A stretch of DNA of 64,000 nucleotides, taken from assembly GCF_000022545.1 (NCBI RefSeq), contig NC_012883.1, positions 620,001 to 684,000 on the forward strand. Direction: 5' to 3'. The notes beneath the pieces were generated by a model that did not search any database, was not told the DNA's origin, and saw only the letters and a program-made list of their open reading frames with translations. Below are positions 1-64,000 of the stretch, one piece after another. How positions within the stretch are numbered: position 1 is the first letter of the stretch; the number at the start of each line of letters is the position of its first letter. The DNA is from Thermococcus sibiricus MM 739 (lineage in GTDB: Archaea > Methanobacteriota_B > Thermococci > Thermococcales > Thermococcaceae). The position numbers and the translations under genes were made by a program.

Positions 1-177
1 TATGGGTTGATAAAGAAGGATGATTATGAAGTAATTAAAAGAAAGGCCCAGAACTTTTTGAAGGAATTGGGAATTAATGCTCATGTAGACATTGGAATTC
101 CCAGGAATAACGGTGCCACAACTGTGGAGGAGAATACGTACATTCTAAGACTTATTAATAAAGTTGCCAAAAGTTAG
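1..177 (+). CDS. C-terminal end of an unidentified protein (partial)
   Basis: An open frame enters from the left edge and stops with TAG at 175-177, giving 58 residues. The fragment is Lys-rich, with a G-I-P-R-N-N-G segment and a final helix, and its codon use matches the neighbouring genes. I do not recognise the family from this tail; a C-terminus of a radical-SAM or TIM-barrel enzyme is possible but is only a guess. The gene is convergent with the DUF835 gene, and the 65 bases between them hold no other gene. Confidence 0.6.
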   Translation, partial: YGLIKKDDYEVIKRKAQNFLKELGINAHVDIGIPRNNGATTVEENTYILRLINKVAKS

Positions 178-242
178 TTTCCTTTATTTACTTGTTGGGG
201 CCCTCTAGTTTTTCTTTTCATGCTATTGTCTATTTGGGATAG

Positions 243-1286
243 TTATTCTTCACCCAGAATTCGTCTTAAAGTTGCCCATTCTTTCTTATCCCAGGCACTT
301 TCCTCCGCAAATACTATTAGAGTACCATTGTTAAGAGTCGCACAATCTCTCACATTGCTCAACATTTTTGCCACAGCATCGAAATCATTATACAGCTTTA
401 GAAATTCTAGACCTTCTATTATTGCTATTCCTTTTGTACCTTTTTGTTGAGCCTCTTTAAAGTATTTAGTACTTATTTCGGTGATTTTATAGAGGTCAGT
501 TGGATAAAGGGCTTTAGGCATCTCTACAGTGCTCAATAAGTAGGATATCCAACCTGGAAATGGTTTGAAGTTTCGAAGGAATGCAAGCGTTGGGTAGAGG
601 CCTACTTTATCTTTAACATCTTCAAACTCACTTGGTGGGATAATGTGAGTGCCTTCGATTTTTAGGGCTGAAGTTTCCATACTTTGAGGCCATTTAAAAA
701 AGCGCTCACTATATATAATTTTAGAATAGAACCAAAATTGTGGTACTATAATTAACCATGCTGCGATTGAGGTTATTAACATGTTGGGTGGTTTCTGGTA
801 AAACATTGGGTAAAGAGTACTCATAATTCCAGAAAGTGCTAGGGAAATGCCCAATCCTTTTGCATTTCTCTTATAATAAGCGCTTAGGCTTTCAATAACT
901 ATCAAACCTGCAATGAATTCAAAAATGCCGTCTATTAGATACCCCTCATCAGGGATACTCTTAATGAGGCTTGTGCCTACTCCCGTAACAGCTAATGCAA
1001 GTGGCACTGCGATAGTAATACTCTTGGGTAGGGAGATTATACGTTCTTCTTGGATTAATCTAAAGACTGCGAGAAGTGTAAATGCATAGGCTAGGCTTAT
1101 CATAGCGTTCTCAACTCTTATATCAACAGCGCCGAAAGTGGCAACAGGGATTGATAGGAACCAAGCGAATGAAATGAGGAGTGTGGAGAATCTTCTAGTC
1201 CTTAGATAAGCGATTAAGAACAAGAGCCCTGCTAAGAGCTTGATAAGGGTGATTGAAATTATGTAAACGCTAGGTCCGTATTCCAT
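243..1286 (-). CDS. DUF835 domain membrane protein
   Basis: This is a 347-residue protein. The first about 200 residues form six or seven hydrophobic segments, consistent with an integral membrane domain. The remainder is soluble, with a pattern (P-G-W-I-S-Y-L-L, I-A-I-I-E-G-L-E-F-L, L-I-V-F-A-E-E-S-A-W) that I recognise as the DUF835 domain common in Thermococcales and some other Euryarchaeota. The ATG at 1286 follows AAGGAG at a good distance. DUF835 has no established biochemical role; a sensory or signalling function is often guessed from its attachment to membrane and response-regulator domains. The gene stands alone, divergent from nothing close. Confidence 0.75.
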   Translation of the reverse strand: MEYGPSVYIISITLIKLLAGLLFLIAYLRTRRFSTLLISFAWFLSIPVATFGAVDIRVENAMISLAYAFTLLAVFRLIQEERIISLPKSITIAVPLALAVTGVGTSLIKSIPDEGYLIDGIFEFIAGLIVIESLSAYYKRNAKGLGISLALSGIMSTLYPMFYQKPPNMLITSIAAWLIIVPQFWFYSKIIYSERFFKWPQSMETSALKIEGTHIIPPSEFEDVKDKVGLYPTLAFLRNFKPFPGWISYLLSTVEMPKALYPTDLYKITEISTKYFKEAQQKGTKGIAIIEGLEFLKLYNDFDAVAKMLSNVRDCATLNNGTLIVFAEESAWDKKEWATLRRILGEE

Positions 1287-1430
1287 TACGTTCTCCTTTC
1301 TTAACTTGTATTTGTTCTATTTAAATTTTTAGTTGTTTTGTTATGTATCGCCTTTAAAATTTGGCGAATTTATATAAAAACATACAAAAAATTTGAAAAA
1401 TTAGAAAATATTGTTAAAGATGTATAGAAT

Positions 1431-3206
1431 TCACTCAATTGTATAATAGTACTCTCCGATCTCTTTTTGCTCTCTATCTTTGACGCTTCCCTCTTTGTTT
1501 GCCCTTGGTCTTCCAGTGTCTGGATCTCTTCTGAAGGTTATACCAACATTGGATAAAAACCGGTTCATTCCATCCCTCATTCCCATTGGGGGTAGGGCCT
1601 TACCATGTTTACCAGGTTCACCTTCGAAGACCATTATGCGATCGCTTATGTAGTCGATCATCAACACATCGTGTTCAACTACAAGAGCCGTCTTTTCATT
1701 CTTCTCCATGAGGTGTCTTATGGCCCTTGAAACGGCCAATCTTTGTTCAACATCTAGATAAGCGGAGGGTTCATCAAGGAGATATAAATCAGCGTCTCTT
1801 AGAAGGCAAGCTGCTATAGCCACTCTTTGTAATTCTCCCCCACTTAGATCATCTACTTTTCTCTCATAAAGATCTGGAAGGCCTAAGGGGTTAAGTAACT
1901 CTGTCTTGTAAAAGTTGCTCAAAAGTTTAGCAGGATCTACCTTGCTCAACAATTCATAAACGGTTCCTTCATAGTCCACCTTTATATATTGGGGTTTGTA
2001 GCTCACTTTAAGTTCCCACTCAACTTTTCCTTCACTTGGTTCTTCAACCCCAGCAAGCATCTTGACGAAAGTGGTCTTACCTATACCATTTGGTCCCACA
2101 ATGCTGACGACTTCACTTTTGTAAATTTCTCCACTCTCGACTTCAAGTTTAAAGTTTCCATAATCCTTAATTAATGAGGGATATTCCACCAGCACATCTC
2201 CTGTCTGACTATGCCTTTCACTCAGTTTTGTGAATCTTATCTGATATGGCCTGAATCTAACGTTCTCTTCTGGTAAATAACCCTCTAGAAATACATTCAC
2301 TCCTACTCTAGTACCTTTAGGCATGGAAAAGATACCGTAGGCCCCCGGTTTACCGTAAACCACATGAATAATATCACTTAAATAGTCAAGAACTGCCAAA
2401 TCATGTTCCACAACCATAACTGATTTCCCTTCCTCAGCAAGCTTTCTAATGGCTTTTGCTACTTTAAGTCTCTGTCTTATGTCTAGATAGGATGAAGGTT
2501 CATCAAAGAAGTAGAAATCTGCATCTCTTGCCATGGCTGCTGCTATAGCCACTCTCTGCAATTCCCCGCCGCTCAAATGTTGAATCTCTCTATCCAAAAT
2601 GTTTAGAAGTTCAAGTTCCTGAACAAGCTTTTCTAAAACTCCTTTTTCATCAGCCCTCGTGAGTAGATCTCTGACTTTGCCTTTCACCACTTTGGGGATG
2701 AGATCAACGTATTGAGGTTTCACCACTTTCTTTATATTGCCTTCTTTGAGCTTTTCAAAGTAATTCTGGAGTTCGTTTCCTCTAAACATTCTTATAACGT
2801 TATCCCAGTTATCATTGGAACCACAAAGGTTTGGTAAGATCTCTCCAGAAAGTATTCTAACTGCTGTAGTTTTACCGGTACCATTTGGCCCCAAAATACC
2901 AACAACCATTCCTTCCTTAAGTACGGGAAGTCTATAAAGAGCAAAACCATTAACTCCATATCTGTGCACGCATCCTTCTCTTAACTCTTCAGGCAGGTTT
3001 ACTATGGTTATTGCGTTAAATGGACATTTATGAACACATATTCCGCATCCAGTACAGCTGGCCTCCTGGATTATTGGCTTGTACTTATCCTCATCAATAA
3101 TTATAGCTTCTCCCCCCATTCTATTCACTGGACAAACTCTCTCACATAGGAAATGGCCACACTTATCAGGATTACACTTGTCATAATCGATGACCGCGAT
3201 CCTCAT
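1431..3206 (-). CDS. ABCE1 (RNase L inhibitor) ribosome-recycling ATPase
   Basis: This 591-residue protein has the full ABCE1 layout: an N-terminal domain with eight cysteines for two 4Fe-4S clusters (C-x4-C-x4-C-x3-C-P near residues 11-25, then C-T-G-C-G-I-C at 51-57), followed by two ABC ATPase modules. Walker A motifs are GPNGTGKTT near residue 106 and GPNGIGKTT in the second half, and both LSGGELQRVAIA signatures are present. The family splits archaeal ribosomes after termination together with aRF1 or aPelota. I prefer the ATG at 3206 because GGTGA lies just upstream; the in-frame GTG at 3215 is part of that ribosome binding site. Single-copy and essential in archaea. Confidence 0.96.
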   Translation of the reverse strand: MRIAVIDYDKCNPDKCGHFLCERVCPVNRMGGEAIIIDEDKYKPIIQEASCTGCGICVHKCPFNAITIVNLPEELREGCVHRYGVNGFALYRLPVLKEGMVVGILGPNGTGKTTAVRILSGEILPNLCGSNDNWDNVIRMFRGNELQNYFEKLKEGNIKKVVKPQYVDLIPKVVKGKVRDLLTRADEKGVLEKLVQELELLNILDREIQHLSGGELQRVAIAAAMARDADFYFFDEPSSYLDIRQRLKVAKAIRKLAEEGKSVMVVEHDLAVLDYLSDIIHVVYGKPGAYGIFSMPKGTRVGVNVFLEGYLPEENVRFRPYQIRFTKLSERHSQTGDVLVEYPSLIKDYGNFKLEVESGEIYKSEVVSIVGPNGIGKTTFVKMLAGVEEPSEGKVEWELKVSYKPQYIKVDYEGTVYELLSKVDPAKLLSNFYKTELLNPLGLPDLYERKVDDLSGGELQRVAIAACLLRDADLYLLDEPSAYLDVEQRLAVSRAIRHLMEKNEKTALVVEHDVLMIDYISDRIMVFEGEPGKHGKALPPMGMRDGMNRFLSNVGITFRRDPDTGRPRANKEGSVKDREQKEIGEYYYTIE

Positions 3207-3386
3207 AACCCTCACCGCAATACCCTTTTTGAAAGGTCTTTAAAAAGTTGTTGAAGGGTAGGAAGAAGTGTCCGTTTCAAAGTTCTAGGTATCTCTGTAA
3301 ACTTGCTCTCTATTTGTTAGAATTGTTCATTTTTGACCAGTATTTCCTTGTAGTTTGAGCGTTCTATTAATTATTGGTGATGTGTG

Positions 3387-3525
3387 ATGTTTGGTTTCGA
3401 GAGTTTGAGAAGGTTTTGGGAGAAGGAGAGGAAGCCTGAAATTCAGAGAGAGTACGCGAGATACGAGGCAATGAACTTCCAAAGAAGAAGCTGCTGATTA
3501 TAGAATCGAAATAAGAGACAGCTAA
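3387..3525 (+). pseudogene. Short frameshifted gene remnant of unknown family
   Basis: An ATG at 3387 opens 36 codons, rich in Arg, Glu and Lys, that end at TGA 3495-3497. A one-base change of frame near 3490 gives a further eleven coding-like codons ending at TAA 3523-3525, so the piece looks like one small frameshifted gene or the end of a larger lost one. A start motif GGTGATG is nearby. I do not recognise the family. The surrounding 3216-3673 region otherwise shows only AT-rich promoter-like sequence. Confidence 0.3.
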
Positions 3526-3673
3526 TAAAGTTGAAAAATGGATGCAGATATTTTTAGCTTTTTTGTTTTATTTTTATTTGGTGTTCCCCTCTTATAAAAC
3601 TCATGTCTTTTCCAAAAAGGAGGTTTGATAGTACAAATAGAAAAACACTTTAACTCTAAAAGGTGAGGTTATC

Positions 3674-6358
3674 ATGATGGAGATTTTCAAGGAGATAGCA
3701 AGTGAGATTGTAGTGGTGAAAGACTTCAGGCCTAAAAGGGGTAGACATGCTCATTTTGAGTTTAAAAATTCTGAAATAAATCGTCTTATTGAGGAAATGG
3801 GATTTAAACTCTACAAGCATCAGGTCGATGCTTTAGAGGCCCTTTACTCAGGGGAGAACATCGTAGTAACGACTCCAACGGCCTCTGGTAAAAGCGAAAT
3901 TTTCAGGTTGGCAATATTTGATAACTATCTTTCAAATCCTCAAGACACCTATCTGCTTGTTTACCCAACAAGAGCCTTGATAAATAATCAATATGAAAAA
4001 TTTAACATCGAAAACTTCCACTTTTTCCGGATAACTGAAAAGATGTTTAGCGCGAAGATTTTGACTGGAGATGTCGACTGGAGTGAGAGAAGAAAACTCA
4101 TCCGGGAAAAGCCGAGGGTGGTTTTTACAACCCCTGACATGATTCACTATAACATTTTGAGAAACAAAAGAGACTATGATTGGCTTTTGAGAAATATTAA
4201 GTACCTTGTAGTTGATGAACTTCATATTTACAGGGGGGTTTTTGGTACAAATGCATCTTATCTCTTCAAGAGATTGCTAAAAGCCTTGGAACGCTGGGGC
4301 AAAAAGCCTCAAATAATAAGCTTATCTGCAACATTAAGGAATCCAAAAGAATTTGCTGAAACATTCTTTGGAAGGCCATTTAAAGCTATTGCAAAGTCCA
4401 CAAATCCTTTTCCAAGAAGATACCTTGTAATGTTTGAGCCAAGAAGATTAAATGAAATGCAGCTCCTGAGAAAAATTGTTGAAAACCTTGCTGAGAAGGG
4501 CATAAAAACGCTGGTCTTTTTTGATTCTCGAAAAGGGACGGAAAAACTCATGAGATTCTTATTAACTTCTCCTGCTATATATAAGACGACAACTTACAAA
4601 GGAACTTTACCTAAAAACATTCGCTGGGAAATTGAGAAGGAGTTCAAAGAAGGAAAGCTTCTTGTCTTGTTAACTACTAATGCTCTAGAATTGGGTATTG
4701 ACATTGGAGATTTAGACGCCGTTATAAATTATGGAATTCCACCAGATGGGTTATTCTCATTAATTCAACGTTTTGGAAGAGCAGGGAGAAAAAAGGAAAG
4801 GGAAGCGATAAATGCAGTAATTCTAAGAAAGAATGGTCTTGACTACTACTACAAAGAACATGTGGATGAGTTTGTAGAAAAACTTGAGAAGGGGATAATT
4901 GAATACATGCCGATAAACCTTAGAAATAGGCTTGTTGTGAAAAAACACCTTCACTACATGTTAAGTGAGCTTAAGATTCTTGATTGGGATGAGCTTAATG
5001 AGTTTGAGAAAGAGCTTGCAATGGAACTTGTAGAGGAAAAGAAGGCCAAAATCTATGACAATCCACTCACAAGTAAAAAAGAAATACGAATTTTGCGTCC
5101 ATCTTTCAATTACTCCTCTATAAGAACAGCTAGCGATGAAAGTTACTTTTTAGTGCTTGATGAACCTTGGATAAGGTATAAACTTGGGGAAAAATCTAAT
5201 ATTGGAGAGCTCCTCCGTTTTATCAACTGGCTTAAGCTTAAAGGTTATGTGATAGAGGAGGTTGATAAGCCAGAGTACTATCGCTCCCTTCTACCTGGTA
5301 TGGCGTATTTTTCGAGAGGGGGCCTTTACATTGCTAGAGACAAACTGAGTGTTGGAAAGTTTCATTTTGTATTTGCTAATCCTCTCAATAAGTTCTGGGA
5401 AGTTGATACCTTCCCATCTAAAAGGGAAGAGGTGGAGATACTTGACATTTATACTAAGAAAGAATACAAAGGTGTTGAGGTGTATATGGGTCGCTTGAGG
5501 GTTAAGCATCATTACTGGGGTTTTGCTGTTAAAGGAAAAGACACGCCTCTTTATTCCCAAGAGCTTTTAAAACTTAAAGAAGAGGGGATTTTGAAGGGGG
5601 GGATATATTACCCAACTTTGGAGATAAAAGGTGAGAAAGAGAATTTGGAAGAAGGGGAAGAATGGAGCATCCTCAGCTGGGAGAAGTTTGCAAAAGTGGA
5701 ATTTGATGAGCCAGTAACGTGGGAATTTGAAACGGATGGCATCTGGCTTATTTTCCCAGAAAAGGTTAGAAAAGTATCTGATGAAGAGTTTCATGAGTTT
5801 TTTAAGGTTACAACGGAAAAGAATAATGAAGATGTTGCTTTTGCTCTTTACGAAAGATTGGAAAGAAGATCTCTTTTTCCAGAGCTCCTAGGGGCGACCA
5901 CTCATTATTTAAGGAACTTTATAAAAGAGACCTTAAAATCTTCAAAGATAGAAGATGAAGAACTCGCGTTTGCAATAAAAAAGATGATAGACAGTAAGGA
6001 TGGTATAGGCTCTGCCCTTCACGCAATAGAGCACAATATGATCAAAATAGCTCCAATTTTTACCTATGTGGACAGCAGAGAGCTTGGGGGATACAGTTAT
6101 GAGAGTTTTCCAGGACCCCTTTTCATTGGAAAACCTATAGTATTCGTGTATGATGGAAATGAAGGTGGATCTGGCCTTGCAGAGATACTTTACACGAATG
6201 TTGAGACTCTTATGGAGAAGAGCATGGAACACTTAAAGAACTGTAATTGCAGCGATGGTTGCCCGTTGTGTGTTTATTCACCAAAGTGTGGGACTTTCAA
6301 TGAGTTTCTTGATAAATGGCAGGCAATGAGAGTGTGGGAAAAGATATTTACCTCGTGA
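3674..6358 (+). CDS. DEAD/DEAH-box helicase with C-terminal DUF1998 zinc domain (MrfA/YprA-like)
   Basis: The 894-residue protein has an SF2 helicase core: Walker A T-P-T-A-S-G-K-S at residues 67-74, a DELH motif II near residue 177, and motif VI Q-R-F-G-R-A-G-R. The C-terminal third ends in a four-cysteine cluster (C-N-C-S-D-G-C-P-L-C, then K-C-G) typical of DUF1998. Bacterial relatives (MrfA) are 3'-5' DNA helicases of mitomycin repair; the archaeal role is likely DNA repair but is not shown here. GGTGAGG precedes the two tandem ATG codons at 3674 and 3677; either could be used. An IS605-like end motif directly follows the stop codon. Confidence 0.88.
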   Translation: MMEIFKEIASEIVVVKDFRPKRGRHAHFEFKNSEINRLIEEMGFKLYKHQVDALEALYSGENIVVTTPTASGKSEIFRLAIFDNYLSNPQDTYLLVYPTRALINNQYEKFNIENFHFFRITEKMFSAKILTGDVDWSERRKLIREKPRVVFTTPDMIHYNILRNKRDYDWLLRNIKYLVVDELHIYRGVFGTNASYLFKRLLKALERWGKKPQIISLSATLRNPKEFAETFFGRPFKAIAKSTNPFPRRYLVMFEPRRLNEMQLLRKIVENLAEKGIKTLVFFDSRKGTEKLMRFLLTSPAIYKTTTYKGTLPKNIRWEIEKEFKEGKLLVLLTTNALELGIDIGDLDAVINYGIPPDGLFSLIQRFGRAGRKKEREAINAVILRKNGLDYYYKEHVDEFVEKLEKGIIEYMPINLRNRLVVKKHLHYMLSELKILDWDELNEFEKELAMELVEEKKAKIYDNPLTSKKEIRILRPSFNYSSIRTASDESYFLVLDEPWIRYKLGEKSNIGELLRFINWLKLKGYVIEEVDKPEYYRSLLPGMAYFSRGGLYIARDKLSVGKFHFVFANPLNKFWEVDTFPSKREEVEILDIYTKKEYKGVEVYMGRLRVKHHYWGFAVKGKDTPLYSQELLKLKEEGILKGGIYYPTLEIKGEKENLEEGEEWSILSWEKFAKVEFDEPVTWEFETDGIWLIFPEKVRKVSDEEFHEFFKVTTEKNNEDVAFALYERLERRSLFPELLGATTHYLRNFIKETLKSSKIEDEELAFAIKKMIDSKDGIGSALHAIEHNMIKIAPIFTYVDSRELGGYSYESFPGPLFIGKPIVFVYDGNEGGSGLAEILYTNVETLMEKSMEHLKNCNCSDGCPLCVYSPKCGTFNEFLDKWQAMRVWEKIFTS

Positions 6359-6390
6359 AAGCCCCGCCGTTCACGGTGGAGAGAATGTTA
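6355..6390 (+). repeat. Solo IS200/IS605-type right-end motif
   Basis: Immediately after the helicase stop lies AAGCCCCGCCGTTCACGGTG followed by GAGAG, a short hairpin with a GC-rich arm. It resembles the segment at 41848-41880 and the tnpB-proximal segment at 32078-32100, which I interpret as right ends of TnpB elements. No transposase gene is adjacent here, so this would be a solo end or a scar. The assignment rests on similarity between sites inside this window and on general memory of thermococcal IS605 ends. Confidence 0.4.
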
Positions 6391-6783
6391 GCGGAGGTAA
6401 TACTGAATAAGCTTTCTTAATTCTAGGTTTTTATCTATTTTTTTCCTTAAAAATCGTTTTAACTGTGAATTCTCGGCTAAAAGCCCACTGAGTTCAATGG
6501 CGAGAAGTTTATTGTCCTCACTAACTCCATATGCTTTGTATCTTAATGGGGCCCATTCTTTTTCCAAGATCCCTACTTTCTTTTTAAGTTCTTCAACACT
6601 ATTTTCAAGAGCTTTCAAGTCACCTTTGGGTTCTTTGAAGTTCTCTGATATTGCTATTTCTAGGATTTTCTCTTCAGGAACCCTGTAGTGTTCACTGAGC
6701 TCCGCTATCTTTTCTAAGAGTTCTTGTGGAATTTCCACTTCTATTTTTCCAAAGCCCTTTTTAGGTTTTATTACTAATTTCAA
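6388..6783 (-). CDS. Small coiled-coil protein, TTG start
   Basis: This frame gives 131 residues if it starts at the TTG at 6783, which I choose because GGAGGAG lies seven bases upstream; the longer frame back to 6819 has no ribosome binding site. The N-terminal part resembles a ribbon-helix-helix or short helical domain (K-I-E-V-E-I-P-Q-E-L-L-E-K-I), followed by a heptad-rich region. The start overlaps the end of the preceding gene by 23 bases, so translation is probably coupled. It is the last gene of a four-gene operon that includes an AlkA-type glycosylase. No known family recognised. Confidence 0.65.
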   Translation of the reverse strand: MKLVIKPKKGFGKIEVEIPQELLEKIAELSEHYRVPEEKILEIAISENFKEPKGDLKALENSVEELKKKVGILEKEWAPLRYKAYGVSEDNKLLAIELSGLLAENSQLKRFLRKKIDKNLELRKLIQYYLR

Positions 6784-7087
6784 GCTTTTTCTCCTCCAAT
6801 TCCTTTTTGAGTTCTTCATTCTCTTCTCTTAGCTTTTCTCTAAGTGTAAGCATAAGTTCCTTATCTTCTGTGGCTTTTTGATAGAAGACTTTTAGTTCTT
6901 CTAATTCTCCCTCAATTTCCTTTAATTTTTCTTCAAGTTTTTTCTTTTTTTCAAGAAGAAATACTTCTCTATCGGCCTGTAGGGTTTTTTCGACTTTGGG
7001 AAGATTTTTCTCTATCAGTTTTATAACATCCATGTTTTTCAACGCTTTGAATGTTTCTCTTTCAATCTTTATTTCAATTTTTTCCAC
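6761..7087 (-). CDS. Coiled-coil protein in the AlkA operon
   Basis: The 108-residue product is almost entirely predicted coiled coil: long runs of E-K-K-L-E-E-K-L-K-E-I-E type heptads from about residue 45 onward, after a short amphipathic N-terminus. The gene overlaps the AlkA gene upstream (7074-7087) and the next coiled-coil gene downstream (6761-6783). I do not recognise a family. Overlap and shared direction suggest that the two coiled-coil proteins are made together and may interact, but this is inference. Confidence 0.6.
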   Translation of the reverse strand: MEKIEIKIERETFKALKNMDVIKLIEKNLPKVEKTLQADREVFLLEKKKKLEEKLKEIEGELEELKVFYQKATEDKELMLTLREKLREENEELKKELEEKKLEISNKT

Positions 7088-7913
7088 GTTTTTTCACCGT
7101 TTCCGTTTTTCTATCATAGCAAAGGATATAAAATGCCAATAATGACTTCCACTTTCCATAGGGTTCAATAATTTCTCGTACATCCTTTTCTTTTACTTCT
7201 TTGGGATTTTTTCCGAATATTTTGGCTATTCCCCTTTTCATGCCCAAGTCGCCAGCAGGGTAAACGTTTTTTCCAAGGCCATAGGCCAGAAATAGTTCTG
7301 CGCTCCATCTCCCGATTCCCTTAAATTTAGTTAAATACTTTATGGCCTCTTTTTCATCAAGCTCTTCGAGGTCCAAATTTAGGTTCCCTTCTAGGTATTC
7401 TTTAGTTAAATGTCTTATATAACCTGCTCTATATCCAAGTTTTGCCTCTCTAAACTTTTCTTCACTTAGATTCAAAATGCTCTGGGGGGTTGGGAAGATA
7501 TAGAGGTTTTCTAGCTTTTTTCCAGCAAGTTTCACTAGGTTTCTAATGGTCTGCATTGCGAATTCAAAGCTTACCTGTTGCTGGGCTATGGTTTCAACTA
7601 GTGCCTGATATTTATCAGGAGCTTTGGGGATTGTTAGGCCATAAAACTCTTTGATCAAAAAGGCAAATTTTGAGTCTTCTATTTCTGAATAAAACTTCTC
7701 TAAGTCAGTGTTAAGGCCTAAAACAAATTCGAGCTTCTTTTTAGCTTCTTTCTGCTGTTTTCGGGAGAAATAGCCTGGGAAATAGAAATTTTCCCCATCA
7801 AAACCTATTATACCATCACCTAGGGCGTGTCTAAATACTCCGTTTTTAAATTCCCAAGTGCCATTTTTTATCATTTCGTGGGTTATTTTGTTAAGGTCTA
7901 TTACTTTAACCAT
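7074..7913 (-). CDS. AlkA-type DNA-3-methyladenine glycosylase (HhH-GPD)
   Basis: The 279-residue protein carries a helix-hairpin-helix followed by the GPD signature: F-K-G-I-G-R-W-S-A-E-L-F-L-A-Y-G, then P-A-G-D-L-G with the catalytic aspartate. This is the HhH-GPD superfamily that removes alkylated or damaged bases in base-excision repair. The N-terminal part (about 100 residues) is the alpha/beta domain seen in AlkA proteins. The start overlaps the end of the small wHTH-like gene by 13 bases and its end overlaps the coiled-coil gene, so these genes form one operon. The exact substrate cannot be read from sequence. Confidence 0.87.
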   Translation of the reverse strand: MVKVIDLNKITHEMIKNGTWEFKNGVFRHALGDGIIGFDGENFYFPGYFSRKQQKEAKKKLEFVLGLNTDLEKFYSEIEDSKFAFLIKEFYGLTIPKAPDKYQALVETIAQQQVSFEFAMQTIRNLVKLAGKKLENLYIFPTPQSILNLSEEKFREAKLGYRAGYIRHLTKEYLEGNLNLDLEELDEKEAIKYLTKFKGIGRWSAELFLAYGLGKNVYPAGDLGMKRGIAKIFGKNPKEVKEKDVREIIEPYGKWKSLLAFYILCYDRKTETVKKRGKN

Positions 7914-8188
7914 CGATCAAGCTTAATGGGATTGTCCTTTATATCTTTTAGTGTTGATACATACAACCTTTTTCCATCGATGGATCGGTGCAGTTCCAGT
8001 TCACCAGCTTCTTCTAAGAAACGCATGATTTCTTTAACATCCTTTTCTTTTATTCCGAAGTTCTCTTCCAAAAATTTCCAGAAGGGGCCACTATGGGAGA
8101 ATTTGGCAATCTCCCTAATCAGCTTCCATGCAACTTTAACTCTTTCATCACCTTTTGTGATTTTGAACCTTTTTATCTCTGTTTTCAT
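7901..8188 (-). CDS. Small helical protein, possible winged helix, first gene of AlkA operon
   Basis: I choose the ATG at 8188 (95 residues) because AGGTAG lies just upstream; the longer frame to 8236 has no such signal. The sequence F-G-I-K-E-K-D-V-K-E-I-M-R-F-L-E-E-A-G-E followed by a short beta-like segment (G-K-R-L-Y-V-S-T-L) fits a winged helix-turn-helix, but I do not recognise a named family. It overlaps alkA by 13 bases. It could regulate the operon or act in the same repair step. Confidence 0.65.
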   Translation of the reverse strand: MKTEIKRFKITKGDERVKVAWKLIREIAKFSHSGPFWKFLEENFGIKEKDVKEIMRFLEEAGELELHRSIDGKRLYVSTLKDIKDNPIKLDRWLK

Positions 8189-8285
8189 GGCTACCTGAAT
8201 AGTTATGTTTCGAATTCTTATTAACTTTTCTTGCAAGAGAAAACTTAATTAGGATTAGGAACTATATTTATACAGGGTGGTAGTC

Positions 8286-9632
8286 ATGAGGAAAATTCTC
8301 ATTGCAGCCTTTCTTTTCATCTTTCTAACTCCTGCCTTAGCCCAAGCCAGTGTAGTGTATGTGGCTCAAATAAAAGGTGAGATAACCCCTTATACTTATG
8401 ATCAGTTTGATAGATATATTTCTGAGGCAGAGAGAGCAAATGCAAATGCCATCATAATCCTTCTTGATACTCCTGGAGGCAGAGCGGATGCAATGCAAAA
8501 TATCATAGAGAGAATAAAGTCGGCTGAAGTGCCAGTTATAACTTATGTATATCCTCCAGGAGGAATGGCGGCTTCTGCAGGTACTTATATTGCCCTAGGC
8601 TCTCATTTAATAGCTATGGCACCAGGGACAAGCATTGGTGCATGCAGGCCTATTCTAGGTTATTCCCAAAATGGAAGTATTATAGAAGCTCCTCCAAAAG
8701 TCGTTAATTTTTATGCATCATACATAAAGAGCCTTGCAAAGGCCAGTGGAAGAAATGAGACTATGGTGGAGAAGTTTATAACTGAGGACCTGGCAATAGA
8801 TCCGGAGGAAGCATTGAACTCTGGTGTAATCGAGGTTATTGCAAATGACGTGAACGATCTTCTGGAAAAAGCACATGGGATGAAAACAAAAGTGCCGGTA
8901 AGGGGGGAATATGTGGCGTTGGATTTAGAAGATGCTGAAATCAGGTATCTAGAACCAAGCCTAAAAGACAGAGTGATACCATATTTAACTGATCCGGCAG
9001 TTGCATATGTTCTCCTCACACTAGGTATATGGGCCCTTGTTCTAGGATTCTTGAGTCCAGGTTGGCATGTTCCGGAGACTGTAGGAGCAATAATGATAGT
9101 TCTTGCCATAATAGGGCTCGGATACTTTGGTTATAGAAGTGCAGGATTGCTTTTAATTGTATTAGCAGTAATCTTCTTTATAGCAGAGGCTCTCACACCT
9201 ACATTTGGGCTATTCACAGTAGCTGGCTTCATAACATTTGTCTTAGGAAGTATAATGCTATTTGGTGGAGGTGGTGAAGTGGACTATTTAGTTTCACGGG
9301 AGGTCTATTCCCAAATTAGGCTAATAATCATAACAATAGGAGCACTGCTTGCTCTGTTCTTCGCTTTTGGAATGGCTGCTGTAATAAAGGCACGTAGAAA
9401 AAAGGCCCAAACAGGAAAAGAGGAGATGATCGGACTCTTTGGGGAGGTAGTTGAACCACTGAGTCCAGAAGGCATGATTAGGGCCAGAGGAGAGTTATGG
9501 AGAGCAAGGAGTAAGGATGGAAAATCCATAGGAATTGGTGAAAAAGTGCGGATTGTTGAGATGGAAGGACTTAAACTTATTGTTGTTAGGGAAAAAGAAA
9601 AATACCCTAACGAAGAAAGTAAGATGAGGTGA
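8286..9632 (+). CDS. nfeD: NfeD-family membrane serine protease (PH1510-like)
   Basis: The 448-residue protein begins with a signal sequence (residues 1-21), followed by a ClpP-like serine protease domain, four transmembrane segments and a C-terminal OB-fold (NfeD) domain. Catalytic Ser97 (G-G-M-A-A-S-A-G) and Lys138 fall at exactly the numbers known for Pyrococcus PH1510, which cleaves the hydrophobic C-terminus of stomatin. GGGTGG lies five bases before the ATG at 8286, so the upstream in-frame GTG is rejected. The stop overlaps the ribosome binding site of the stomatin gene downstream, forming the standard NfeD-stomatin operon. Confidence 0.95.
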
Positions 9633-9637
9633 AGGAA

Positions 9638-10435
9638 ATGGCCTTTGAATGGATTATTTATATAGTAATTTTGGTTTTTGTGCTGGGGTTTTTGGCATCG
9701 GCCATAAAGATAGTGAAGGAATATGAAAGAGCAGTAATCTTTAGACTTGGTAGGGTTGTGGGAGCAAGAGGTCCTGGATTGTTCTTCATAATCCCTATTT
9801 TCGAAAAGGCAATAATAGTTGATCTAAGAACCCAAGTTTTGGATGTTCCAGTGCAGGAAACAATTACAAAGGACAACGTACCTGTAAGAGTCAACGCTGT
9901 TGTTTACTTTAGGGTTGTGGATCCAGTAAAAGCGGTGACTCAAGTCAAGAACTTTATCATGGCAACTTCTCAGATATCACAGACGACTTTGAGAAGCGTT
10001 ATAGGTCAGGCACATTTGGATGAACTCCTTAGTGAAAGAGAAAAACTTAATCGAGAGTTGCAGAGGATAATAGACGAAGCAACGGATCCTTGGGGAATAA
10101 AAGTTACAGCAGTGGAGATTAAGGACGTTGAATTGCCCGCTGGAATGCAAAGGGCAATGGCAAGACAAGCAGAAGCAGAGAGAGAAAGGAGAGCTAGAAT
10201 TACACTTTCGGAGGCAGAAAGACAGGCCGCTGAGAAACTTAGAGAGGCCGCTGAGATTATATCTGAACACCCAATGGCATTACAGCTTAGAACTCTCCAA
10301 ACAATAAGTGATGTGGCAGGAGATAAGAGCAATGTCATAGTCCTGACACTTCCAATGGAAATGCTAAAATTGTTCAGAAGTTTGTCTGAAACTGCTGTGG
10401 CCTTTAAAAAGAAGGTAGAAGAGGAAGAGAAGTAA
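9638..10435 (+). CDS. Stomatin/prohibitin-family membrane protein (PH1511-like)
   Basis: The 265-residue protein has one N-terminal membrane anchor (about residues 4-24), then an SPFH/band-7 domain ([13 protein letters not shown]), a long charged coiled coil with E-R-E-R-R-A-R-I, and a hydrophobic C-terminal region (V-I-V-L-T-L-P-M-E) that is the known target of the partner protease. I start at ATG 9638 because GAGGTGA is six bases upstream and the GTG at 9629 lies inside it. It is co-transcribed with nfeD. Stomatins form oligomeric membrane scaffolds. Confidence 0.94.
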
Positions 10436-10639
10436 TTTAGCCTTTTATTTTTTGAGTTCTCTTTTTGATATTTTTCTTTGTTAACTCTTGCTATCCATAT
10501 TGGGAGTTCAATTTCTTAAAGCGGTTGGGATCACACAAATATTGAGTTAAATATAAAAGACTAGACATCGAAGATATAACAGTTGCGTTACTTATAGCTT
10601 TCAGACATTGTTGTCAAAAATTCAAATGGAGGGACAGAA

Positions 10640-11422
10640 GTGGGGAGATCTATTGTTTTTGCTTCTGGAAAAGGGGGTACTGGGAAAACAACAGCAATAG
10701 CTAATGTGGGTGTTGCTTTAGCACAATTTGGGAAAGAAGTTATAGTTATAGATGCAGATATTACAATGGCAAATTTGAGTTTAATTTTAGGAATGGAAGA
10801 TATCCCAATAACGTTACATGATGTACTTTCAGGAGAAGCAGAACTTAGTGATGCAATATATGAGGGACCGGCAGGTGTTAAAGTAATACCCGGTGGGTTG
10901 AGCTTAGAAAAAATTAAAAAAGCAAAAAACCCTGAACGTTTGAAAGAGCTTATGAGAGAAATATCTTCATTGGCAGATTTTATTTTGATTGATGCTCCAG
11001 CAGGACTTGAAATGACTTCTATAACTGCATTACTTATAGGAAAAGAGCTTATTCTCGTTACCAATCCTGAGATATCCGCTATAACTGATTCTCTAAAAAC
11101 AAAACTTGTTGCAGAAAAGCTTGGTACTCTTCCTTTGGGAGCTGTATTAAACAGAGTAACTAATGAAAAAACGGAATTGTCTAAGGAAGATATTGAAACG
11201 ATTTTGGATGTTCCAGTGTTAATGATAATTCCAGAGGACCCAGAGGTAAAAAGGGCGAGTGCGTATGGTATTCCCCTTGTTATCAAAAATCCTACTTCTC
11301 CAGCAGCTATAGCATACAAACAACTTGCTGCTAAACTCGCTGGGATTAGGTATACCCCACCACAGCCTGAGAGTCCAATCAAAAGAGTGTTTAAAGCCTT
11401 ATTTGGAGGGAGCAGAAGATGA
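10640..11422 (+). CDS. minD: MinD/ParA-family P-loop ATPase (septum-site type)
   Basis: The 260-residue ATPase has the deviant Walker A K-G-G-T-G-K-T-T at residues 11-18, the switch motif V-I-D-A-D-I-T-M-A-N and an I-D-A-P-A-G-L motif. It lacks ferredoxin clusters, unlike the two MinD-like proteins at 20-21 kb. The start is GTG at 10640 with GGAGGG six bases upstream; a TATA-like element (ATATAAAA) sits near 10551. A small membrane protein gene overlaps its stop codon. The family positions cell-division or other polar complexes; archaeal MinD homologues have varied roles (one, MinD4, positions motility and chemotaxis structures in haloarchaea). Confidence 0.85.
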   Translation: MGRSIVFASGKGGTGKTTAIANVGVALAQFGKEVIVIDADITMANLSLILGMEDIPITLHDVLSGEAELSDAIYEGPAGVKVIPGGLSLEKIKKAKNPERLKELMREISSLADFILIDAPAGLEMTSITALLIGKELILVTNPEISAITDSLKTKLVAEKLGTLPLGAVLNRVTNEKTELSKEDIETILDVPVLMIIPEDPEVKRASAYGIPLVIKNPTSPAAIAYKQLAAKLAGIRYTPPQPESPIKRVFKALFGGSRR

Positions 11423-11664
11423 GTCTTTTCACAACGATCCTTGTAATATTCCTTTTGTTCATGAATATCTTTCTAATAATACTATATCTATCCGAAAAGA
11501 GGTCCTCACGCTATGTAGCATACGATGAAGAAAGCAGAAGTACCCTCAAAAGGAGGGTGACCCACTTAAAAGAGGAGCTGGAGTCTGAGCTTGTAGATTT
11601 TGACATCGAAGAATGGGAAAAAGCTCTTGAAGAGTCCCTTGAAGAAGAGATAAAAAATCTTTAA
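11419..11664 (+). CDS. Small single-pass membrane protein downstream of minD
   Basis: The 81-residue product has one strong transmembrane helix at residues 4-24 and then a soluble, very acidic helical tail (E-E-L-E-S-E-L, E-E-W-E-K-A-L-E-E-S-L-E-E-E). Its ATG overlaps the minD stop in an ATGA arrangement, indicating translational coupling. I do not know a named family. The pairing suggests a membrane partner or anchor for the MinD ATPase, which is inference from position only. Confidence 0.7.
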   Translation: MSLFTTILVIFLLFMNIFLIILYLSEKRSSRYVAYDEESRSTLKRRVTHLKEELESELVDFDIEEWEKALEESLEEEIKNL

Positions 11665-11751
11665 ACTCTTTTATTTATATTTCATGGTTTGGGAAAAGCT
11701 TAAGTATTTTTATAACATATTGCATTTTCCCCCAATTAAGAGGTGAAAAAT

Positions 11752-13263
11752 ATGAAGGCAAAAGTGAGAATACTTGATATTGAAACTGGCAGGTTCTTAG
11801 CTTTTATTAGCGAGGAGGATGCAAAAAATGCAAAACTTCATCCTGGAGACTTGGTTAAGATAGAAACAGCTAAGAGAACCATATATGGTGATGTTGTTAT
11901 AAGCAAAACGATTAATCCGGGAGAAATTGGGGTTACAAAGGATATTTTGAGGTCTTATACTTTTTCTGAAGGAGAAGTAGTAAACTTGGTTCCTAGTGAA
12001 ACTCCTGAGAGTGTTCGTTATATTAGGAGAAAAATGAATGGTCAAAAACTAAAAAAAGTTGAGATAGAAGCAATAGTAAAGGATATTGTAAATAGAAAGC
12101 TTAGAGACATCGAGATAAGTTCTTTTGTAACTTCACTTGAGATAAACGGTCTTGATATGGATGAAATAGCATGGTTGACCACTGCTATGGCAGAAACAGG
12201 TGATATGCTGGATATTGACAGGAAGCCCATTATGGATGTTCATAGTATCGGAGGCGTACCTGGAAATAAAACTAATATTCTTGTGGTTCCCATTGTGGCT
12301 GCTGCAGGGTTAACAATTCCAAAAACCTCCTCTAGGGCAATAACAAGCGCAGCTGGAACGGCCGATGTAGTGGAGGTCTTGGCCCCAGTAACACATTCTT
12401 TGGATGAAATCAAGAGAATTGTGGAGAAAATTGGGGCCTGTTTAGTGTGGGGAGGAGCTCTTAATTTAGCTCCTGCTGATGATTTGACAATAAAGGCCGA
12501 AAGAGCATTGAGCATTGATCCAAGAGGTCTTATGCTTGCAAGTATAATGTCAAAGAAGTACGCAATGGGCTCACAATATGTATTGATTGACATTCCAACT
12601 GGAGAGGGGGTTAAAGTTGAGAAAGTAGAAGATGCTAGGTCTTTGGCAAAAGATTTCATAGAATTAGGAAAACGACTTGGCCAGTATGTGGAGACTGCAA
12701 TAACATATGGTGGGCAACCGATTGGGCATACTGTGGGACCAGCTTTAGAAGCTAAGGAGGCTCTAGAGACGATAATTGAGGGTAAAGGACCAGGAAGTCT
12801 TGTAGAAAAAGCGACCGGGTTAGCAGGAATATTGCTCGAGATGGGAGGTGTGGCTCCAGCAGGAATGGGCAAAAAAATGGCTAAAGAGATTCTAGAAAGT
12901 GGCAAGGCTTATGAAAAGCTTAAAGAGATAATAGAGGAGCAGGGTGGGGACCCTAATATAAAGCCAGAAGATATTCCTATAGGAGATAAAACCTACACAT
13001 TTGTGGCCCAAACTTCAGGATATATAACTAGAATTGACAATAAGGCTATAACGGCAATAGCTAGAGCCGCCGGGGCCCCTGAGGATAAGGGGGCAGGAAT
13101 AATGTTACATGTAAAGGTAGGAGAAAAAGTAAAAGAGAGAGATCCACTGTTCACGGTACATGCAGAAAGTGGAACCCGACTGGATCAAGCTATAATACAA
13201 GCAAGAAGGATGGAACCGATAAGAATAGAAGGAATGGTATTACAGAGAATTGGAAACATCTAA
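11752..13263 (+). CDS. deoA: AMP phosphorylase
   Basis: The 503-residue protein matches the archaeal member of the thymidine phosphorylase family, including the N-terminal extension of about 80 residues and the glycine-rich phosphate-binding stretch [11 protein letters not shown]. The enzyme converts AMP and phosphate to adenine and ribose-1,5-bisphosphate, the first step of the archaeal pathway that feeds R15P isomerase and type III RuBisCO. The ATG at 11752 follows GAGGTG; the GTG at 11743 is part of that signal. The gene has its own promoter (TTTTTATA near 11708) and ends overlapping a convergent hypothetical gene. Confidence 0.93.
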
Positions 13264-13634
13264 CGTTTCCTATGTCTCTCATACCAACCCCATTCTTTCT
13301 TGCTTCCAAAACTCCTTACTCCTTCTTTGGTAAGTTTTATACGGAGTTCTTTGGCGAGTTCATGGGGGATCTCACCATGATCTTCCATCCAATTGATAAT
13401 CTCTAGGGCTTCTTCATCAGTCTCACATCTTCTTATGAAATCTATTACAGTGGGATTGTAACCTGAAAAGTCCATAACTTCTTCCTCTTCTTCTTTATTT
13501 TTATATCCTTCAATAACAACTTCAGGTCCTTTTTCTAACTCTTTTGTAAGATTGGGGTATTTCTCTTCAAATTCTCTCTTGTCATATTCTTGCCAAGGAA
13601 ATTCATCAATCGGACGTTTTTTCTTTTTGTCCAT
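13260..13634 (-). CDS. Conserved acidic protein, DUF2095-like
   Basis: The 124-residue protein is rich in Glu and Lys, with an N-terminal [15 protein letters not shown] motif and a helical C-terminal half containing [12 protein letters not shown] tentatively place it in the uncharacterised euryarchaeal DUF2095 family. The ATG at 13634 follows GAGAGGTG; the GTG three codons earlier lies within that signal. It converges with AMP phosphorylase, sharing the last bases. No function is known. Confidence 0.65.
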
Positions 13635-13736
13635 ATTAAGCACCTCTCTTCGGATTTTTCTCTGAAAAGTTGTTTATATACTTTATCTTTTGCTCTTTAC
13701 AAAGCGCTTATATAGTTGAGATTCTATTTTCTAACC

Positions 13737-14201
13737 ATGAAGGGGGCGTATTTCTTGGTAGTCTTCTTGGAAAAGGATCAGGAGATAAAGACTAAAGCAA
13801 AGAAGTTCGTCTTGAAAAGAGGATATTATGTCTATGTAGGATCTGCCATGAATTCTCTTGAAGGGAGAATTTTGAGACATTTCAGACAAAAGAAAAGATT
13901 TCACTGGCATATAGATTATCTCCTCGATAAGGCTCGGATTATTGAGGCATACTTAATTCCAAGTAATGTAAAACTCGAAGAGGATCTTTCTATGACATTG
14001 GATTCTCAAGCAGTCGGAGTTGATGGTTTTGGAGCAAGTGATGTTTCTACAAAAACAAATTTATATTACTTTGGAAATAATCCGCCTGGTGAGATATTGT
14101 ATACCCTCTTAAACTCAATGGGGCTTAAATGGAAAAGGATTAAAAACCCCCAAGAGATTATGGAGTGGAGGGAAAATGATGTTGAAAATTGGAAAAGTTG
14201 A
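13737..14201 (+). CDS. GIY-YIG-like DUF123 nuclease-fold protein
   Basis: I start at the ATG at 13737 (154 residues): M-K-G-A-Y-F-L-V-V-F-L then G-Y-Y-V-Y-V-G-S-A, which is the GIY-YIG core in its DUF123 form, with R-I-L-R-H-F-R and H-W-H-I-D-Y-L-L following. A TATA-like CTTATATA about 28 bases upstream and no ribosome binding site suggest a leaderless message. The family is a compact nuclease-fold domain of unknown physiological role, also found fused to endonuclease III. Its end overlaps the next gene, so the two form an operon. Confidence 0.85.
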   Translation: MKGAYFLVVFLEKDQEIKTKAKKFVLKRGYYVYVGSAMNSLEGRILRHFRQKKRFHWHIDYLLDKARIIEAYLIPSNVKLEEDLSMTLDSQAVGVDGFGASDVSTKTNLYYFGNNPPGEILYTLLNSMGLKWKRIKNPQEIMEWRENDVENWKS

Positions 14202-14946
14202 ATCATACATACATGAGAAGCTCAAAGAAGAAAAACTTCATTTCGTACTTCTCGATCCAGAGGACGTTTCACCTAGATTAGCTTCAAAACTTGCCAAAAT
14301 AAGTGAGGAAGTAGGTGTTGATGCTATAATGGTGGGTGGGTCTACAGGTGCCGAAGGAGAAGTTCTTGATGGGGTTGTTAAGGCTATAAAAGAAAATTCA
14401 AGTTTGCCGGTGATACTCTTTCCAGGTTCTCATGGAGGCCTGAGCAAGTATGCTGATGCGGTATTTTTTATGAGTCTCCTAAACTCTCGTAATCCATTTT
14501 TTATCGCTGGTGCTCAAGCTCTTGGAGCCTTTAGGGTAAAACATTATGGAATTGAACCCATACCGATGGCATATCTTGTAGTTGAACCTGGGGAAACTGC
14601 TGGATGGGTAAGTGATGCAAACCTAATTCCAAGACACAAACCGAAGATAGCTGCTGCTTATGCTTTAGCTGGTCAGTATATGGGAATGAGGTTAGTTTAT
14701 CTAGAAGCAGGAAGTGGAGCACCAGAGCACATCCCTAATGAGATGATTAAAGTTGTTAAAAGCGCTATTGATGTTCCGCTCATAGTGGGAGGAGGAATAA
14801 GAACATATGAAGATGCAAAAGAGGTTGTTCAAAGTGGGGCGGACATAATAGTGACTGGTACAGCAATAGAAAAGGCTGGTTCATTAGAAGAATCAAAGAA
14901 GCGCTTGGAAAGCATAATAAATGGAGTTAAAGAAGTTAGCCCTTGA
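14179..14946 (+). CDS. Geranylgeranylglyceryl phosphate synthase
   Basis: The 255-residue TIM-barrel protein has the GGGPS signatures: L-D-P-E-D-V near the N-terminus, M-V-G-G-S-T-G, L-F-P-G-S, Y-L-E-A-G-S-G-A and I-V-G-G-G-I-R. It joins sn-glycerol-1-phosphate to geranylgeranyl diphosphate, the first ether bond of archaeal membrane lipids. GGAGGG precedes two tandem ATG codons; I use the second, but 14176 is equally possible. It overlaps the DUF123 gene by 23 bases. Its product is the substrate of the UbiA-family enzyme encoded at 35.6 kb. Confidence 0.95.
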   Translation: MLKIGKVESYIHEKLKEEKLHFVLLDPEDVSPRLASKLAKISEEVGVDAIMVGGSTGAEGEVLDGVVKAIKENSSLPVILFPGSHGGLSKYADAVFFMSLLNSRNPFFIAGAQALGAFRVKHYGIEPIPMAYLVVEPGETAGWVSDANLIPRHKPKIAAAYALAGQYMGMRLVYLEAGSGAPEHIPNEMIKVVKSAIDVPLIVGGGIRTYEDAKEVVQSGADIIVTGTAIEKAGSLEESKKRLESIINGVKEVSP

Positions 14947-15015
14947 TGCTACTTTGTTTTTTCATTTGTCGTCTATAGGCCCTAAAAGGTCATTTACTAA
15001 TTCTGAAAGGCCTTT

Positions 15016-15111
15016 CTAGAATCCTTGAAGAAACCATAGAATAAATATAATCACAATAATCCAGACTAAAATTCCTAGGATTATTTTTAGAAGCTCAATT
15101 ATTGCACCCAT
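15016..15111 (-). CDS. 31-residue hydrophobic membrane miniprotein
   Basis: A short frame reads from ATG 15111 to TAG 15016 and encodes 31 residues, of which about 24 are a single hydrophobic helix with a few Gly and Trp residues, ending in L-Q-G-F. GGGAG lies five bases upstream of the ATG, a good thermococcal ribosome binding site. It is too short for normal gene finders. The helix composition and the start signal argue for a real small membrane protein, but I know no family for it. It lies alone between GGGPS and the M55 peptidase. Confidence 0.5.
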   Translation of the reverse strand: MGAIIELLKIILGILVWIIVIIFILWFLQGF

Positions 15112-15228
15112 TAGTTCTCCCTTATTTAAATGAGTACATTCAAGGTATTTATTATTTTTGAGTGGTTGCTTTTTTCATTCAAAAAAGCTATTTAAACATT
15201 GAGATCAAATTTTTAACTGGTGATTTCA

Positions 15229-16071
15229 ATGCGCGCCTTTATTTCTGTGGATTTGGAAGGTATGCCGTTTGTGGTGAGTTTGGAACATTTGGTTGAAAAA
15301 GGGACTCTCTACAAGGAGGCTAGGAAGATAGCAACCGAAATAACCTTAACTGTCGTAGAGGCATTACACAATGCAGGATTTGGTGAGATCGTAATAGCAG
15401 ATAGCCACGGCCCGATGGTTAACCTTCTTCCAGAAAAACTTCCAGAGTATACTTATCTTGTTAGAGGGTATCCACGGCCAATGGCAATGGTCGTTGGAGC
15501 TGAGAAATGTGACGTTGCTCTGTTTTTGGGATACCACGCAAAAGCTGGGACTCCATACGCCATTTTCGATCACACTTACAGCGGTGCAAACGTTGGCAAG
15601 CTTGAGTTAAATGGAATCGAGGTCAGCGAGTTTCTCTTGAACGGTTATGCAGTGGGTCATTATGACATCCCGGTTATTTTAGTGGGTGGGGATAAAAAAC
15701 TGCTTGAAGAGGATGTGAAAAGGTTTACTCCTTGGGCAGAGAGAGTAACATTTAAGAAAGCATTCTCTCGGTATTCTGCTATAAGTCCAAGCTTAAGGAG
15801 AACGAAGAAGGATCTCGAAAATGCAGTTTTCAAGGCCGTTGAAAGGTACAAAAATGGGGGAACAAAACCTTTAAAGCTTGAATATCCGGTAAAAGTGAGG
15901 CTCACCTACAACAACAGTGGCATGGCCGATGTTGGAGAACTCCTTCCAGATGCAAGGAGAATAGATGGAAAAACGATAGAATTTGAAGCGAAAGATATAA
16001 TAGAGGCATACAAGGCATTTCAACTTCTTGTATTTGCTGCCACAGGGGTTACTTCAATACTCAGGCGTTAA
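15229..16071 (+). CDS. M55-family D-aminopeptidase (DppA-like)
   Basis: The 280-residue protein starts with I-S-V-D-L-E-G-M, giving metal ligands Asp8 and Glu10, followed by A-D-S-H-G with His60 and G-Y-H-A-K-A-G with His103. These match the zinc ligands of Bacillus DppA (Asp8, Glu10, His60, His104). The family forms decameric D-amino-acid or other aminopeptidases. GGTGAT lies before the ATG at 15229. The gene has a TATA-like TTTAAACA upstream near 15190 and converges with the small gene at 16068. Confidence 0.9.
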   Translation: MRAFISVDLEGMPFVVSLEHLVEKGTLYKEARKIATEITLTVVEALHNAGFGEIVIADSHGPMVNLLPEKLPEYTYLVRGYPRPMAMVVGAEKCDVALFLGYHAKAGTPYAIFDHTYSGANVGKLELNGIEVSEFLLNGYAVGHYDIPVILVGGDKKLLEEDVKRFTPWAERVTFKKAFSRYSAISPSLRRTKKDLENAVFKAVERYKNGGTKPLKLEYPVKVRLTYNNSGMADVGELLPDARRIDGKTIEFEAKDIIEAYKAFQLLVFAATGVTSILRR

Positions 16072-16307
16072 GCTTCGCTAAGGATTTTAAATGTTACTTT
16101 TTCGTCTTTTACTATTCTTTTGAGTTTTGTGAGAAGTTTTTGCACATTTTCCTCAACGACTTCCATTCTTATTTCACTAATTCCTTGGTTGGTGGGGGGT
16201 AGAAAATGGATGTCCTTAATTTTCCCTCTAACCTCATTCAGAATTTTCTTTAATATTTTTCCTCTTTTTTCATATGGCATTTTAATGTTGATTTCAACAA
16301 TTTTCAT
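16068..16307 (-). CDS. Small hypothetical alpha/beta protein
   Basis: The 79-residue protein starts at ATG 16307 after GGTGAAA. It begins with a beta strand (M-K-I-V-E-I-N-I-K-M-P), then alternating helix and strand elements, a layout like a ferredoxin-fold or ACT-type domain (beta-alpha-beta-beta-alpha-beta). I do not recognise a named family and see no catalytic motif. It overlaps the end of the M55 peptidase gene by four bases on the opposite strand. Confidence 0.65.
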   Translation of the reverse strand: MKIVEINIKMPYEKRGKILKKILNEVRGKIKDIHFLPPTNQGISEIRMEVVEENVQKLLTKLKRIVKDEKVTFKILSEA

Positions 16308-16437
16308 AGTTTTCACCATCTTATTTTAGAAAACAAGCCCTATATAACCTTTTTCATGAACAGAAGTAATCCTTTGAATGAGCTTTTATTCCTCACAGTT
16401 ATAGAAAAATTTTTGGTTTTCTGTCATAATGACTAAT

Positions 16438-16504
16438 GCCCAAGGAAACCGGGGGAGATGAGCTGGAGGCGAGCTGTGAATCTCCTTCGCTCCCTTGGGC
16501 TACA
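16438..16504 (+). ncRNA. Single-hairpin H/ACA guide RNA with kink-turn
   Basis: The segment folds into an 8-bp lower stem (GCCCAAGG at 16438-16445 with CCTTGGGC at 16493-16500), an internal pocket (16446-16453 and 16486-16492), an upper stem (GGAGAT 16454-16459 with ATCTCC 16480-16485), and then a kink-turn: GA at 16460-16461 opposite TGT-GA at 16475-16479, with a GCT/AGC stem and 7-base loop beyond it. An ACA box follows at 16502-16504, one base after the lower stem and 16 bases after the upper stem. These are the defining spacings of archaeal H/ACA pseudouridylation guides, which bind L7Ae at the kink-turn and Cbf5-Nop10-Gar1. Confidence 0.85.
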
Positions 16505-16559
16505 TTAATCTATTGGTAAATACAAGCATATTTAGTTTACAGATCTTTTTTATTTTTTG

Positions 16560-18878
16560 CTATTTTTCTTCTTCGTAGGGTGAGGTGATAACTCTTCGTA
16601 TTTCTTTTGCTATTTTCTCTCCTATTCCTTCCACCTGTATCAATTCGCTCTCTTTTGCAGTAAATACTCGTTCAACATTTCCAAAATGTTTTAGGAGTCT
16701 TCTTGCAAGGACTGCAGAAACATTGGGTAAACCCTCCACTATCAAACGCTGCCTATCTGCTAGAGTTAGTGCCTTTTTCTCACTCCTAACGGCTACTTCT
16801 TTCTTTCTCTCCTCCTGTTCGCGTTTGGCTATTAGGTATATATAATTTGCAACTTCGGCAGCATCTTTGGCGAATAAAACTGGAATGTCCCAATCCACAC
16901 TTAAAGCGGTCAAAGCCCCTCTAATTGCGTTGGGGTGGATATTTCTGATTCCATAAAGCTCTCCTTCAATAATGATTATTGGCTTCAAATATGCTTCTTT
17001 CAGGCGTCTCGCCTGGTCAAAGAGCCTTCCATCTATTATGGACTGGATGAAGTCGTTTGCTGCTTTTCTCTCTACGACAACATCCTCGCTCACTATGTAA
17101 TCTCCAATGTCGAGAGTTTTAACTTCTAAATGTGCTCCAAGTTCTTTCAGGATTTTGGGGACTTGGCTTTTGAGCTCACGCGAGTCAACATAAATTACAA
17201 TCCCATGAGGCCTTCTCACAAAAATTGGTTTTATGGGGAGCTTTTCATAAACTTCCTCTTTTGGAACTTCAACTTTCTCTTCAATTTTTTCTTTAATCTC
17301 TTTGATTTTTCCTTTCTCTTTCTCCTTTGACTTTACAAAACCGAGAAGAGAAGCTTGTTTTTCTTTTTTAACCATATCCTCCACCTTCTCTAAAATGGAA
17401 ATCATTTGTTTTTCCTTATGGCGGGAACTCCAGTAGTAAATCTCATCACGCGTACCCTTGGCCATTAGAATGACAACTCTACCAGGTTTGTGTCTTCCTG
17501 TTCTCCCTTTTCTTTGGATGCTTCTTATGGCAGATGGTACAGGCTCATAAAAGATTACCAAGTCTACCTCGGGAACATCAAGGCCTTCTTCACCTACGCT
17601 AGTTGCTACCAAAACATTAAATTCTCCTTGGGAAAATAGGTTTAAAACCTGTTTTTGCTTTTTCTGGCTTAGGCCTTTATCGTTTTCTTTGCTTGCCTGA
17701 CCAACAAATCTCACGGCCTTTATGTGATCTTCTAGGAGTTCTTTCACTATTTTCTTTGCAGTTTCCCTATAATTGGTAAAAACTATTATTTTTGAAGAGG
17801 GTTTCTTTTTTAACTGGGATCTTATAAGCTCTTTTAGCTTATCGAGCTTTGGGTGATCAAGACCAAGTTCTTTTGCCTGAACTAGAAGTGCTACTGCCTT
17901 TTTCATTCTTGGGTCTTGAATGAGTTCCTTTGTAGATTTCGCTCTTCCTTTCTTCGATTCTTCATAAAGTTTTTTCAAATAAGCTCTTAGTGCTGAAAGT
18001 CCTTGGGTTTCTAGGAGTTCTATTGCATGGTGAAGCTTTAATGCTTTTGCTTGGTAGAGCATGAGTTTTCCGATTTCGTAGTTCCCTTTGGCCATTTCAG
18101 CGTTTATCACTTGTCCTACTTTTAGGACATCTTTTTTTGGGATATCTGGAGAGGAGTCATCTATTAGTCCTGCCTCAGCAAGAGGCTTTAAAGAATCTCT
18201 AAGCATTTTACGTAAAAGCTTTCTAATCTCTTTATAGATTTCAGGAAGTTCAACTTTAATCCACTCAAACCTTATTCCCTGGACATAGGGCCGTACATCG
18301 GGAGAATTTTCATTTCTGACCTCAATGTGCTCAATGAAGAGATTTTTAACAATAGATCTTATTTTAGCCTCGTCACTTCCAGGAGAAGCAGTTAAGCCAA
18401 GGATAACTGGGTGTTTTGCCTGTCTCATATACTCTTTGGCAATGTAAACATATCCATAGTTCCCGACTGCCCTGTGGGCCTCATCGAATACTAATAAAAC
18501 AACGTCTTCTAAGGTTATTCTGCCCACCACAAGGTCATTTTCTATTGTTTGGGGCGTTGCAGTTATTACAACGCTCTTTCTCCAAATTTCAGCCCTTTTT
18601 TCGGGTGGGATCTCACCAGTTAGTGTATTTATTCTCTCATCCGGGATGTTAAAAAGCTTCAAAAAACTCTCTCTATGTTGGAGCGCTAGGGGCTTTGTAG
18701 GAGCAAGCATCAATACTTTTCCGCCATATTTTGAGAGTCGATAATCTGCTATTAACTGGGCTATTAAAGTCTTTCCTAACCCTGTTGGTAGAACAACTAG
18801 GCTGTTTTTGTCTTTGCACTTTGCGTAGATTACCTCTTGATAAACTCTTGGTTGGATAAGGTCCTTTCGCAAATACAT
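16560..18878 (-). CDS. hef: Hef helicase-nuclease (XPF/FANCM family)
   Basis: The 772-residue protein has an N-terminal SF2 helicase (Walker A L-P-T-G-L-G-K-T at 30-37, motif II V-F-D-E-A-H-R near 135, motif VI Q-R-K-G-R-T-G-R), a charged linker, and an XPF nuclease domain with the V-E-R-K-A-A-N-D-F signature, then a tandem helix-hairpin-helix region. Hef processes stalled forks and branched DNA in Euryarchaeota and is the archaeal relative of FANCM. The whole active set is present and there is no intein. TTTATAAA lies about 25 bases before the ATG, so the message may be leaderless. H/ACA RNA lies just beyond its end. Confidence 0.95.
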   Translation of the reverse strand: MYLRKDLIQPRVYQEVIYAKCKDKNSLVVLPTGLGKTLIAQLIADYRLSKYGGKVLMLAPTKPLALQHRESFLKLFNIPDERINTLTGEIPPEKRAEIWRKSVVITATPQTIENDLVVGRITLEDVVLLVFDEAHRAVGNYGYVYIAKEYMRQAKHPVILGLTASPGSDEAKIRSIVKNLFIEHIEVRNENSPDVRPYVQGIRFEWIKVELPEIYKEIRKLLRKMLRDSLKPLAEAGLIDDSSPDIPKKDVLKVGQVINAEMAKGNYEIGKLMLYQAKALKLHHAIELLETQGLSALRAYLKKLYEESKKGRAKSTKELIQDPRMKKAVALLVQAKELGLDHPKLDKLKELIRSQLKKKPSSKIIVFTNYRETAKKIVKELLEDHIKAVRFVGQASKENDKGLSQKKQKQVLNLFSQGEFNVLVATSVGEEGLDVPEVDLVIFYEPVPSAIRSIQRKGRTGRHKPGRVVILMAKGTRDEIYYWSSRHKEKQMISILEKVEDMVKKEKQASLLGFVKSKEKEKGKIKEIKEKIEEKVEVPKEEVYEKLPIKPIFVRRPHGIVIYVDSRELKSQVPKILKELGAHLEVKTLDIGDYIVSEDVVVERKAANDFIQSIIDGRLFDQARRLKEAYLKPIIIIEGELYGIRNIHPNAIRGALTALSVDWDIPVLFAKDAAEVANYIYLIAKREQEERKKEVAVRSEKKALTLADRQRLIVEGLPNVSAVLARRLLKHFGNVERVFTAKESELIQVEGIGEKIAKEIRRVITSPYEEEK

Positions 18879-18974
18879 TGGGATATATTTAGATGATGAG
18901 GTTTATAAATCTAATAGAAGACACACATCGAAACTCCTATAAACTTCTTTAACAAAGGTCATTTAGGTGTTAAA

Positions 18975-19343
18975 ATGCCACGTGGAATGGGATGGGGGAG
19001 AGGGAGAAGACGAAAAATGCGTTTTATAGGATTTATCCCCGAGGTTAGGCATTTTTATCCAGCTAAGCCACCATTTGGCCCGCCTCAACCCCCCATTTTC
19101 ATGAGTTATGAAGAGTTTGAAGCATTAAGGCTGGTTGATTATGAGGGCCTGACTCAAGAGGAAGCTGGCCAGAGAATGGGTGTCTCAAGAGGAACAGTGT
19201 GGAGAGCATTAACATCAGCGAGGAAAAAAGTTGCTCAAATGCTTGTTGAAGGGAGGGAGCTCATAATCCTTGCTCAAGGGAATGAAATTCCTAAGGATAG
19301 TTCATCTGAGGAGCCAGGGGTTTCCAATAATGGAGAAGGATAG
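18975..19343 (+). CDS. DUF134 (UPF0251) DNA-binding protein
   Basis: The 122-residue protein starts M-P-R-G with an Arg/Gly-rich segment, then P-P-F-G-P-P-Q-P-P, and a sigma-70-like helix-turn-helix (L-T-Q-E-E-A-G-Q-R-M-G-V-S-R-G-T-V-W-R-A-L). DUF134 proteins are commonly encoded next to NifX-like and MinD-ferredoxin genes in archaea and anaerobic bacteria, and are presumed regulators of them. AGGTGT precedes the ATG at 18975. The stop sits exactly where similarity to the downstream radical-SAM gene begins (about 19338), so the tail may have been affected by that deletion. It is my candidate to bind the palindromes described at 21.6, 25.6, 26.6 and 27.5 kb. Confidence 0.88.
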   Translation: MPRGMGWGRGRRRKMRFIGFIPEVRHFYPAKPPFGPPQPPIFMSYEEFEALRLVDYEGLTQEEAGQRMGVSRGTVWRALTSARKKVAQMLVEGRELIILAQGNEIPKDSSSEEPGVSNNGEG

Positions 19344-19864
19344 AAAGGTCTCATAAGGCCTTAAGACTTGATAAAATTCTTGAAGGAATGCTTGAGTTTA
19401 GAAAAGAGTTCAAAAGCAAGCATGTTATAGAAACAATGCTCATAGATAAGATAAATTATAGTGAATAATTCGAGAAAATTGCTCCTCTTTAAGGGAATTA
19501 AAGCCCGAAATCGCTTATATAGCAGTTCCCACCAGGCCCCCTGGGAAAAGTGGGTAAAGCCCACTAGAGAAGAAATTATTAACATGGCCTTTCAGGCCTT
19601 TGCTGAGGCCATTGGGAGGAGAAGGTTGAGTATCTAGGATATGAGGGAAACATCTTTGCTTTTACCGGAAACATGGAAGAGGACATACTGAGTATTACTG
19701 CGGTTTGTCCAATGCGTGAAGATGCTTTAAAAGAACTCTTGAAAAAAGCGAATGTTGATTGGGCCACTGTGGAAACGCTTATAGAGGAAGGAAAGTTGAT
19801 AGAACTTGAATATGGTGAAAAGAGGTTTTATATGAGAAAACTAAAAAGCAGAGAATTACTTTAA
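19338..19864 (+). pseudogene. Degenerate AT-rich copy of the radical SAM gene (C-terminal half)
   Basis: Translating the three forward frames gives, in order, pieces that match the protein at 25621-26574: H-K-A-L-R-L-D-K-I-L-E-G-M-L-E-F-R-K-E-F, then F-E-K-I-A after a TAA at about 19467, then the last 80 residues intact (G-Y-E-G-N-I-F-A-F-T-G-N-M-E-E-D). The N-terminal half with the CxxxCxxC motif is missing and the middle has several stops and shifts. The codons are AT-rich like the rest of the genome, while the intact copy is GC-rich. This is the native gene, deleted and decayed, with its 5' break at the DUF134 stop codon. Confidence 0.88.
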
Positions 19865-20743
19865 AATCTGCTCTTTGACAACTTCTGCAATCCCTTTGAG
19901 GGCTTTTGAGGATTTTGACTCTGGGAATGCCTCTACTACAGGTTTAAGCATTGTCATACTCCTTGGAATTGTTCTGTCGTAGGGTATTTCGCCGATTATT
20001 GGTATGTCTTCCTCCTTTGCAAATTCATATAGGCCTTTGAATCCTGGGTTCAAGTCTAATTTATTGATAATTAAATAGGCAGGCTCTCTAAAGTGTTGGA
20101 CAACTCTGTAAACCCTCTTTACATCGTTTAGGGAAGCTGGAGTCGGTTCTGCAACGAGGATTGCCACATCTGCACCACCAAGGCTTGCTATAACTTGACA
20201 TCCAATGCCAGCAGCTGAATCAACTATCATGTGCTCTATTCCTTTCTCTTTCATGATTCTTTTGGCCCACTCTTTTTCTTCTGTAACAAGCTTTCCGCTG
20301 TTTGGTCTCCCTACGTCAAGCTGTGCTGAGATCAAGGGAAAGCCGTATTTAGTAGTTGTTTTTCTGATCACGCCGGAACGAACTTCTTCCAAGGTGATTA
20401 CCCCATTTACAGGGCACACGAGTCTGCAAACTCCACAGCCTTCACATGTTAGCTCGTTAACTACATAGTTTTCGTCAAGAATCTTTATGCAGTCATAGGG
20501 GCATCTCTCGGCACATATGCCACACTTTATGCATGTTTCACTGTTTATTTTTGCGACTTTTGCACCTACGAGTTCTTTTTCTTCTTCCCATCTCTCAACA
20601 CCGAAGAGAAGGTCAAGGTTTGGCGCATCGGCATCAGCGTCAACCGCTATTAAAGGATAATCATCTTTGAGTAGGTATATGAGCGCTGCAGCTACGCTTG
20701 ATTTTCCAACGCCACCTTTTCCACTTGCTATTGCGATTTGCAT
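19856..20743 (-). CDS. MinD-type ATPase with inserted 2x4Fe-4S ferredoxin domain (second of pair)
   Basis: The 295-residue protein has a deviant Walker A K-G-G-V-G-K-S-S near residue 9, then an inserted ferredoxin domain with two clusters (C-I-K-C-G-I-C-A-E-R-C-P and C-E-G-C-G-V-C-R-L-V-C-P), and a later D-S-A-A-G-I-G-C-Q-V switch region. Pairs of such ATPases occur with NifX-like proteins, for example in the Desulfovibrio orange-protein (ORP) complex, and resemble ApbC/Nbp35 iron-sulfur carriers. The ATG at 20743 follows GAGGTGA. It lies five bases after the first copy, so both are one operon. Confidence 0.92.
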   Translation of the reverse strand: MQIAIASGKGGVGKSSVAAALIYLLKDDYPLIAVDADADAPNLDLLFGVERWEEEKELVGAKVAKINSETCIKCGICAERCPYDCIKILDENYVVNELTCEGCGVCRLVCPVNGVITLEEVRSGVIRKTTTKYGFPLISAQLDVGRPNSGKLVTEEKEWAKRIMKEKGIEHMIVDSAAGIGCQVIASLGGADVAILVAEPTPASLNDVKRVYRVVQHFREPAYLIINKLDLNPGFKGLYEFAKEEDIPIIGEIPYDRTIPRSMTMLKPVVEAFPESKSSKALKGIAEVVKEQILK

Positions 20744-20748
20744 CTTAA

Positions 20749-21609
20749 TCACCTCAAATAATTGACTACTCTTTCGGCAAGCTCCTTGAAAATTCTCGCT
20801 TCTTTACTCTCACTTAAAATTATTGGCTCTCCTTTAATGTAGCTTCTGACGATATCTTCGCTGTAAGGAATTTCCGCAACTATCTCGGCATTGTATTTTT
20901 GTGCTATCTCCTTCACTCTCTTCTTTTCTCCAAGATCACTTCTGTTAATCACAACCCAAGCTTCTATGTTCATGAGCCTACCAAGCTCTAGGATGAGGGT
21001 TAAGTCATGGAGGCCCAATGGAGTCGGTTCAGTAACCGCTATGAGGAGCTTTGAATCTTCTAATGCTTTCGAGACGGTATTGCTTGTACCAGCGGCAGTG
21101 TCTACAAGCAGGAGTCTCCTGTCAAGGGATTTTGCTCTCTTTTTTGCCATGGTTACAATAGGCATGGCTCTTTCTTCTCCTTCTAACAGTTTTCCAGTAA
21201 CTAAAGGAAACCCGTAAGGAGTCTCAGTAAGATATGTATGTCCCATGAGTTTTTGGCTCTCCAATATTGCCCCTGTAACAGGGCAAATTATCTCACAAGC
21301 CCTGCATCCAGAGCACAGAGTGGGTATTAGAAAAGGTGTTCCATCCTTCATTGTGATTATTGCCTTTTCTTCACAAACCTCTGCACATTTTTTGCACTTG
21401 GTGCACTTTGAATAGTCAAAGCTGGGCATGAACATCTTCACTGGTTCCTCGTTTTGTAATTCAATTCCAAGAAGGAGGTGATCATTTGGCGCCTCAACGT
21501 CCAAATCTGCCAAAGTTAAGTTGAAATAATCCTGTAAGGCTATTGCAAGGTTGATTGCTACCGTTGATTTTCCGGTTCCACCTTTACCCCCGCTCACGGC
21601 TATCTGCAT
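20749..21609 (-). CDS. MinD-type ATPase with inserted 2x4Fe-4S ferredoxin domain (first of pair)
   Basis: The 286-residue protein parallels its downstream neighbour: K-G-G-T-G-K-S-T near residue 9, V-E-A-P-N-D-H-L-L-L, clusters C-T-K-C-K-K-C-A-E-V-C and C-S-G-C-R-A-C-E-I-I-C-P, and V-D-T-A-A-G-T-S-N. The two are clearly paralogues that probably form a heterodimer. I choose the ATG at 21609, preceded by GGTGGTGA, rather than 21660. Its promoter region is divergent with the NifX-like gene at 21681 and contains both palindromes described below, one on each side of the TATA element. Confidence 0.92.
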   Translation of the reverse strand: MQIAVSGGKGGTGKSTVAINLAIALQDYFNLTLADLDVEAPNDHLLLGIELQNEEPVKMFMPSFDYSKCTKCKKCAEVCEEKAIITMKDGTPFLIPTLCSGCRACEIICPVTGAILESQKLMGHTYLTETPYGFPLVTGKLLEGEERAMPIVTMAKKRAKSLDRRLLLVDTAAGTSNTVSKALEDSKLLIAVTEPTPLGLHDLTLILELGRLMNIEAWVVINRSDLGEKKRVKEIAQKYNAEIVAEIPYSEDIVRSYIKGEPIILSESKEARIFKELAERVVNYLR

Positions 21610-21625
21610 CTCGTCACCACCAGAA

Positions 21626-21639
21626 TTAGGGAAACCTAA
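21626..21639. promoter_or_regulatory. Palindrome B, TTAGG-N4-CCTAA, at the MinD-ferredoxin operon
   Basis: TTAGGGAAACCTAA is a perfect inverted repeat of two 5-base arms. It lies 17 bases before the ATG of the first MinD-ferredoxin gene, just upstream of its ribosome binding site and about where transcription should start from the TATA element at 21643-21650. The same motif is found at 25594 and, with one mismatch, at 27534, in the same position relative to ATG. It is probably a shared operator. Confidence 0.5.
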
Positions 21640-21652
21640 AACTTTAAAAATT

Positions 21653-21668
21653 TTGTGCATATGCTACG
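21653..21668. promoter_or_regulatory. Palindrome A half-site between divergent MinD-ferredoxin and NifX-like genes
   Basis: TTGTGCATATGCTACG matches the perfect 16-base palindrome at 26618 in its first 12 positions. It sits between the TATA-like element TTTAAAAA (21643-21650) and the NifX-like gene start at 21681, so it would be near the transcription start of that gene and upstream of the TATA of the divergent operon. Three related sites occur at three NifX-like promoters in this window. Confidence 0.5.
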
Positions 21669-21680
21669 ATGGGGATAAAA

Positions 21681-22090
21681 ATGAGGTGCCTCAAGGTTGC
21701 GTTCGGAATGGAGGACGATGAGACGCTCACAGATGCACACTATGGTGACTCTGAATTCTTCGTTATATACAAGGTCTGCGAAGACGGAAGCGTTAAACTC
21801 ATAGAAAAGAGACCTAACAAGGCCAAGGACTTTGAGGAAAAAAAAACGATGACCACGGCGATCTGAGGAAGTTCAAGGTGGTTGTGGGCCAGCTCCTCGA
21901 CGTTGACGTTTTAGCGGCATTTAGGATGGGCCCGAACTTTTTGAGGATCAGGGACAGGACAAACAAGGTGGCCTTCTTCACGAGGACGAGGGACTTAAAG
22001 CTCGCCCTCCAGAGGATCATCAAGAAATTCGACGACCTTTGGGGGCAGGTGCAGGCTAAGAAGGCCGAGAAGCCGCCGATTGAGGAGTGA
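21681..22090 (+). pseudogene. NifX-like protein, frameshifted at a run of nine A
   Basis: The first frame reads M-R-C-L-K-V-A-F-G-M-E-D-D-E-T-L-T-D-A-H-Y-G and continues to an A9 run at 21838-21846, after which it stops at about 21866. The rest of the same domain continues in another frame (H-G-D-L-R-K-F-K-V-V-V-G-Q-L-L-D-V-D-V-L) to the stop at 22090. One extra A would restore about 136 residues. The family is dinitrogenase iron-molybdenum cofactor binding (NifX/NifB C-terminal). The break may be a sequencing error, real mutation, or transcript slippage. GC content rises sharply in the second half. Confidence 0.75.
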
Positions 22091-22151
22091 GTTGGAAATT
22101 AAAATGGTAACACGCTCATTCCACCTCAACCACGTACTTCCTGTTCCCTTT

Positions 22152-22580
22152 TTAGAAGCCCCTGAAAGAGCCGAGCCTTAGACCGAGAATGGCCTTTTGA
22201 AAGTCGACCACCTTCATTGCGGCGAGGTGCGTAACGCGCGTGCCCTTGAGGAACTCTGGCAGGAGCTGTCCCGTCGGTCCAGTTAGAACGAAGAGCTTTG
22301 CCTTCTTTGCCCTGTCAATCAGCATGTTCACCGTGCCGTTCACAAGGCAGGTCGCGCTTGCTATGACCGCGTCCATCTCGGGGAGCAGGTGATACTCAAG
22401 GGCGTCGCTGTAGGTGTCCTTGTCCCAGAGCTTTGCGTTCCTCTCGAAGACGTACAGCTCGTAGCCCCTCCCGCGCAGGACCTCGGCCAGAGGGGGCATG
22501 TTGCCCACCACTGCGACCTTTCCAGCGTCTTCCGGGAGGAGCTCAAGCACCTCGACCCACTCCGCTTCGCTTCGTGACAC
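22152..22580 (-). pseudogene. C-terminal fragment of a DUF364 (heavy-metal chelation) protein
   Basis: The 142-residue frame covers only the C-terminal Rossmann-like domain of DUF364: V-A-V-V-G-N-M-P-P-L, L-Y-V-F-E-R-N, A-S-A-T-C-L-V-N-G-T and L-T-G-P-T-G-Q-L-L-P-E. Full-length members are about 240 residues with an N-terminal DUF4213 domain, which is absent. The GTG near 22580 after GGAGGAG could still start translation. Codons are strongly GC-rich compared with the window. The family is linked to metal or siderophore handling and is often near NifX-like genes. The 5' end is cut at the inverted-repeat structure at 22620. Confidence 0.7.
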
Positions 22581-22619
22581 ACTGCGCTCTCCTCCTTTCA
22601 GTCGTCGGGAGACATAAAA

Positions 22620-22694
22620 GGGCTTAAATGGAAATGCCTCAGCTCGGCATTTTCCTAAATTGCTCGCCTTTGGCTCGCAACTTCGTTTAAGCCC
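22620..22694. repeat. Inverted-repeat structure at the junction of the foreign block
   Basis: GGGCTTAAA at 22620-22628 pairs with TTTAAGCCC at 22686-22694. Inside are a hairpin GGAAATGCC/GGCATTTTCC and a CTCGCC...GGCTCG segment. The unit is about 75 bases and has no coding potential. It sits between the cut end of DUF364 and the N-terminal remnant at 22740, so it may be a small non-autonomous element or a scar of recombination. Confidence 0.4.
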
Positions 22695-22739
22695 GATGTT
22701 AGCAGAAATTCCACACGCCGCTCTTAGAAGGTGGATAAC

Positions 22740-22886
22740 ATGAATGATAAAATTGCACCAAACATAATAGATAATAGCTCAAATAGGGAATTAATCAGAG
22801 TATTGAAAAAATCAAAAGAAGCTAAATTTGCTATAGGATATTTCTTCCTGAGCGGACTTTCTCCTTTTAAAAATAATTTTTCATAA
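22740..22886 (+). pseudogene. N-terminal remnant of a PLD-like/helicase defence-type protein
   Basis: The ATG at 22740 (GAAGGTGG upstream) opens 48 codons ending at TAA 22884-22886. The sequence contains K-E-A-K-F-A-I-G-Y-F-F-L-S-G-L, which resembles the start of phospholipase-D-like domains in SNF2/DEAD helicases of restriction or defence type. After the stop, another frame gives a few more coding-like residues (Y-K-R-V-A-F-L-K-I-V-T-G) up to about 22990. This is a truncated remnant inside the foreign block; identification rests on a short motif. Confidence 0.4.
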
Positions 22887-23014
22887 TTTTTCAGAAAATT
22901 ATAAAAGGGTAGCATTCTTAAAATTGTGACGGGATACGGAACTATATATAAAAAAAGAGGAAACGGTAAAAGGATATACTCTTATCGAAATATTTAAACA
23001 AAGAGGGATAAAAA

Positions 23015-24103
23015 ATGACAAGATCTAAGAGAGGCAGGCGAACAAAACCTTATAGCAGCACGGATAAAGCAGGCCTACCCCCCGGGTCCATGATCTTCAT
23101 CGGCGAACAAAAAATGGAATCTGCCCGTATTGATGTTATCGACTTTAACGAAACCGAATTGAACGAACTGCACAATGTTGCTATAGGCCGATGCGTGGAA
23201 ATGGCTAGAACCCCCGACACTGTAACGTGGATTAACGTAACTGGTCTTCACGACATTAATTTAATCAAGAAGTTGGGTGAGCCCCTCGGTCTACATCCAC
23301 TGACCCTGGAGGACATTGTCAATACCGCTCAGCGGCCAAAAATCGAGGAGTTTCCGGGCTATGTTTACATGGTGCTTAAGATGATACACTACGATCTTGC
23401 CACGAACCAGATAGAAATGGAGCATGTAAGTCTAATCATTGGTGAAAGCTATGTCGTATCCTTTCAGGAAAAGGAAGGGGATGTGTTTGATCCAGTGCGG
23501 GAGAGAATTAGGGCTTCAAAAGGCCGCATCCGCTCCATGAAGGCCGATTATCTCGCCTATGCGCTTATGGATGCTGTTGTAGATAATTATTTTTTAGTTG
23601 TTGAGCACATCGGCGACCAAATCGAAGACCTTGAAGATCGGGTCCTCGCTGACCCGAATCCCACCATTCTCCAAGAGTTGCACCGGCTCAAAAGAGACCT
23701 CTTGACTATTCGTAAAGCTGTCTGGCCTTTGCGTGAGGAAATTGGAGCTCTAATAAAGAGCGAATCTGCGTTGATCCGTGCAGAAACGAAGGTGTATTTA
23801 CGCGATCTTTACGATCACATCATCCAGATCATCGACATGGTGGAGACTTTTAGGGACATTCTAGGTGGTATACATGATCTCTATCTGTCGAATATCAGCA
23901 TCCGCATGAACGAAATCATGAAAGTCCTCACTATCATTGCCACCATCTTCATTCCGCTGACATTTATTGTCGGTGTGTACGGCATGAACTTCGAATACAT
24001 GCCTGAGCTTAATTGGAGGTGGGGCTATTTTTCCGTTTGGGGGGTTATGATCGTCATTGCTATCGGCATGGTTATCTATTTCCGAAAAAAGAAATGGCTA
24101 TAA
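23015..24103 (+). CDS. corA: CorA-family magnesium/cobalt transporter
   Basis: The 362-residue protein has the CorA layout: a large soluble N-terminal alpha/beta domain, a long helix, and two C-terminal membrane helices joined by Y-G-M-N-F-E-Y-M-P-E-L, the G-M-N selectivity motif. CorA channels carry Mg2+, and some relatives Co2+ or Zn2+. AGAGGG precedes the ATG and ACTATATATA lies about 70 bases upstream. Codon use differs from neighbouring core genes and the sequence looks more like bacterial or methanogen members than the usual thermococcal ones. It sits among broken genes and an IS605 scar, so recent transfer is likely. Confidence 0.9.
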   Translation: MTRSKRGRRTKPYSSTDKAGLPPGSMIFIGEQKMESARIDVIDFNETELNELHNVAIGRCVEMARTPDTVTWINVTGLHDINLIKKLGEPLGLHPLTLEDIVNTAQRPKIEEFPGYVYMVLKMIHYDLATNQIEMEHVSLIIGESYVVSFQEKEGDVFDPVRERIRASKGRIRSMKADYLAYALMDAVVDNYFLVVEHIGDQIEDLEDRVLADPNPTILQELHRLKRDLLTIRKAVWPLREEIGALIKSESALIRAETKVYLRDLYDHIIQIIDMVETFRDILGGIHDLYLSNISIRMNEIMKVLTIIATIFIPLTFIVGVYGMNFEYMPELNWRWGYFSVWGVMIVIAIGMVIYFRKKKWL

Positions 24104-24357
24104 ATGCTGTGCCACAGTGTCAAATGTGAATTTAATGCAAGCAACAGGGTTCTCTATGAACCTGAACTTTTATTGGCGAGAGGTAAGATAAAATGATGCC
24201 GCCGATCTGAACTCCCCGCTTGCTACGGTGCTTCGGTCAACACGTGGATATGTGGCTTTGCCTTCGGCTACACCAAAATTTCGCCTTACGGCGAAACTTC
24301 ACATCTCTCCAAAACATTATAATATGAGATTCCTATTCATAAGCTTGAGGTGTACTC
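24104..24357. other. Non-coding stretch with IS605-like relic and hairpins
   Basis: No gene is seen here. The segment CTGAACTCCCCGCTTGCTAC at about 24208 resembles CTGAACTCTCCGCTTAGCTT at about 41766, and both look like the 3' end of decayed TnpB elements. A hairpin TTTCGCC-TTAC-GGCGAAA lies near 24283, and the promoter of the next gene is at about 24318 (ATTATAAT). The relic separates CorA from the DNA glycosylase. Confidence 0.4.
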
Positions 24358-24789
24358 ATGAGGCTCTGGTCTCTTCACCCGCAATACTTAGATGCTAAGG
24401 GTTTAGTTGCCCTTTGGCGGGAAGGTTTGTTGGCTAAGGCCGTTCTTGAAGGGAAGACAAGAGGCTATACTGCCCACCCACAGCTCATACGATTTAAAAA
24501 GCAGGAGAGGCCGCTGGATGCCATCAATGTGTATCTGCAGGCAGTCCTTCAAGAAGCTCAAAGACGAGGTTATCACTTTGATTCGAGCAAGATCGACCTG
24601 AAGGCCACACATCCGAAGATTCCGGTAACCAGCGGTCAGCTCGCCTATGAATGGAAACACTTGCTCGGCAAGCTGAAGGTGCGAGCTCCTGAGAGATTTC
24701 AAAAACTGAAAGCCCTGGACGGGCTGGAGCCGCACCCTCTGTTTGTAAAGGTGAAAGGCCCCGTTGAGCCCTGGGAAGTGGTGAAATGA
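24358..24789 (+). CDS. Pyrimidine-dimer DNA glycosylase (T4 endonuclease V-like, Pyr_excise family)
   Basis: The 143-residue protein begins M-R-L-W-S-L-H-P-Q-Y-L-D-A-K-G-L-V-A-L-W-R-E, continues with H-P-Q-L-I-R-F and Y-E-W-K-H-L, and is typical of the family around T4 endonuclease V, which cuts UV dimers by a glycosylase/lyase reaction. AGGTG precedes the ATG. Its GC-rich codons differ from the genome average and it belongs to the block 21.7-27.3 kb with foreign composition. DNA repair of UV lesions in a deep-sea archaeon would be unusual, so the true substrate is uncertain. Confidence 0.82.
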   Translation: MRLWSLHPQYLDAKGLVALWREGLLAKAVLEGKTRGYTAHPQLIRFKKQERPLDAINVYLQAVLQEAQRRGYHFDSSKIDLKATHPKIPVTSGQLAYEWKHLLGKLKVRAPERFQKLKALDGLEPHPLFVKVKGPVEPWEVVK

Positions 24790-24846
24790 GCAATAGATTT
24801 GGAAGAGAGCATCGTCATCCTGTTCCCGGCCATTTAGGGTTTTCAA

Positions 24847-25488
24847 TCAGGAGTGTGACCCCTTGAAGACCTTTATTACCACAAAGCTTCCCTTGCCGTA
24901 GCCCGGCTTGACGGGTTCGACTTCTTTGATCTCGTCAAGCTTGTGGAAGAGGGTCTGGATCATCTCAAACTTCCTGAAGCCGACTTTCCCGAGCAGTTCT
25001 AAGAGTTCATCCGTGGAGAAGAACCTCGCCTCGCGGTAGAAAACGCTTTTTTCTTTGTTTCGCTCGTATTCCTGCCCGATTGGACTGTTCCTGTCAACAA
25101 AGCCTATTATGAGTGCCCCTCCATGTTTTAGGACGCGGTATGCCTCGCGTAAAGCCTTTTCAGGGTCGTCAACGAAGCAGATGGTTGTAACCATCAGGAG
25201 GTAGTCGAGGCTTTCATCCGGGAAGGGGAGGCTTTCGGCAACCCCCTCGATGACCTCTATGCCCTTCTCTCGGGCTATCTCGGCCATTCCCTTGGACGGC
25301 TCAACCCCAAGTTTTATCCCGAGCGGTGCCGCAAAGCGGCCGGTTCCGACACCTATCTCTGCCCCCTCTCCTTCTTTTGGTAGGAGTTTTCTGATAGCTT
25401 CAAGCTCCGAAAGGTAGACATAGCGATGCCTCTCAAACCAATCCTCATATCTCTCCGTGAACTTCTCAAAGGGTTCGATTTTTGGCAT
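24847..25488 (-). CDS. Class I SAM-dependent methyltransferase
   Basis: The 213-residue protein has motif I A-E-I-G-V-G-T-G-R-F near residue 41, an acidic loop G-V-E-P-S-K, and motif IV L-D-Y-L-L-M-V-T-T followed by F-V-D-D-P-E-K-A-L-R-E-A-Y-R-V-L-K-H-G-G, all typical of the Methyltransf_11 group. The substrate is not evident. GGGGAG precedes the ATG at 25488. Divergent from the radical SAM gene; both are GC-rich, suggesting they arrived together. A UbiE-like or small-molecule role is possible but unsupported. Confidence 0.85.
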   Translation of the reverse strand: MPKIEPFEKFTERYEDWFERHRYVYLSELEAIRKLLPKEGEGAEIGVGTGRFAAPLGIKLGVEPSKGMAEIAREKGIEVIEGVAESLPFPDESLDYLLMVTTICFVDDPEKALREAYRVLKHGGALIIGFVDRNSPIGQEYERNKEKSVFYREARFFSTDELLELLGKVGFRKFEMIQTLFHKLDEIKEVEPVKPGYGKGSFVVIKVFKGSHS

Positions 25489-25593
25489 TGTACTCCCCTA
25501 AAGATGTTTGGACACAATCTGTTATTAGGTTTTCCTTCAAGGAGGAACGCTGAAGGTTATCCTCCATGGTATATTCAAAAACCTTATACGCTT

Positions 25594-25607
25594 TTAGGCT
25601 TACCTAA
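25594..25607. promoter_or_regulatory. Palindrome B, TTAGG-N4-CCTAA, at the radical SAM gene
   Basis: TTAGGCTTACCTAA is a perfect inverted repeat 14 bases before the ATG at 25621. The surrounding layout, TATA-like CCTTATACG, then palindrome, then GGTGGTGAC, is nearly the same as at the MinD-ferredoxin operon (21609-21650). A looser copy (TTAGGTTTTCCTTC) lies at about 25534. Confidence 0.5.
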
Positions 25608-25620
25608 TTTCGGTGGTGAC

Positions 25621-26574
25621 ATGATAGCATTTGGACCGGTTCCCTCAAGAAGGCTCGGAAGGAGCCTCGGAGTGAACAATATCCCGAATAAAGTCTGCAC
25701 ATACGCCTGTGTTTACTGCCAAATTGGGAGAACTTTAAGGATGGAAATCGAGAGAAGGGCCTTCTACGATCCGGAGCTGGTATTTAGGGAGGTCTCTGCG
25801 AAAGTCAACGAAGCCATAGAAAGGGGAGAGGAAATTGATTACATAACCTTCGTCCCCGACGGAGAGCCAACGCTCGATGCTAACCTCGGAAAGGAGATAG
25901 ACCTCCTTAGGCAACTCGGGATAAAGTTAGCCATCCTCACAAACTCCTCCCTAATCTGGCGCCAGGACGTGAGGGAAGACCTCCTAAAGCTGGATTTTGT
26001 TTCGTTGAAGGTGGATGCAGTCAGCGAGGCTTTGTGGAGAAAGATTGACAGACCCCACAAGAGCCTGAGTCTGGGGAAAATCCTTGAGGGGATGCTTGAG
26101 TTCAGGAAGGAGTTCAGAGGAAAGCTTGTTACTGAAACAATGTTAATCGACAACGTGGAATACGACGATGAGTTCGAGCGGATAGGGGACTTTTTAAGGG
26201 AACTAAAGCCGGACGTAGTTTACATAGCCATTCCCACCAGACCACCGGCCGAGCCCTGGGTGAGGCCCGCGAGAGAGGAACTCATTAACAGGGCCTTTCA
26301 GGCCTTCAGCAGGGCCCTCGGCGAAGACCGTGTGGAGTACCTCATAGGCTACGAGGGAAACGCGTTTGCATTTACTGGAAACGTTGAGGAAGATTTGCTT
26401 AGTATTACTGCCGTCCATCCTATGAGGGAAGACGCCGTGAAAGAATTTCTGCGGAAAGCGAACGCTGACTGGAACATTATCGAGAAACTGATTCGAGATA
26501 ACAAGCTCATAGAGCTGGAATACGAAGGAAAGAAGTTCTATATAAGGCGGTTGAAGAGCAGAGAAACACAGTAA
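25621..26574 (+). CDS. Radical SAM protein of the NifX/MinD-ferredoxin locus
   Basis: The 317-residue protein starts F-G-P-V-P-S-R-R-L-G-R-S-L-G-V-N-N and carries the cluster motif C-T-Y-A-C-V-Y-C (CxxxCxxC) near residue 30, then the TIM-barrel segments F-V-P-D-G-E-P-T-L-D and I-A-I-P-T-R-P-P. The C-terminal about 80 residues form a winged-helix-like domain (L-S-I-T-A-V-H-P-M-R-E-D-A-V-K-E-F-L). The substrate is unknown; context suggests cofactor or metal-cluster maturation. I start at the ATG at 25621 after GGTGGTGA and reject the longer frame. The gene is GC-rich and is the intact counterpart of the pseudogene at 19338-19864. Confidence 0.88.
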   Translation: MIAFGPVPSRRLGRSLGVNNIPNKVCTYACVYCQIGRTLRMEIERRAFYDPELVFREVSAKVNEAIERGEEIDYITFVPDGEPTLDANLGKEIDLLRQLGIKLAILTNSSLIWRQDVREDLLKLDFVSLKVDAVSEALWRKIDRPHKSLSLGKILEGMLEFRKEFRGKLVTETMLIDNVEYDDEFERIGDFLRELKPDVVYIAIPTRPPAEPWVRPAREELINRAFQAFSRALGEDRVEYLIGYEGNAFAFTGNVEEDLLSITAVHPMREDAVKEFLRKANADWNIIEKLIRDNKLIELEYEGKKFYIRRLKSRETQ

Positions 26575-26617
26575 GGCAACCTCTTCTTAATGTTAGGGCA
26601 ATCGAAAACTTTAAATA

Positions 26618-26633
26618 TTGTGCATATGCACAA
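26618..26633. promoter_or_regulatory. Palindrome A, perfect 16-base operator at a NifX-like gene
   Basis: TTGTGCATATGCACAA reads the same on both strands. It follows directly after the TATA-like TTTAAATA (26610-26617) and ends 29 bases before the ATG at 26663, so a bound protein would cover the transcription start. The two related sites at 21653 (12 of 16) and 27509 (13 of 16) also precede NifX-like genes. Confidence 0.6.
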
Positions 26634-26662
26634 AATAATAGAGCAAAAGTGAGGTGGTTGGT

Positions 26663-27274
26663 ATGAGGATCGCGATACCAACGAATGGCGGAGGAAGAAA
26701 CGATACTGTGGCTCCAGTTTTTGCACGTGCTCCAGCGTTCTACATAGCTGATGTTGACGAGAACGGAAACATGATTAGTGAAAAGGTTATACAGAACACT
26801 GGCGCCATGGCAGGGGGTGGGGCCGGACCGATGGCCGTCCAGACCCTCATCAACGAGGGCGTCGAGGCAATAATAGCACCGCAGGTCGGTCCGAACGCAC
26901 TCGGCACAATCCAGGCGGCTGGAATAAAGCTCTACCAGGTAGCGGCTGGGACTCCAGTTGAAGAAGCCATAAAGGCTGTGGTCAGCGGAAGTATTGGTCA
27001 ATTCACGGCTCCAGTGCCACCTACCCCAACAACACCAACAGCACCGGCTCCTGCCTACGGACCGTACCCAGCAACACCTGCCTACCCTGCCTACCCCGCA
27101 TACGGCTACGGCCCTGGTTGGGGTTGGGGCCGCGGTGGTGGTTGGGGAAGAGGCAGAGGCTTCGGCCGTGGAATGGGTGGCGGAAGAGGATGGGGAGCAA
27201 GATTAGGTTATTGTCCATGGACAGGAATGCCCAATAGAAGAAACTGGTTTGCGAGATTTTTCGGCTGGTGGTGA
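26663..27274 (+). CDS. NifX-like protein with Pro/Tyr and Gly/Arg-rich tail (DUF5320-like end)
   Basis: Residues 1-115 are a NifX/NifB-type cofactor-binding domain (M-R-I-A-I-P-T-N-G-G, V-A-P-V-F-A-R-A-P-A-F). After it comes a P-T-P-T-T-P-T-A-P linker, Tyr-Pro-Ala repeats, then Trp/Gly/Arg repeats, ending G-Y-C-P-W-T-G-M-P-N-R-R. That last motif resembles the small DUF5320 proteins that accompany NifX-like genes. The relative in Desulfovibrio, ORP, binds a Mo-Cu cluster, but I cannot tell the metal here. GAGGTGG precedes the ATG at 26663. Promoter has the perfect 16-base palindrome. Confidence 0.85.
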   Translation: MRIAIPTNGGGRNDTVAPVFARAPAFYIADVDENGNMISEKVIQNTGAMAGGGAGPMAVQTLINEGVEAIIAPQVGPNALGTIQAAGIKLYQVAAGTPVEEAIKAVVSGSIGQFTAPVPPTPTTPTAPAPAYGPYPATPAYPAYPAYGYGPGWGWGRGGGWGRGRGFGRGMGGGRGWGARLGYCPWTGMPNRRNWFARFFGWW

Positions 27275-27305
27275 ACTTTTCTTTTAAATTTTTGGAGGAT
27301 TTAAA

Positions 27306-27512
27306 ATGCCACGTGGATTTGGAAGAAACTATGGAAAGAGAAGCTTGCTAGGTTATCGGTTTGGAGGGTTTTATGGCCTCTTGGATGCACTCCTCCTAAT
27401 CGGGATGCTCTATTTTTTAGTAAAACTCCTTTTAGTGGCTTTACCCTATGCGCTAGGTCTTTTGGTCATTTTTATTATCCGAGGGTTTTTGAGGCCAAGG
27501 ATAGTTTTTTGA
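27306..27512 (+). CDS. Small membrane protein with M-P-R-G-F-G start
   Basis: The 68-residue protein has a basic Gly/Arg N-terminus (residues 1-20) and one or two hydrophobic helices (about 22-58), ending in basic residues. TTTGGAGGA precedes the ATG. Its first four codons and the DNA around them (AAAATGCCACGTGGA) are the same as at the DUF134 start at 18975. No family is recognised. It lies 31 bases after one NifX-like gene and 54 before another, so it is probably co-expressed and may anchor the complex to the membrane. Confidence 0.65.
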   Translation: MPRGFGRNYGKRSLLGYRFGGFYGLLDALLLIGMLYFLVKLLLVALPYALGLLVIFIIRGFLRPRIVF

Positions 27513-27524
27513 GCTTATGCAAAA
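27509..27524. promoter_or_regulatory. Palindrome A variant at the third NifX-like gene
   Basis: TTGAGCTTATGCAAAA matches the 16-base palindrome at 26618 in 13 positions. It overlaps the stop of the small membrane protein gene and lies just upstream of the TATA-like TTTTTTAAAT at 27525-27534. Confidence 0.4.
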
Positions 27525-27533
27525 TTTTTTAAA

Positions 27534-27547
27534 TTCGGTTTTCCTAA
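27534..27547. promoter_or_regulatory. Palindrome B variant at the third NifX-like gene
   Basis: TTCGGTTTTCCTAA matches TTAGG-N4-CCTAA with one mismatch. It lies 19 bases before the ATG at 27567, between the TATA-like element and the ribosome binding site, as at the other two sites. The order palindrome A, TATA, palindrome B repeats the arrangement in front of the MinD-ferredoxin operon. Confidence 0.4.
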
Positions 27548-27566
27548 TTTATTTGGAGGTGGGAAT

Positions 27567-28007
27567 ATGAGGATAGCTGTTGCAACCGTGAAAGGAGGTC
27601 TGGACGATTTTGTCAATCAACACTTTGGAAGAACTCCAACTTTCACCATAGTAGATGTTGAAAATGGGGAGATAAAGAATGTTAAAATAGTCTTAAACCC
27701 AAGTGCAAGCTCTCCCAGAGGTGCTGGGGTCCAGGCGGCTCAATTTTGCATAAACGAAGGAGTAGAAGTAGTAATAGCCGGTCAGTTCGGGCCCAACTCA
27801 GCGGGAGTACTTCAGGCCGCAGGCATAAGAATGATCTCGGCCCCGGCCACGATGACCGTCAGGGAAGCGGTTGAGACTTTCCTTAGGGGTGAGCTCACCC
27901 AAGCCGTTTTCAGCTCCGAGGGCGGTAGGAGCTACGGCGGAGGCATGGGTAGAGGCATGGGCCGTGGAATGGGTGGCAGAAGAGGAGAGGGAAGAGGTGA
28001 ATGGTAA
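27567..28007 (+). CDS. NifX-like cofactor-binding protein with Gly/Met/Arg tail
   Basis: The 146-residue protein has a NifX-like domain (M-R-I-A-V-A-T-V-K-G-G, V-N-Q-H-F-G-R-T-P-T-F, V-V-I-A-G-Q-F-G-P-N-S-A-G-V-L) and a repeated G-R-G-M-G-R-G-M-G tail. The domain binds metal clusters in nitrogenase assembly; in organisms without nitrogenase the role is open. GGAGGTG precedes the ATG. Third-position GC rises from about 27720 onward, as though the 3' part had been exchanged. Its stop lies 62 bases before the next start. Confidence 0.85.
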   Translation: MRIAVATVKGGLDDFVNQHFGRTPTFTIVDVENGEIKNVKIVLNPSASSPRGAGVQAAQFCINEGVEVVIAGQFGPNSAGVLQAAGIRMISAPATMTVREAVETFLRGELTQAVFSSEGGRSYGGGMGRGMGRGMGGRRGEGRGEW

Positions 28008-28069
28008 ACTCTTTAATTTTGAGAGAAAACCGTTTATACTTCTTCCCCCTATTATTTTCGGTGGACTTT

Positions 28070-28978
28070 ATGAAGTACAGCAAACTTGCTGTGAAGATTT
28101 TGAAATATGAAGAAAAAGAGATATACTATGACCCAGCCTATCATGGCAGAACTTTGAAGATTTTTGGCATCGATGATGACCCTGCGAGGGTTATCGAGTA
28201 CATAGGAGACCAATTTCTTGAAAAGGACTACGGACTGATTTTCTTTGACACAAAGGGAAAGTATCCCAAGGAGAAATTTGACACTGTGATAAGAATAGAG
28301 GATAACAAGCCCACAGGCCTTGATCCCATAAAGATGGTCGAAAAGGGCCTCTTAAAGGACTTTTATACTGCAGCCACAATAATTCAAACTATATATGGAT
28401 TGGATCGCTCTCTCACAAATAAGCTCTATGCTGACATTCTAGAGGGCAAAGTTAAGAGTGTAAAGGATGCAGCTAAGTCAGAAGAGCACTATGGAGAAGT
28501 CATAAGAGAAGCTTACACCTCACTCGACGATGTCTTCTTTGAGGGTGAACCTCCAGAACTCGGTAAGAGCATTTTAGTTGACTTTGGAAGAACATATAAC
28601 ATAAGTATTGCTGGAATGGCATTTTTAATTCTCGCAGCGGCTGTTAAAGATAGGAGAAGCACGTTGATTGGAATCGACGATGCAGCAGTTCTCTTCTACA
28701 CAACTCCAGGGATTGCTGCTCTTCCCCTATTGACCCAGCCCATGAGGGGAAGGGTTACGGTTTTGGGCTCAAGATACGTTGTGGAGAATATTCTCAACAT
28801 ACCTGGGCCAACTTTAGTGCTGTACAACGATCCCGATTTGCAGAGCATGATCTACGAAGCGAACGGCGCTCCTCAGGGTGATATGAGAAAGCACGTTCTT
28901 AAGGGAGAGGGTGCGTTTATATGGAGAACAACGCAAACCTTAGAGGTCGAGTTTGGAAAGCTCCCGTTTGAGGGGTAA
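28070..28978 (+). CDS. Conserved hypothetical protein of about 302 residues, no P-loop
   Basis: I start at the ATG at 28070 (GGTGG upstream) rather than the frame opening at 28001. The protein alternates strands and helices (L-I-F-F-D-T-K-G-K-Y, S-I-L-V-D-F-G-R-T-Y, T-L-V-L-Y-N-D-P-D-L). The order of motifs and the terminal G-E-G-A-F-I-W-R-T-T-Q-T-L recall the C-terminal half of HerA/VirB4-type ATPases, but I see no Walker A motif. It could be an inactive relative. It sits three bases before the MBL-fold gene, so the two are likely co-translated. Confidence 0.6.
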   Translation: MKYSKLAVKILKYEEKEIYYDPAYHGRTLKIFGIDDDPARVIEYIGDQFLEKDYGLIFFDTKGKYPKEKFDTVIRIEDNKPTGLDPIKMVEKGLLKDFYTAATIIQTIYGLDRSLTNKLYADILEGKVKSVKDAAKSEEHYGEVIREAYTSLDDVFFEGEPPELGKSILVDFGRTYNISIAGMAFLILAAAVKDRRSTLIGIDDAAVLFYTTPGIAALPLLTQPMRGRVTVLGSRYVVENILNIPGPTLVLYNDPDLQSMIYEANGAPQGDMRKHVLKGEGAFIWRTTQTLEVEFGKLPFEG

Positions 28979-28981
28979 GGA

Positions 28982-29803
28982 ATGAAAATTACCGTGCTTT
29001 TTGAAAATCACGCCGGGTTTAAGAAGGGCCTCTTTGGGGCCCATGGATTTTCAGTTTTAGTTGAACACAAAGGAAAGAATATTTTGGTAGATGCCGGAAG
29101 TGATGGAAAGGTTTTGCTCCATAATATAAAAGCCCTTAACATTTCACCCGAAGAAGTTGATGTAATATTCCTCACCCACGGCCATTACGACCACACTGGT
29201 GGGCTGGAAGAGTTTTTAAAGGCGAGAAAAAGCTCCATAGACATCTATGCTCATCCTGACGTATTCTTGAGAAGGATCGCATTGAAACCCAAACGCAGGG
29301 AAATTGGAATCCCCTTTTCGCAAGAACATTTGGAAAAAATTGGCGCGAACTTTATACTAAAAGAGAAGCCCGTTAGGATATTTGATGAAATTTATACGAG
29401 CGGTGAAATAGAAAGAAGAACTTGGGATAGAGCAGTTGGTTACATTATAAGCGGAAAAAAACTAGTAAAAGACCCGCTAAGAGATGATATGGCATTGTTC
29501 ATTGAGCTTGGAGATAAAATAGCCGTTATAAGCGGATGCGGCCACAGCGGTATTCTAAACATAGCGGAGCACTCATGGAAGGTGATGAATAAGCCGATTT
29601 TTGCCTTGGTAGGCGGATTTCATTTAAGCGGGGCCAAGAAAAATATTTTGGAGGATGCAGTTAGAGGTATTAGAACTTTTGGAGTTGAAAAGCTCTACCC
29701 TGGCCATTGCACCGGGTTTGATGGAATTTGTGCATTTATGAATGTCTTTGGAGACAAAGTGGAGCCTCTATATGCGGGAAAAGAGGTCAAATTTGTCCAG
29801 TAA
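28982..29803 (+). CDS. MBL-fold metallo-hydrolase (COG1237-like)
   Basis: The 273-residue protein has the metallo-beta-lactamase motif L-T-H-G-H-Y-D-H-T-G-G near residue 62, the later S-G-C-G-H-S-G and G-G-F-H-L. The arrangement fits the group once linked to methanopterin precursor synthesis (beta-RFAP synthase-like), but that enzyme name is not proven for this group. GGTAAGGA precedes the ATG. It is immediately downstream of the unknown 302-residue protein. Its substrate is not apparent. Confidence 0.85.
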   Translation: MKITVLFENHAGFKKGLFGAHGFSVLVEHKGKNILVDAGSDGKVLLHNIKALNISPEEVDVIFLTHGHYDHTGGLEEFLKARKSSIDIYAHPDVFLRRIALKPKRREIGIPFSQEHLEKIGANFILKEKPVRIFDEIYTSGEIERRTWDRAVGYIISGKKLVKDPLRDDMALFIELGDKIAVISGCGHSGILNIAEHSWKVMNKPIFALVGGFHLSGAKKNILEDAVRGIRTFGVEKLYPGHCTGFDGICAFMNVFGDKVEPLYAGKEVKFVQ

Positions 29804-29833
29804 TCTTTTTTATCCTTATCTTTCTATCTAATT

Positions 29834-30637
29834 ATGGCGATTCGCATGTTGAGTATAGACCTATCTGGAAGGTTGGCCTTTACTACGGCATCGAGCAAGG
29901 GCATAGGCTTTGGTGTGGCTAGGGTTCTTGCTAGGGCTGGAGCTGATGTAATACTCCTTTCCAGAAACGAAGAAAATCTCAAAAAAGCCAGAGAGAAAAT
30001 AAAAGAAGAAAGCAACGTTGATGTGAGCTATATAATTGCGGACCTTATGAAGAGAGAAGAGCTTGAGAAAACGGTTAAGGAGCTGCAAAACATAGGAGAG
30101 CCAGATATGTTCTTCTTCTCCACTGGTGGGCCTAAGCCGGGCTATTTCATGGAAATGAGCATGGAGGACTGGGAAGGGGCCGTTAAGTTGCTCCTTTACC
30201 CGGCTGTGTATCTAACCAAGGCACTCGTCCCCGCAATGGAGAAGAAAGGCTTTGGAAGAATAGTTTACTCCACAAGCGGAGCCATAAAAGAGCCTATCCC
30301 AAACATAGCCCTCAGCAACGTTGTGAGGATTTCAATGGCAGGTCTTGTAAGAACTTTGGCCAAGGAGCTTGGACCGAAGGGCATAACTGTTAATGGCATT
30401 ATGCCCGGCATTATAAGAACAGATAGAATGGTCCAGCTTGCAAAAGATAGAGCGAAGAGAGAAGGAAAGAGTGTTGAAGAGGCCCTCCAAGAGTACGCAA
30501 AACCAATACCCCTCGGTCGTCTAGGAGAGCCAGAGGAGATAGGTTACCTTGTAGCTTTCCTTGCCAGCGACCTTGGAAGCTATATAAACGGTGCAATGAT
30601 ACCCGTTGATGGCGGGAGATTAAACTCTGTGTTCTGA
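29834..30637 (+). CDS. Short-chain dehydrogenase/reductase
   Basis: The 267-residue protein has the SDR nucleotide-binding motif T-A-S-S-K-G-I-G-F-G near residue 18, with the S-T-G-G-P catalytic-loop region, and the catalytic lysine area is replaced: the usual S-x(about 12)-Y-x3-K reads S-T-S-G-A then a serine/leucine segment (I-A-L-S-N-V-V-R-I-S), so the tyrosine of the classical YxxxK motif is missing. The C-terminus I-P-V-D-G-G-R is typical. Other thermococcal relatives share this; it may act without the standard proton relay. Start may be ATG 29834 or 29846; I see no clear ribosome binding site. Confidence 0.82.
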   Translation: MAIRMLSIDLSGRLAFTTASSKGIGFGVARVLARAGADVILLSRNEENLKKAREKIKEESNVDVSYIIADLMKREELEKTVKELQNIGEPDMFFFSTGGPKPGYFMEMSMEDWEGAVKLLLYPAVYLTKALVPAMEKKGFGRIVYSTSGAIKEPIPNIALSNVVRISMAGLVRTLAKELGPKGITVNGIMPGIIRTDRMVQLAKDRAKREGKSVEEALQEYAKPIPLGRLGEPEEIGYLVAFLASDLGSYINGAMIPVDGGRLNSVF

Positions 30638-30799
30638 TGTTTTTTCTTTTTATAGTGGAACTGAGAAGTAGCTCTTGAAAGTGGTGTAATGAACTTGATG
30701 AAACGCTCTTTATCCTCTTGGAAGATCCCTTCTGAAAGGGAGGGGATGCAACCACTCTAAGGCAATATCGAAAGATTTAAAAGTTTTTACTATTGGTGT

Positions 30800-32166
30800 A
30801 TGTAATGAGTGGCACAAATGCACCTCACTCAAAAGAACCACTTGCGAGTGGGCAAGAAGACTTACAAGCTCCTCCGCATACTCACTCACCTATCTAAAGA
30901 CTTGTATAACTTCACCCTATACGTGATTAAACAACACTACGAGTTGAACGGTTCATTCCTCCCATATGCCAAAGCTTATCACTTGGTCAAAAACAGTGAA
31001 CCTATAAACTATTACCAAGTCAAGTGGCGCAGCAAACCATGAAAATTGTCGAGAGGAACTATCACTCCTTCTTCAGGCTTCTAAATGAGAGAAAAAAAAG
31101 GTAATTACAACAAGCCGATTCACCCACCAAAGTTTTTACCAAAAGATGGTCACTTTGTCCTAATCTTCCCGTACCAATCCTTCAGGGTGAAGGAGGATAA
31201 GGTTATTCTCACTCTCGGGCGAAACTTTGCGAAAAAATTTGGTGTAATGCACCTTGAAATCCCCCTCCCCAAGAACATTAAAGGGCACAGGATAAAGGAA
31301 GTCCGAATTTTACCAAAGTATAATGCCCTCTGGTTCGAGGTTGAGTACGTTTACGAAGTGCAATCAGAGAAGAAGGATTTAGACCATTCAAAGTATTTGG
31401 CTATTGATTTGGGCGTTGATAATTTCGCCACTTGTGTAGAAACCATCGGGACGGCCTTCATTATTGAAGGCCGGTGGTTGAAGAGTTTTAACCGGTGGTG
31501 GAATAAAGAGAAGGCCTAAATTCAAAGCCAATACGATAGGCAAGGAATAAAGTTTGGGAAGAAAATGGCTTTGCTTTTGAGGAAGAGGAAAAATGTAATG
31601 AATAATTTCATGAATCAAGCCGTGAATTACATTATCAAGTACTGTTTGGAGAATAAAATCGGGAACATCGTGATTGGAGAGTTGAAGGAGGCGAAGCAAA
31701 GGGTTTTCCTAGGCAAGGTGAATAATCAGAACTTCCAATTCATCCCCTATGGGCTCTTCAAGCAAAAATTAAAGGCAAAGTGTGAATATTATGGGATTAA
31801 CTTCATTGAAGTTAATGAAGCCTATACTAGCAAGGTTGATGCTTTGGCCTTGGAACCACTAGAGAAGAAGGAGGAGTATTGGGGGAGGAGGGTCTGTAGG
31901 GGTTTGTATCAATCCTCCACTGGAGTTTTGGTTAATGCTGACGTGAATGGTGCTTTAAACATTTTGCGTAAGGTAGCCGGCGATTCCTCCATTAGGGGGA
32001 TAGCCGGTAGTGGCCGTGTGAACCGGCCAGTGAGAGTGAGGTTACTGGCAACAGGATGCCGAATGAACTCTCACGAAACCTCACCCGTTAGAGTGGGGTA
32101 GTTCACGAGAAATAACTAATGCGAAACCAATGTGGCCTACCCCACCCTAAAGGGTGAGGTTTTCGG
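30800..32166 (+). mobile_element. Decayed IS200/IS605-family TnpB element
   Basis: The element consists of a broken tnpB gene and a right end with hairpins. There is no adjacent Y1 transposase (tnpA), so it is a TnpB-only type. The right end holds ACCTCACCCGTTAGAGTGGG at about 32082, and an inverted copy (ACCCCACCCTAAAGGGTGAG) at about 32140-32159. In active elements such a region is transcribed as the guide (omega) RNA. The left boundary near 30800 is not certain. It interrupts the space between an SDR gene and scpB. Confidence 0.7.
30809..32101 (+). pseudogene. tnpB: TnpB RNA-guided nuclease gene, two frameshifts and one nonsense codon
   Basis: Three frames together give one TnpB: N-terminal helical part 30809-31042, middle 31085-31519, C-terminal part 31565-32101. 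RuvC motifs are intact: L-A-I-D-L-G-V-D near 31395, I-V-I-G-E-L-K at about 31670, and N-A-D-V-N-G-A-L at about 31933. The defects are a frame change near 31030, an extra A in the A8 run at about 31090, and an in-frame TAA at 31517 after K-E-K-A. The last two fragments are in the same frame. Zinc-finger cysteines seen in many TnpB proteins are largely absent, as in this thermococcal subgroup. Confidence 0.9.
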
Positions 32167-32234
32167 AAGAAAATATATAAGAGGCAAAGGTTAATAATTC
32201 ATAACTTAAAAATTATTTGCTTCGGGTGATGATC

Positions 32235-32807
32235 ATGGGCTTAATTGAGGACAAGGCTCTAGTTGAGAGTGCTTTATTTGTATCTGGTAGGCCAATCAGT
32301 GTGAAAGAGATTTCAAAGGCTTTGGGAATAAAATCCCTTGATTATATCGAGAAGCTCATTGAGCTTATAGCAGCGGAATATGCAGAAAGGAACAGTGCTA
32401 TAGAAATTGTGAGAGTTTTGGGGGACAAATATGTAATGCAGGTTAAGCAAGAGTATTCTCAAAGAGTAATTCAGTTAATGCCAAGGCCAGACCTGAGAAC
32501 AGGGGAATTAAAGACTTTAGCCCTAATAGCTTACTTACAACCAATAGAACAGAGCAAACTTGTAAATCTTAGAGGGAGTCAGGTATATGAACATGTAAAA
32601 CGTCTGCTGGAAATGGGCTTGGTATATGCGGAGCCCTATGAAAGAACAAAAATCCTTGGGACAACCCAAAAGTTTGCTGAGCTTTATGGGTTTCCCGAAA
32701 ATGATCCATTGATAATAAAAGAGGCTTTCAAGAAAGTTGTACACGCAGAGTATTCTGATTTGATATCTAAAATTGAAAAGGAAAAAGAAAACAAAAACAC
32801 TGGGTAG
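32235..32807 (+). CDS. scpB: Segregation and condensation protein ScpB
   Basis: The 190-residue protein is two winged-helix domains (about 1-80 and 85-160), with A-L-F-V-S-G-R-P-I-S-V-K-E at the start and R-G-S-Q-V-Y-E-H-V-K-R-L-L-E-M-G-L in the second, the pattern of ScpB. It binds the kleisin ScpA and forms the condensin complex with SMC; both of those genes are at 44-48 kb in this window. GGGTGAT precedes the ATG at 32235. It is about 110 bases upstream of the RPA operon, which has its own promoter. Confidence 0.9.
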   Translation: MGLIEDKALVESALFVSGRPISVKEISKALGIKSLDYIEKLIELIAAEYAERNSAIEIVRVLGDKYVMQVKQEYSQRVIQLMPRPDLRTGELKTLALIAYLQPIEQSKLVNLRGSQVYEHVKRLLEMGLVYAEPYERTKILGTTQKFAELYGFPENDPLIIKEAFKKVVHAEYSDLISKIEKEKENKNTG

Positions 32808-32924
32808 TAATCTTTTATGTTGCTTCTTTTTCCTTTTCAGTAATATAGAGAAATTTTAGAGGTTTATCGTGGATTCAAAAACTTTAAATACCTGTTCTAT
32901 TAATTACTATTTAGGTGAGTGTAT

Positions 32925-33986
32925 ATGACGGTTATAACTAAAGAAGAGATTGTAGAAAGAATAAGGCAAAAAACAGGCATGAGTAAGGAGGAGATAGAGC
33001 ATAAAATCAGAGAAATAGCAAAAGTTAATGAAATATCCGAGCATGCTGCTGCTCTTTTGTTAGCAGAGGAATTTGGAGTAAAAACAGATGATGAAGGAGC
33101 TCCACTTATGCATATCTCCGAATTAGTTCCAGGTATGAAGGGTATTAATATAGTCGGAAGAGTTCTTCGAAAATATCCAGTAAGAGAATATAAAAAGAAA
33201 GATGGATCTCAAGGCAGAGTTGCGGGTCTCTTAATCTATGATAATACAGGAAGGGCAAGGGTTGTTCTTTGGGATCCTGAGATTTCAAAATATTATGATG
33301 ATATTCAAGTTGGAAGCGTGATCAAGATAATAAATGCGGATGTGCGGGAAAGTCTCAGAGGCCTTCCAGAGCTTCATGTGAGTTTCAGAAGTAGGTTAAT
33401 AATAAATCCTGATGATCCAAGAGTAGAAGAGATTCCCCCAATTGAGGAAGTTAGGAGCTATAACTATACCAGGAAGAATATTGGAGAACTTATGGATGGA
33501 GAGAAGTTTGTTGAGATCAGGGGGACAATAGCCAAGCTTTATAGGATCATTGCTTATGATGCCTGCCCTCAATGTAGAAGAAAAGTTGACCATGATTCAG
33601 CAACAGACACTTGGATTTGCATAGAACATGGGGAAGTAAAACCAATAACAGCTACTATTCTTGATTTTGGGTTGGATGACTCAACCGGATATATTAGAGT
33701 TACTCTATTTGGAGATGATGTTGTGGAGATCCTCGGTGTTGAACTAGAAGAAATAAGTGAGAAATTTAAAGAACTTATAAAAATGGGCATGACAGCACGG
33801 GAGGCAGGAAGAAAGCTGGCAGAAGATGAGTTCTACCATGTTCTTGGCAGAGAAATTTTTGTTAGGGGAAATGTGGTTGAAGACAGGTTCTTGGGCTTAA
33901 TACTGAAAGCATCTTCTTGGGATGAGGTGGATTATAAAAGGGAAATTGAAAGAGTTAGAAAAGAACTTTTAAGGGAGGTAGAGTGA
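32925..33986 (+). CDS. rpa41: Replication protein A, 41-kDa subunit
   Basis: The 353-residue protein has an N-terminal helical domain (about 1-60), an OB fold, and a second OB fold containing a zinc finger (C-P-Q-C-R-R-K then W-I-C-I-E-H). This is the large subunit of the Pyrococcus-type heterotrimeric RPA that binds single-stranded DNA in replication, repair and recombination. The ATG at 32925 follows AGGTGAGTG. Its stop is one base before the ATG of rpa14, so the three subunits are one operon. A TATA-like TTTAAATA lies near 32884. Confidence 0.95.
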   Translation: MTVITKEEIVERIRQKTGMSKEEIEHKIREIAKVNEISEHAAALLLAEEFGVKTDDEGAPLMHISELVPGMKGINIVGRVLRKYPVREYKKKDGSQGRVAGLLIYDNTGRARVVLWDPEISKYYDDIQVGSVIKIINADVRESLRGLPELHVSFRSRLIINPDDPRVEEIPPIEEVRSYNYTRKNIGELMDGEKFVEIRGTIAKLYRIIAYDACPQCRRKVDHDSATDTWICIEHGEVKPITATILDFGLDDSTGYIRVTLFGDDVVEILGVELEEISEKFKELIKMGMTAREAGRKLAEDEFYHVLGREIFVRGNVVEDRFLGLILKASSWDEVDYKREIERVRKELLREVE

Positions 33987-33987
33987 T

Positions 33988-34359
33988 ATGGAAGAGGCAC
34001 CTACTCAGATTAAAAGACGTAGACCTGCTGTAGAGAAGAAGATTTCTGAGATTGCCCCTGAGGATCTTAGAGTTTCGCTCATTGGCAAAGTGGTCAAAGT
34101 AGATAAAATAGATTACATCTTTTGGCTTGATGATGGAACAGGAGTTGTTGCAATAGAGTGCGAGGAGAACGTCTTACCAAAAGTTGGACAGGTTGTAAGG
34201 GTAATTGGCAGAGTTATTAAGAATGAGGAAATCCACATATATGGTGAAATAGTCCAGGATTTTGATACTGTGAATCTGGAATATCTTGAAGAGATTCAAG
34301 AACTTGAGAAAAAACTCCTCCCAAAAATTGAAAATGCTCTTGCGTGGTGGTTAGAATGA
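33988..34359 (+). CDS. rpa14: Replication protein A, 14-kDa subunit
   Basis: The 123-residue protein is a single OB fold: L-I-G-K-V-V-K-V-D-K-I-D-Y-I-F-W-L-D-D-G-T-G-V followed by V-G-Q-V-V-R-V-I-G-R-V, the shape of the small RPA subunit. In Pyrococcus it forms a stable trimer with RPA41 and RPA32. GGGAGGTAG precedes the ATG and the end overlaps the start of rpa32 in an ATGA. Confidence 0.93.
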   Translation: MEEAPTQIKRRRPAVEKKISEIAPEDLRVSLIGKVVKVDKIDYIFWLDDGTGVVAIECEENVLPKVGQVVRVIGRVIKNEEIHIYGEIVQDFDTVNLEYLEEIQELEKKLLPKIENALAWWLE

Positions 34360-35159
34360 AAAAGAGGTTGCCTTCTACTAGGGTCTATATAAAAGACATA
34401 CTCGAAGGATTTTACGTAAGAAGTGAGGGGGACTTTGAGCCCAATTATCTGATCACGAAAGATGCTAGGAGAGTTTACAGAGCAAAGATTGTAGGCACTG
34501 TAGTTAGAGAACCGACTATTGCAGAAGATGAAACTTATGGTAAATTTCAGATTGATGACGGAACTGGAGTAATATGGGTTCTTGGGTTTAGAGACGATAC
34601 CAAGTTTATTCGACTGGTGAAAAGAGGAGACATTGTTCAGTTAATCGGTAAAGTTGGAGAGTGGAGAGATGATAAACAAGTACTTGTTGAAGGGGTCACA
34701 AAAGTAGACCCTGAGATGTGGATACTTCATCGATATGAGACTTTAAGAGATAAGCTAAACCACATTAAAAACGCAAAATTGGCATTTGAAATTTACAACA
34801 CATATGGTATTACGGCAAAAGCAAAGGTAATAGCTAAGAACAAGGGGGTACCCGAGGATTTACTTACAGCTATTGATGAGCTTTATGCAGTAATAATGGA
34901 ACAGAAAGCTGAAGAATCAGTGTTAGAAGAAGAATTATTTGAAGAAGAGACTAAGGAGGTTAAGGAAGGGATTGAAGAAGCTAAAAAAGCAGTTTTAGAA
35001 ATTCTTAGATCAAAAGGAACAGCTGTATCTTTGAAATTCATTCAGAGAAAATTACAAGAGAAGTACGACCCTGAAACCATTGAAGAAGCCGTTAGAGCGC
35101 TTCTAACAGAAGGAGAGATTTTTGAACCTGAAATTGGTTATTATCAGACTCTTGAGTGA
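34356..35159 (+). CDS. rpa32: Replication protein A, 32-kDa subunit
   Basis: The 267-residue protein has an OB fold (residues about 35-120, I-D-D-G-T-G-V-I-W-V-L-G), an acidic linker and a C-terminal winged helix (L-K-F-I-Q-R-K-L-Q-E-K-Y-D-P-E-T-I-E-E-A), as in RPA32. The ATG at 34356 overlaps the rpa14 stop, and GGTGG lies upstream within rpa14. It is the last gene of the operon; convergent with the hypothetical gene at 35185. Confidence 0.94.
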   Translation: MKKRLPSTRVYIKDILEGFYVRSEGDFEPNYLITKDARRVYRAKIVGTVVREPTIAEDETYGKFQIDDGTGVIWVLGFRDDTKFIRLVKRGDIVQLIGKVGEWRDDKQVLVEGVTKVDPEMWILHRYETLRDKLNHIKNAKLAFEIYNTYGITAKAKVIAKNKGVPEDLLTAIDELYAVIMEQKAEESVLEEELFEEETKEVKEGIEEAKKAVLEILRSKGTAVSLKFIQRKLQEKYDPETIEEAVRALLTEGEIFEPEIGYYQTLE

Positions 35160-35184
35160 CCTTTCTTTTAAAATTTTAAAAGGG

Positions 35185-35565
35185 TTAATACTGCCCTCTC
35201 ATGGTTCTTATGATAGGATCATAGATCAGAGTTGATGTGATTCCATCCACTAACCGATAAAACTCACTTTTGCCCTTTTCTAGATCCATGTTTTCAATTC
35301 CGAGGAGTTCACATTTCCTTCCCAATATCCATCTACCTAAGACGATCTTTTCTTTTTCATCTTGCGTGATATCTATCCTAATTAGGCCATATGGGATGTC
35401 AGCAGTCCACCAGTTTGCTTTGAAAGTAACTGTCCAGCCTAGTTCTTCAAGGGTGGTTGCTAACTTGTCCATAGTTTCACCAGGCCCATAAGGAGTTTTA
35501 AATGTGATCACAGCCCAGAGTTTGGGATTATCTAATTCTTTCTTAATCTTGTCTTTAAACTCCAT
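35185..35565 (-). CDS. Conserved thermococcal hypothetical protein after DGGGP synthase
   Basis: The 126-residue protein has no membrane segment or known motif. It is rich in Trp and aromatic residues (F-K-A-N-W-W-T-A-D-I-P-Y-G). A GTGAG signal lies before the ATG, which is four bases after the end of the UbiA-family gene, so the two are one operon. I do not recognise a family. Confidence 0.65.
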   Translation of the reverse strand: MEFKDKIKKELDNPKLWAVITFKTPYGPGETMDKLATTLEELGWTVTFKANWWTADIPYGLIRIDITQDEKEKIVLGRWILGRKCELLGIENMDLEKGKSEFYRLVDGITSTLIYDPIIRTMRGQY

Positions 35566-35569
35566 ATTC

Positions 35570-36409
35570 TCACACTCCTTTCGTTATAGATCCCAATAAA
35601 AAACTAAATACTGCCAAGTATATAGCAATCTTCAACTTCTTTTGAACCCTTCCAGCAGTTTTAGGAGAAGGGTTTTTTAAAACTTCGTAAGCGGCCCATA
35701 AAATTATTCCATCAACGATTATTATAGGGAAATATCCAAGGCCGATTCCGGCTTTAACAGGAAGTAAGGATGCAATTATAGTGGCAACGCTGAATATAAC
35801 CCCAATTTTAGAGGAGCTTTCAATACCCCATACAATGGGGAGAGTTTTTGCTCCTTGGGCTTTATCTCCCTCAATATCTTCAATATCCTTGAAGATTTCT
35901 CTGGCAACATTTACCAAAAATGCACATAGAGCAAGATATCCAGCAAGTCCGATTTTACCAACAGCAATTGCTCCATATATTGGAGTAATCCCAGTTAAGG
36001 TTGCCACAACTAGATTCCCAATAAATGGTTGGGGTTTGAGTTTTCGTGCATAGAGATACATTAACAAATAAGCACCCAAGGCAAAGATAAATGCTTCAAA
36101 ATTTATTAGGTAAGCGATAAGAATGGCCACCCCTCCAAGAGAAATGCCATATACAAGAGCAATATTCTTGGAGAGGGCCCCTCGAGGTAGAGGCCTATTT
36201 GGCCGGTTGATTTTATCTATTTCATAATCAAAATAGTCGTTAATGATGTTTCCCCAACTACATTCCAAGAACACTACTAAAAAGATCAATAGGCTGGTTT
36301 TTATTGGGGGCAAATGGCCTAAAGCAACGGTAGCACCGAGAATACCAACTAAACCAGCGATGAGACAATTTATAGGTCTTAAAATCTCAATAAAGCATTT
36401 GAGTTCCAT
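35570..36409 (-). CDS. Digeranylgeranylglyceryl phosphate synthase (UbiA family)
   Basis: The 279-residue polytopic protein has the UbiA aspartate motif N-D-Y-F-D-Y-E-I-D near residue 57, followed by N-R-P-N-R-P-L-P-R-G, and the second motif near K-D-I-E-D-I-E-G-D. About eight hydrophobic segments follow. It adds a second geranylgeranyl chain to GGGP (made by the enzyme at 14.2 kb). I choose the ATG at 36409, which follows AGGTGTT. It is first gene of a two-gene operon with the unknown 126-residue protein. Confidence 0.93.
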   Translation of the reverse strand: MELKCFIEILRPINCLIAGLVGILGATVALGHLPPIKTSLLIFLVVFLECSWGNIINDYFDYEIDKINRPNRPLPRGALSKNIALVYGISLGGVAILIAYLINFEAFIFALGAYLLMYLYARKLKPQPFIGNLVVATLTGITPIYGAIAVGKIGLAGYLALCAFLVNVAREIFKDIEDIEGDKAQGAKTLPIVWGIESSSKIGVIFSVATIIASLLPVKAGIGLGYFPIIIVDGIILWAAYEVLKNPSPKTAGRVQKKLKIAIYLAVFSFLLGSITKGV

Positions 36410-36456
36410 TCGGAACACCTAATACCTAAGAGCATTGGAAAGTTAAAAAGGTTTTC

Positions 36457-37527
36457 CTAAAGGGCTTCTCGAGAAAGCAAGCCAAGTTCTTCACCATCTT
36501 CTCTAACTCTAATTCTACCAAATCTTAGTTCCACGACATTTTCAAGATCTTCCTTTTTTAATGGGGTGATTATTTGGGCCGTAAACTCTCTGAAATTTAT
36601 AAATTTAAGGATTCCTAACCCTAGGCAAAATCCCTCTTTATCGATAAATCCAACAATAAGATTGCTCAAATTCTCAAAGTCGCAAGTCAGCAATGTGTTC
36701 TTGTTAAAATTTCGTGGAAAGTTTCCTATATCAGCTTTTACCACAAAATACTTGTTGGAAACTTTTCTTCCATGAAAGATAATCCATTTAAAGAGGTTTT
36801 CCAACATTTCTTTTTCCTTTTTTGTAACTTCTTCACCTTGGAATATCCACGTACCACTTATCATCATATTCTGCAAGCTGATTGTGTATTCCTGAGCTTG
36901 TTCGAAGTATTTTCTCCATTTCTCCCTTCTTATTCGTCTTCTTTCTTCTCTTGTATGGAGTTTGGCGTTTTCACTGATCTTTAGTCGGAATACTTTTGCT
37001 TTCTTTTCAAATGGCCGAATTATATTTTCAAGTTCATCCTTTTTCTGAAGTGCAATGATGATTTCCGGCTGAATAACTTCGATTTTCATTCGTTTTAGCT
37101 CAACACCTGGGCCATGAATTAGGCCTGTAGTGTCGATAATCAAAACATCTGCTGTATCAAGGGCCTCATTTACCAGAAGTTTCACTCCCGTAATCATCTC
37201 TCCAAAAAATTGGTTTGGAGTAATAGTCCCAACAAAATAATGTTTTTCTGCTTTTATTTCTTCTAGTGAATTAAAAACTTTCTCAGGGAATCCAAGACTT
37301 ATGAGACCCGGAGGAAGTATTCCTTTTTGCCCTACATCACTGTCAATTACTCCTACTTTAAAGCCATTTTTTAATAGTTCATTTGTTAAAAAAACTGCTA
37401 AAGTGGTCTTTCCACTGTCCACTCCACCTAGTATCATTACTTTAACTGGCTTCTTAACTTCTTCAATGACTTTGATAACTTCCCCTCTATCTTCTGGAAT
37501 TTTGTTGGTATATCTTGCTTTGTTCAT
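36457..37527 (-). CDS. Polyribonucleotide 5'-hydroxyl kinase (Clp1 family)
   Basis: The 356-residue protein has the P-loop G-G-V-D-S-G-K-T-T at residues 34-42, a V-I-D-S-D-V-G-Q-K-G motif, and further Clp1/Grc3 features. The Pyrococcus relative (PH0197) phosphorylates 5'-hydroxyl RNA and DNA ends. I choose the ATG at 37527, without ribosome binding site; TTTAATTAA about 25 bases upstream suggests a leaderless message. Divergent from the Lrp-like regulator. Confidence 0.88.
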   Translation of the reverse strand: MNKARYTNKIPEDRGEVIKVIEEVKKPVKVMILGGVDSGKTTLAVFLTNELLKNGFKVGVIDSDVGQKGILPPGLISLGFPEKVFNSLEEIKAEKHYFVGTITPNQFFGEMITGVKLLVNEALDTADVLIIDTTGLIHGPGVELKRMKIEVIQPEIIIALQKKDELENIIRPFEKKAKVFRLKISENAKLHTREERRRIRREKWRKYFEQAQEYTISLQNMMISGTWIFQGEEVTKKEKEMLENLFKWIIFHGRKVSNKYFVVKADIGNFPRNFNKNTLLTCDFENLSNLIVGFIDKEGFCLGLGILKFINFREFTAQIITPLKKEDLENVVELRFGRIRVREDGEELGLLSREAL

Positions 37528-37679
37528 AGTTAAGATTAAAAAGGGATTAATTAAAAACCTAACCCTAGACGGCATTTGGAAATAGATTGAAGTATTGGTT
37601 TACAAAGACCAAAAGATTTATTAATGTTCTAAACATATAGGTTTACGATAGCAAAACAAGTACTAAGAGGTGGTAGGAA

Positions 37680-38144
37680 ATGAATAATGAATCTAAGCTT
37701 ACATCAAGACAAATGGATTTGCTTAGAAAACTATACCAAGAAGGAAAAACAATAGAAGTGCATACAGTTGAGAAAACTCAAGATGAAATTGCGGATGAGT
37801 TAAGCATAACTAGGCAAGCTTTGAGTAATCACCTTAAGACTCTCAAAGAGCTTGGATACATAAGAACTGGAAGAGGATTTATTGATCTTACAGATAAGGC
37901 ATTAGAATTTTTAGGAGAAAAGAAGGGAGATGTCTTTATTTTTGTCAGAATTGAACCGACCAAGAGAAAGCAGGTTTATGAATCAATTAGAAAGCTTAAG
38001 ATCAAGCGCATTCACAGAGTTACTGGAGACATTGATCTTATTGTTGAGGCTGACAAGACAAGGCTTGATGAGATACTTGAAGAAGTGGCTTCTCTTGATG
38101 GAGTCAGGGAAACTATCACTCATGTAGTTCTTGAGACTTTTTGA
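37680..38144 (+). CDS. Lrp/AsnC-like transcription regulator with winged-helix N-terminus
   Basis: The 154-residue protein has an N-terminal helix-turn-helix (T-Q-D-E-I-A-D-E-L-S-I-T-R-Q-A-L-S-N-H-L-K-T-L) and a C-terminal AsnC/RAM ligand-binding fold ending G-D-I-D-L-I-V-E-A-D-K-T and R-E-T-I-T-H-V-V-L. The first part resembles ArsR/MarR winged helices more than Lrp, a combination frequent in Thermococcales. GAGGTGG precedes the ATG. The ends of this gene and engB overlap by 29 bases in opposite directions. The ligand is unknown. Confidence 0.85.
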   Translation: MNNESKLTSRQMDLLRKLYQEGKTIEVHTVEKTQDEIADELSITRQALSNHLKTLKELGYIRTGRGFIDLTDKALEFLGEKKGDVFIFVRIEPTKRKQVYESIRKLKIKRIHRVTGDIDLIVEADKTRLDEILEEVASLDGVRETITHVVLETF

Positions 38145-38688
38145 TATTTTTTTCTATTAATTTTCTCAATTCTTGTATATTTGTGCCAAACTTTGCGGAA
38201 ATTGGGACAAATATATCTTTGTAATCTTCCCAAGTACCCAAGAGTCCAAATTTTTCTATGAGTCTATTTATTGTAAGGTTGAGATTCTTTATTTTATCCA
38301 TTTTGTTAACAGCTACAATAATAGGTATTTCCAATTCTTGAAGAAACTGGAAAAACTCAACGTCTATTGGAATTTCTCCCCTCTTTTCCCATCTTTCAAT
38401 AATCTCTAAGGCACTCTTGCCATCTATAACAAGAACAGCAGTTTCTATTTTATCTGCATTATTCTCTATGAACTGCACTATTTCAGTCTTTATTTTCTCT
38501 TGGATATACTTTGGAACTCCACTCATGAACCCAAATCCAGGCATATCAACTATGGTTTTACCCCTCCAGCCAATTTCAATAGGTTTCCTAGTTATTCCGG
38601 GTCGTTTTCCCCTTTTAACATATTTCCCTGTGAGTCTAAATATTAGAGTACTTTTTCCGACATTTGAGCGACCGACAAAAATTATCAT
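38116..38688 (-). CDS. engB: EngB-type GTP-binding protein
   Basis: The 190-residue GTPase has G1 G-R-S-N-V-G-K-S-T at residues 6-14, G3 D-M-P-G-F-G-F and G4 N-K-M-D, with the family-typical G-I-T-R-K-P-I switch. EngB acts in ribosome assembly in bacteria; archaeal members are probably similar. The ATG at 38688 follows GGTGAAA; the GTG at 38697 is part of it. Divergent from the PRC-barrel/coiled-coil gene. Confidence 0.92.
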   Translation of the reverse strand: MIIFVGRSNVGKSTLIFRLTGKYVKRGKRPGITRKPIEIGWRGKTIVDMPGFGFMSGVPKYIQEKIKTEIVQFIENNADKIETAVLVIDGKSALEIIERWEKRGEIPIDVEFFQFLQELEIPIIVAVNKMDKIKNLNLTINRLIEKFGLLGTWEDYKDIFVPISAKFGTNIQELRKLIEKNIKKSQELHE

Positions 38689-38761
38689 AAATTTCACCTT
38701 CTTTTAACCTCGAGAAAGGCTTAAGTATGTTAACCTCAAAAATCTTTCTTAGGTGAATGCC

Positions 38762-39421
38762 ATGGCTGAGAGTCAACAGGCAAATCAACTTGTTAATAAG
38801 TTTGTGGTATCTTTGACCGATGGTCAGATACTTGGCTATGTCACAGATATCAACGTTGAAGTAGACCACGACCAGTTTTATTTTATCTTCAAAATCAAAG
38901 CCATTGAGAACCTAGCCAAGACAGGTGAAGTTCAGTCAGGGATGTTTTCAAGTGAGAAGAGAATAAAAATACGCCCTACAGATATAGTAAACGTTGGACC
39001 AGATGTTATAATTCTTGGAAATGGAAAAGTTCCGTCTCTACGAGAAATTGAGCAACTCCATAATATTGCTTCAGAGTATAACACTTTAGTGAAGGAACTT
39101 GAGCACAAGGAGAGGGTAATTACAGAAATGAAAGAAGAAAATTCAAAATTACTAAAACAGATAGATGAGCTTACAAGAGAGTTAAAGAGGCTTCAGATAA
39201 TTAAAGAGGACTTTGAGCACTTGAAAGAGCAGTTAATAAAACAAGAAGGTCAACTTGAAATGGCAAGGGAGTATATCAAACTCCTTGAAGGACTAAGGCA
39301 TGATATAGATCAAATAAAGGCAGATGTTGAGACCCTTCTCAAAGGCTACATAGAAGATGCTATTAAAAGAATAGTAAACGAAGAGTTAAATGCTAGGGGA
39401 TTAAAGAAAACTCTCCTTTAG
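38762..39421 (+). CDS. PRC-barrel-like and coiled-coil protein
   Basis: The 219-residue protein begins with a small beta domain (F-V-V-S-L-T-D-G-Q-I-L-G-Y-V-T-D-I-N) resembling a PRC barrel, then a coiled coil from about residue 95 (L-V-K-E-L-E-H-K-E-R-V-I-T-E-M-K-E). No family name is known. AGGTGAATG lies before the ATG at 38762. It shares its stop codon region with the convergent secG gene. Confidence 0.65.
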   Translation: MAESQQANQLVNKFVVSLTDGQILGYVTDINVEVDHDQFYFIFKIKAIENLAKTGEVQSGMFSSEKRIKIRPTDIVNVGPDVIILGNGKVPSLREIEQLHNIASEYNTLVKELEHKERVITEMKEENSKLLKQIDELTRELKRLQIIKEDFEHLKEQLIKQEGQLEMAREYIKLLEGLRHDIDQIKADVETLLKGYIEDAIKRIVNEELNARGLKKTLL

Positions 39422-39588
39422 CCGAAGATTTGGGTGCCAAAGACATTTAGTAATATCTCAATGGCAATGAAGATTAGCACTATTGCTATTGCCCCCTTGG
39501 GGCTTATTTTTATTGCTCGTGTGTCCTCATCGAAAAACCTCATTAAACCTGCACCAGTTGGTGGTAGAGTTGTCCTTTCCTTTGCCAT
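39418..39588 (-). CDS. secG: Preprotein translocase subunit SecG (Sec61 beta)
   Basis: A frame from ATG 39588 to TAA 39418 codes for 56 residues: M-A-K-E-R-T-T-L-P-P-T-G-A-G-L-M-R-F-F-D-E-D-T, then one membrane helix (A-I-A-I-V-L-I-F-I-A-I-E-I-L-L). This is the archaeal Sec61 beta pattern: G-L-x-R-(F/Y)-F-(D/E)-E-(D/E), tail-anchored helix at the C-terminus. GAGGTGAAA lies just before the ATG. It binds SecY and SecE in the membrane channel. Confidence 0.9.
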   Translation of the reverse strand: MAKERTTLPPTGAGLMRFFDEDTRAIKISPKGAIAIVLIFIAIEILLNVFGTQIFG

Positions 39589-39925
39589 CTTTTTCACCTC
39601 TTGTTAAAAAGGTAAAGTGAAGGTATATAAAAAAGTTTTGATATTAAACTGAACCATTCGAGAGTTCTTGGTATTGTGTAAGTTTCTAAAGATTTAATAA
39701 TGAATTTATTGCTATAAATAAAAATTTAATGTTACTTAACTCCTAATTTAATTATGAAAATCTTTAAATATAACAAAAGCACTATCCATAATTAAAAACT
39801 CAGTTAGGAAGGGGAGTAGGCAGTTAATTGGGGCATCAGAAAAATCTTGTACAATTCTTCCTCCCCTTGTATGCTCCCTATAACACGATGAGAGGTCTTA
39901 GGAAGTTATTTTGGAGGTGTAAAAA
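39589..39925. other. Intergenic region with promoter and long, possibly structured leader
   Basis: No gene is seen. A TATA-like TTTAAATA near 39763 would start an RNA about 39790-39795, giving a leader of about 130 bases before the ATG at 39926, long for this group. In it AAGGGGAG (near 39811) is complementary to CTCCCCTT (near 39861), with about 45 bases between, and a GAGTAGGCAG segment follows the first arm. This could be a structured regulatory leader for the downstream gene. I cannot match it to a known riboswitch. Confidence 0.35.
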
Positions 39926-40242
39926 ATGCCAATGTATGTTATAACCCACAAGTGGGCTCTTGAAGAGCTGAAAGCGCACTGAAGGAAGCCACCAGATTCT
40001 TTGAATCCGTTTTAGTTGATGGTGCAAAACTTCCCGACGGAGTAGAATTTTTGGCCAGTTATAACTTCGCTGATGGTATATACACTATTTGGAAAGCGCC
40101 AAACAAGGAAACACTTGAAAAAATAATGGAAGACTTTCCAGTTTTCAAAAAAGGGATAGTTGAAGTTGTTCAGAGTTACCCACCTACCACCGAGTATATT
40201 GTGAGGATGTGGGAGATGATTCTTGCCTTCGCTCAGAAGTGA
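39926..40242 (+). pseudogene. Small DUF4242-like protein gene with a frameshift
   Basis: An ATG at 39926 (GGAGGTG upstream) begins M-P-M-Y-V-I-T-H-K-W-A-L-E-E-L-K and stops after 18 codons. With one additional base near 39973 (AAAG) the frame continues (A-L-K-E-A-T-R-F-F-E-S-V-L-V-D-G-A-K-L-P-D) to 40242, giving about 105 residues. The fold resembles DUF4242/ferredoxin-like dimeric domains. It may be a mutation or sequencing error. It has the long leader noted upstream. Confidence 0.65.
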
Positions 40243-40354
40243 GCCAGATTTTTGTTTTTCTTTTTATTTTCTTTAATTTTCGCAGTTATTATACTTTTTA
40301 ATCATTGAAGAAAGTTTTATATTACTGAGGCAATTATAAGTTGTAGGGAGTCAC

Positions 40355-41746
40355 ATGGATAATAAGTCGAATAATGACAGCGACATTATAAATAAGAGGG
40401 TTGTCTTATTGATTGTTACACTCGCTTCTTTCCTCACACCCTTTATGAGTTCCTCAATGAATATTGCACTTCCCTCAATTGGGAAAGAATTTTCGATGAA
40501 TGTCGTTCTGTTGAACTGGGTTGCCACTTCATATCTCCTGGCTGCAGCAATTTTTCTTGTCCCTTTTGGAAAGATAGCAGATATAAAGGGAAGGAAGAAG
40601 GTTTTTTCCTACGGAATATTGATTTATGCCCTTTCATCTTTTCTTTGTGCAATCTCAACATCTAGTGTCATGCTTATTTCTTTTAGAATTTTGCAGGGAA
40701 TTGGAAGTGCAATGATATTCGGGACAGCTGTGGCGATTCTAACTTCCGTATTTCCCCCAAGAGAACGGGGTAAAGTCCTTGGAATAAATGCTGCGGCAGT
40801 TTATTTAGGACTATCTCTCGGGCCATTTTTAGGAGGGTCCCTGACCCAATACCTTGGCTGGAGAAGCATCTTTATTGCAAATGCAGTTCTTGGTTTAATA
40901 ACAATAATTCTCGTTTTATGGAAATTAAAAGGAGATTGGGCTGAGGCAAAGGGGGAGAAGTTCGATTTTATTGGTTCCATAGTTTACAGCCTTTCTCTTG
41001 CGGCAATTATGTATGGCTTTTCTCTGATACCTGCAATGTCAGGCCTATGGTTGGTGCTAGTAGGCGTCTTCATGTTTTTGTTATTCGTTAGGTGGGAGAT
41101 GAAGACAAAAAATCCCATTTTGGATATAAACCTTTTCAGGAACAACATAACATTTACCTTCTCTAATATAGCTGCTTTAATCAATTATAGTGCGACTTTT
41201 GCTGTAGCTTTTCTCTTAAGCCTTTACCTGCAATATATAAAAGGGTTTAGCCCTCAAAACGCTGGTTCGATTTTGGTTGCTCAGCCCGTTGTGATGGCTA
41301 TTTTCTCACCGCTTGCAGGCAGACTTTCCGATAGAGTTGAGCCGGGAATAATAGCCTCAGCAGGTATGGCATTAACAACGGTGAGCCTTTCGCTCTTTAC
41401 TTTTTTGAGCGAAAAAACAAGTTTGGAAGTTATTGTAGCCAGTTTAATTCTTCTTGGTTTTGGACTTGCTCTCTTTTCCTCTCCTAACACAAATGCGATT
41501 ATGAGTTCCGTTGAGCGGAGATTTTATGGAGTAGCTTCAGCAACGCTTGCAACGATGCGGCTGACTGGACAGACGCTAAGCATGGGCATTGTAATGTTAA
41601 TATTTGCCATATACATGGGGAATGTTCAAATTACGCCTCAATACTACCCAATTTTTTTAACCAGCATGAAAACAGTATTCATCATCTTCGCCCTTCTATG
41701 CTTTGGTGGCATATTTGCATCACTTGCAAGAGGAAAGGTTCAATAA
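40355..41746 (+). CDS. MFS transporter, DHA2 (EmrB/QacA) drug:H+ antiporter type
   Basis: The 463-residue protein has about 14 transmembrane segments, the loop 2-3 motif G-K-I-A-D-I-K-G-R-K-K (motif A) and G-x-S-L-G-P-F-L-G-G (motif C) of drug exporters. It starts at ATG 40355 after AGGGAG. Substrate is unknown; the group exports hydrophobic compounds. There is a TATA-like TTTATATT upstream. Stop lies directly before an IS605-like scar. Confidence 0.88.
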   Translation: MDNKSNNDSDIINKRVVLLIVTLASFLTPFMSSSMNIALPSIGKEFSMNVVLLNWVATSYLLAAAIFLVPFGKIADIKGRKKVFSYGILIYALSSFLCAISTSSVMLISFRILQGIGSAMIFGTAVAILTSVFPPRERGKVLGINAAAVYLGLSLGPFLGGSLTQYLGWRSIFIANAVLGLITIILVLWKLKGDWAEAKGEKFDFIGSIVYSLSLAAIMYGFSLIPAMSGLWLVLVGVFMFLLFVRWEMKTKNPILDINLFRNNITFTFSNIAALINYSATFAVAFLLSLYLQYIKGFSPQNAGSILVAQPVVMAIFSPLAGRLSDRVEPGIIASAGMALTTVSLSLFTFLSEKTSLEVIVASLILLGFGLALFSSPNTNAIMSSVERRFYGVASATLATMRLTGQTLSMGIVMLIFAIYMGNVQITPQYYPIFLTSMKTVFIIFALLCFGGIFASLARGKVQ

Positions 41747-42122
41747 GATGTTTGGCGGACTTCTGAACTCTCCGCTTAGCTTTGGTGCTTACGTCCTTGG
41801 ACGACAGGAGATATATGAGTTGTTATTTTATAATCACCTTCTTTGCGGGCTGGAAGCCTCGTCTTTTACGGTGGGGAGGAGGGCAGCTGGAATAGTTACC
41901 TTAATTTGCTTGCTTTGATAAACCAACTAAGTATATAATAGTTTCAGCCTTCATACTTCTTTCTTTTCTGAAGTGCTGTGTGCAACTTAAGTCTGACACC
42001 CACTGCTTATCCTGAAAGTATCAACTAAAGCAAAGAAACCTTTTTAAATGAAGATGCTTAGCCCATGGTGGACAAGGGGTTTACCCAATGAATCCCGCTA
42101 ATGAACGTGGAGGTGGGAGGAA
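41747..42122 (+). repeat. Intergenic region with IS605-type scar and S6e promoter
   Basis: From about 41766 (CTGAACTCTCCGCTTAGCTT) to 41880 (GGAAGCCTCGTCTTTTACGG then TGGGGAGG) the sequence resembles the 3' end and right end of thermococcal TnpB elements. No transposase coding remains. Downstream, TTTTTAAATG at about 42031 is probably the rpS6e promoter. Between them nothing else is recognised. Confidence 0.45.
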
Positions 42123-42503
42123 ATGGCCACATTTAAACTTGTAATATCTGACACAAAAACTGGTGTTGCAAAACAGATTGAGATTACTGGGGCTGAAGCA
42201 GATAAATTGATTGGTTTGAGAATAGGTGACGAGATAGAGGCCAAAGAATTAGGATTCAACTTGAGTGAAATCTTTGGAAGTGAAATTCCTGGCGATGTTA
42301 AACTCAAGATAACTGGCGGAACTGATAAAGATGGATTCCCCATGAGACCTGATGTTCATGGTCCAAGAAGAGTTAAAATTCTCATCTCGAGAGGACCAGG
42401 ATTTAGGCCTCAGGAGAGAGGAGAGAGGCGAAAGAAAACCGTTAGAGGGAATACTATAAGTCCTGAAATCGCCCAAATAAATGTTAAGATAGTCTATCCA
42501 TGA
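42123..42503 (+). CDS. rps6e: 30S ribosomal protein S6e
   Basis: The 126-residue protein has the archaeal S6e signature: [35 protein letters not shown] and [15 protein letters not shown]. It is a small-subunit protein, always essential. GGTGGGAGG precedes the ATG. A further leader of about 60 bases runs from the promoter near 42031. It is followed by the aIF2-gamma gene, usual in Thermococcales. Confidence 0.96.
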
Positions 42504-42648
42504 GGTTTTCTTCCTTTTTATTTTTTTCTCAAAAAACCGGCCTTTAGGAGGATAGGTCACTTAATTTGCTTCTTATCAATTAATTTTAAAAGCTCTTGTG
42601 GTAAGGTTAATAAGGGAAGATAAGTCCTTACTTTTGGAGGCGAGGAAA

Positions 42649-43881
42649 ATGGTGAAGAAAAAGTTTAAACAAGCCGAGGTTAATATTGGTATGGTTGGTC
42701 ACGTTGATCATGGCAAGACAACATTAACAAGAGCTTTAACTGGCATCTGGACTGATACTCACAGTGAAGAGCTCAGAAGAGGTATTACAATCAAGATAGG
42801 TTTTGCTGATGCTGAAATAAGAAAATGTCCGAGTTGTGGTAAATATTCTAATTCTCCAAAGTGCCCATACTGTGGAGCTGAAACTGAGTTTGAAAGAAGA
42901 GTTTCATTTATCGACTCCCCTGGTCACGAAGCTTTGATGACTACAATGCTTGCAGGGGCTTCTTTGATGGATGGGGCAGTTTTAGTTATTGCAGCAAATG
43001 AACCTTGTCCAAAGCCTCAAACAAGAGAGCACTTGATGGCCCTTCAGATTGTTGGTAATAGGAACATAATAATTGCTCAAAACAAGATTGAGCTTGTAAC
43101 AAAAGAACAGGCTATAGAGAACTATAACCAAATTAAGGAGTTTGTTAAAGGTACCGTGGCAGAAAACGCTCCGATAATTCCAATATCAGCTCTTCATGGA
43201 GCCAACATTGACGTATTGATAAGTGCGATAGAGGAGATAATCCCAACTCCCAAGAGGGATCCAAATAAAGCTCCAAGAATGCTTGTTTTGAGGAGTTTTG
43301 ATGTTAACAAACCTGGAACTCTCCCCGAGAAACTTGTAGGTGGGGTCATTGGAGGATCCATTATTCAAGGAAAACTAAAGGTTGGAGATGAAATAGAGAT
43401 AAGACCTGGAGTTCCATATGAGGAGCACGGTAGAATAAAATATGAATCTATAACTACAGAGATTACTTCACTCCAAGCAGGCGGAAAATCTGTGAAAGAA
43501 GCGTATCCTGGGGGTTTAGTAGGCGTTGGAACTAAACTCGACCCCTTCTTGACTAAGGGGGACCTTATGGCAGGAAATGTTGTAGGAAAGCCTGGAAAAC
43601 TCCCGCCGGTATGGCAAGAATTACGATTAGAGGTTCATTTATTGGAAAGGGTTGTAGGAACTGAAGAAGAACTCAAGGTGGAGCCCATAAAGAGAAGGGA
43701 AGTCCTCCTCCTTAACGTTGGAACAGCTAGGACAATGGGCCTTGTTACAGGCTTAGGAAAAGATGAAGTAGAGTTAAAGCTTCAAATTCCAATATGTGCA
43801 GAACCAGGAGAAAGAGTTGCAATAAGCAGACAAGTAGGTTCAAGGTGGAGACTCATTGGATATGGGTTTATAAAGGGATGA
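42649..43881 (+). CDS. Translation initiation factor 2, gamma subunit
   Basis: The 410-residue GTPase has G1 G-H-V-D-H-G-K-T-T at residues 17-25, a zinc ribbon C-P-S-C-G-K-Y-S then C-P-Y-C-G, D-S-P-G-H-E and N-K-I-E-L, matching aIF2-gamma. It carries initiator tRNA with aIF2 alpha and beta. I choose the ATG at 42649 after GGAGGCGAGG, not the longer frame. The PIN-domain gene follows by 29 bases, probably co-transcribed. Confidence 0.96.
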
Positions 43882-43910
43882 TTTCTTCTTTAAATTTTGT
43901 GGTGAGTTTA

Positions 43911-44318
43911 ATGAAAAAGTGGCTCGTTATCCCTGACACAAATTTCCTTTTGATTCCAGGGCAATTTGGAGTTAATATAGTTGGTGAGCTTCAGCGCATA
44001 CTTGATGTAAATTTTGAAATAGCAATTCCAAATGTTGTAGTTGATGAATTAGAGGTTATAGAACGCAAAGTTAGAGGGAAGGACTTCATGGCTGTTAAAA
44101 TGGCCAAAAAGCTTGCCAAGAAGTTTATTGTAATAGAGATTGGTAAATTTGGAGAAAAACCCATAGATCAACAAATACTTGAGTTTGCATCAAAAACATC
44201 AAATGTTATTGTATGCACTAATGACAGGGCGTTGAAGAAAAAACTTCGGGAAAATGGAATTCCTGTGGTTTATTTACGCCAAAAAAAGATTTTGGAACTT
44301 GAGGGCATGATTTCATAG
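43911..44318 (+). CDS. PIN-domain ribonuclease, Fcf1/VapC9-like
   Basis: The 135-residue PIN domain has V-I-P-D-T-N-F near residue 6, an acidic V-V-V-D-E-L-E, and I-V-C-T-N-D-R-A-L-K, giving the usual four acidic residues. The ATG at 43911 follows GGTGAG; upstream frame is discarded. The position after aIF2-gamma is conserved in Thermococcales, and this suggests an rRNA processing role (as for Fcf1/Utp24) rather than a toxin, because no antitoxin gene is near. That role is inference. Confidence 0.85.
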   Translation: MKKWLVIPDTNFLLIPGQFGVNIVGELQRILDVNFEIAIPNVVVDELEVIERKVRGKDFMAVKMAKKLAKKFIVIEIGKFGEKPIDQQILEFASKTSNVIVCTNDRALKKKLRENGIPVVYLRQKKILELEGMIS

Positions 44319-44393
44319 ACCTGGCTTAATGGAGGGATGTATAGAGAAAGATATATAACTATATTTAACCTTAATTCGGTCAGGTGTTTAAAT

Positions 44394-47300
44394 ATGCCTT
44401 ATGTAGAGAAACTTGAAATGAGAGGCTTCAAATCATATGGAAGTAGAAAAATCGTAGTTCCTTTTTCTAGAGGATTCACAGCTATAGTGGGAGCCAATGG
44501 AAGTGGGAAGAGTAATATTGGTGATGCTATTCTATTTGTTCTTGGTGGGTTATCTGCGAAGGCCATGCGTGCTACTAGGATTGGTGATTTAATATTTGCA
44601 GGTACCAAAGAGGAAGCCCCAGCTAAATATGCAGAGGTTGCAATGTATTTTAATAATGAAGATCGGGGGTTTCCAATAGATGAGGATGAAGTTGTCATAA
44701 AGAGGCGTGTTTACCCAGATGGTAGGAGTGCTTATTGGTTGAATGGAAAAAGGACAAGTAGAAGTGATATTCTCGATGTTTTAAGTGCTGCAATGATTTC
44801 ACCTGATGGGTATAATCTCGTCCTGCAGGGAGATATAACAAAGTTCATTAAAATGAGTCCAACAGAGAGAAGAATGATAATAGATGAAATTTCTGGGATT
44901 GCTGAGTACGATGAAAAAAAGAAAAAAGCAATGGAAGAACTTAAACAGGCAGAAGAGAACCTTGCGAGAGTAGATCTCCTGATTAGAGAAGTTAAAACCC
45001 AACTGGATAAGCTCGAAAAGGAAAGGAACGACGCATTAAGATATCTTGATCTAAAAGAAAAACTCGAAGTCGCAAGAACCACACTTCTTACAGGAGAAGT
45101 TAAGAGGTTGCAGAACCTTATTGCTGAGAGCAGGGCAAGAGATGAAGAAATTGAGGTGGAGATAGAGCGCATAAATGGAGAACTAGAGAATATAGCAAAA
45201 ACGATAGTGGAAAAAGAGAAAACTCTGACCCAAATAGAGAGGGAACTTGAAGAAAAGAGTGAAGACGGCATACTAGATGTGACAAAGAAGATAAGTGAGG
45301 TAGCTTCTAAGATAGAGCTTGCTAAAAAGAACATTGAATTAGCTAAGAAAGAAATAAGTGAAAGCCAAAGACGACTTGCAAAGGCCAAAGAAGATTTGAA
45401 AAATGTTTCTGCAGAGATAGAAAAAGGCAAATCTACTATTGAAAGATGGAAAAAACGGAGAGAAAATCTTATCGCTGAAATCCAGAAAAAAGAAAAGGAG
45501 AAAAATGAATTAATTCTAAAGCTCGCTGAGATAGATAAGAACTTCACCATTGCAAAGCAAGAGTTGGACAAAGTTGAAGAAGAACTTGAAAATGCAAAGA
45601 AAACTCAGTACTTTAAGGAAAGTGAAATCACAAAAATTACAGAAGAAATAGAGCGAATTAAAAGTAAAATTTCCCAGCAATCTACTAGGCGGATTATTCT
45701 GAAGAGTAAACTTGAAGAACTTAAGGCGGAAATAAATGTTAAAAAATCTGAACTTTCAGAGATAGATTCAAAAATTGAGAAAGCAAGTGTAAGACTGAGA
45801 GAAATTGAAAAAGAACTTGAAAAAGGTCAGGAGAAATTGGAAAAAATTGTTCCAGAGATTAAAAAACTTAATGAAGAGCTCATCAAGGCCGAAGCTAGAA
45901 AAGAGGTACATCAAAATAAGACACTTGAAGCAATTAAAAACGCTAACATCCCTGGAATTTATGGTTCTTTAGCTGAGCTCATTAGAGTTAGAGATGATAC
46001 CTATCTTACTGCTGTGGAAGTTGCTCTAGGATCTCATGCGGACAACGTCGTGGTGAAAGATGATAAGGTAGCGGAAGAGGCTATAAAGTTTTTAAAACGA
46101 AATAGGCTTGGAAGACTAACCTTTTTACCCCTTAATAAGATAAAACCGAGAAAATTGGATGGAGTTTCCAAAGGTATCCCAGTTATGGACGTCATTGAAT
46201 ATGATCCACAATTTAAGAACGCTGTTGCATTTGCTGTGGGTGATACCCTAATAGTTAATGATATGGAGGAAGCAAGGGATGTTGGTATTGGCAAAGTTAG
46301 GATGGTAACCCTTGAGGGAGAGCTTTTAGAGAGAAGTGGAGCCATTGTTGGGGGATATTACCGGCCAAGAACAAAACTTGCTATCAACACTGATGAGATA
46401 AAAATGGCATTAGCTTCTCGTGAGAAGGAGAAAGATGCTTTGGAATCTCAAATAAACGCCCTTAAACTTGAACAAAGGGGACTTGAGAGGGAATTGTTTG
46501 AACTTAGAGTGAGGAAGAGTGATGTTTCTAAAGATTTACAGATGCTTCAAAAAGAAATGGATAGGTTTTTGAACGAGGATAAGACCCTAAAGGAAGAGAT
46601 TGAAACTGCAGAGAATAGGTTAAAGGAGCTTGAGTCCTTCATCCATCAAACAAAGGGAGATCTTGCAAAGCTTAGTGGAAGGGTGGAGCGACTTGAAAAG
46701 ATAAGAAACAAACTCAGAAAGGCCCTAGACAACCCCGAAGCTAGAGAGCTCAACCAAAAGATAAGAGAGGTTGAACATGAGATAAGCAAGCTCAGAGAAG
46801 AGCTTAGTAAAGTTGAATCGAGACTTGAGAACCTTGACATAAGGATTAATGAGGAGCTTATTCCAAGAAAAGCTGACCTTGAAGAGGAAATTGAGGGTAT
46901 TGTCAATAGAATAAATGCTTTCAAGGCCAGTATCAAACAAAATGAAGAGGACATAAAATCACTACAGGCCCAACTTGAAGAACTTCAAGAAAAGGAACAA
47001 GCTGTAAAAGATGAATTAAAAGCTTTAAGAGATGAGAGGGACAGACTTAGGGAAGAAATTTCTCAAATGAGAGAAGAGAAGGAGAAGTTGAGAGATGTCT
47101 TGCAGAAACTTAGATTGGAAGCTAACTCTCTCAAGATAAAAATGGCTCAATATGAATCCCAGCTCAGGGAAAAAGAGAGTGAATTAAAGCACCATGATGT
47201 TAAGGTTGTTAAAGAAATTCCAGAGGATCTTGAAAAGCTTAGGGAAGAAATTGAACAAATGGAAGATGAGATTCGGGAACTTGAGCCGGTGAACATGAAG

Positions 47301-47927
47301 GCTATTGAGGACTATGAGGTTGTTGAGAGGCGTTATCTGGAACTTAAATCAAAGAGGGAAAGACTTGAGGCTGAAAAAGACAGTATTATCGAGTTTATAA
47401 ACGAAATAGAAAACCAAAAGAGAAATGTATTTATGCAAACGCTGAATGCAATAGCCAGAAACTTCTCAGAACTTTTTACAAAACTTTCTCCTGGAGGAGA
47501 AGCAAAACTTGTTCTCGAGAATGAGGAGGATCCCTTCAGTGGGGGTTTGGACATAGAAGCAAAGCCCGCTGGAAAAGAAGTGAAAAGAATCGAGGCTATG
47601 AGCGGTGGAGAAAAAGCATTGACGGCCTTGGCATTTGTGTTTGCCATACAACACTTTAAACCGGCTCCATTCTATCTCTTTGATGAAATTGATGCTCACC
47701 TTGACGATGCAAACGTTAAGAGGGTGGCAGATCTTATAAAAGAGGCCTCAAAAGACAGTCAGTTCATAGTTATTACACTTAGAGATGTTATGATGTCAAA
47801 TGCAGACAAGATAATTGGTGTTTCAATGCGTAAAGGTGTCTCAAGGGTTGTTAGTTTAAGCCTTGAAAAGGCCATGGAATATTTGGAGAAAGCGAGGGCA
47901 AAAAATGCCAATGCCCTCGGTTTGTAG
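44394..47927 (+). CDS. smc: SMC chromosome segregation ATPase
   Basis: The 1177-residue protein has Walker A G-A-N-G-S-G-K-S-N at residues 33-41, two long coiled-coil arms, a hinge region at about 510-650 (G-I-Y-G-S-L-A-E-L-I-R-V, V-E-V-A-L-G-S-H-A-D), and the C-terminal signature M-S-G-G-E-K-A-L-T-A-L with Walker B F-Y-L-F-D-E-I-D-A-H. It condenses DNA with ScpA and ScpB. I choose the ATG at 44394 (AGGTG upstream). ScpA follows ten bases after the stop. Confidence 0.96.
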   Translation: MPYVEKLEMRGFKSYGSRKIVVPFSRGFTAIVGANGSGKSNIGDAILFVLGGLSAKAMRATRIGDLIFAGTKEEAPAKYAEVAMYFNNEDRGFPIDEDEVVIKRRVYPDGRSAYWLNGKRTSRSDILDVLSAAMISPDGYNLVLQGDITKFIKMSPTERRMIIDEISGIAEYDEKKKKAMEELKQAEENLARVDLLIREVKTQLDKLEKERNDALRYLDLKEKLEVARTTLLTGEVKRLQNLIAESRARDEEIEVEIERINGELENIAKTIVEKEKTLTQIERELEEKSEDGILDVTKKISEVASKIELAKKNIELAKKEISESQRRLAKAKEDLKNVSAEIEKGKSTIERWKKRRENLIAEIQKKEKEKNELILKLAEIDKNFTIAKQELDKVEEELENAKKTQYFKESEITKITEEIERIKSKISQQSTRRIILKSKLEELKAEINVKKSELSEIDSKIEKASVRLREIEKELEKGQEKLEKIVPEIKKLNEELIKAEARKEVHQNKTLEAIKNANIPGIYGSLAELIRVRDDTYLTAVEVALGSHADNVVVKDDKVAEEAIKFLKRNRLGRLTFLPLNKIKPRKLDGVSKGIPVMDVIEYDPQFKNAVAFAVGDTLIVNDMEEARDVGIGKVRMVTLEGELLERSGAIVGGYYRPRTKLAINTDEIKMALASREKEKDALESQINALKLEQRGLERELFELRVRKSDVSKDLQMLQKEMDRFLNEDKTLKEEIETAENRLKELESFIHQTKGDLAKLSGRVERLEKIRNKLRKALDNPEARELNQKIREVEHEISKLREELSKVESRLENLDIRINEELIPRKADLEEEIEGIVNRINAFKASIKQNEEDIKSLQAQLEELQEKEQAVKDELKALRDERDRLREEISQMREEKEKLRDVLQKLRLEANSLKIKMAQYESQLREKESELKHHDVKVVKEIPEDLEKLREEIEQMEDEIRELEPVNMKAIEDYEVVERRYLELKSKRERLEAEKDSIIEFINEIENQKRNVFMQTLNAIARNFSELFTKLSPGGEAKLVLENEEDPFSGGLDIEAKPAGKEVKRIEAMSGGEKALTALAFVFAIQHFKPAPFYLFDEIDAHLDDANVKRVADLIKEASKDSQFIVITLRDVMMSNADKIIGVSMRKGVSRVVSLSLEKAMEYLEKARAKNANALGL

Positions 47928-47937
47928 GTGAAATGAG

Positions 47938-48597
47938 ATGGAATACAGGAGAGAAGAGGAGATCACACCAATTGATATCCTCTTACAGCTTGTAACAATG
48001 GGAAAAGTTGACCCCTGGAATATTGATATAGTGGATATTACAGAGAAATATATTGAGCGTATAAGGGAAATGCAGGATCTGGACTTGAGGATATCTGCAA
48101 GGGCTATTTTAGCTGCTTCAATTCTCCTTAGAATGAAGACCGAGGCCTTGCTTTATACCAAGGAGGACGATGGGGAAGAACAAGAAGAGGAAGAGAGAAT
48201 AAGAGTAGATGTTGATCCTTACGTCCCACCCCTTAGAAGAGCAGAGCGTTATTACACTCTGGATGATTTGATAGAGGCCCTAATGGATGCTCTTGAAGAA
48301 ACTGAGAAAAGAAAACCCAAGAAGAAAAAGGAGGTTAAAATTGAAGAGGAGATATTTGTTGTGGATGATTTTCGTGTAGATATAGAAAAGCATGTTAATA
48401 AGCTCTATGAAATAGTAAGGGAGCTTTACTCGAATACTAAGGATAAAATAGCTTTGTGGGAGCTTGTTTTTGATCCAAGTCCGAAAATAGTTGCAAGAAC
48501 CTTCCTTTACCTTCTTTTCCTAGCGAATATGGGCAAAATTGAACTAATTCAAGAGGAACCCTTTGGAGAAATATTTGTTGTCCCCCTAGAGAATTGA
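47938..48597 (+). CDS. scpA: Segregation and condensation protein ScpA (kleisin)
   Basis: The 219-residue protein has the kleisin N-terminal helix (I-D-I-L-L-Q-L-V-T-M-G-K-V-D-P-W-N-I-D-I-V-D-I-T), an acidic middle section and a C-terminal winged helix (I-A-L-W-E-L-V-F-D-P-S-P-K). It bridges the heads of SMC. GGTGAAATGAG precedes the ATG. Same operon as smc; ScpB is encoded at 32.2 kb. Confidence 0.92.
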   Translation: MEYRREEEITPIDILLQLVTMGKVDPWNIDIVDITEKYIERIREMQDLDLRISARAILAASILLRMKTEALLYTKEDDGEEQEEEERIRVDVDPYVPPLRRAERYYTLDDLIEALMDALEETEKRKPKKKKEVKIEEEIFVVDDFRVDIEKHVNKLYEIVRELYSNTKDKIALWELVFDPSPKIVARTFLYLLFLANMGKIELIQEEPFGEIFVVPLEN

Positions 48598-48747
48598 GAA
48601 ATCAGACTTCTTTCCTTCCTCTTGATCACTCGAAGAGTTATAGCTAGGAAGGGTAAAATCAAGTCTTCTTTGTTTAAAAAATCGGTTGACAGTTCTCTCT
48701 TTCGCGTGTTTAATGACCAGCATTAGGATACGTAAAAAAGTTTTTGA

Positions 48748-48855
48748 TGGTGCCGGGGGCGGGCTTTGAACCCGCGACCTCCCGGTTTCTCAGGCTCCCC
48801 CGAAAGGGAGCGGCCCTATGAGCCGGGCGCTCTGACCAGGCTGAGCCACCCCGGC
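48748..48855 (-). tRNA. tRNA-Met(CAU), elongator type, with intron
   Basis: Read on the minus strand, the 5' acceptor GCCGGGG (48855-48849) pairs with CCCCGGC, followed by discriminator A (48751) and an encoded CCA (48748-48750). The anticodon CAT is at 48820-48818 with stem CCCGG/CCGGG. An intron of about 30 bases (48787-48816) lies after position 37, with a CTCCC/GGGAG stem inside it, giving the usual bulge-helix-bulge splice form. G1-C72 and the D-arm distinguish it from the initiator. Confidence 0.93.
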
Positions 48856-48906
48856 ACTTTCGCATATACCTCTTTGTGTTTTATTTTTAAATCTTTCGCC
48901 GTTTTA

Positions 48907-49662
48907 TTAAATGTTTTCAAGGATAAGCTTAAGAAGTTTCTCATCATTTACGGCTATTATGTTTAGCTTTTCAGATGCATTTAGATTGAACTTAAGTTCT
49001 CTCCCTTCATCATCGGTTATAATTGCTCCGGCTTCTTTTGCAATTATGTAACCTGCTGCTATGTCTGTAGGTCGAACATAATTTCTTATATCGATTACTC
49101 CATCTAAAGAACCCCTAGCAAGATATGCCAGCTCTATTGCAATGGCTCCTAATACCCTAGTTCTCCGAACTTTTTCAACGAGTTTTGCCCCTCTATTTCT
49201 GGTGTAAAAACTTATTGAGATAGAATCCTCATTTAAAGGCCTTGTTCTTATCATCTCCCCATTTAAATATGCTCCTTCATTGGGGATACCTTCGTAGACA
49301 TTTTTTGTAATAAACTCATAAAGCATTGCATATAAAGGCTCATACCCCTTGAAAACTGCAAAACTGAAGCCAAAAACTGGAATGCCATGGATGAAGTTAA
49401 AAGAACCATCAATAGGATCCACAATGACACAGTATTCGTTTTCATTATTTATGCTGCCGATTTCCTCACTTATGATATTTACTCCAAGTGGTTTGAGATA
49501 TTCTAAAACTATGTCTTCGGCCATTTTGTCAACGAGTTTTGTTTTGTCCCCACTGGGGCTAAACCCAATAAACTTTCCGGCCTTTTTTTGTCCGAATAGG
49601 GGCATGATTTCTCTTTCAATATCCTTTGCAAGGTTAAGGGCTATTTCATTCCATTCATACAT
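48907..49662 (-). CDS. Inositol monophosphatase / fructose-1,6-bisphosphatase
   Basis: The 251-residue protein has the family motifs S-E-E near residue 66 and D-P-I-D-G-S-F-N-F at 82-90, with the later R-P-T-D-I-A-A-G-Y. Archaeal members hydrolyse both inositol-1-phosphate and fructose-1,6-bisphosphate. It starts three bases after the stop of the DUF63 gene, so they form an operon. TTTAAAG lies near the start. Confidence 0.93.
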   Translation of the reverse strand: MYEWNEIALNLAKDIEREIMPLFGQKKAGKFIGFSPSGDKTKLVDKMAEDIVLEYLKPLGVNIISEEIGSINNENEYCVIVDPIDGSFNFIHGIPVFGFSFAVFKGYEPLYAMLYEFITKNVYEGIPNEGAYLNGEMIRTRPLNEDSISISFYTRNRGAKLVEKVRRTRVLGAIAIELAYLARGSLDGVIDIRNYVRPTDIAAGYIIAKEAGAIITDDEGRELKFNLNASEKLNIIAVNDEKLLKLILENI

Positions 49663-49664
49663 CT

Positions 49665-50471
49665 TTAAACCCCCATAAGCATTCTTAAAAGGTTTCTAGT
49701 CCCCGGGGCAAAGCCAAGGATAAACATGACCATTTTGATAAAGTCCATAAGTTCTTTATCGCTTTCTGTCTCTTGCAAGTATTCCATGAGGTAAAGAGCT
49801 ACCATTAGTACTGCAAACTTTAGAAAATACATCACGGCAGCGGTTCCTGTAATATCCATCAAGTATCTTGGAAGAACATGCTGTTCCCAATACCCCATGA
49901 AGTCAACACCAACAAAGGTTGTCGTTGCATCATAAAAGTGGGCGTAAAAGAGGTAAGAATTCTTTTTAACCAAATGAAGTTTTATTGAAAGCAGATAAAT
50001 CGTCATGAGAGCTATTGTGGCGAAGGGAATGAAGTATTTTAGGGTATCGAAGTTGAACTGAACTTTTTCGAGATTAAATAGTAAAAGCAGAAGTTCTCCT
50101 CCTACAAGGGCCCATCCAAAATAAAGAAACACTTTCCTCCAGTCTTCAAAGAATTTATGGGTTATTAAGAGGGATGAGAAGGTGATCATAAACACAAGGA
50201 AATAAATTCCGGGAGTGACTGTGAGGTAACTTTGTGGGATTATAGTTGCGTCGGTCAAAGCTCTTCCAAAGGCCCCTAAAATCATGTATGGTATAAGGGC
50301 TCTGAAGAATGCATTATCATATTTTATGCCAAGCTTTTTCAAGACCTTATACACTACAAGGGCCGCTATACCCAAGATAATGGCATATGTAAGGGTGTTA
50401 ACAATATTGTAGCCTTGATTATACCGTATCGGGTCTATGAAGTATTTTTGAAGAATTTCATAAATTCCCAT
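49665..50471 (-). CDS. DUF63 family membrane protein
   Basis: The 268-residue protein has about seven membrane helices (T-L-T-Y-A-I-I-L-G-I-A-A-L, P-Y-M-I-L-G-A-F-G-R-A-L-T-D-A) and the family segment H-F-Y-D-A-T-T-T-F-V-G-V. DUF63 is an archaeal membrane family of unknown function, often close to IMPase-like or sugar-phosphate genes. GGTGG precedes the ATG. It is upstream of, and probably translated with, the IMPase/FBPase. Confidence 0.85.
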   Translation of the reverse strand: MGIYEILQKYFIDPIRYNQGYNIVNTLTYAIILGIAALVVYKVLKKLGIKYDNAFFRALIPYMILGAFGRALTDATIIPQSYLTVTPGIYFLVFMITFSSLLITHKFFEDWRKVFLYFGWALVGGELLLLLFNLEKVQFNFDTLKYFIPFATIALMTIYLLSIKLHLVKKNSYLFYAHFYDATTTFVGVDFMGYWEQHVLPRYLMDITGTAAVMYFLKFAVLMVALYLMEYLQETESDKELMDFIKMVMFILGFAPGTRNLLRMLMGV

Positions 50472-50566
50472 TTAACCACCTAGGGAAATATTGTAGGAGT
50501 AGTTAAAGCTTTTTCTTCCAATTATTTTTTAAGCTTTGAGAACTTAAGAATAAAGTGGTGATGTTT

Positions 50567-51607
50567 ATGCATTTAATGGAGTTACCCAGGGAAGTTCTTC
50601 TTGGGGAAGACCTGAAGGATAAAGTCAGTCAAGTGGCCAAAAGATTAAAATTGGGGGAAAATGTATTAATTCTCTATGGACCGAAAACAAAGGAGATTGC
50701 CGGAAAAGATATTGAAAAGCACTTGAAAGAGTTTTTCCATGTGAAAAACTTACTCATAAAAGAAGCTTCAATGAAAAATGTTCAAAAAGCCCTAGAAATT
50801 ATTAGAAATGAGAATATAGACTGGCTTCTGGGAGTTGGAGGAGGGAGCATAATCGATGTGGCCAAACTGGCTTCATTTAAAGCTGATGTCCCCTTCATAA
50901 GCTTTCCTACAACAGCTTCTCATGATGGGATAGCAAGTGCAAATGCCTCCATAAGGGATCTTGGGGCCAAGACATCTATAAAGGCCCGGCCACCAGTAGC
51001 TGTTATTGCAGATGTTAATATTATAAAAACAGCACCTTATCGTTATCTTGCTGCAGGAGTTGGGGACATGGTAAGTAACCTTACTGCAGTAAAAGATTGG
51101 GAGCTTGCCCATAGAATAAGGGGGGAGTACTTCAGCGAATACGCTGCCTCATTGTCTCTTATGAGTGCCAAAATGGTTATCAAAAATGCGGACATTATAA
51201 GGTTGAGCAATGAAGAGAGTGTTCGGAAAGTGATAAAAGCTCTAATTTCAAGCGGCGTTGCCATGAGTATAGCAGGTTCATCAAGGCCTGCCAGCGGAGC
51301 TGAACATCTATTTAGCCATGCATTGGATGCAATAGCTCCAAAACCTGCATTACATGGAGAACAATGTGGGGTCGGAACAATAATAATGGCATACTTACAT
51401 GGTCTCAACTGGAAGAAGATTAGAGAAACATTAAAGAGGGTTGGAGCACCAACTAATGCATATGAACTTGAGATCGATCCAGGGTTTATAATTGAAGCCT
51501 TGACTATTGCTCACACTATCCGGCCTGAGAGGTATACAATTTTAGGTAAGGACGGCCTAACAAAGGAGGCCGCTGAAAAGGCAGCTAAAATAACTGGAGT
51601 AATATGA
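50567..51607 (+). CDS. egsA: Glycerol-1-phosphate dehydrogenase
   Basis: The 346-residue protein has the NAD(P)-binding G-V-G-G-G-S-I-I-D-V-A-K near residue 92, F-P-T-T-A-S-H-D-G-I-A-S-A-N and the metal-binding H-A-L-D-A and H-G-E-Q-C-G-V-G. It reduces dihydroxyacetone phosphate to sn-glycerol-1-phosphate, the backbone used by GGGPS. I choose the ATG at 50567 with GGTGATG upstream. UPF0179 follows 24 bases on. Confidence 0.94.
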   Translation: MHLMELPREVLLGEDLKDKVSQVAKRLKLGENVLILYGPKTKEIAGKDIEKHLKEFFHVKNLLIKEASMKNVQKALEIIRNENIDWLLGVGGGSIIDVAKLASFKADVPFISFPTTASHDGIASANASIRDLGAKTSIKARPPVAVIADVNIIKTAPYRYLAAGVGDMVSNLTAVKDWELAHRIRGEYFSEYAASLSLMSAKMVIKNADIIRLSNEESVRKVIKALISSGVAMSIAGSSRPASGAEHLFSHALDAIAPKPALHGEQCGVGTIIMAYLHGLNWKKIRETLKRVGAPTNAYELEIDPGFIIEALTIAHTIRPERYTILGKDGLTKEAAEKAAKITGVI

Positions 51608-51631
51608 TCATATTTCATAGGAGGTGTTAAA

Positions 51632-52060
51632 ATGACAATCACGTTGGTTGGGGAAAAGCTTGCAAAACCGGGAGTTGAATTCATTTATTATGGGCCAGCT
51701 GACCCATGTAAAAGTTGCAGGCTTGCAAGAGTTTGTGTAGGAAATTTGGAGCCAGGAAGGAGGTACAAGGTTGTCCGGGTTAGGAACATAGAGCACTCAT
51801 GCCCACTGCACGAGGGTAAGGTTAGAGTGGTCGAGGTTATTGAGCCAGCAATAGAAGTAGCAATAGAACCACGGGTTGCAATAGTGGGTTCAAAAATAAA
51901 ATTAAGTTTTGTTGAATGCAATGACCCTGAAAAACAGAGCCTTACTAGGCCAGAAGGCCTATTTGAGGGTGATATCGTCAAGATTCTTGAAATTTCAGAT
52001 GATTTTGAATGTGATGAAAAGCACTACAAAGTTGCCCGTGTTATGCGGGAAAAGGAATAA
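51632..52060 (+). CDS. UPF0179 family protein
   Basis: The 142-residue protein contains several conserved Cys pairs ([23 protein letters not shown]), typical of UPF0179, an archaeal family of unknown role that probably binds zinc or an iron-sulfur cluster. AGGAGGTG precedes the ATG. It lies downstream of egsA, likely in the same operon, and ends next to the convergent pxpC. Confidence 0.88.
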
Positions 52061-53062
52061 TTACTTCTTCTTTTCTATCTTTGTAAATGCTATTATCTCT
52101 TCTCCAAAAGTTTTCACTTTATATGCTCTCATCTCTCCACGGAGAAAGAATTTTATTGCTTTCATGAGCTTTTCTTGTCGTATCAAAGTTTCTTGAGCTT
52201 TTTCAATACTGATTGCTTTGAATCTAATTCTCTCTCCGGGTCTTTTTTGGGCAACTTTTGGAATATCCACTCTTGCCACGACTCCAATCTTTGCATATCC
52301 TCCAGTAGTCTGTCTATCTGCGAGCATTATGATCGGTTTTCCATTTTTTGGTACTTGAATCGAGCCAGGGGGAATTGCATCTGTTATTATGTCCGCTCCC
52401 TTGTCAGAGTGCTCTATCTTTGGCCCTTCCAGACGGTAACCCATTCTATCGGATTCGGAAGTCACGGTATATTCTGATGTTAGGAAGGTTTCTATCCCTC
52501 TTTTGGTGAAGTGTTCCTCTTGAGGACCAAGGATAACCCTAACTGTATTTTCCTTTTCATATTTTGGAACAAATTCTTTTGGTAGCTGTTTTCCTTCTTT
52601 ACCAGTTAAAATTGCATAACCAAGTTTAAGCTTATCTCCAGAGCTCAAGGGTTTTCCAAAGTTTGCTCTTAAGTATGTAGAACAACTGCCTAAAATTGGT
52701 TCACATGCGATTCCTCCAGCAAACGCTATATACCCATACATTCCTGATTTGAGGATACCTATCTCAAGTATATCTCCTCTTTTTGCCCAATAGCTTTTCC
52801 ATGCTTCTACTGGCTGGCCATTAAGCTTTACTTCTACATCTCCACCTATCGCAAAAACGGCCGAGGAATGGAACTTTATGGTGGGCCCGTGTAATACGAA
52901 CTCTAGGAGTGGAGTGTTATCTTCATTACCTACAAGATAATTTGCTAGTCTTGCAGAAACCTCATCCATCACACCACTAACGGGAACTCCAAAACTCTGA
53001 TAACTATATCTTCCCAAATCCTGAATAGTTGTTAGTGAAGGAACGTTAACAAGTTCTATCAC
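52061..53062 (-). CDS. pxpC: 5-oxoprolinase subunit C (biotin-dependent carboxyltransferase family)
   Basis: The 333-residue protein begins L-T-T-I-Q-D-L-G-R-Y-S-Y-Q-S-F-G-V-P and has the AHS2 domain motifs D-R-M-G-Y-R-L-E-G-P and D-A-I-P-P-G-S-I-Q-V. PxpABC hydrolyses 5-oxoproline to glutamate using ATP. It overlaps pxpB by four bases. It is the last gene of the operon. Confidence 0.92.
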   Translation of the reverse strand: MIELVNVPSLTTIQDLGRYSYQSFGVPVSGVMDEVSARLANYLVGNEDNTPLLEFVLHGPTIKFHSSAVFAIGGDVEVKLNGQPVEAWKSYWAKRGDILEIGILKSGMYGYIAFAGGIACEPILGSCSTYLRANFGKPLSSGDKLKLGYAILTGKEGKQLPKEFVPKYEKENTVRVILGPQEEHFTKRGIETFLTSEYTVTSESDRMGYRLEGPKIEHSDKGADIITDAIPPGSIQVPKNGKPIIMLADRQTTGGYAKIGVVARVDIPKVAQKRPGERIRFKAISIEKAQETLIRQEKLMKAIKFFLRGEMRAYKVKTFGEEIIAFTKIEKKK

Positions 53063-53751
53063 TGCTCTTCACCCCACTCCTGCTTATAGATTTCCCAGAA
53101 CTTCTCTTCGCCTATGGGTACAAACTTAACGTAATCACCTGCTTTGACTATGCTAGGTGGACTTTTTGTGGGGTCAAACGTTTTCAATGGAGTTCTTCCA
53201 ATTAGCCTCCACCCTCCCGGGCTTTCTATTGCATACCACCCGGTCTGCCTTCCCGCTATGCCAACGCTGCCTGCTGGAACTTTTAAGCGTGGCTTCTCGA
53301 GCCTCGGTGTTGCAATTCTCTCGTTCATACCCCCCAAATACGCAAACCCGGGAAGAAATCCGAGCATATATACCCTATAGAGGGGTTTTGAGTGTATCTC
53401 TACGACTTCATCGATGGTGAGATTGTTATATTGAGCAACGAACTCTATGTCTGGGCCAAAGTCTCCTCCATAGACAACGGGTATTTTAACTATTCTTTTT
53501 TCCTCTTTCTTAGGTTCGGCTGATAAAAAAGGCTTCAGGGCCGCTACTATCTCAGAGTAGGAAATCTTAATAGGATTATAATACACATAAACGCTTGTGT
53601 ATGTGGGAACAACTTCAACCAGCCATTCTGGGGAGGCATGTTCTATTGTTTCCGCCACGGCATGCACTTTTTTGTTTATCTCTTCGCTAATTTCACTGCC
53701 GAAGATTATAGCTATTGCTGAATCGCCAGCGGGTTTGAACTTAGGGAGCAT
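53059..53751 (-). CDS. pxpB: 5-oxoprolinase subunit B (AHS1 domain)
   Basis: The 230-residue protein has the family motifs G-D-S-A-I-A-I-I-F-G, P-V-V-Y-G-G-D-F-G-P-D and L-P-G-F-A-Y-L-G-G, then P-A-G-S-V-G-I-A-G-R-Q-T-G. It works with PxpC. It starts five bases after the pxpA stop; the operon order is pxpA-pxpB-pxpC. Confidence 0.92.
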   Translation of the reverse strand: MLPKFKPAGDSAIAIIFGSEISEEINKKVHAVAETIEHASPEWLVEVVPTYTSVYVYYNPIKISYSEIVAALKPFLSAEPKKEEKRIVKIPVVYGGDFGPDIEFVAQYNNLTIDEVVEIHSKPLYRVYMLGFLPGFAYLGGMNERIATPRLEKPRLKVPAGSVGIAGRQTGWYAIESPGGWRLIGRTPLKTFDPTKSPPSIVKAGDYVKFVPIGEEKFWEIYKQEWGEEQ

Positions 53752-53755
53752 TTGA

Positions 53756-54523
53756 TCACCGTATCAACTCTCTCATCGAAACTATTTTAATTCCTTCTTC
53801 TTCGAGACGTTTTCGTAGATAGGCTGTTATCTCCACGGCTTTTGGATTGTCTCCATGGACGCATATTGTATCTGCTCTGAGCTCAACCCACTCTCCATTG
53901 ATCGATTTTACTCCTCCATCCTTTACCATGGAGATAACCCTCTCAGCTATTTCCTCTTTATTATGGATTACCGCACCTGGTTTTCTTCGTGAAACGAGGG
54001 TTCCATCAGGGTTGTAAGCTCTATCGGCAAAAACTTCATGGGCAACTTTTAGCCCCATTTCTTCTGCAATTTCTAAGGGTTTTGACATAGAAAGTCCGAC
54101 GAAGATTATGTTTTTATCAAAATCAGCTATTCCTTCGAGAACACCTATTGTAAGTTCCTCATCTCTAACGAGAGCATTATAAAGAGCTCCATGTGGTTTT
54201 ACATGCTGTAATGTTAATCCTTCAGCTTTTACAAATGCGTATAAGGCCCCAATCTGATACAAGATATAGTTTCTGGCCTCTTCCTTTGTAAGGTCCATGT
54301 ATCTTCTTCCAAATCCCATAAGATCAGGATATCCTGGATGAGCACCAACTTCAACATTCATGTCTTTTGCAAGTTTCACGGTCTTTCTCATTATTAAGGG
54401 ATCTCCTGCGTGCCATCCGCAAGCAATGTTGGCTGAGGTTATGTACTTCATAACCTCCTCATCGAGACCTAACTTATATCTTCCAAAACTCTCCCCAAGG
54501 TCTGAATTAAGGTCAATTTTCAT
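53756..54523 (-). CDS. pxpA: 5-oxoprolinase subunit A (LamB/YcsF family)
   Basis: The 255-residue protein starts with [12 protein letters not shown] and contains [11 protein letters not shown] and K-P-H-G-A-L-Y-N, all invariant in this family. It provides the cyclase-opening domain of the 5-oxoprolinase. GGTGAAAA precedes the ATG. Divergent from nob1 with about 60 bases between them. Confidence 0.93.
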
Positions 54524-54585
54524 AGTTTTTCACCACTTCATAGATGAGACGATAAACCTTTAACTCTTTCTTCTAATTAAACCCC

Positions 54586-55071
54586 ATGTTGATTATAGAT
54601 GCAGCCATATTTATCCAAAGCATTGATGTGGAGGGCATTACAACCCCAAAAGTAATTGAGGAGGTTAAAGACCCAGAATCGAGGCTTTTACTGGAAAGTC
54701 TCATTAGTGCGGGCAAAGTTAGAGTCATGGTGCCCTCAAAGGATAGCATTGAAAAAGTTAAAGAAAAAGCTATTGAAACTGGTGAACTTGGAGAATTAAG
54801 TGATGCTGATATTGAAGTACTGGCTCTAGCCTATGAGCTTAGAGGAGAACTTTTTACTGATGATTACAACCTCCAAAATATTGCTGCTCTTCTGGGTCTA
54901 AAGTTCAGAACATTGAAAAGGGGAATAAAGAAAGTGATAAAATGGCGTTATGTCTGTGTAGGGTGTGGGAAGAAGTTTGAAACTCAGCCTTTGGATAATA
55001 TCTGTCCCGATTGTGGAAGCAAAGTTAGATTGCTCCCCAAAAAGAAGAGAAAAAGGCGTCAGCGCTCATAG
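54586..55071 (+). CDS. nob1: Ribosome maturation endonuclease Nob1
   Basis: The 161-residue protein has an N-terminal PIN domain ([23 protein letters not shown]) and a C-terminal zinc ribbon (C-V-G-C-G-K-K, C-P-D-C-G), ending in a basic tail. Nob1 cuts the 3' end of 16S rRNA precursor. The ATG lacks a ribosome binding site and appears leaderless, with TTTAACTC upstream. A possible box C/D RNA overlaps its end on the other strand. Confidence 0.93.
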
Positions 55072-55112
55072 GGCTCTTCATCAATCAGGTTTGATTCATC
55101 ATCATCCGCTAT
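55055..55112 (-). ncRNA. Candidate box C/D guide RNA, antisense to the nob1 end
   Basis: On the minus strand the order is ATGATGA (C, 55105-55099), ten bases, CTGA (D'), immediately TTGATGA (C'), fifteen bases, CTGA (D, 55062-55059). All four boxes match archaeal consensus, but D' and C' have no spacer, the first guide is short and I see only a weak terminal stem. The same stretch can be read as an open frame with no start codon. Evidence is modest. Confidence 0.35.
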
Positions 55113-55160
55113 TGTATTATTCTCATCTTGCCTTTTAACTTTCCCTCAAAAACTTTATAA

Positions 55161-55195
55161 GTAATGGTACCATTACCAAGTAATGGGGGCATTAC
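55161..55195. promoter_or_regulatory. Double palindromic operator of the AAA ATPase gene
   Basis: GTAATGGTACCATTAC (55161-55176) is a perfect 16-base palindrome, and GTAATGGGGGCATTAC (55180-55195) repeats its arms around GGGG. They lie between the TATA-like TTTATA (55153) and the ATG at 55198, so bound protein would cover transcription start and the ribosome binding site. Confidence 0.6.
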
Positions 55196-55197
55196 CT

Positions 55198-56292
55198 ATG
55201 CTGTTTGATCCAAGACCAAAGGAAAAGAGGGAAGACATATTCGATAGGGAACAAGAGATAGAAATGATAAAGAATTCTGCTAAGGAATATCCGATTACCC
55301 TTATTCTGGGAATAAGGCGGGTAGGAAAATCCTCTTTACTCAAAGTTGTGTTGAATGAATTGAAAAGCGGTATATACATAGATGTGAGGAAGCTTCATTT
55401 TGATTCCGGAGGATGGATAACAAATGAGTCTCTGCTGAAGGCCTTTGAAAATGGATTAAACTCTCTCAGTCATCCCATAAAAAGGGAAGTCTTTCAGTAC
55501 CTGAAAAGAGTGAAGGGAGTATCAATTGCAGGACTTCAATTAAACTTTGAACCTGAAGTCTCACTCTCAGAAATTTTGGAGGCATTAAATAAGCGCAGTA
55601 GGATTATCATAGCCTTTGATGAGGCCCAGTATTTGAGGTTCTATGGACGGAGAGGAGGAAAAGAGTTCTTAACCCTTGTGGCCTACGCATATGATAATCT
55701 GCCAAATATAAGTTTTATCTTTACAGGTTCTGAAATAGGGCTTTTGCATGATCTTATTGGCGTTTCAGATTATGAATCTCCCCTATACGGCAGGATATAC
55801 AATGAGATTACCATCTCTCCTTTTTCCAAGGAACTCTCAATTGAATTCTTGAGACAAGGATTCGTTGAAGCAGGGATAAAAATACGAGAGGAAGAAATAG
55901 AACACGCTGCAGAACTTTTGGGTGGAATTCCAGGATGGTTAGTAGAGTTTGGGTACAATTACATAAAAACGAAAAGTTTTGAAAATGCCATAAAAGGGGT
56001 AATAAGAAAAGCAGAAAAATTCCTCGAAGGTGAGTTAAGAGAACTTGAAAAGCGGAGTCCTAGGTATATCTTGGTGTTAAGAGCTATTTCAATGGGATTT
56101 GATAGATGGGCACTCATAAAAGAATTTTTGGAATCTAGGAGTGGCAAAATACCAAATTCGCGATTGGCTGCCATCTTAGAGGGTCTTCAAAAGATGAGTT
56201 GGATTAATGCAGAATATAGAGATGGGGGGAAGAGATATAAAATAATTGATCCAGTTATTGAGAGGGTTATTAAAGAGCGTTTTAACCTCTAA
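55198..56292 (+). CDS. Archaeal AAA-type ATPase (PF01637 family)
   Basis: The 364-residue protein starts M-L-F-D-P-R-P-K-E-K-R-E-D and has Walker A G-I-R-R-V-G-K-S-S near residue 40, Walker B I-I-A-F-D-E-A-Q-Y and a C-terminal winged-helix. Many paralogues exist in Pyrococcus and Thermococcus genomes, often under palindromic operators; their cellular role is unknown. I choose the ATG at 55198. The 3' end overlaps the HAD gene by 11 bases. Confidence 0.88.
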   Translation: MLFDPRPKEKREDIFDREQEIEMIKNSAKEYPITLILGIRRVGKSSLLKVVLNELKSGIYIDVRKLHFDSGGWITNESLLKAFENGLNSLSHPIKREVFQYLKRVKGVSIAGLQLNFEPEVSLSEILEALNKRSRIIIAFDEAQYLRFYGRRGGKEFLTLVAYAYDNLPNISFIFTGSEIGLLHDLIGVSDYESPLYGRIYNEITISPFSKELSIEFLRQGFVEAGIKIREEEIEHAAELLGGIPGWLVEFGYNYIKTKSFENAIKGVIRKAEKFLEGELRELEKRSPRYILVLRAISMGFDRWALIKEFLESRSGKIPNSRLAAILEGLQKMSWINAEYRDGGKRYKIIDPVIERVIKERFNL

Positions 56293-56728
56293 GCGTTGCT
56301 ATTAGTCGTTTTTCGTTCAGCAGCAGATTAATGGCATCTTTAACATCCTTAACCATCACATCACTCGCCAGCAAAGCCTCAACACTTGCTCCCTCTTCTC
56401 CTATTACACAAATAGCAAGTTCAGCGTTTTCAAGCATTCTAACGTCGTTGTTTCCATTGCCTACACCAATGTAAGGCTCATATTTAAGGGCCTTTTGAAG
56501 CTTTTCGTTGCCATCTTTTACCAGTTCTATCTTTACATCAAGTTCATTGAATTCATCTTTCAATGTTCCGAATGTATCGGAACTTAATACAACGATTTCA
56601 TATTTTTCACTAAGTTTTCTCAAAAGTTCTTTAATGTTCTTTCTTACCTTTCCCTCAACTCCCAGAGTTCCATTCAAATCAAATATAACTGTCTTTGCTA
56701 TTATCCTCCCATAGTTCGGGATCTCCAT
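56282..56728 (-). CDS. HAD-superfamily phosphatase-like protein (soluble P-type ATPase-like)
   Basis: The 148-residue protein has motif I V-F-D-L-N-G-T-L in which the second Asp is Asn, motif II V-L-S-S-D, and motif IV G-N-G-N-N-D-V-R-M. It resembles P-domains of P-type ATPases without membrane parts. The D-to-N change at motif I is common in this small group and suggests altered catalysis. GGTGAAAAT precedes the ATG. Divergent from the flavoprotein. Confidence 0.85.
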   Translation of the reverse strand: MEIPNYGRIIAKTVIFDLNGTLGVEGKVRKNIKELLRKLSEKYEIVVLSSDTFGTLKDEFNELDVKIELVKDGNEKLQKALKYEPYIGVGNGNNDVRMLENAELAICVIGEEGASVEALLASDVMVKDVKDAINLLLNEKRLIATLRG

Positions 56729-56784
56729 ATTTTCACCACTTAAGGTTTGGCAAAAATACTTAAAACTTTGTTCTCGAACTTTGG

Positions 56785-57321
56785 ATGGTGGCAGCGTTGA
56801 GAATTGCGTGGGGGTTCAGTGGTGCAGGACATTTGCTCCTGGAAAGTGTCGATGTACTGGAACACTTAAAGGATCACCATGAGGTTAAGGTGTTCCTTTC
56901 TTCAGCGGGTGAAGAAGTAGCCAGGATTTATGGGGTTCTTGAAAGAATAGGTAATTTTCCCCTTGTAAGGGAGTCGAAACAAGGACATGCATTTCCATCA
57001 TGTGGTTCTTTCAATTTAGGTAAGTTTGACGTTTTTGTAATCTCTCCAGCGACATCTAATACGGTGGCCAAAATAAGACTTGGAATTGCGGATTCTCTTC
57101 TTTCATGCTGTGCTTCGCAGGCCTTAAAAAGCAAAGTTCCTTTGATAATGGTTCCTACAGATTCAAAACCTGTTGTCGAGACAAAGGCACCTAATGGTAA
57201 GGTTTTCAAAATATATCCGAGGAAAGTGGATCTTGAGCATATTAGGGCCTTGAAAGAGGAAGGAGTGGTAATATTAGAGCATCCCTACGAAGTAGAGAAT
57301 ATTTTGGAACGATTTCTGTGA
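56785..57321 (+). CDS. Archaeoflavoprotein AfpA-like
   Basis: The 178-residue protein has the flavoprotein fold of the UbiX/dihydromethanopterin reductase group: W-G-F-S-G-A-G-H-L near residue 8, V-I-S-P-A-T-S-N-T-V-A-K and P-T-D-S-K-P-V. It binds FMN and is redox-active in archaea. There is no clear ribosome binding site; TACTTAAAAC about 25 bases upstream suggests a leaderless start. It overlaps the end of the broken protein gene on the other strand. Confidence 0.75.
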   Translation: MVAALRIAWGFSGAGHLLLESVDVLEHLKDHHEVKVFLSSAGEEVARIYGVLERIGNFPLVRESKQGHAFPSCGSFNLGKFDVFVISPATSNTVAKIRLGIADSLLSCCASQALKSKVPLIMVPTDSKPVVETKAPNGKVFKIYPRKVDLEHIRALKEEGVVILEHPYEVENILERFL

Positions 57322-59341
57322 ACATAGTAAAATCTTCCATCTTTTGTAACTGTAACATAGTCTGGCGTGTATTTAGACCCATAATAGAGATTACGTCCAT
57401 CGAGCCTGTACCATAAACTTCTTGCTGCTTCAAGTTTGTTTAAATCTTCAAGTACGCTTAGGTCCCCCTCTTGTATTTTTTCTAGGAGATCTTGTACATA
57501 CTCTTTGCTTATGTTAAAAGTTACGTAAGAAGCAAAAAACTCGTAGCCGGTGATGAGTTCTTTCATGAGATTTTTATACGGATATGCAGGAGTTACGCGG
57601 AGGTTAAAATGTCTGTAGAATTCTTCAACGGAGACCATATCTGGCCTGTATGGAAGTATTCCAAGAACCAGCATCTCTACAGTGTCATCATAATATGTAG
57701 AAAACCAATCAGGATCATAAGGATAGAAGAGATTATCATTCTGGATATAGGGGTCTTTTCCCAATGCATAAATTCCTCTGTAATTGCTTCCTACCAGAAG
57801 GGGGATATCCCATATAACAATGACCTCTGAATGATCCAGTCGCCAGCCACTTATACTTGCGGGTACCTGAAGGGCCCATGCTTTTAGATTGAAGTCCAGG
57901 AAAAGGTTGTTCATAAGTACTACTTGTGTCTCTCCATCATATCCACAGATGGAGGAGCTCAGGGTTTTTATGTAAGGCATATCATATGAGTGCACATAGC
58001 TGTTTACAAAATACACAATATGAAGAGGGTTATTGAATAGAATGGGAGGGGTTTGTGGTAGAATTTGAAAAGATCTCTTTTTGCTTTCTCGTAAAAGAAT
58101 TCCATTGCACCATCAAATTTCATTTTTCCATATCTGTCAAATCCCAAGTATGGATAAACGATCTTGTAAATCTGCAGAGGCTTGTATTTGGCCGCATAGC
58201 GCCACATCTTTGTGAGTTCTTCTTTAGTGTAAGGCTGGGCGTTCTGGAACTCTTCGCCACTCCCATCAAACTTTATTTCGAAGATTTCAGGGTAGTGGGA
58301 GAAGTCAATTTTTGCAGAGTGTTTGTTCCCTTTTGCATCCATACCTGTGACTGTTACATTGTATTCTCCCCATTCTTGTTCAAACTCTATGGCACCGATA
58401 TATGTAAGGGAATTGGTGGAAATCGGAAGAGCAATTGTTTTTGCTCCTATTTTGATGACTATTTCCTTTGGAACATTTACATTGTCTTTTACCGTGAAAC
58501 TTACTCTGATATTCTCTCCTTCACTTGTTACAACACCCCATATTTTTGGAGGCGTTGTGTCTTTTTGGCGTTCTTGTACAAATTTATCCCAGCTTGTTTC
58601 GATATTAGTTGCATCAAAGTGTCTTGAATTTTCAACGAACCATTCTCTAAACGTTTGGTTCATAAAGAATCTTTCTCTAACCGAGTTGAGGCTATCTAAA
58701 AACTCTTCTATCTCGTGGGGTTCAAAACCATCTAGAATGCCTTGAGCATTGTCTATTGCTATTATAATGTCGGGTGGAAGTTCATATAGGTTCATGTAGA
58801 GCAGCTTTACTATGGCTATATAGTCTTGGAGGCTTTTTACTTCGTAAATGTTTTTTGAGTTCTCTATCCCATTCTTAATTCTCGGGGGTAATTTCTCGTA
58901 GGTCTTGAGAAACTCATTTACCTGAGACTTAAATATCATCACCCTGTTTGAGAAGTCCTCAAGGGTATATGGACTCTCGGAGAACAGAAAGCGCACCATG
59001 TCATCTCAGAGAGGAAGGGGGACTTTTTCTAATATCTCACTAACTTGTTCGCTTAGATTTGCGAGGAGTAAGGGGTTGTCAGTCTCCACCTCATCAAAAA
59101 GACTTGTACGATACTTGTAAAGGGGATAAATCTTGAGCACCACGATTTTTTCCTCTTCGCTTAGCTTATTGTCATTGAGAAAACCAAGTTTTTCGGCAAT
59201 AAGTATGTTCTCTTGCTCCTCTTCCGGTGGTAGATGGGGAGGTGGCTGAACTGCTCTCATACTCCAGAAGAGAAATACCAAGTATGCTAAAAACAGGATA
59301 ATAATGAGTTTTCCAGCATCCAGTTTAAACTTTTTTTGCAT
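57285..59341 (-). pseudogene. Large membrane-anchored extracellular protein gene, split in three
   Basis: Three adjacent frames appear to be one gene of about 680 codons. The first (59341-59006) starts with a membrane anchor and ends at TGA 59008-59006. The second (58999-58004) is in the same frame, two codons after that TGA, and contains an Ig-like region (T-P-P-K-I-W-G-V-V). The third (58016-57285) is in another frame, and the sequence before its start still reads well (P-P-I-L-F-N-N-P-L-H-I-V-Y-F-V-N-S), so one base has been lost or gained near 58070. No family recognised. CGA to TGA would explain the first break. Confidence 0.7.
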
Positions 59342-59429
59342 GTATTACTTTTCCTTAACCTTCCTTATCTATTTTTCCTTTCTCAAAATTTAAATATTAG
59401 AGACGATTATTTTACAAAGGTGGTGAAGT

Positions 59430-59846
59430 ATGAAAATAATCCGCTTTGGAGTTTCAATGCCAGAAGATTTATTGGAAAAATTTGACACGATAATGGAAGA
59501 GAAGGGATACGCTAACAGAAGTGAGGCCATAAGGGATTTAGTAAGGGATTTCATAGTTAGACATGAGTGGGAAGAGGGGGATAAAGAAGTGGCAGGCACT
59601 ATAACGATAGTCTACAACCACGATGAGGCCGATGTTGTGAAGGAGCTTTTGGACATGCAGCATGATTATGTGAACGAGATTATATCAAGTCTTCACGTGC
59701 ATATGGATGAACATAACTGTCTTGAAGTTATCGTTGTTAAAGGAAAGGGCAGCAGGGTGAAAACGATTGCTGAGAGACTAATCAGCTTAAAAGGGGTGAA
59801 GCATGGGAAGCTCGTCATGACCACCACTGGCAAAGAGCTGGTATGA
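59430..59846 (+). CDS. nikR: NikR-family nickel-responsive regulator
   Basis: The 138-residue protein has the ribbon-helix-helix N-terminus ([16 protein letters not shown]) and the ACT-like nickel-binding C-terminus. Ligands His78, His89, His91 and Cys97 are two later than in E. coli NikR (76, 87, 89, 95). GGTGGTGA precedes the ATG. No nickel transporter is next to it, so the regulated genes lie elsewhere. Confidence 0.94.
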
Positions 59847-59889
59847 AAAAGCTTATAAATTTCCCTATTATCAACACCTCTGGGTGTGT

Positions 59890-59966
59890 GCCGGGGTAGC
59901 CTAGCTCGGTAGGGCGGCGGACTCGTAATCCGCAGGTCCCGGGTTCAAATCCCGGTCCCGGCTCCA
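59890..59966 (+). tRNA. tRNA-Thr(CGU)
   Basis: The acceptor GCCGGGG (59890-59896) pairs with TCCCGGC, the anticodon loop reads CTCGTAA (CGU) between GCGGA and TCCGC, the T loop is TTCAAAT, and CCA is encoded at 59964-59966. No intron. Its 3' half is the attachment site of an integrated element: a split integrase reads into it from the right. Confidence 0.95.
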
Positions 59967-60314
59967 CAAGTTTGTATTCCTCATAAACTTCACTTCTTCC
60001 CCAAAAATAAACCACCTGAGCAGGGCGTTAATAAGTCTGGACTTGTTAAAAGGAAAACTCTCAAGAGCTTCGAACACATCCTCATCTAGAGTCACGTGAG
60101 TGCGTGTCTTTCCCTTTTTCTTGTGTGAATCTCCCGAGTGAGAGCCTTTTTTATTAGTGGTCACTTGGTCATTTTTGCCCAGAAGGTGAATTAATAAGAG
60201 TTCTTTTTCTATTCCGCTCCTAACATGTACTTCTTCAACCTTGGAGAGACCTACAAATCCTCTATCCTCCACCAACCCTAAAGCGTTGGTCCTGACATTA
60301 GTAGTTATTTTCAA
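59901..60314 (-). pseudogene. N-terminal half of an SSV-type integrase, int(N), ending in tRNA-Thr
   Basis: The frame starts at a TTG near 60314 (GGCGGG upstream) and runs into the tRNA-Thr gene antisense, ending at 59901. It contains a ribbon-helix-helix-like segment (T-H-V-T-L-D-E-D-V-F-E-A-L) and finishes with S-R-D-R-D-L-N-P-G-P-A-D-Y-E-S-A-A-L-P, which is the tRNA read in reverse, a familiar feature of integrase genes split by insertion into a tRNA. Its partner is at 62865-63388. The match to int(N) is by position and this tail. Confidence 0.6.
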
Positions 60315-60731
60315 CCCGCCATACCATTCATCTATAAAATAGACATAAGGGTTTATAACCCACGTTTTGTCCTGCCTCCCGGTACTCCTTGGACATCACC
60401 TTTGAGTGAGTTGCCTCTCCGTTAACTCACCAAGTTTTTCATTTCGAGGTCTTCTAGTAGTTGGTTTGGTCCAGCTCTCCTTCCCGAAAGAAGCCAAATA
60501 CAGGGAGTTCAACTTTATGTGTAGGGAGGAAGTTTTTTGATGATGCGGAGACTTCATTAAACTTACCCTGATTTTTCTTTGTTTTTGATATAAAGTCATC
60601 TCCGGGGCGCAATGTTTAGTATTGATAAAGAGGATTAAAATGGCTTCACTATTTCCTTCCTAGGGTTTTGTGTTTAGTGGTTCAAGTTTTTAATGGCACA
60701 AAAGTTTAATATACATCTATGTCATTCCTAC
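60315..60731. other. Largely non-coding remnant of the integrated element
   Basis: I see no certain gene. A 67-codon frame (60599-60396, minus) has an odd, Lys/Arg/Ser-rich product and no good start signal. The inverted segments GAGTGAGTT (about 60400) and AACTCACC (about 60424) recur near 63375-63420. A TATA-like GTTTAATATA at about 60703 is probably the promoter of the lipoprotein gene. Confidence 0.35.
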
Positions 60732-62594
60732 ATGGTGGATATATTGAGGAAAAAACATGCTCTTTTTGTAATACTGCTCGTAACAATGACGCTTCTTAGC
60801 AGTGCATGCATCCAAAAACCTGGGGGAGAAGAACCTACGGTTTCTTCCTCAACAAACCCTGAGGATAACGATGGGCTGAGCTTTGATGAAGAGCAGAAAT
60901 ATGGAACTGATCCTTCTAATCCGGATACAGATGGAGACAAGATAATTGATGGGGATGAAGTCCACAAATATCATACAGATCCGCTCAAAGTTGACTCGGA
61001 TGAAGATGGACTTACGGATTATGAGGAACTTTTTGAATACAACACAAATCCCCTTGACGTTGATACTGATGGTGATGGGCTTCGTGACAATGTTGAGGTA
61101 GAAAAAGGTACAGATCCCACCTTAGAAGATACTGATGGTGACAATATAGTGGATGCGGATGAAGTAAATACCTACTTCACAAACCCATTATCGCAGGACA
61201 CGGATGGGGATGGACTCACAGACTATGCGGAAATATTCACCTACAACACGAGCCCAACAACAGAAGACAGTGACGGTGATGGGATGGATGATTCAGCAGA
61301 GCTTGAACTAAAAACGAATCCACTATTAGAAGATACGGACAATGATAGGTTATGGGATGGGGAGGAGCTTGTAAAATACCACACAGACCCGTTGAATCCC
61401 GATTCTGATGATGATGGTTTGCTAGATGGGCATGAAATAGTTTTTGAAACTAACCCCCTAAAAGTTGATAGTGACAGAAATTATCTGGTTGATAGCGATG
61501 GAGATTATCTACCTGACGGTTACGAGGTAAAGATTGGGACGAATCCAGCACATGATTGGAGGTATAAGTATGAGGAAGAAGCATTCAAAGCGGGATTGAG
61601 CAAACTTCTCAGAAAAGAAGTAAGTCCAGTGTCAAAACAATTTATGGAATACAACACCACTTTGGACAGGGCTTGGGCGATTCTTGAATGGATTGACGAG
61701 AACATACAATACAACTATACCAAACTTGACCTCATTGAAGAGATGGTATACAATTGGAGCACCCTTTCAGGGCATGAACGCGAGCTTTACAAGAAGCTGA
61801 CGAGACTCCAAGCAGCCAACGATACTATTTATCGCAAAAGTGGGATTTGTGGTGATTATGCAATCCTGACAGCAGCTCTACTCCTTGAGTCAAATATAAG
61901 CCCAGTGTACATGCTGGATATCAACTATAAAGATAAAGAGGTCGGACATAACACCGTGGCAATAAAAATTGATAGCGAATACTTCGTCCTAGATCAGCAC
62001 CTTCCAATGAAGCCTATTGGGAATTACTACTGGGATTCCTTAAGAGCAGAAATGGGAGAAATCGCCAATGTAACCTTTTACATAATTAAACTTGATGAAA
62101 ATGGCGAACCGATAATTTACTCTAACTGGATTTGGACTGGGAAGTTCATGAAGAAAAAAGCATACACTATGACGGAGAAAGATATTGACTTCATTATAGA
62201 ACTCACAAAACAAAAGTTCCTGGAGCTGTACCCTGACTATAGAGAGGATGAGAGGTTAAAACAAAACGCAGAAACACAGTTGAAGTCCATAAAATCGACC
62301 AATGAGACTACAAAAATGTCTTTACCCTCTGGTTTTACCAAAGGCTGGACATTGTGGCGGTATTACGAGTATTTTGCACTTTACTATCATCCAGCAATAG
62401 GGGAAAAGCTTATAGAGGACTACTGGCCAATTCCAGCATTTCTTAAGGATAACTGGAAAGAGGTAATTGAGCAATGTGACAAGTTTTACCTAATCATGGA
62501 TGCTGATGAAAACAATGTGATCATTATTAAAGACTCTACGGGGGACGCGTTCAAAATCCCGAGGATTGTAATGGTGATGGAAATTGCAAAATAA
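60732..62594 (+). CDS. Lipoprotein with Asp-rich calcium-type repeats and transglutaminase-like domain
   Basis: The 620-residue protein begins with a signal peptide and lipobox L-L-S-S-A-C (Cys26). Residues about 40-270 hold roughly nine repeats of D-T-D-G-D-G-L-x-D type as in thrombospondin type-3 calcium-binding repeats. Then comes a transglutaminase-like cysteine-protease fold with C373 (S-G-I-C-G-D-Y-A), H406 (V-G-H-N-T-V) and D421 (V-L-D-Q-H-L-P). It should sit outside the cell on the membrane. The start could be ATG 60732 or TTG 60744 (GGTGG upstream). It lies between the two integrase halves. Confidence 0.85.
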   Translation: MVDILRKKHALFVILLVTMTLLSSACIQKPGGEEPTVSSSTNPEDNDGLSFDEEQKYGTDPSNPDTDGDKIIDGDEVHKYHTDPLKVDSDEDGLTDYEELFEYNTNPLDVDTDGDGLRDNVEVEKGTDPTLEDTDGDNIVDADEVNTYFTNPLSQDTDGDGLTDYAEIFTYNTSPTTEDSDGDGMDDSAELELKTNPLLEDTDNDRLWDGEELVKYHTDPLNPDSDDDGLLDGHEIVFETNPLKVDSDRNYLVDSDGDYLPDGYEVKIGTNPAHDWRYKYEEEAFKAGLSKLLRKEVSPVSKQFMEYNTTLDRAWAILEWIDENIQYNYTKLDLIEEMVYNWSTLSGHERELYKKLTRLQAANDTIYRKSGICGDYAILTAALLLESNISPVYMLDINYKDKEVGHNTVAIKIDSEYFVLDQHLPMKPIGNYYWDSLRAEMGEIANVTFYIIKLDENGEPIIYSNWIWTGKFMKKKAYTMTEKDIDFIIELTKQKFLELYPDYREDERLKQNAETQLKSIKSTNETTKMSLPSGFTKGWTLWRYYEYFALYYHPAIGEKLIEDYWPIPAFLKDNWKEVIEQCDKFYLIMDADENNVIIIKDSTGDAFKIPRIVMVMEIAK

Positions 62595-62629
62595 TCTTCT
62601 CCTTTTGTTTTCAATAATGTCCCAATTTT

Positions 62630-62840
62630 TCACGGTGATAACCCGATCCTAGATTTGAAGCAACTTAAGGAGCCCCACTCATTAGGCTGGAGTATCAAGT
62701 CGAGCCTAGACAATGTTATCAGTAGGATTATGATGTAGAACGCTAATCCGGCTGTGAAAAAAATCCAAACCCAAACTTAAACCCCATCGTATTAGCAAAA
62801 GCTAAGCCTGAGAATATCACATGAAAGTATGAGAAACTTG
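62630..62840 (-). pseudogene. Remnant of a small membrane protein gene
   Basis: On the minus strand two frames give S-Y-F-H-V-I-F-S-G-L-A-F-A-N-T-M-G-F-K-F-G and then, after a one-base shift near 62750, F-T-A-G-L-A-F-Y-I-I-I-L-L-I-T-L-S-R-L-D, ending at TGA 62630-62632. Hydrophobic helices suggest a lost polytopic protein. No start codon or family is evident. Confidence 0.35.
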
Positions 62841-62864
62841 CACTAAAAAGATGTAAAGTGTGGC

Positions 62865-63388
62865 TTAAGGCCTCCCCTCCACAACTTTTTTCAATATCTT
62901 CACTATGCGGGACTGCGCTTCATCCGTAAGGGTTGTTTTGTCTAAATAGTGTTTCTCCCAATTCTTTCGGATGCACGACCTTGGATGTAGTCCGCCACGT
63001 CTTCAGGAACACCATTCCTTCTTAAGAATGTATAAAACCATTTGCGAATAGTATTTGAGGAGATTTTGCCAAAATAGGTTATCTTTTCTGCTCTGTAATA
63101 GTCAATATTAATTCTTTGAGGGTTCAAAGCAAAGTCCAATGGCATGTAGGCCCAAAAGGCCCTTTTCTTCCCTCTTGAGAACTCTTGCATTGGATAGCGA
63201 GCTGTCCTATTGTTTATCCTTTCGAGCTTTGTAGAGTCAAAGTTATTCAAGAGCCTCACCGCTTGAGAAAACCGTAAACCACTATAAACTAAGAGTTTGA
63301 AGAGGCTTACAAGTTCCATTGGGAGTATCTTTTCTTCACTCAAAAATGTTAAGAACGAGCGGAGGGCATTGGCATATTGAGTTAACTT
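62865..63388 (-). pseudogene. C-terminal half of an SSV-type integrase, int(C), frameshifted
   Basis: The frame is open from 63388 and gives L-T-Q-Y-A-N-A-L-R-S-F-L-T-F-L-S-E-E-K then Y-S-G-L-R-F-S-Q-A-V-R-L-L, with the Arg of tyrosine recombinases, and Y-I-Q-G-R-A-S-E-R-I-G. It stops at 62942, but in another frame H-Y-L-D-K-T-T-L-T-D-E-A-Q continues to TAA 62865-62867, so one base (probably G) is missing near 62955. That part holds the catalytic Tyr. The att-proximal N-terminal portion is absent; 63389 has a stop. Confidence 0.72.
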
Positions 63389-63468
63389 TTAGTTGACTCA
63401 CTCTTCTGGAGTTTTTGTTTAACTCACGTGCATAAGATAAAGAAATTAGAAAGGTAAGGGAGATCTTA

Positions 63469-64000
63469 CTAGCATTTTTCACCTTTAATTCTGGTAACAA
63501 CTCCACCAATGAGGACAAAGACAAGGAAAGTTGCTGGGCCGCAGATGTCACTGTTTTCTTCTTCGGTAGTTTCAGTGGCCTGCTCTTGGCTGGTAGTAGT
63601 CGTAGCCGTAGAAGTTGTAGTCTCAGTAGTGGTCGTTGTAGTTGTTGTTTTAAGAGTCTCCAGCTCTATTACTTTAGTGATAATGGCTTTAGAGTTCAAC
63701 ACAATAGCATTAGAATCCATTACTCTAGCTTCAGAATCAGATATTGTGGCATTTGAGTTGCTCTTTTGAATAGCCAAATTCCAGATGATGGCTTCAGAGT
63801 CCATCGAAAAACCGGGAATCAAACCATCTGGGGGGAATCTGAGAACCCAAAAATCATCTTTACCAGTGCCAGAGCTGTTAGTGATACCCGCTACGATAAT
63901 GTCACTATTCAGAGCGAGGGCAATTGCAGTAGCTACATCAAGGTCACTTCCCCCATAGGCCTTCTGCCATTTCACATTTCCATTCTCATCAAGCCTAAGA
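63469..64000 (-). CDS. CGP-CTERM surface protein with propeller-like repeats (partial)
   Basis: The frame is open from the right edge and stops at 63469; about 176 residues are seen. The N-terminal part (W-Q-K-A-Y-G-G-S-D-L-D, A-G-I-T-N-S-S-G-T-G-K-D-D-F-W-V-L-R) is a repeat unit of beta-propeller-type surface proteins. A Thr-rich stalk follows, then C-G-P-A-T-F-L-V-F-V-L-I and a basic tail, the Thermococcales CGP-CTERM sorting signal. The protein should be exported and anchored. The true start lies beyond the window. Confidence 0.88.
   Translation of the reverse strand, partial: LRLDENGNVKWQKAYGGSDLDVATAIALALNSDIIVAGITNSSGTGKDDFWVLRFPPDGLIPGFSMDSEAIIWNLAIQKSNSNATISDSEARVMDSNAIVLNSKAIITKVIELETLKTTTTTTTTETTTSTATTTTSQEQATETTEEENSDICGPATFLVFVLIGGVVTRIKGEKC

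What the first reader, a model, noticed from the sequence alone, without database searches (positions are those of the whole stretch)
18975..28978. Orange-protein-like metallocluster locus with DUF134, paired MinD-ferredoxin ATPases, three NifX-like proteins and a radical SAM enzyme
DUF134, two paralogous MinD-type ATPases with ferredoxin inserts, three NifX-like proteins, a CxxxCxxC radical SAM protein, small membrane and Gly/Arg-rich proteins lie together. The closest known system by gene content is the ORP complex of Desulfovibrio, where a NifX-like protein binds a Mo-Cu cluster and works with paired MinD-ferredoxin ATPases. No nitrogenase is present in this window. It may be an archaeal version with a radical SAM step, fused DUF5320-like tail and membrane anchor. 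Genes and motifs are seen; the link to ORP and a shared function is inference.
Basis: partly seen in the sequence, partly recalled or inferred. Interest (0 to 1): 0.8.

Follow-up and report, generated by a model that had tools for sequence, protein, structure and literature searches.

The report
Iron-sulfur storage locus and its switch
This stretch of an archaeal genome encodes the cell's iron-sulfide store (IssA) and helper ATPases, and comparing many genomes suggests that its unstudied neighbour DUF134 is the DNA-binding switch for these genes, with a readable match between the protein and its DNA target.

Summary
The genes are real. The MinD-ferredoxin pair lies within 20 kb of issA in 24 of 31 genomes; the seven exceptions are one genus.

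New here: the issA promoter carries a palindrome, TGTGCATATGCACA. In 37 Thermococcaceae genomes it occurs 94 times (reversed control 2); 79 of 83 examined sites precede issA, nifX paralogues, the MinD-ferredoxin pair or, rarely, a metal exporter, Mrp or small Gly/Arg ORFs. DUF134 genes elsewhere have a matching palindrome upstream whose sequence follows the DUF134 recognition helix: SQ helix, TGAAT-N4-ATTCA (50 of 68 loci; 0.4 expected); HQ helix, TGCAT-N4-ATGCA (5 of 6); Arg helices, core RCAWWWGY (7 of 10, then 6 of 6 unseen loci). I infer that DUF134 regulates issA and its partners. A second, DtxR-like box (also on feoA and ftr1) marks issA, minD1, nifX2 and the radical SAM gene. Published transcriptomes report sulfur induction of the same genes. 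ORP is a related system, not the identity. No binding was measured.

The parts
18975..19343 (+). DUF134 protein (UPF0251); sigma-region-4-like HTH with recognition helix SRGTVWR; proposed regulator
   Evidence: Pfam PF02001 4e-26 and Sigma70_r4 2.9e-9; AlphaFold HTH, pLDDT about 90, aligns with sigma region 4 at 0.7 A over 47 columns
19856..20743 (-). MinD-type ATPase with two 4Fe-4S motifs (MinD2)
   Evidence: CbiA 5.5e-17 and Fer4; paired with MinD1 in nearly all Thermococcaceae genomes
20749..21609 (-). MinD-type ATPase with two 4Fe-4S motifs (MinD1)
   Evidence: NUBPL/ParA 2e-15, CbiA 3.1e-15 and Fer4; 69-94% identical orthologues
21626..21639 (.). Box B, DtxR-like TTAGGGAAACCTAA, in the minD1 promoter
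   Evidence: also on feoA, ftr1, ZIP and ZnuA genes
21654..21667 (.). Box A half-preserved (TGTGCATATGCTAC), between minD1 and divergent nifX3
   Evidence: box A upstream of minD1 in 24 of 31 sequences at 2 mismatches or fewer
21681..22093 (+). nifX3, third NifX-like gene, frameshifted at an A-run near 21840
25594..25607 (.). Box B, TTAGGCTTACCTAA, in the radical SAM promoter
25621..26574 (+). Radical SAM protein (CxxxCxxC)
   Evidence: PF04055 6.8e-16; below the cut-off of every NCBIfam model it matched
26593..26606 (.). Degenerate box B (TTAGGGCAATCGAA) upstream of the issA TATA box
   Evidence: 2 of 10 positions differ in the window; box B in 29 of 34 issA promoters
26619..26632 (.). Box A, perfect palindrome TGTGCATATGCACA, between TATA and the issA start
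   Evidence: in 34 of 34 issA promoters at 2 mismatches or fewer, shuffle mean 0; 94 sites versus 2 control sites in 37 genomes
26663..27274 (+). issA (sipA): NifX domain plus Pro-rich and Gly/Arg/aromatic cationic tail
   Evidence: PF02579 2.9e-21; tail pI 10.9, one Cys in the tail, no acidic residue; orthologues in all complete Thermococcaceae searched
27306..27512 (+). Small membrane protein between issA and nifX2
   Evidence: conserved in place in many Thermococcales
27510..27523 (.). Degenerate box A (TGAGCTTATGCAAA) of nifX2
27534..27547 (.). Box B (TTCGGTTTTCCTAA) of nifX2
27567..28007 (+). nifX2: NifX domain with short Gly/Arg tail
   Evidence: PF02579 8e-25; tail pI 11.3
28070..28978 (+). 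Protein of unknown family after nifX2; position matches TON_0916 ('SipB') of T. onnurineus, identity not verified
   Evidence: No Pfam or NCBIfam match; neither box in its promoter

Best explanation
This is the Thermococcales iron-sulfur storage locus. IssA packs excess iron and sulfide as thioferrate; nifX2 (and nifX3 where intact) are sister scaffolds. The MinD-ferredoxin ATPase pair most likely loads or withdraws Fe-S units on them using ATP. The set is controlled at the core promoter by two palindromes. Box A (TGTGCATATGCACA) is bound by a dimer of the DUF134 protein, whose sigma-4-like helix reads each half-site: Arg at helix position 2 pairs with the C:G next to the central ATAT, where Gln in other DUF134s pairs with T:A. 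Box B is a DtxR-type metal box. Shown: genes, boxes, conservation, and the helix-operator match in other lineages. Inferred: that DUF134 binds box A here, that it responds to iron and sulfide, and the role of the ATPases.
For: IssA: domain plus cationic tail as published (paper text), universal in complete Thermococcaceae, closest solved relative MTH1175, which the IssA paper uses as its model. Regulon: 94 box A sites against 2 control; 79 of 83 in front of the set; box A persists on minD1 in the genus where synteny with issA is lost. DUF134 code: SQ 50 of 68 against 0.41 in shuffles; HQ 5 of 6 against 0.03, no crossover (Fisher 2.9e-7); Arg types 7 of 10 versus 4 of 74 Gln types, then 6 of 6 unseen loci. 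The HTH fold matches sigma region 4. DUF134 sits next to NifX, MinD-ferredoxin and Mrp in archaea and bacteria. Expression: four of the five most sulfur-induced genes of Palaeococcus pacificus are sipA, its NifX neighbour and a pair annotated CobQ with Fe-S domain, with feoAB also up; gene order matches G016, where all three operons carry box A.
Against: No palindrome precedes DUF134 itself in Thermococcales, so the autoregulation seen elsewhere is absent. The exact Thermococcal half-site is not found among the dereplicated bacterial Arg types (0 of 10 for TG.GC); only the core is shared. Thermococcales DUF134 is one clade with one helix, so the code was not tested inside it. No P. furiosus PF2025 sequence could be retrieved for direct alignment. 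DUF134 here has no cysteine, so how it would sense iron or sulfide is unknown. In the window two of the three box A copies are degenerate.
Confidence: 0.72

Rival explanations
1. Archaeal ORP: the NifX-like proteins bind a Mo-Cu or similar heterometal cluster and form a complex with the MinD-ferredoxin pair, as in Desulfovibrio.
For: Shared gene kinds; NifX2 matches ORP 2wfb (3.9e-14); clostridial DUF134-NifX-MinD-MinD-MrpORP operon.
Against: The tailed NifX has the IssA tail and is nearer MTH1175 than ORP (9.9e-20 versus 2.2e-10). No MrpORP-level match in the locus (at most 59 bits against cut-off 450). Sulfur induction fits Fe-S storage.
Confidence: 0.12
2. The box A regulon is real, but a transcription factor other than DUF134 binds it.
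For: DUF134 does not carry box A on its own promoter in Thermococcales; all Thermococcales share many HTH proteins.
Against: DUF134 is the only regulator tied to these genes by position and occurs once per genome; its Arg helix fits the core seen in bacterial Arg-type DUF134s, including six unseen loci; same 14-bp architecture and promoter position in other orders.
Confidence: 0.2
3. A maturation pathway for a special cofactor, for example of tungsten enzymes, with the radical SAM protein as the key enzyme.
For: Weak radical SAM matches to tungsten-oxidoreductase maturase (4e-7) and viperin (1e-10) models.
Against: Both far below cut-off; the radical SAM gene lacks box A and is often far from issA; no NifB-type fusion.
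Confidence: 0.06

Closest known systems
IssA / SipA (PF2025) iron-sulfur storage protein of Pyrococcus furiosus (PMC5524996)
   Same: NifX domain plus unstructured Pro, Gly, Arg and aromatic-rich cationic tail with a single Cys; universal in Thermococcales; sulfur-induced in relatives.
   Different: Window protein is 203 aa against 179, tail about 88 against 70 residues. The paper's main text does not mention MinD or SipB, and the box A regulon and DUF134 are not described there.
ORP complex of Desulfovibrio vulgaris (Orp3, Orp4, Orp5, Orp8, Orp9)
   Same: Two MinD-like proteins with ferredoxin motifs and NifX-domain proteins encoded together.
   Different: ORP operons are sigma54-controlled (PMC6345978); no IssA tail there; MrpORP and Orp5 were not found in this locus.
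DUF134 / UPF0251 (PF02001)
   Same: Full-length family member with the conserved HTH.
   Different: No function was found in the literature library; Thermococcales members have an Arg helix and lack the C-terminal cysteine motifs seen in several other members.
DtxR-type iron boxes
   Same: TTAGG-N4-CCTAA palindrome upstream of feoA, ftr1 and other metal genes.
   Different: Assigned by consensus from general knowledge; the regulator (TK0107 homologue) was not tested.

Membership tests
IssA | N-terminal IPR003731/PF02579 domain of about 110 residues | tested here: met
   PF02579 2.9e-21 over residues 16-110 of the 26654 ORF
IssA | Cationic tail, Pro-rich then Gly/Arg/aromatic-rich, pI near 10.7, one Cys in the tail | tested here: met
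   15 Pro, 22 Gly, 9 Arg/Lys, 19 aromatic of 88; pI 10.9; single Cys184 (criteria)
IssA | Tail sequence conserved within Thermococcales | tested here: met
   Matches span the whole protein at 59-86% identity in most genomes, with a conserved C-terminus
IssA | Binds thioferrate, forms nanoparticles | not testable with these tools
   needs protein
ORP complex | Orp8-like NifX protein with Mo-Cu cluster | not testable with these tools
   sequence kinship only
ORP complex | MrpORP (Orp9) encoded with the set | tested here: not met
   Locus proteins score 26-59 bits against a 450-bit cut-off for MrpORP
Archaeal MinD cell-division ATPase (TIGR01969) | Score above 201.75 | tested here: not met
   76.5 and 57.6 bits
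NifB / nitrogenase cofactor system | Nitrogenase present; rSAM-NifX fusion | tested here: not met
   No PF00148 in the genome; rSAM carries no NifX domain
DUF134 regulator with palindromic operator | Sigma-4-like HTH | tested here: met
DUF134 regulator with palindromic operator | Operator in front of own gene or operon | tested here: not met
   No box A upstream of DUF134 in Thermococcales, although present in most other lineages
DUF134 regulator with palindromic operator | Palindrome on linked nifX/minD genes with helix-matched core | tested here: met

The most novel reading that the evidence does not exclude
DUF134 with a NifX-type partner is a widespread sensor-switch for surplus iron-sulfide: the NifX domain, fused to DUF134 in several bacteria and encoded beside it elsewhere, binds an inorganic Fe-S species and sets DUF134 occupancy of its palindrome, so that the storage protein's own fold doubles as the gauge of the store.
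Probability: 0.3. Interest if true: 0.82.

Novelty: new variant of a known kind. Interest (0 to 1): 0.68.

Why it matters
How sipA/issA responds to sulfide only when iron is present appears unresolved in the papers read. The analysis names a candidate regulator, its DNA site and its set of targets, all testable in genetically tractable Thermococcales. It also proposes a function for a domain of unknown function found across archaea and bacteria, with a simple protein-DNA specificity rule, and ties paired MinD-ferredoxin ATPases to iron-sulfide storage, where the mobilising factor is unknown.

Tried and rejected
SurR control of issA: the published motif (GTTn3AAC) is not seen in the window's issA promoter by reading. 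A box A site in a P. horikoshii-sized genome (L081:6328) first looked like a DUF134 start; translation showed a decayed Gly/Arg-rich small ORF, so it is not autoregulation. The pattern TG.GC-N4-GC.CA is not general for Arg-type DUF134 (0 of 10), so only the RCAWWWGY core is claimed; that core was chosen after seeing ten loci and then checked on six unseen ones, several of which are related to earlier ones. Phage records hold no DUF134 relative. P. furiosus was not recognisable among the held Pyrococcus genomes, so PF2025 was compared by published properties only. A 2026 iron-pulse transcriptome of T. kodakarensis does not name issA or the pair in its text. The name SipB for 28070-28978 rests on position only and conflicts with one paper that reports no SipB in Pa. 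pacificus.
Full report
What is there. The window holds, from 18975, DUF134, a decayed radical SAM copy, two MinD-type ATPases with ferredoxin inserts (minus strand), a frameshifted NifX-like gene, unrelated genes, then a radical SAM gene, a NifX-like gene with a Gly/Arg tail, a small membrane protein, a second tailed NifX-like gene and a protein of no known family. No nitrogenase is encoded in the genome. The genome length (1,845,800 bp) suggests Thermococcus sibiricus; that is my inference.

The storage protein. The 26663 product fits the published description of IssA (SipA, PF2025), which stores iron and sulfide as thioferrate and can rebuild a [4Fe-4S] cluster in ferredoxin (PMC5524996): NifX domain, then a Pro-rich and Gly/Arg/aromatic tail, pI 10.9 against 10.7, one cysteine, in the tail. 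It has full-length relatives throughout the family and its nearest solved structure is MTH1175, the protein used to model IssA. T. onnurineus SipA and 'SipB' (TON_0919, TON_0916) are three genes apart, as issA and the 28070 gene are here. I could not align PF2025 itself.

Gene neighbourhood. In other orders DUF134, NifX genes and the MinD pair form one cluster, and in Peptoclostridium the operon is DUF134-NifX-MinD-MinD-MrpORP.

Box A. The issA promoter contains a perfect palindrome between TATA and the start. TGTGCATATGCACA with at most one mismatch occurs 94 times in 37 Thermococcaceae genomes, against 2 for the reversed pattern, and almost nowhere in 24 other genomes. Of 83 sites examined in 35 genomes, 79 lie just upstream of issA, nifX2, nifX3, nifX4 (a second locus, divergent from an FmdE-family gene in relatives), minD1, a cation-efflux protein, a small Gly/Arg ORF or Mrp. 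All 34 issA promoters have it, 24 of 31 minD1 promoters at two mismatches or fewer; none of the radical SAM, 28070-type or DUF134 promoters do. Where the MinD pair has moved away from issA it keeps box A.

Box B. minD1, nifX2, the radical SAM gene and most issA promoters carry TTAGG-N4-CCTAA (31 of 31, 27 of 28, 19 of 20, 29 of 34 at two mismatches or fewer, shuffles 1.3-2.2). In this genome the exact pattern also precedes feoA, ftr1, ZIP, ZnuA, peroxiredoxins and others. By consensus, known to me, this is a DtxR-type metal box; a DtxR homologue (TK0107) is noted in PMC12827226. Box order differs: B-TATA-A at issA, A-TATA-B at minD1 and nifX2.

DUF134 and its operator. In other lineages DUF134 genes, or the operons that contain them, start with a 14-bp palindrome directly after TATA, or over the bacterial promoter. 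After removing near-duplicates (84 proteins), helices beginning SQ have TGAAT-N4-ATTCA within 1.5 kb upstream in 50 of 68 loci (0.41 in shuffles) and never TGCAT; helices beginning HQ have TGCAT-N4-ATGCA in 5 of 6 (0.03) and never TGAAT (Fisher 2.9e-7). One intermediate helix, HQSTFHR, has a mixed site, TGCAT..ATTCA. Helices with Arg at position 2 have RCAWWWGY within 150 bp in 7 of 10 loci against 4 of 74 Gln types. As a check, six further Arg-type loci fetched afterwards (E. coli plasmid, Subdoligranulum, Selenomonas, Treponema, Morganella, Providencia) all have it. The Thermococcales helix is SRGTVWR and box A has this core (GCATATGC). Arg reading G and Gln reading A, and the spacing of the two specificity residues, parallel what I know of sigma70 R584 and R588 at the -35 element; the predicted fold of the window's DUF134 superposes on sigma region 4, including a structure bound to -35 DNA.

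How it most likely works. DUF134 sits as a dimer on box A at the core promoter; a DtxR-type protein sits on box B. Together they would make the storage and trafficking genes answer to both iron and sulfide, as reported for sipA (2010 study, cited in PMC6981617). In Palaeococcus pacificus with sulfur, the five most induced genes include sipA (log2 6.23), the neighbouring NifX gene (4.29) and two CobQ/Fe-S genes (3.74, 3.41), with feoAB also raised. Genome G016, whose size and gene order agree with that species (inference), has box A on exactly those operons. The MinD-ferredoxin pair, which scores below cut-off for both MinD and MrpORP, is the natural candidate for moving Fe-S units on or off IssA and its sisters; the IssA paper notes that the mobilising factor is unknown. 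That role, the sign of DUF134 action (repressor or activator) and its signal remain inference. DUF134-NifX fusions in Roseburia, Pusillibacter and an archaeal MAG suggest that a NifX domain may be the sensor.

Limits. No binding or expression was measured here. Searches of the held open-access library found nothing on DUF134 function or this palindrome, but subscription journals are largely absent. Thermococcales contribute one helix type, so the step from the general DUF134 code to box A is strong by analogy, not shown.

Noticed in passing
window 19328-19855: Decayed 3' part of a second radical SAM gene after DUF134 (8 stops); close relative G011 keeps both copies intact, one by DUF134 and one by issA.
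   Followed up: partly
window 21681-22093: nifX3 is broken by one base at an A-run; orthologues are in one frame. Could be a sequencing error or a real loss.
   Followed up: partly
G000:C1:1525498-1530287 (L069): Second NifX locus with perfect box A before nifX4; in relatives nifX4 is divergent from an FmdE-family gene.
   Followed up: partly
L074, L077, L079, L085: In four Thermococcus-type genomes box A precedes a cation-efflux (CDF) gene, suggesting metal export joins the regulon.
   Followed up: partly
L100, L261, L262: DUF134 fused to a NifX domain in two bacteria and one archaeal MAG; longer DUF134 proteins also in Selenomonas (L293) and Treponema (L294).
   Followed up: partly
plasmid records, e.g. 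L263: DUF134 relatives, often paired with NifX, sit on 188 plasmid records, mostly of Klebsiella and Citrobacter, in the examples beside Dps, ArsR or SLAC1-type genes, with tandem GCATATGC sites upstream.
   Followed up: partly
window 30809-32101: Fragmented ORFs resembling a TnpB-type transposon protein.
   Followed up: no
G000 box B sites (L267-L277): Likely DtxR regulon of this genome: feoA, ftr1, ZIP, ZnuA-type ABC, FolE2, peroxiredoxins, endonuclease IV.
   Followed up: partly
window 22152-22580: DUF364 (putative heavy-metal chelation) ORF of 142 aa between the two halves of the locus; the same gene lies near issA or minD1 in several relatives.
   Followed up: no
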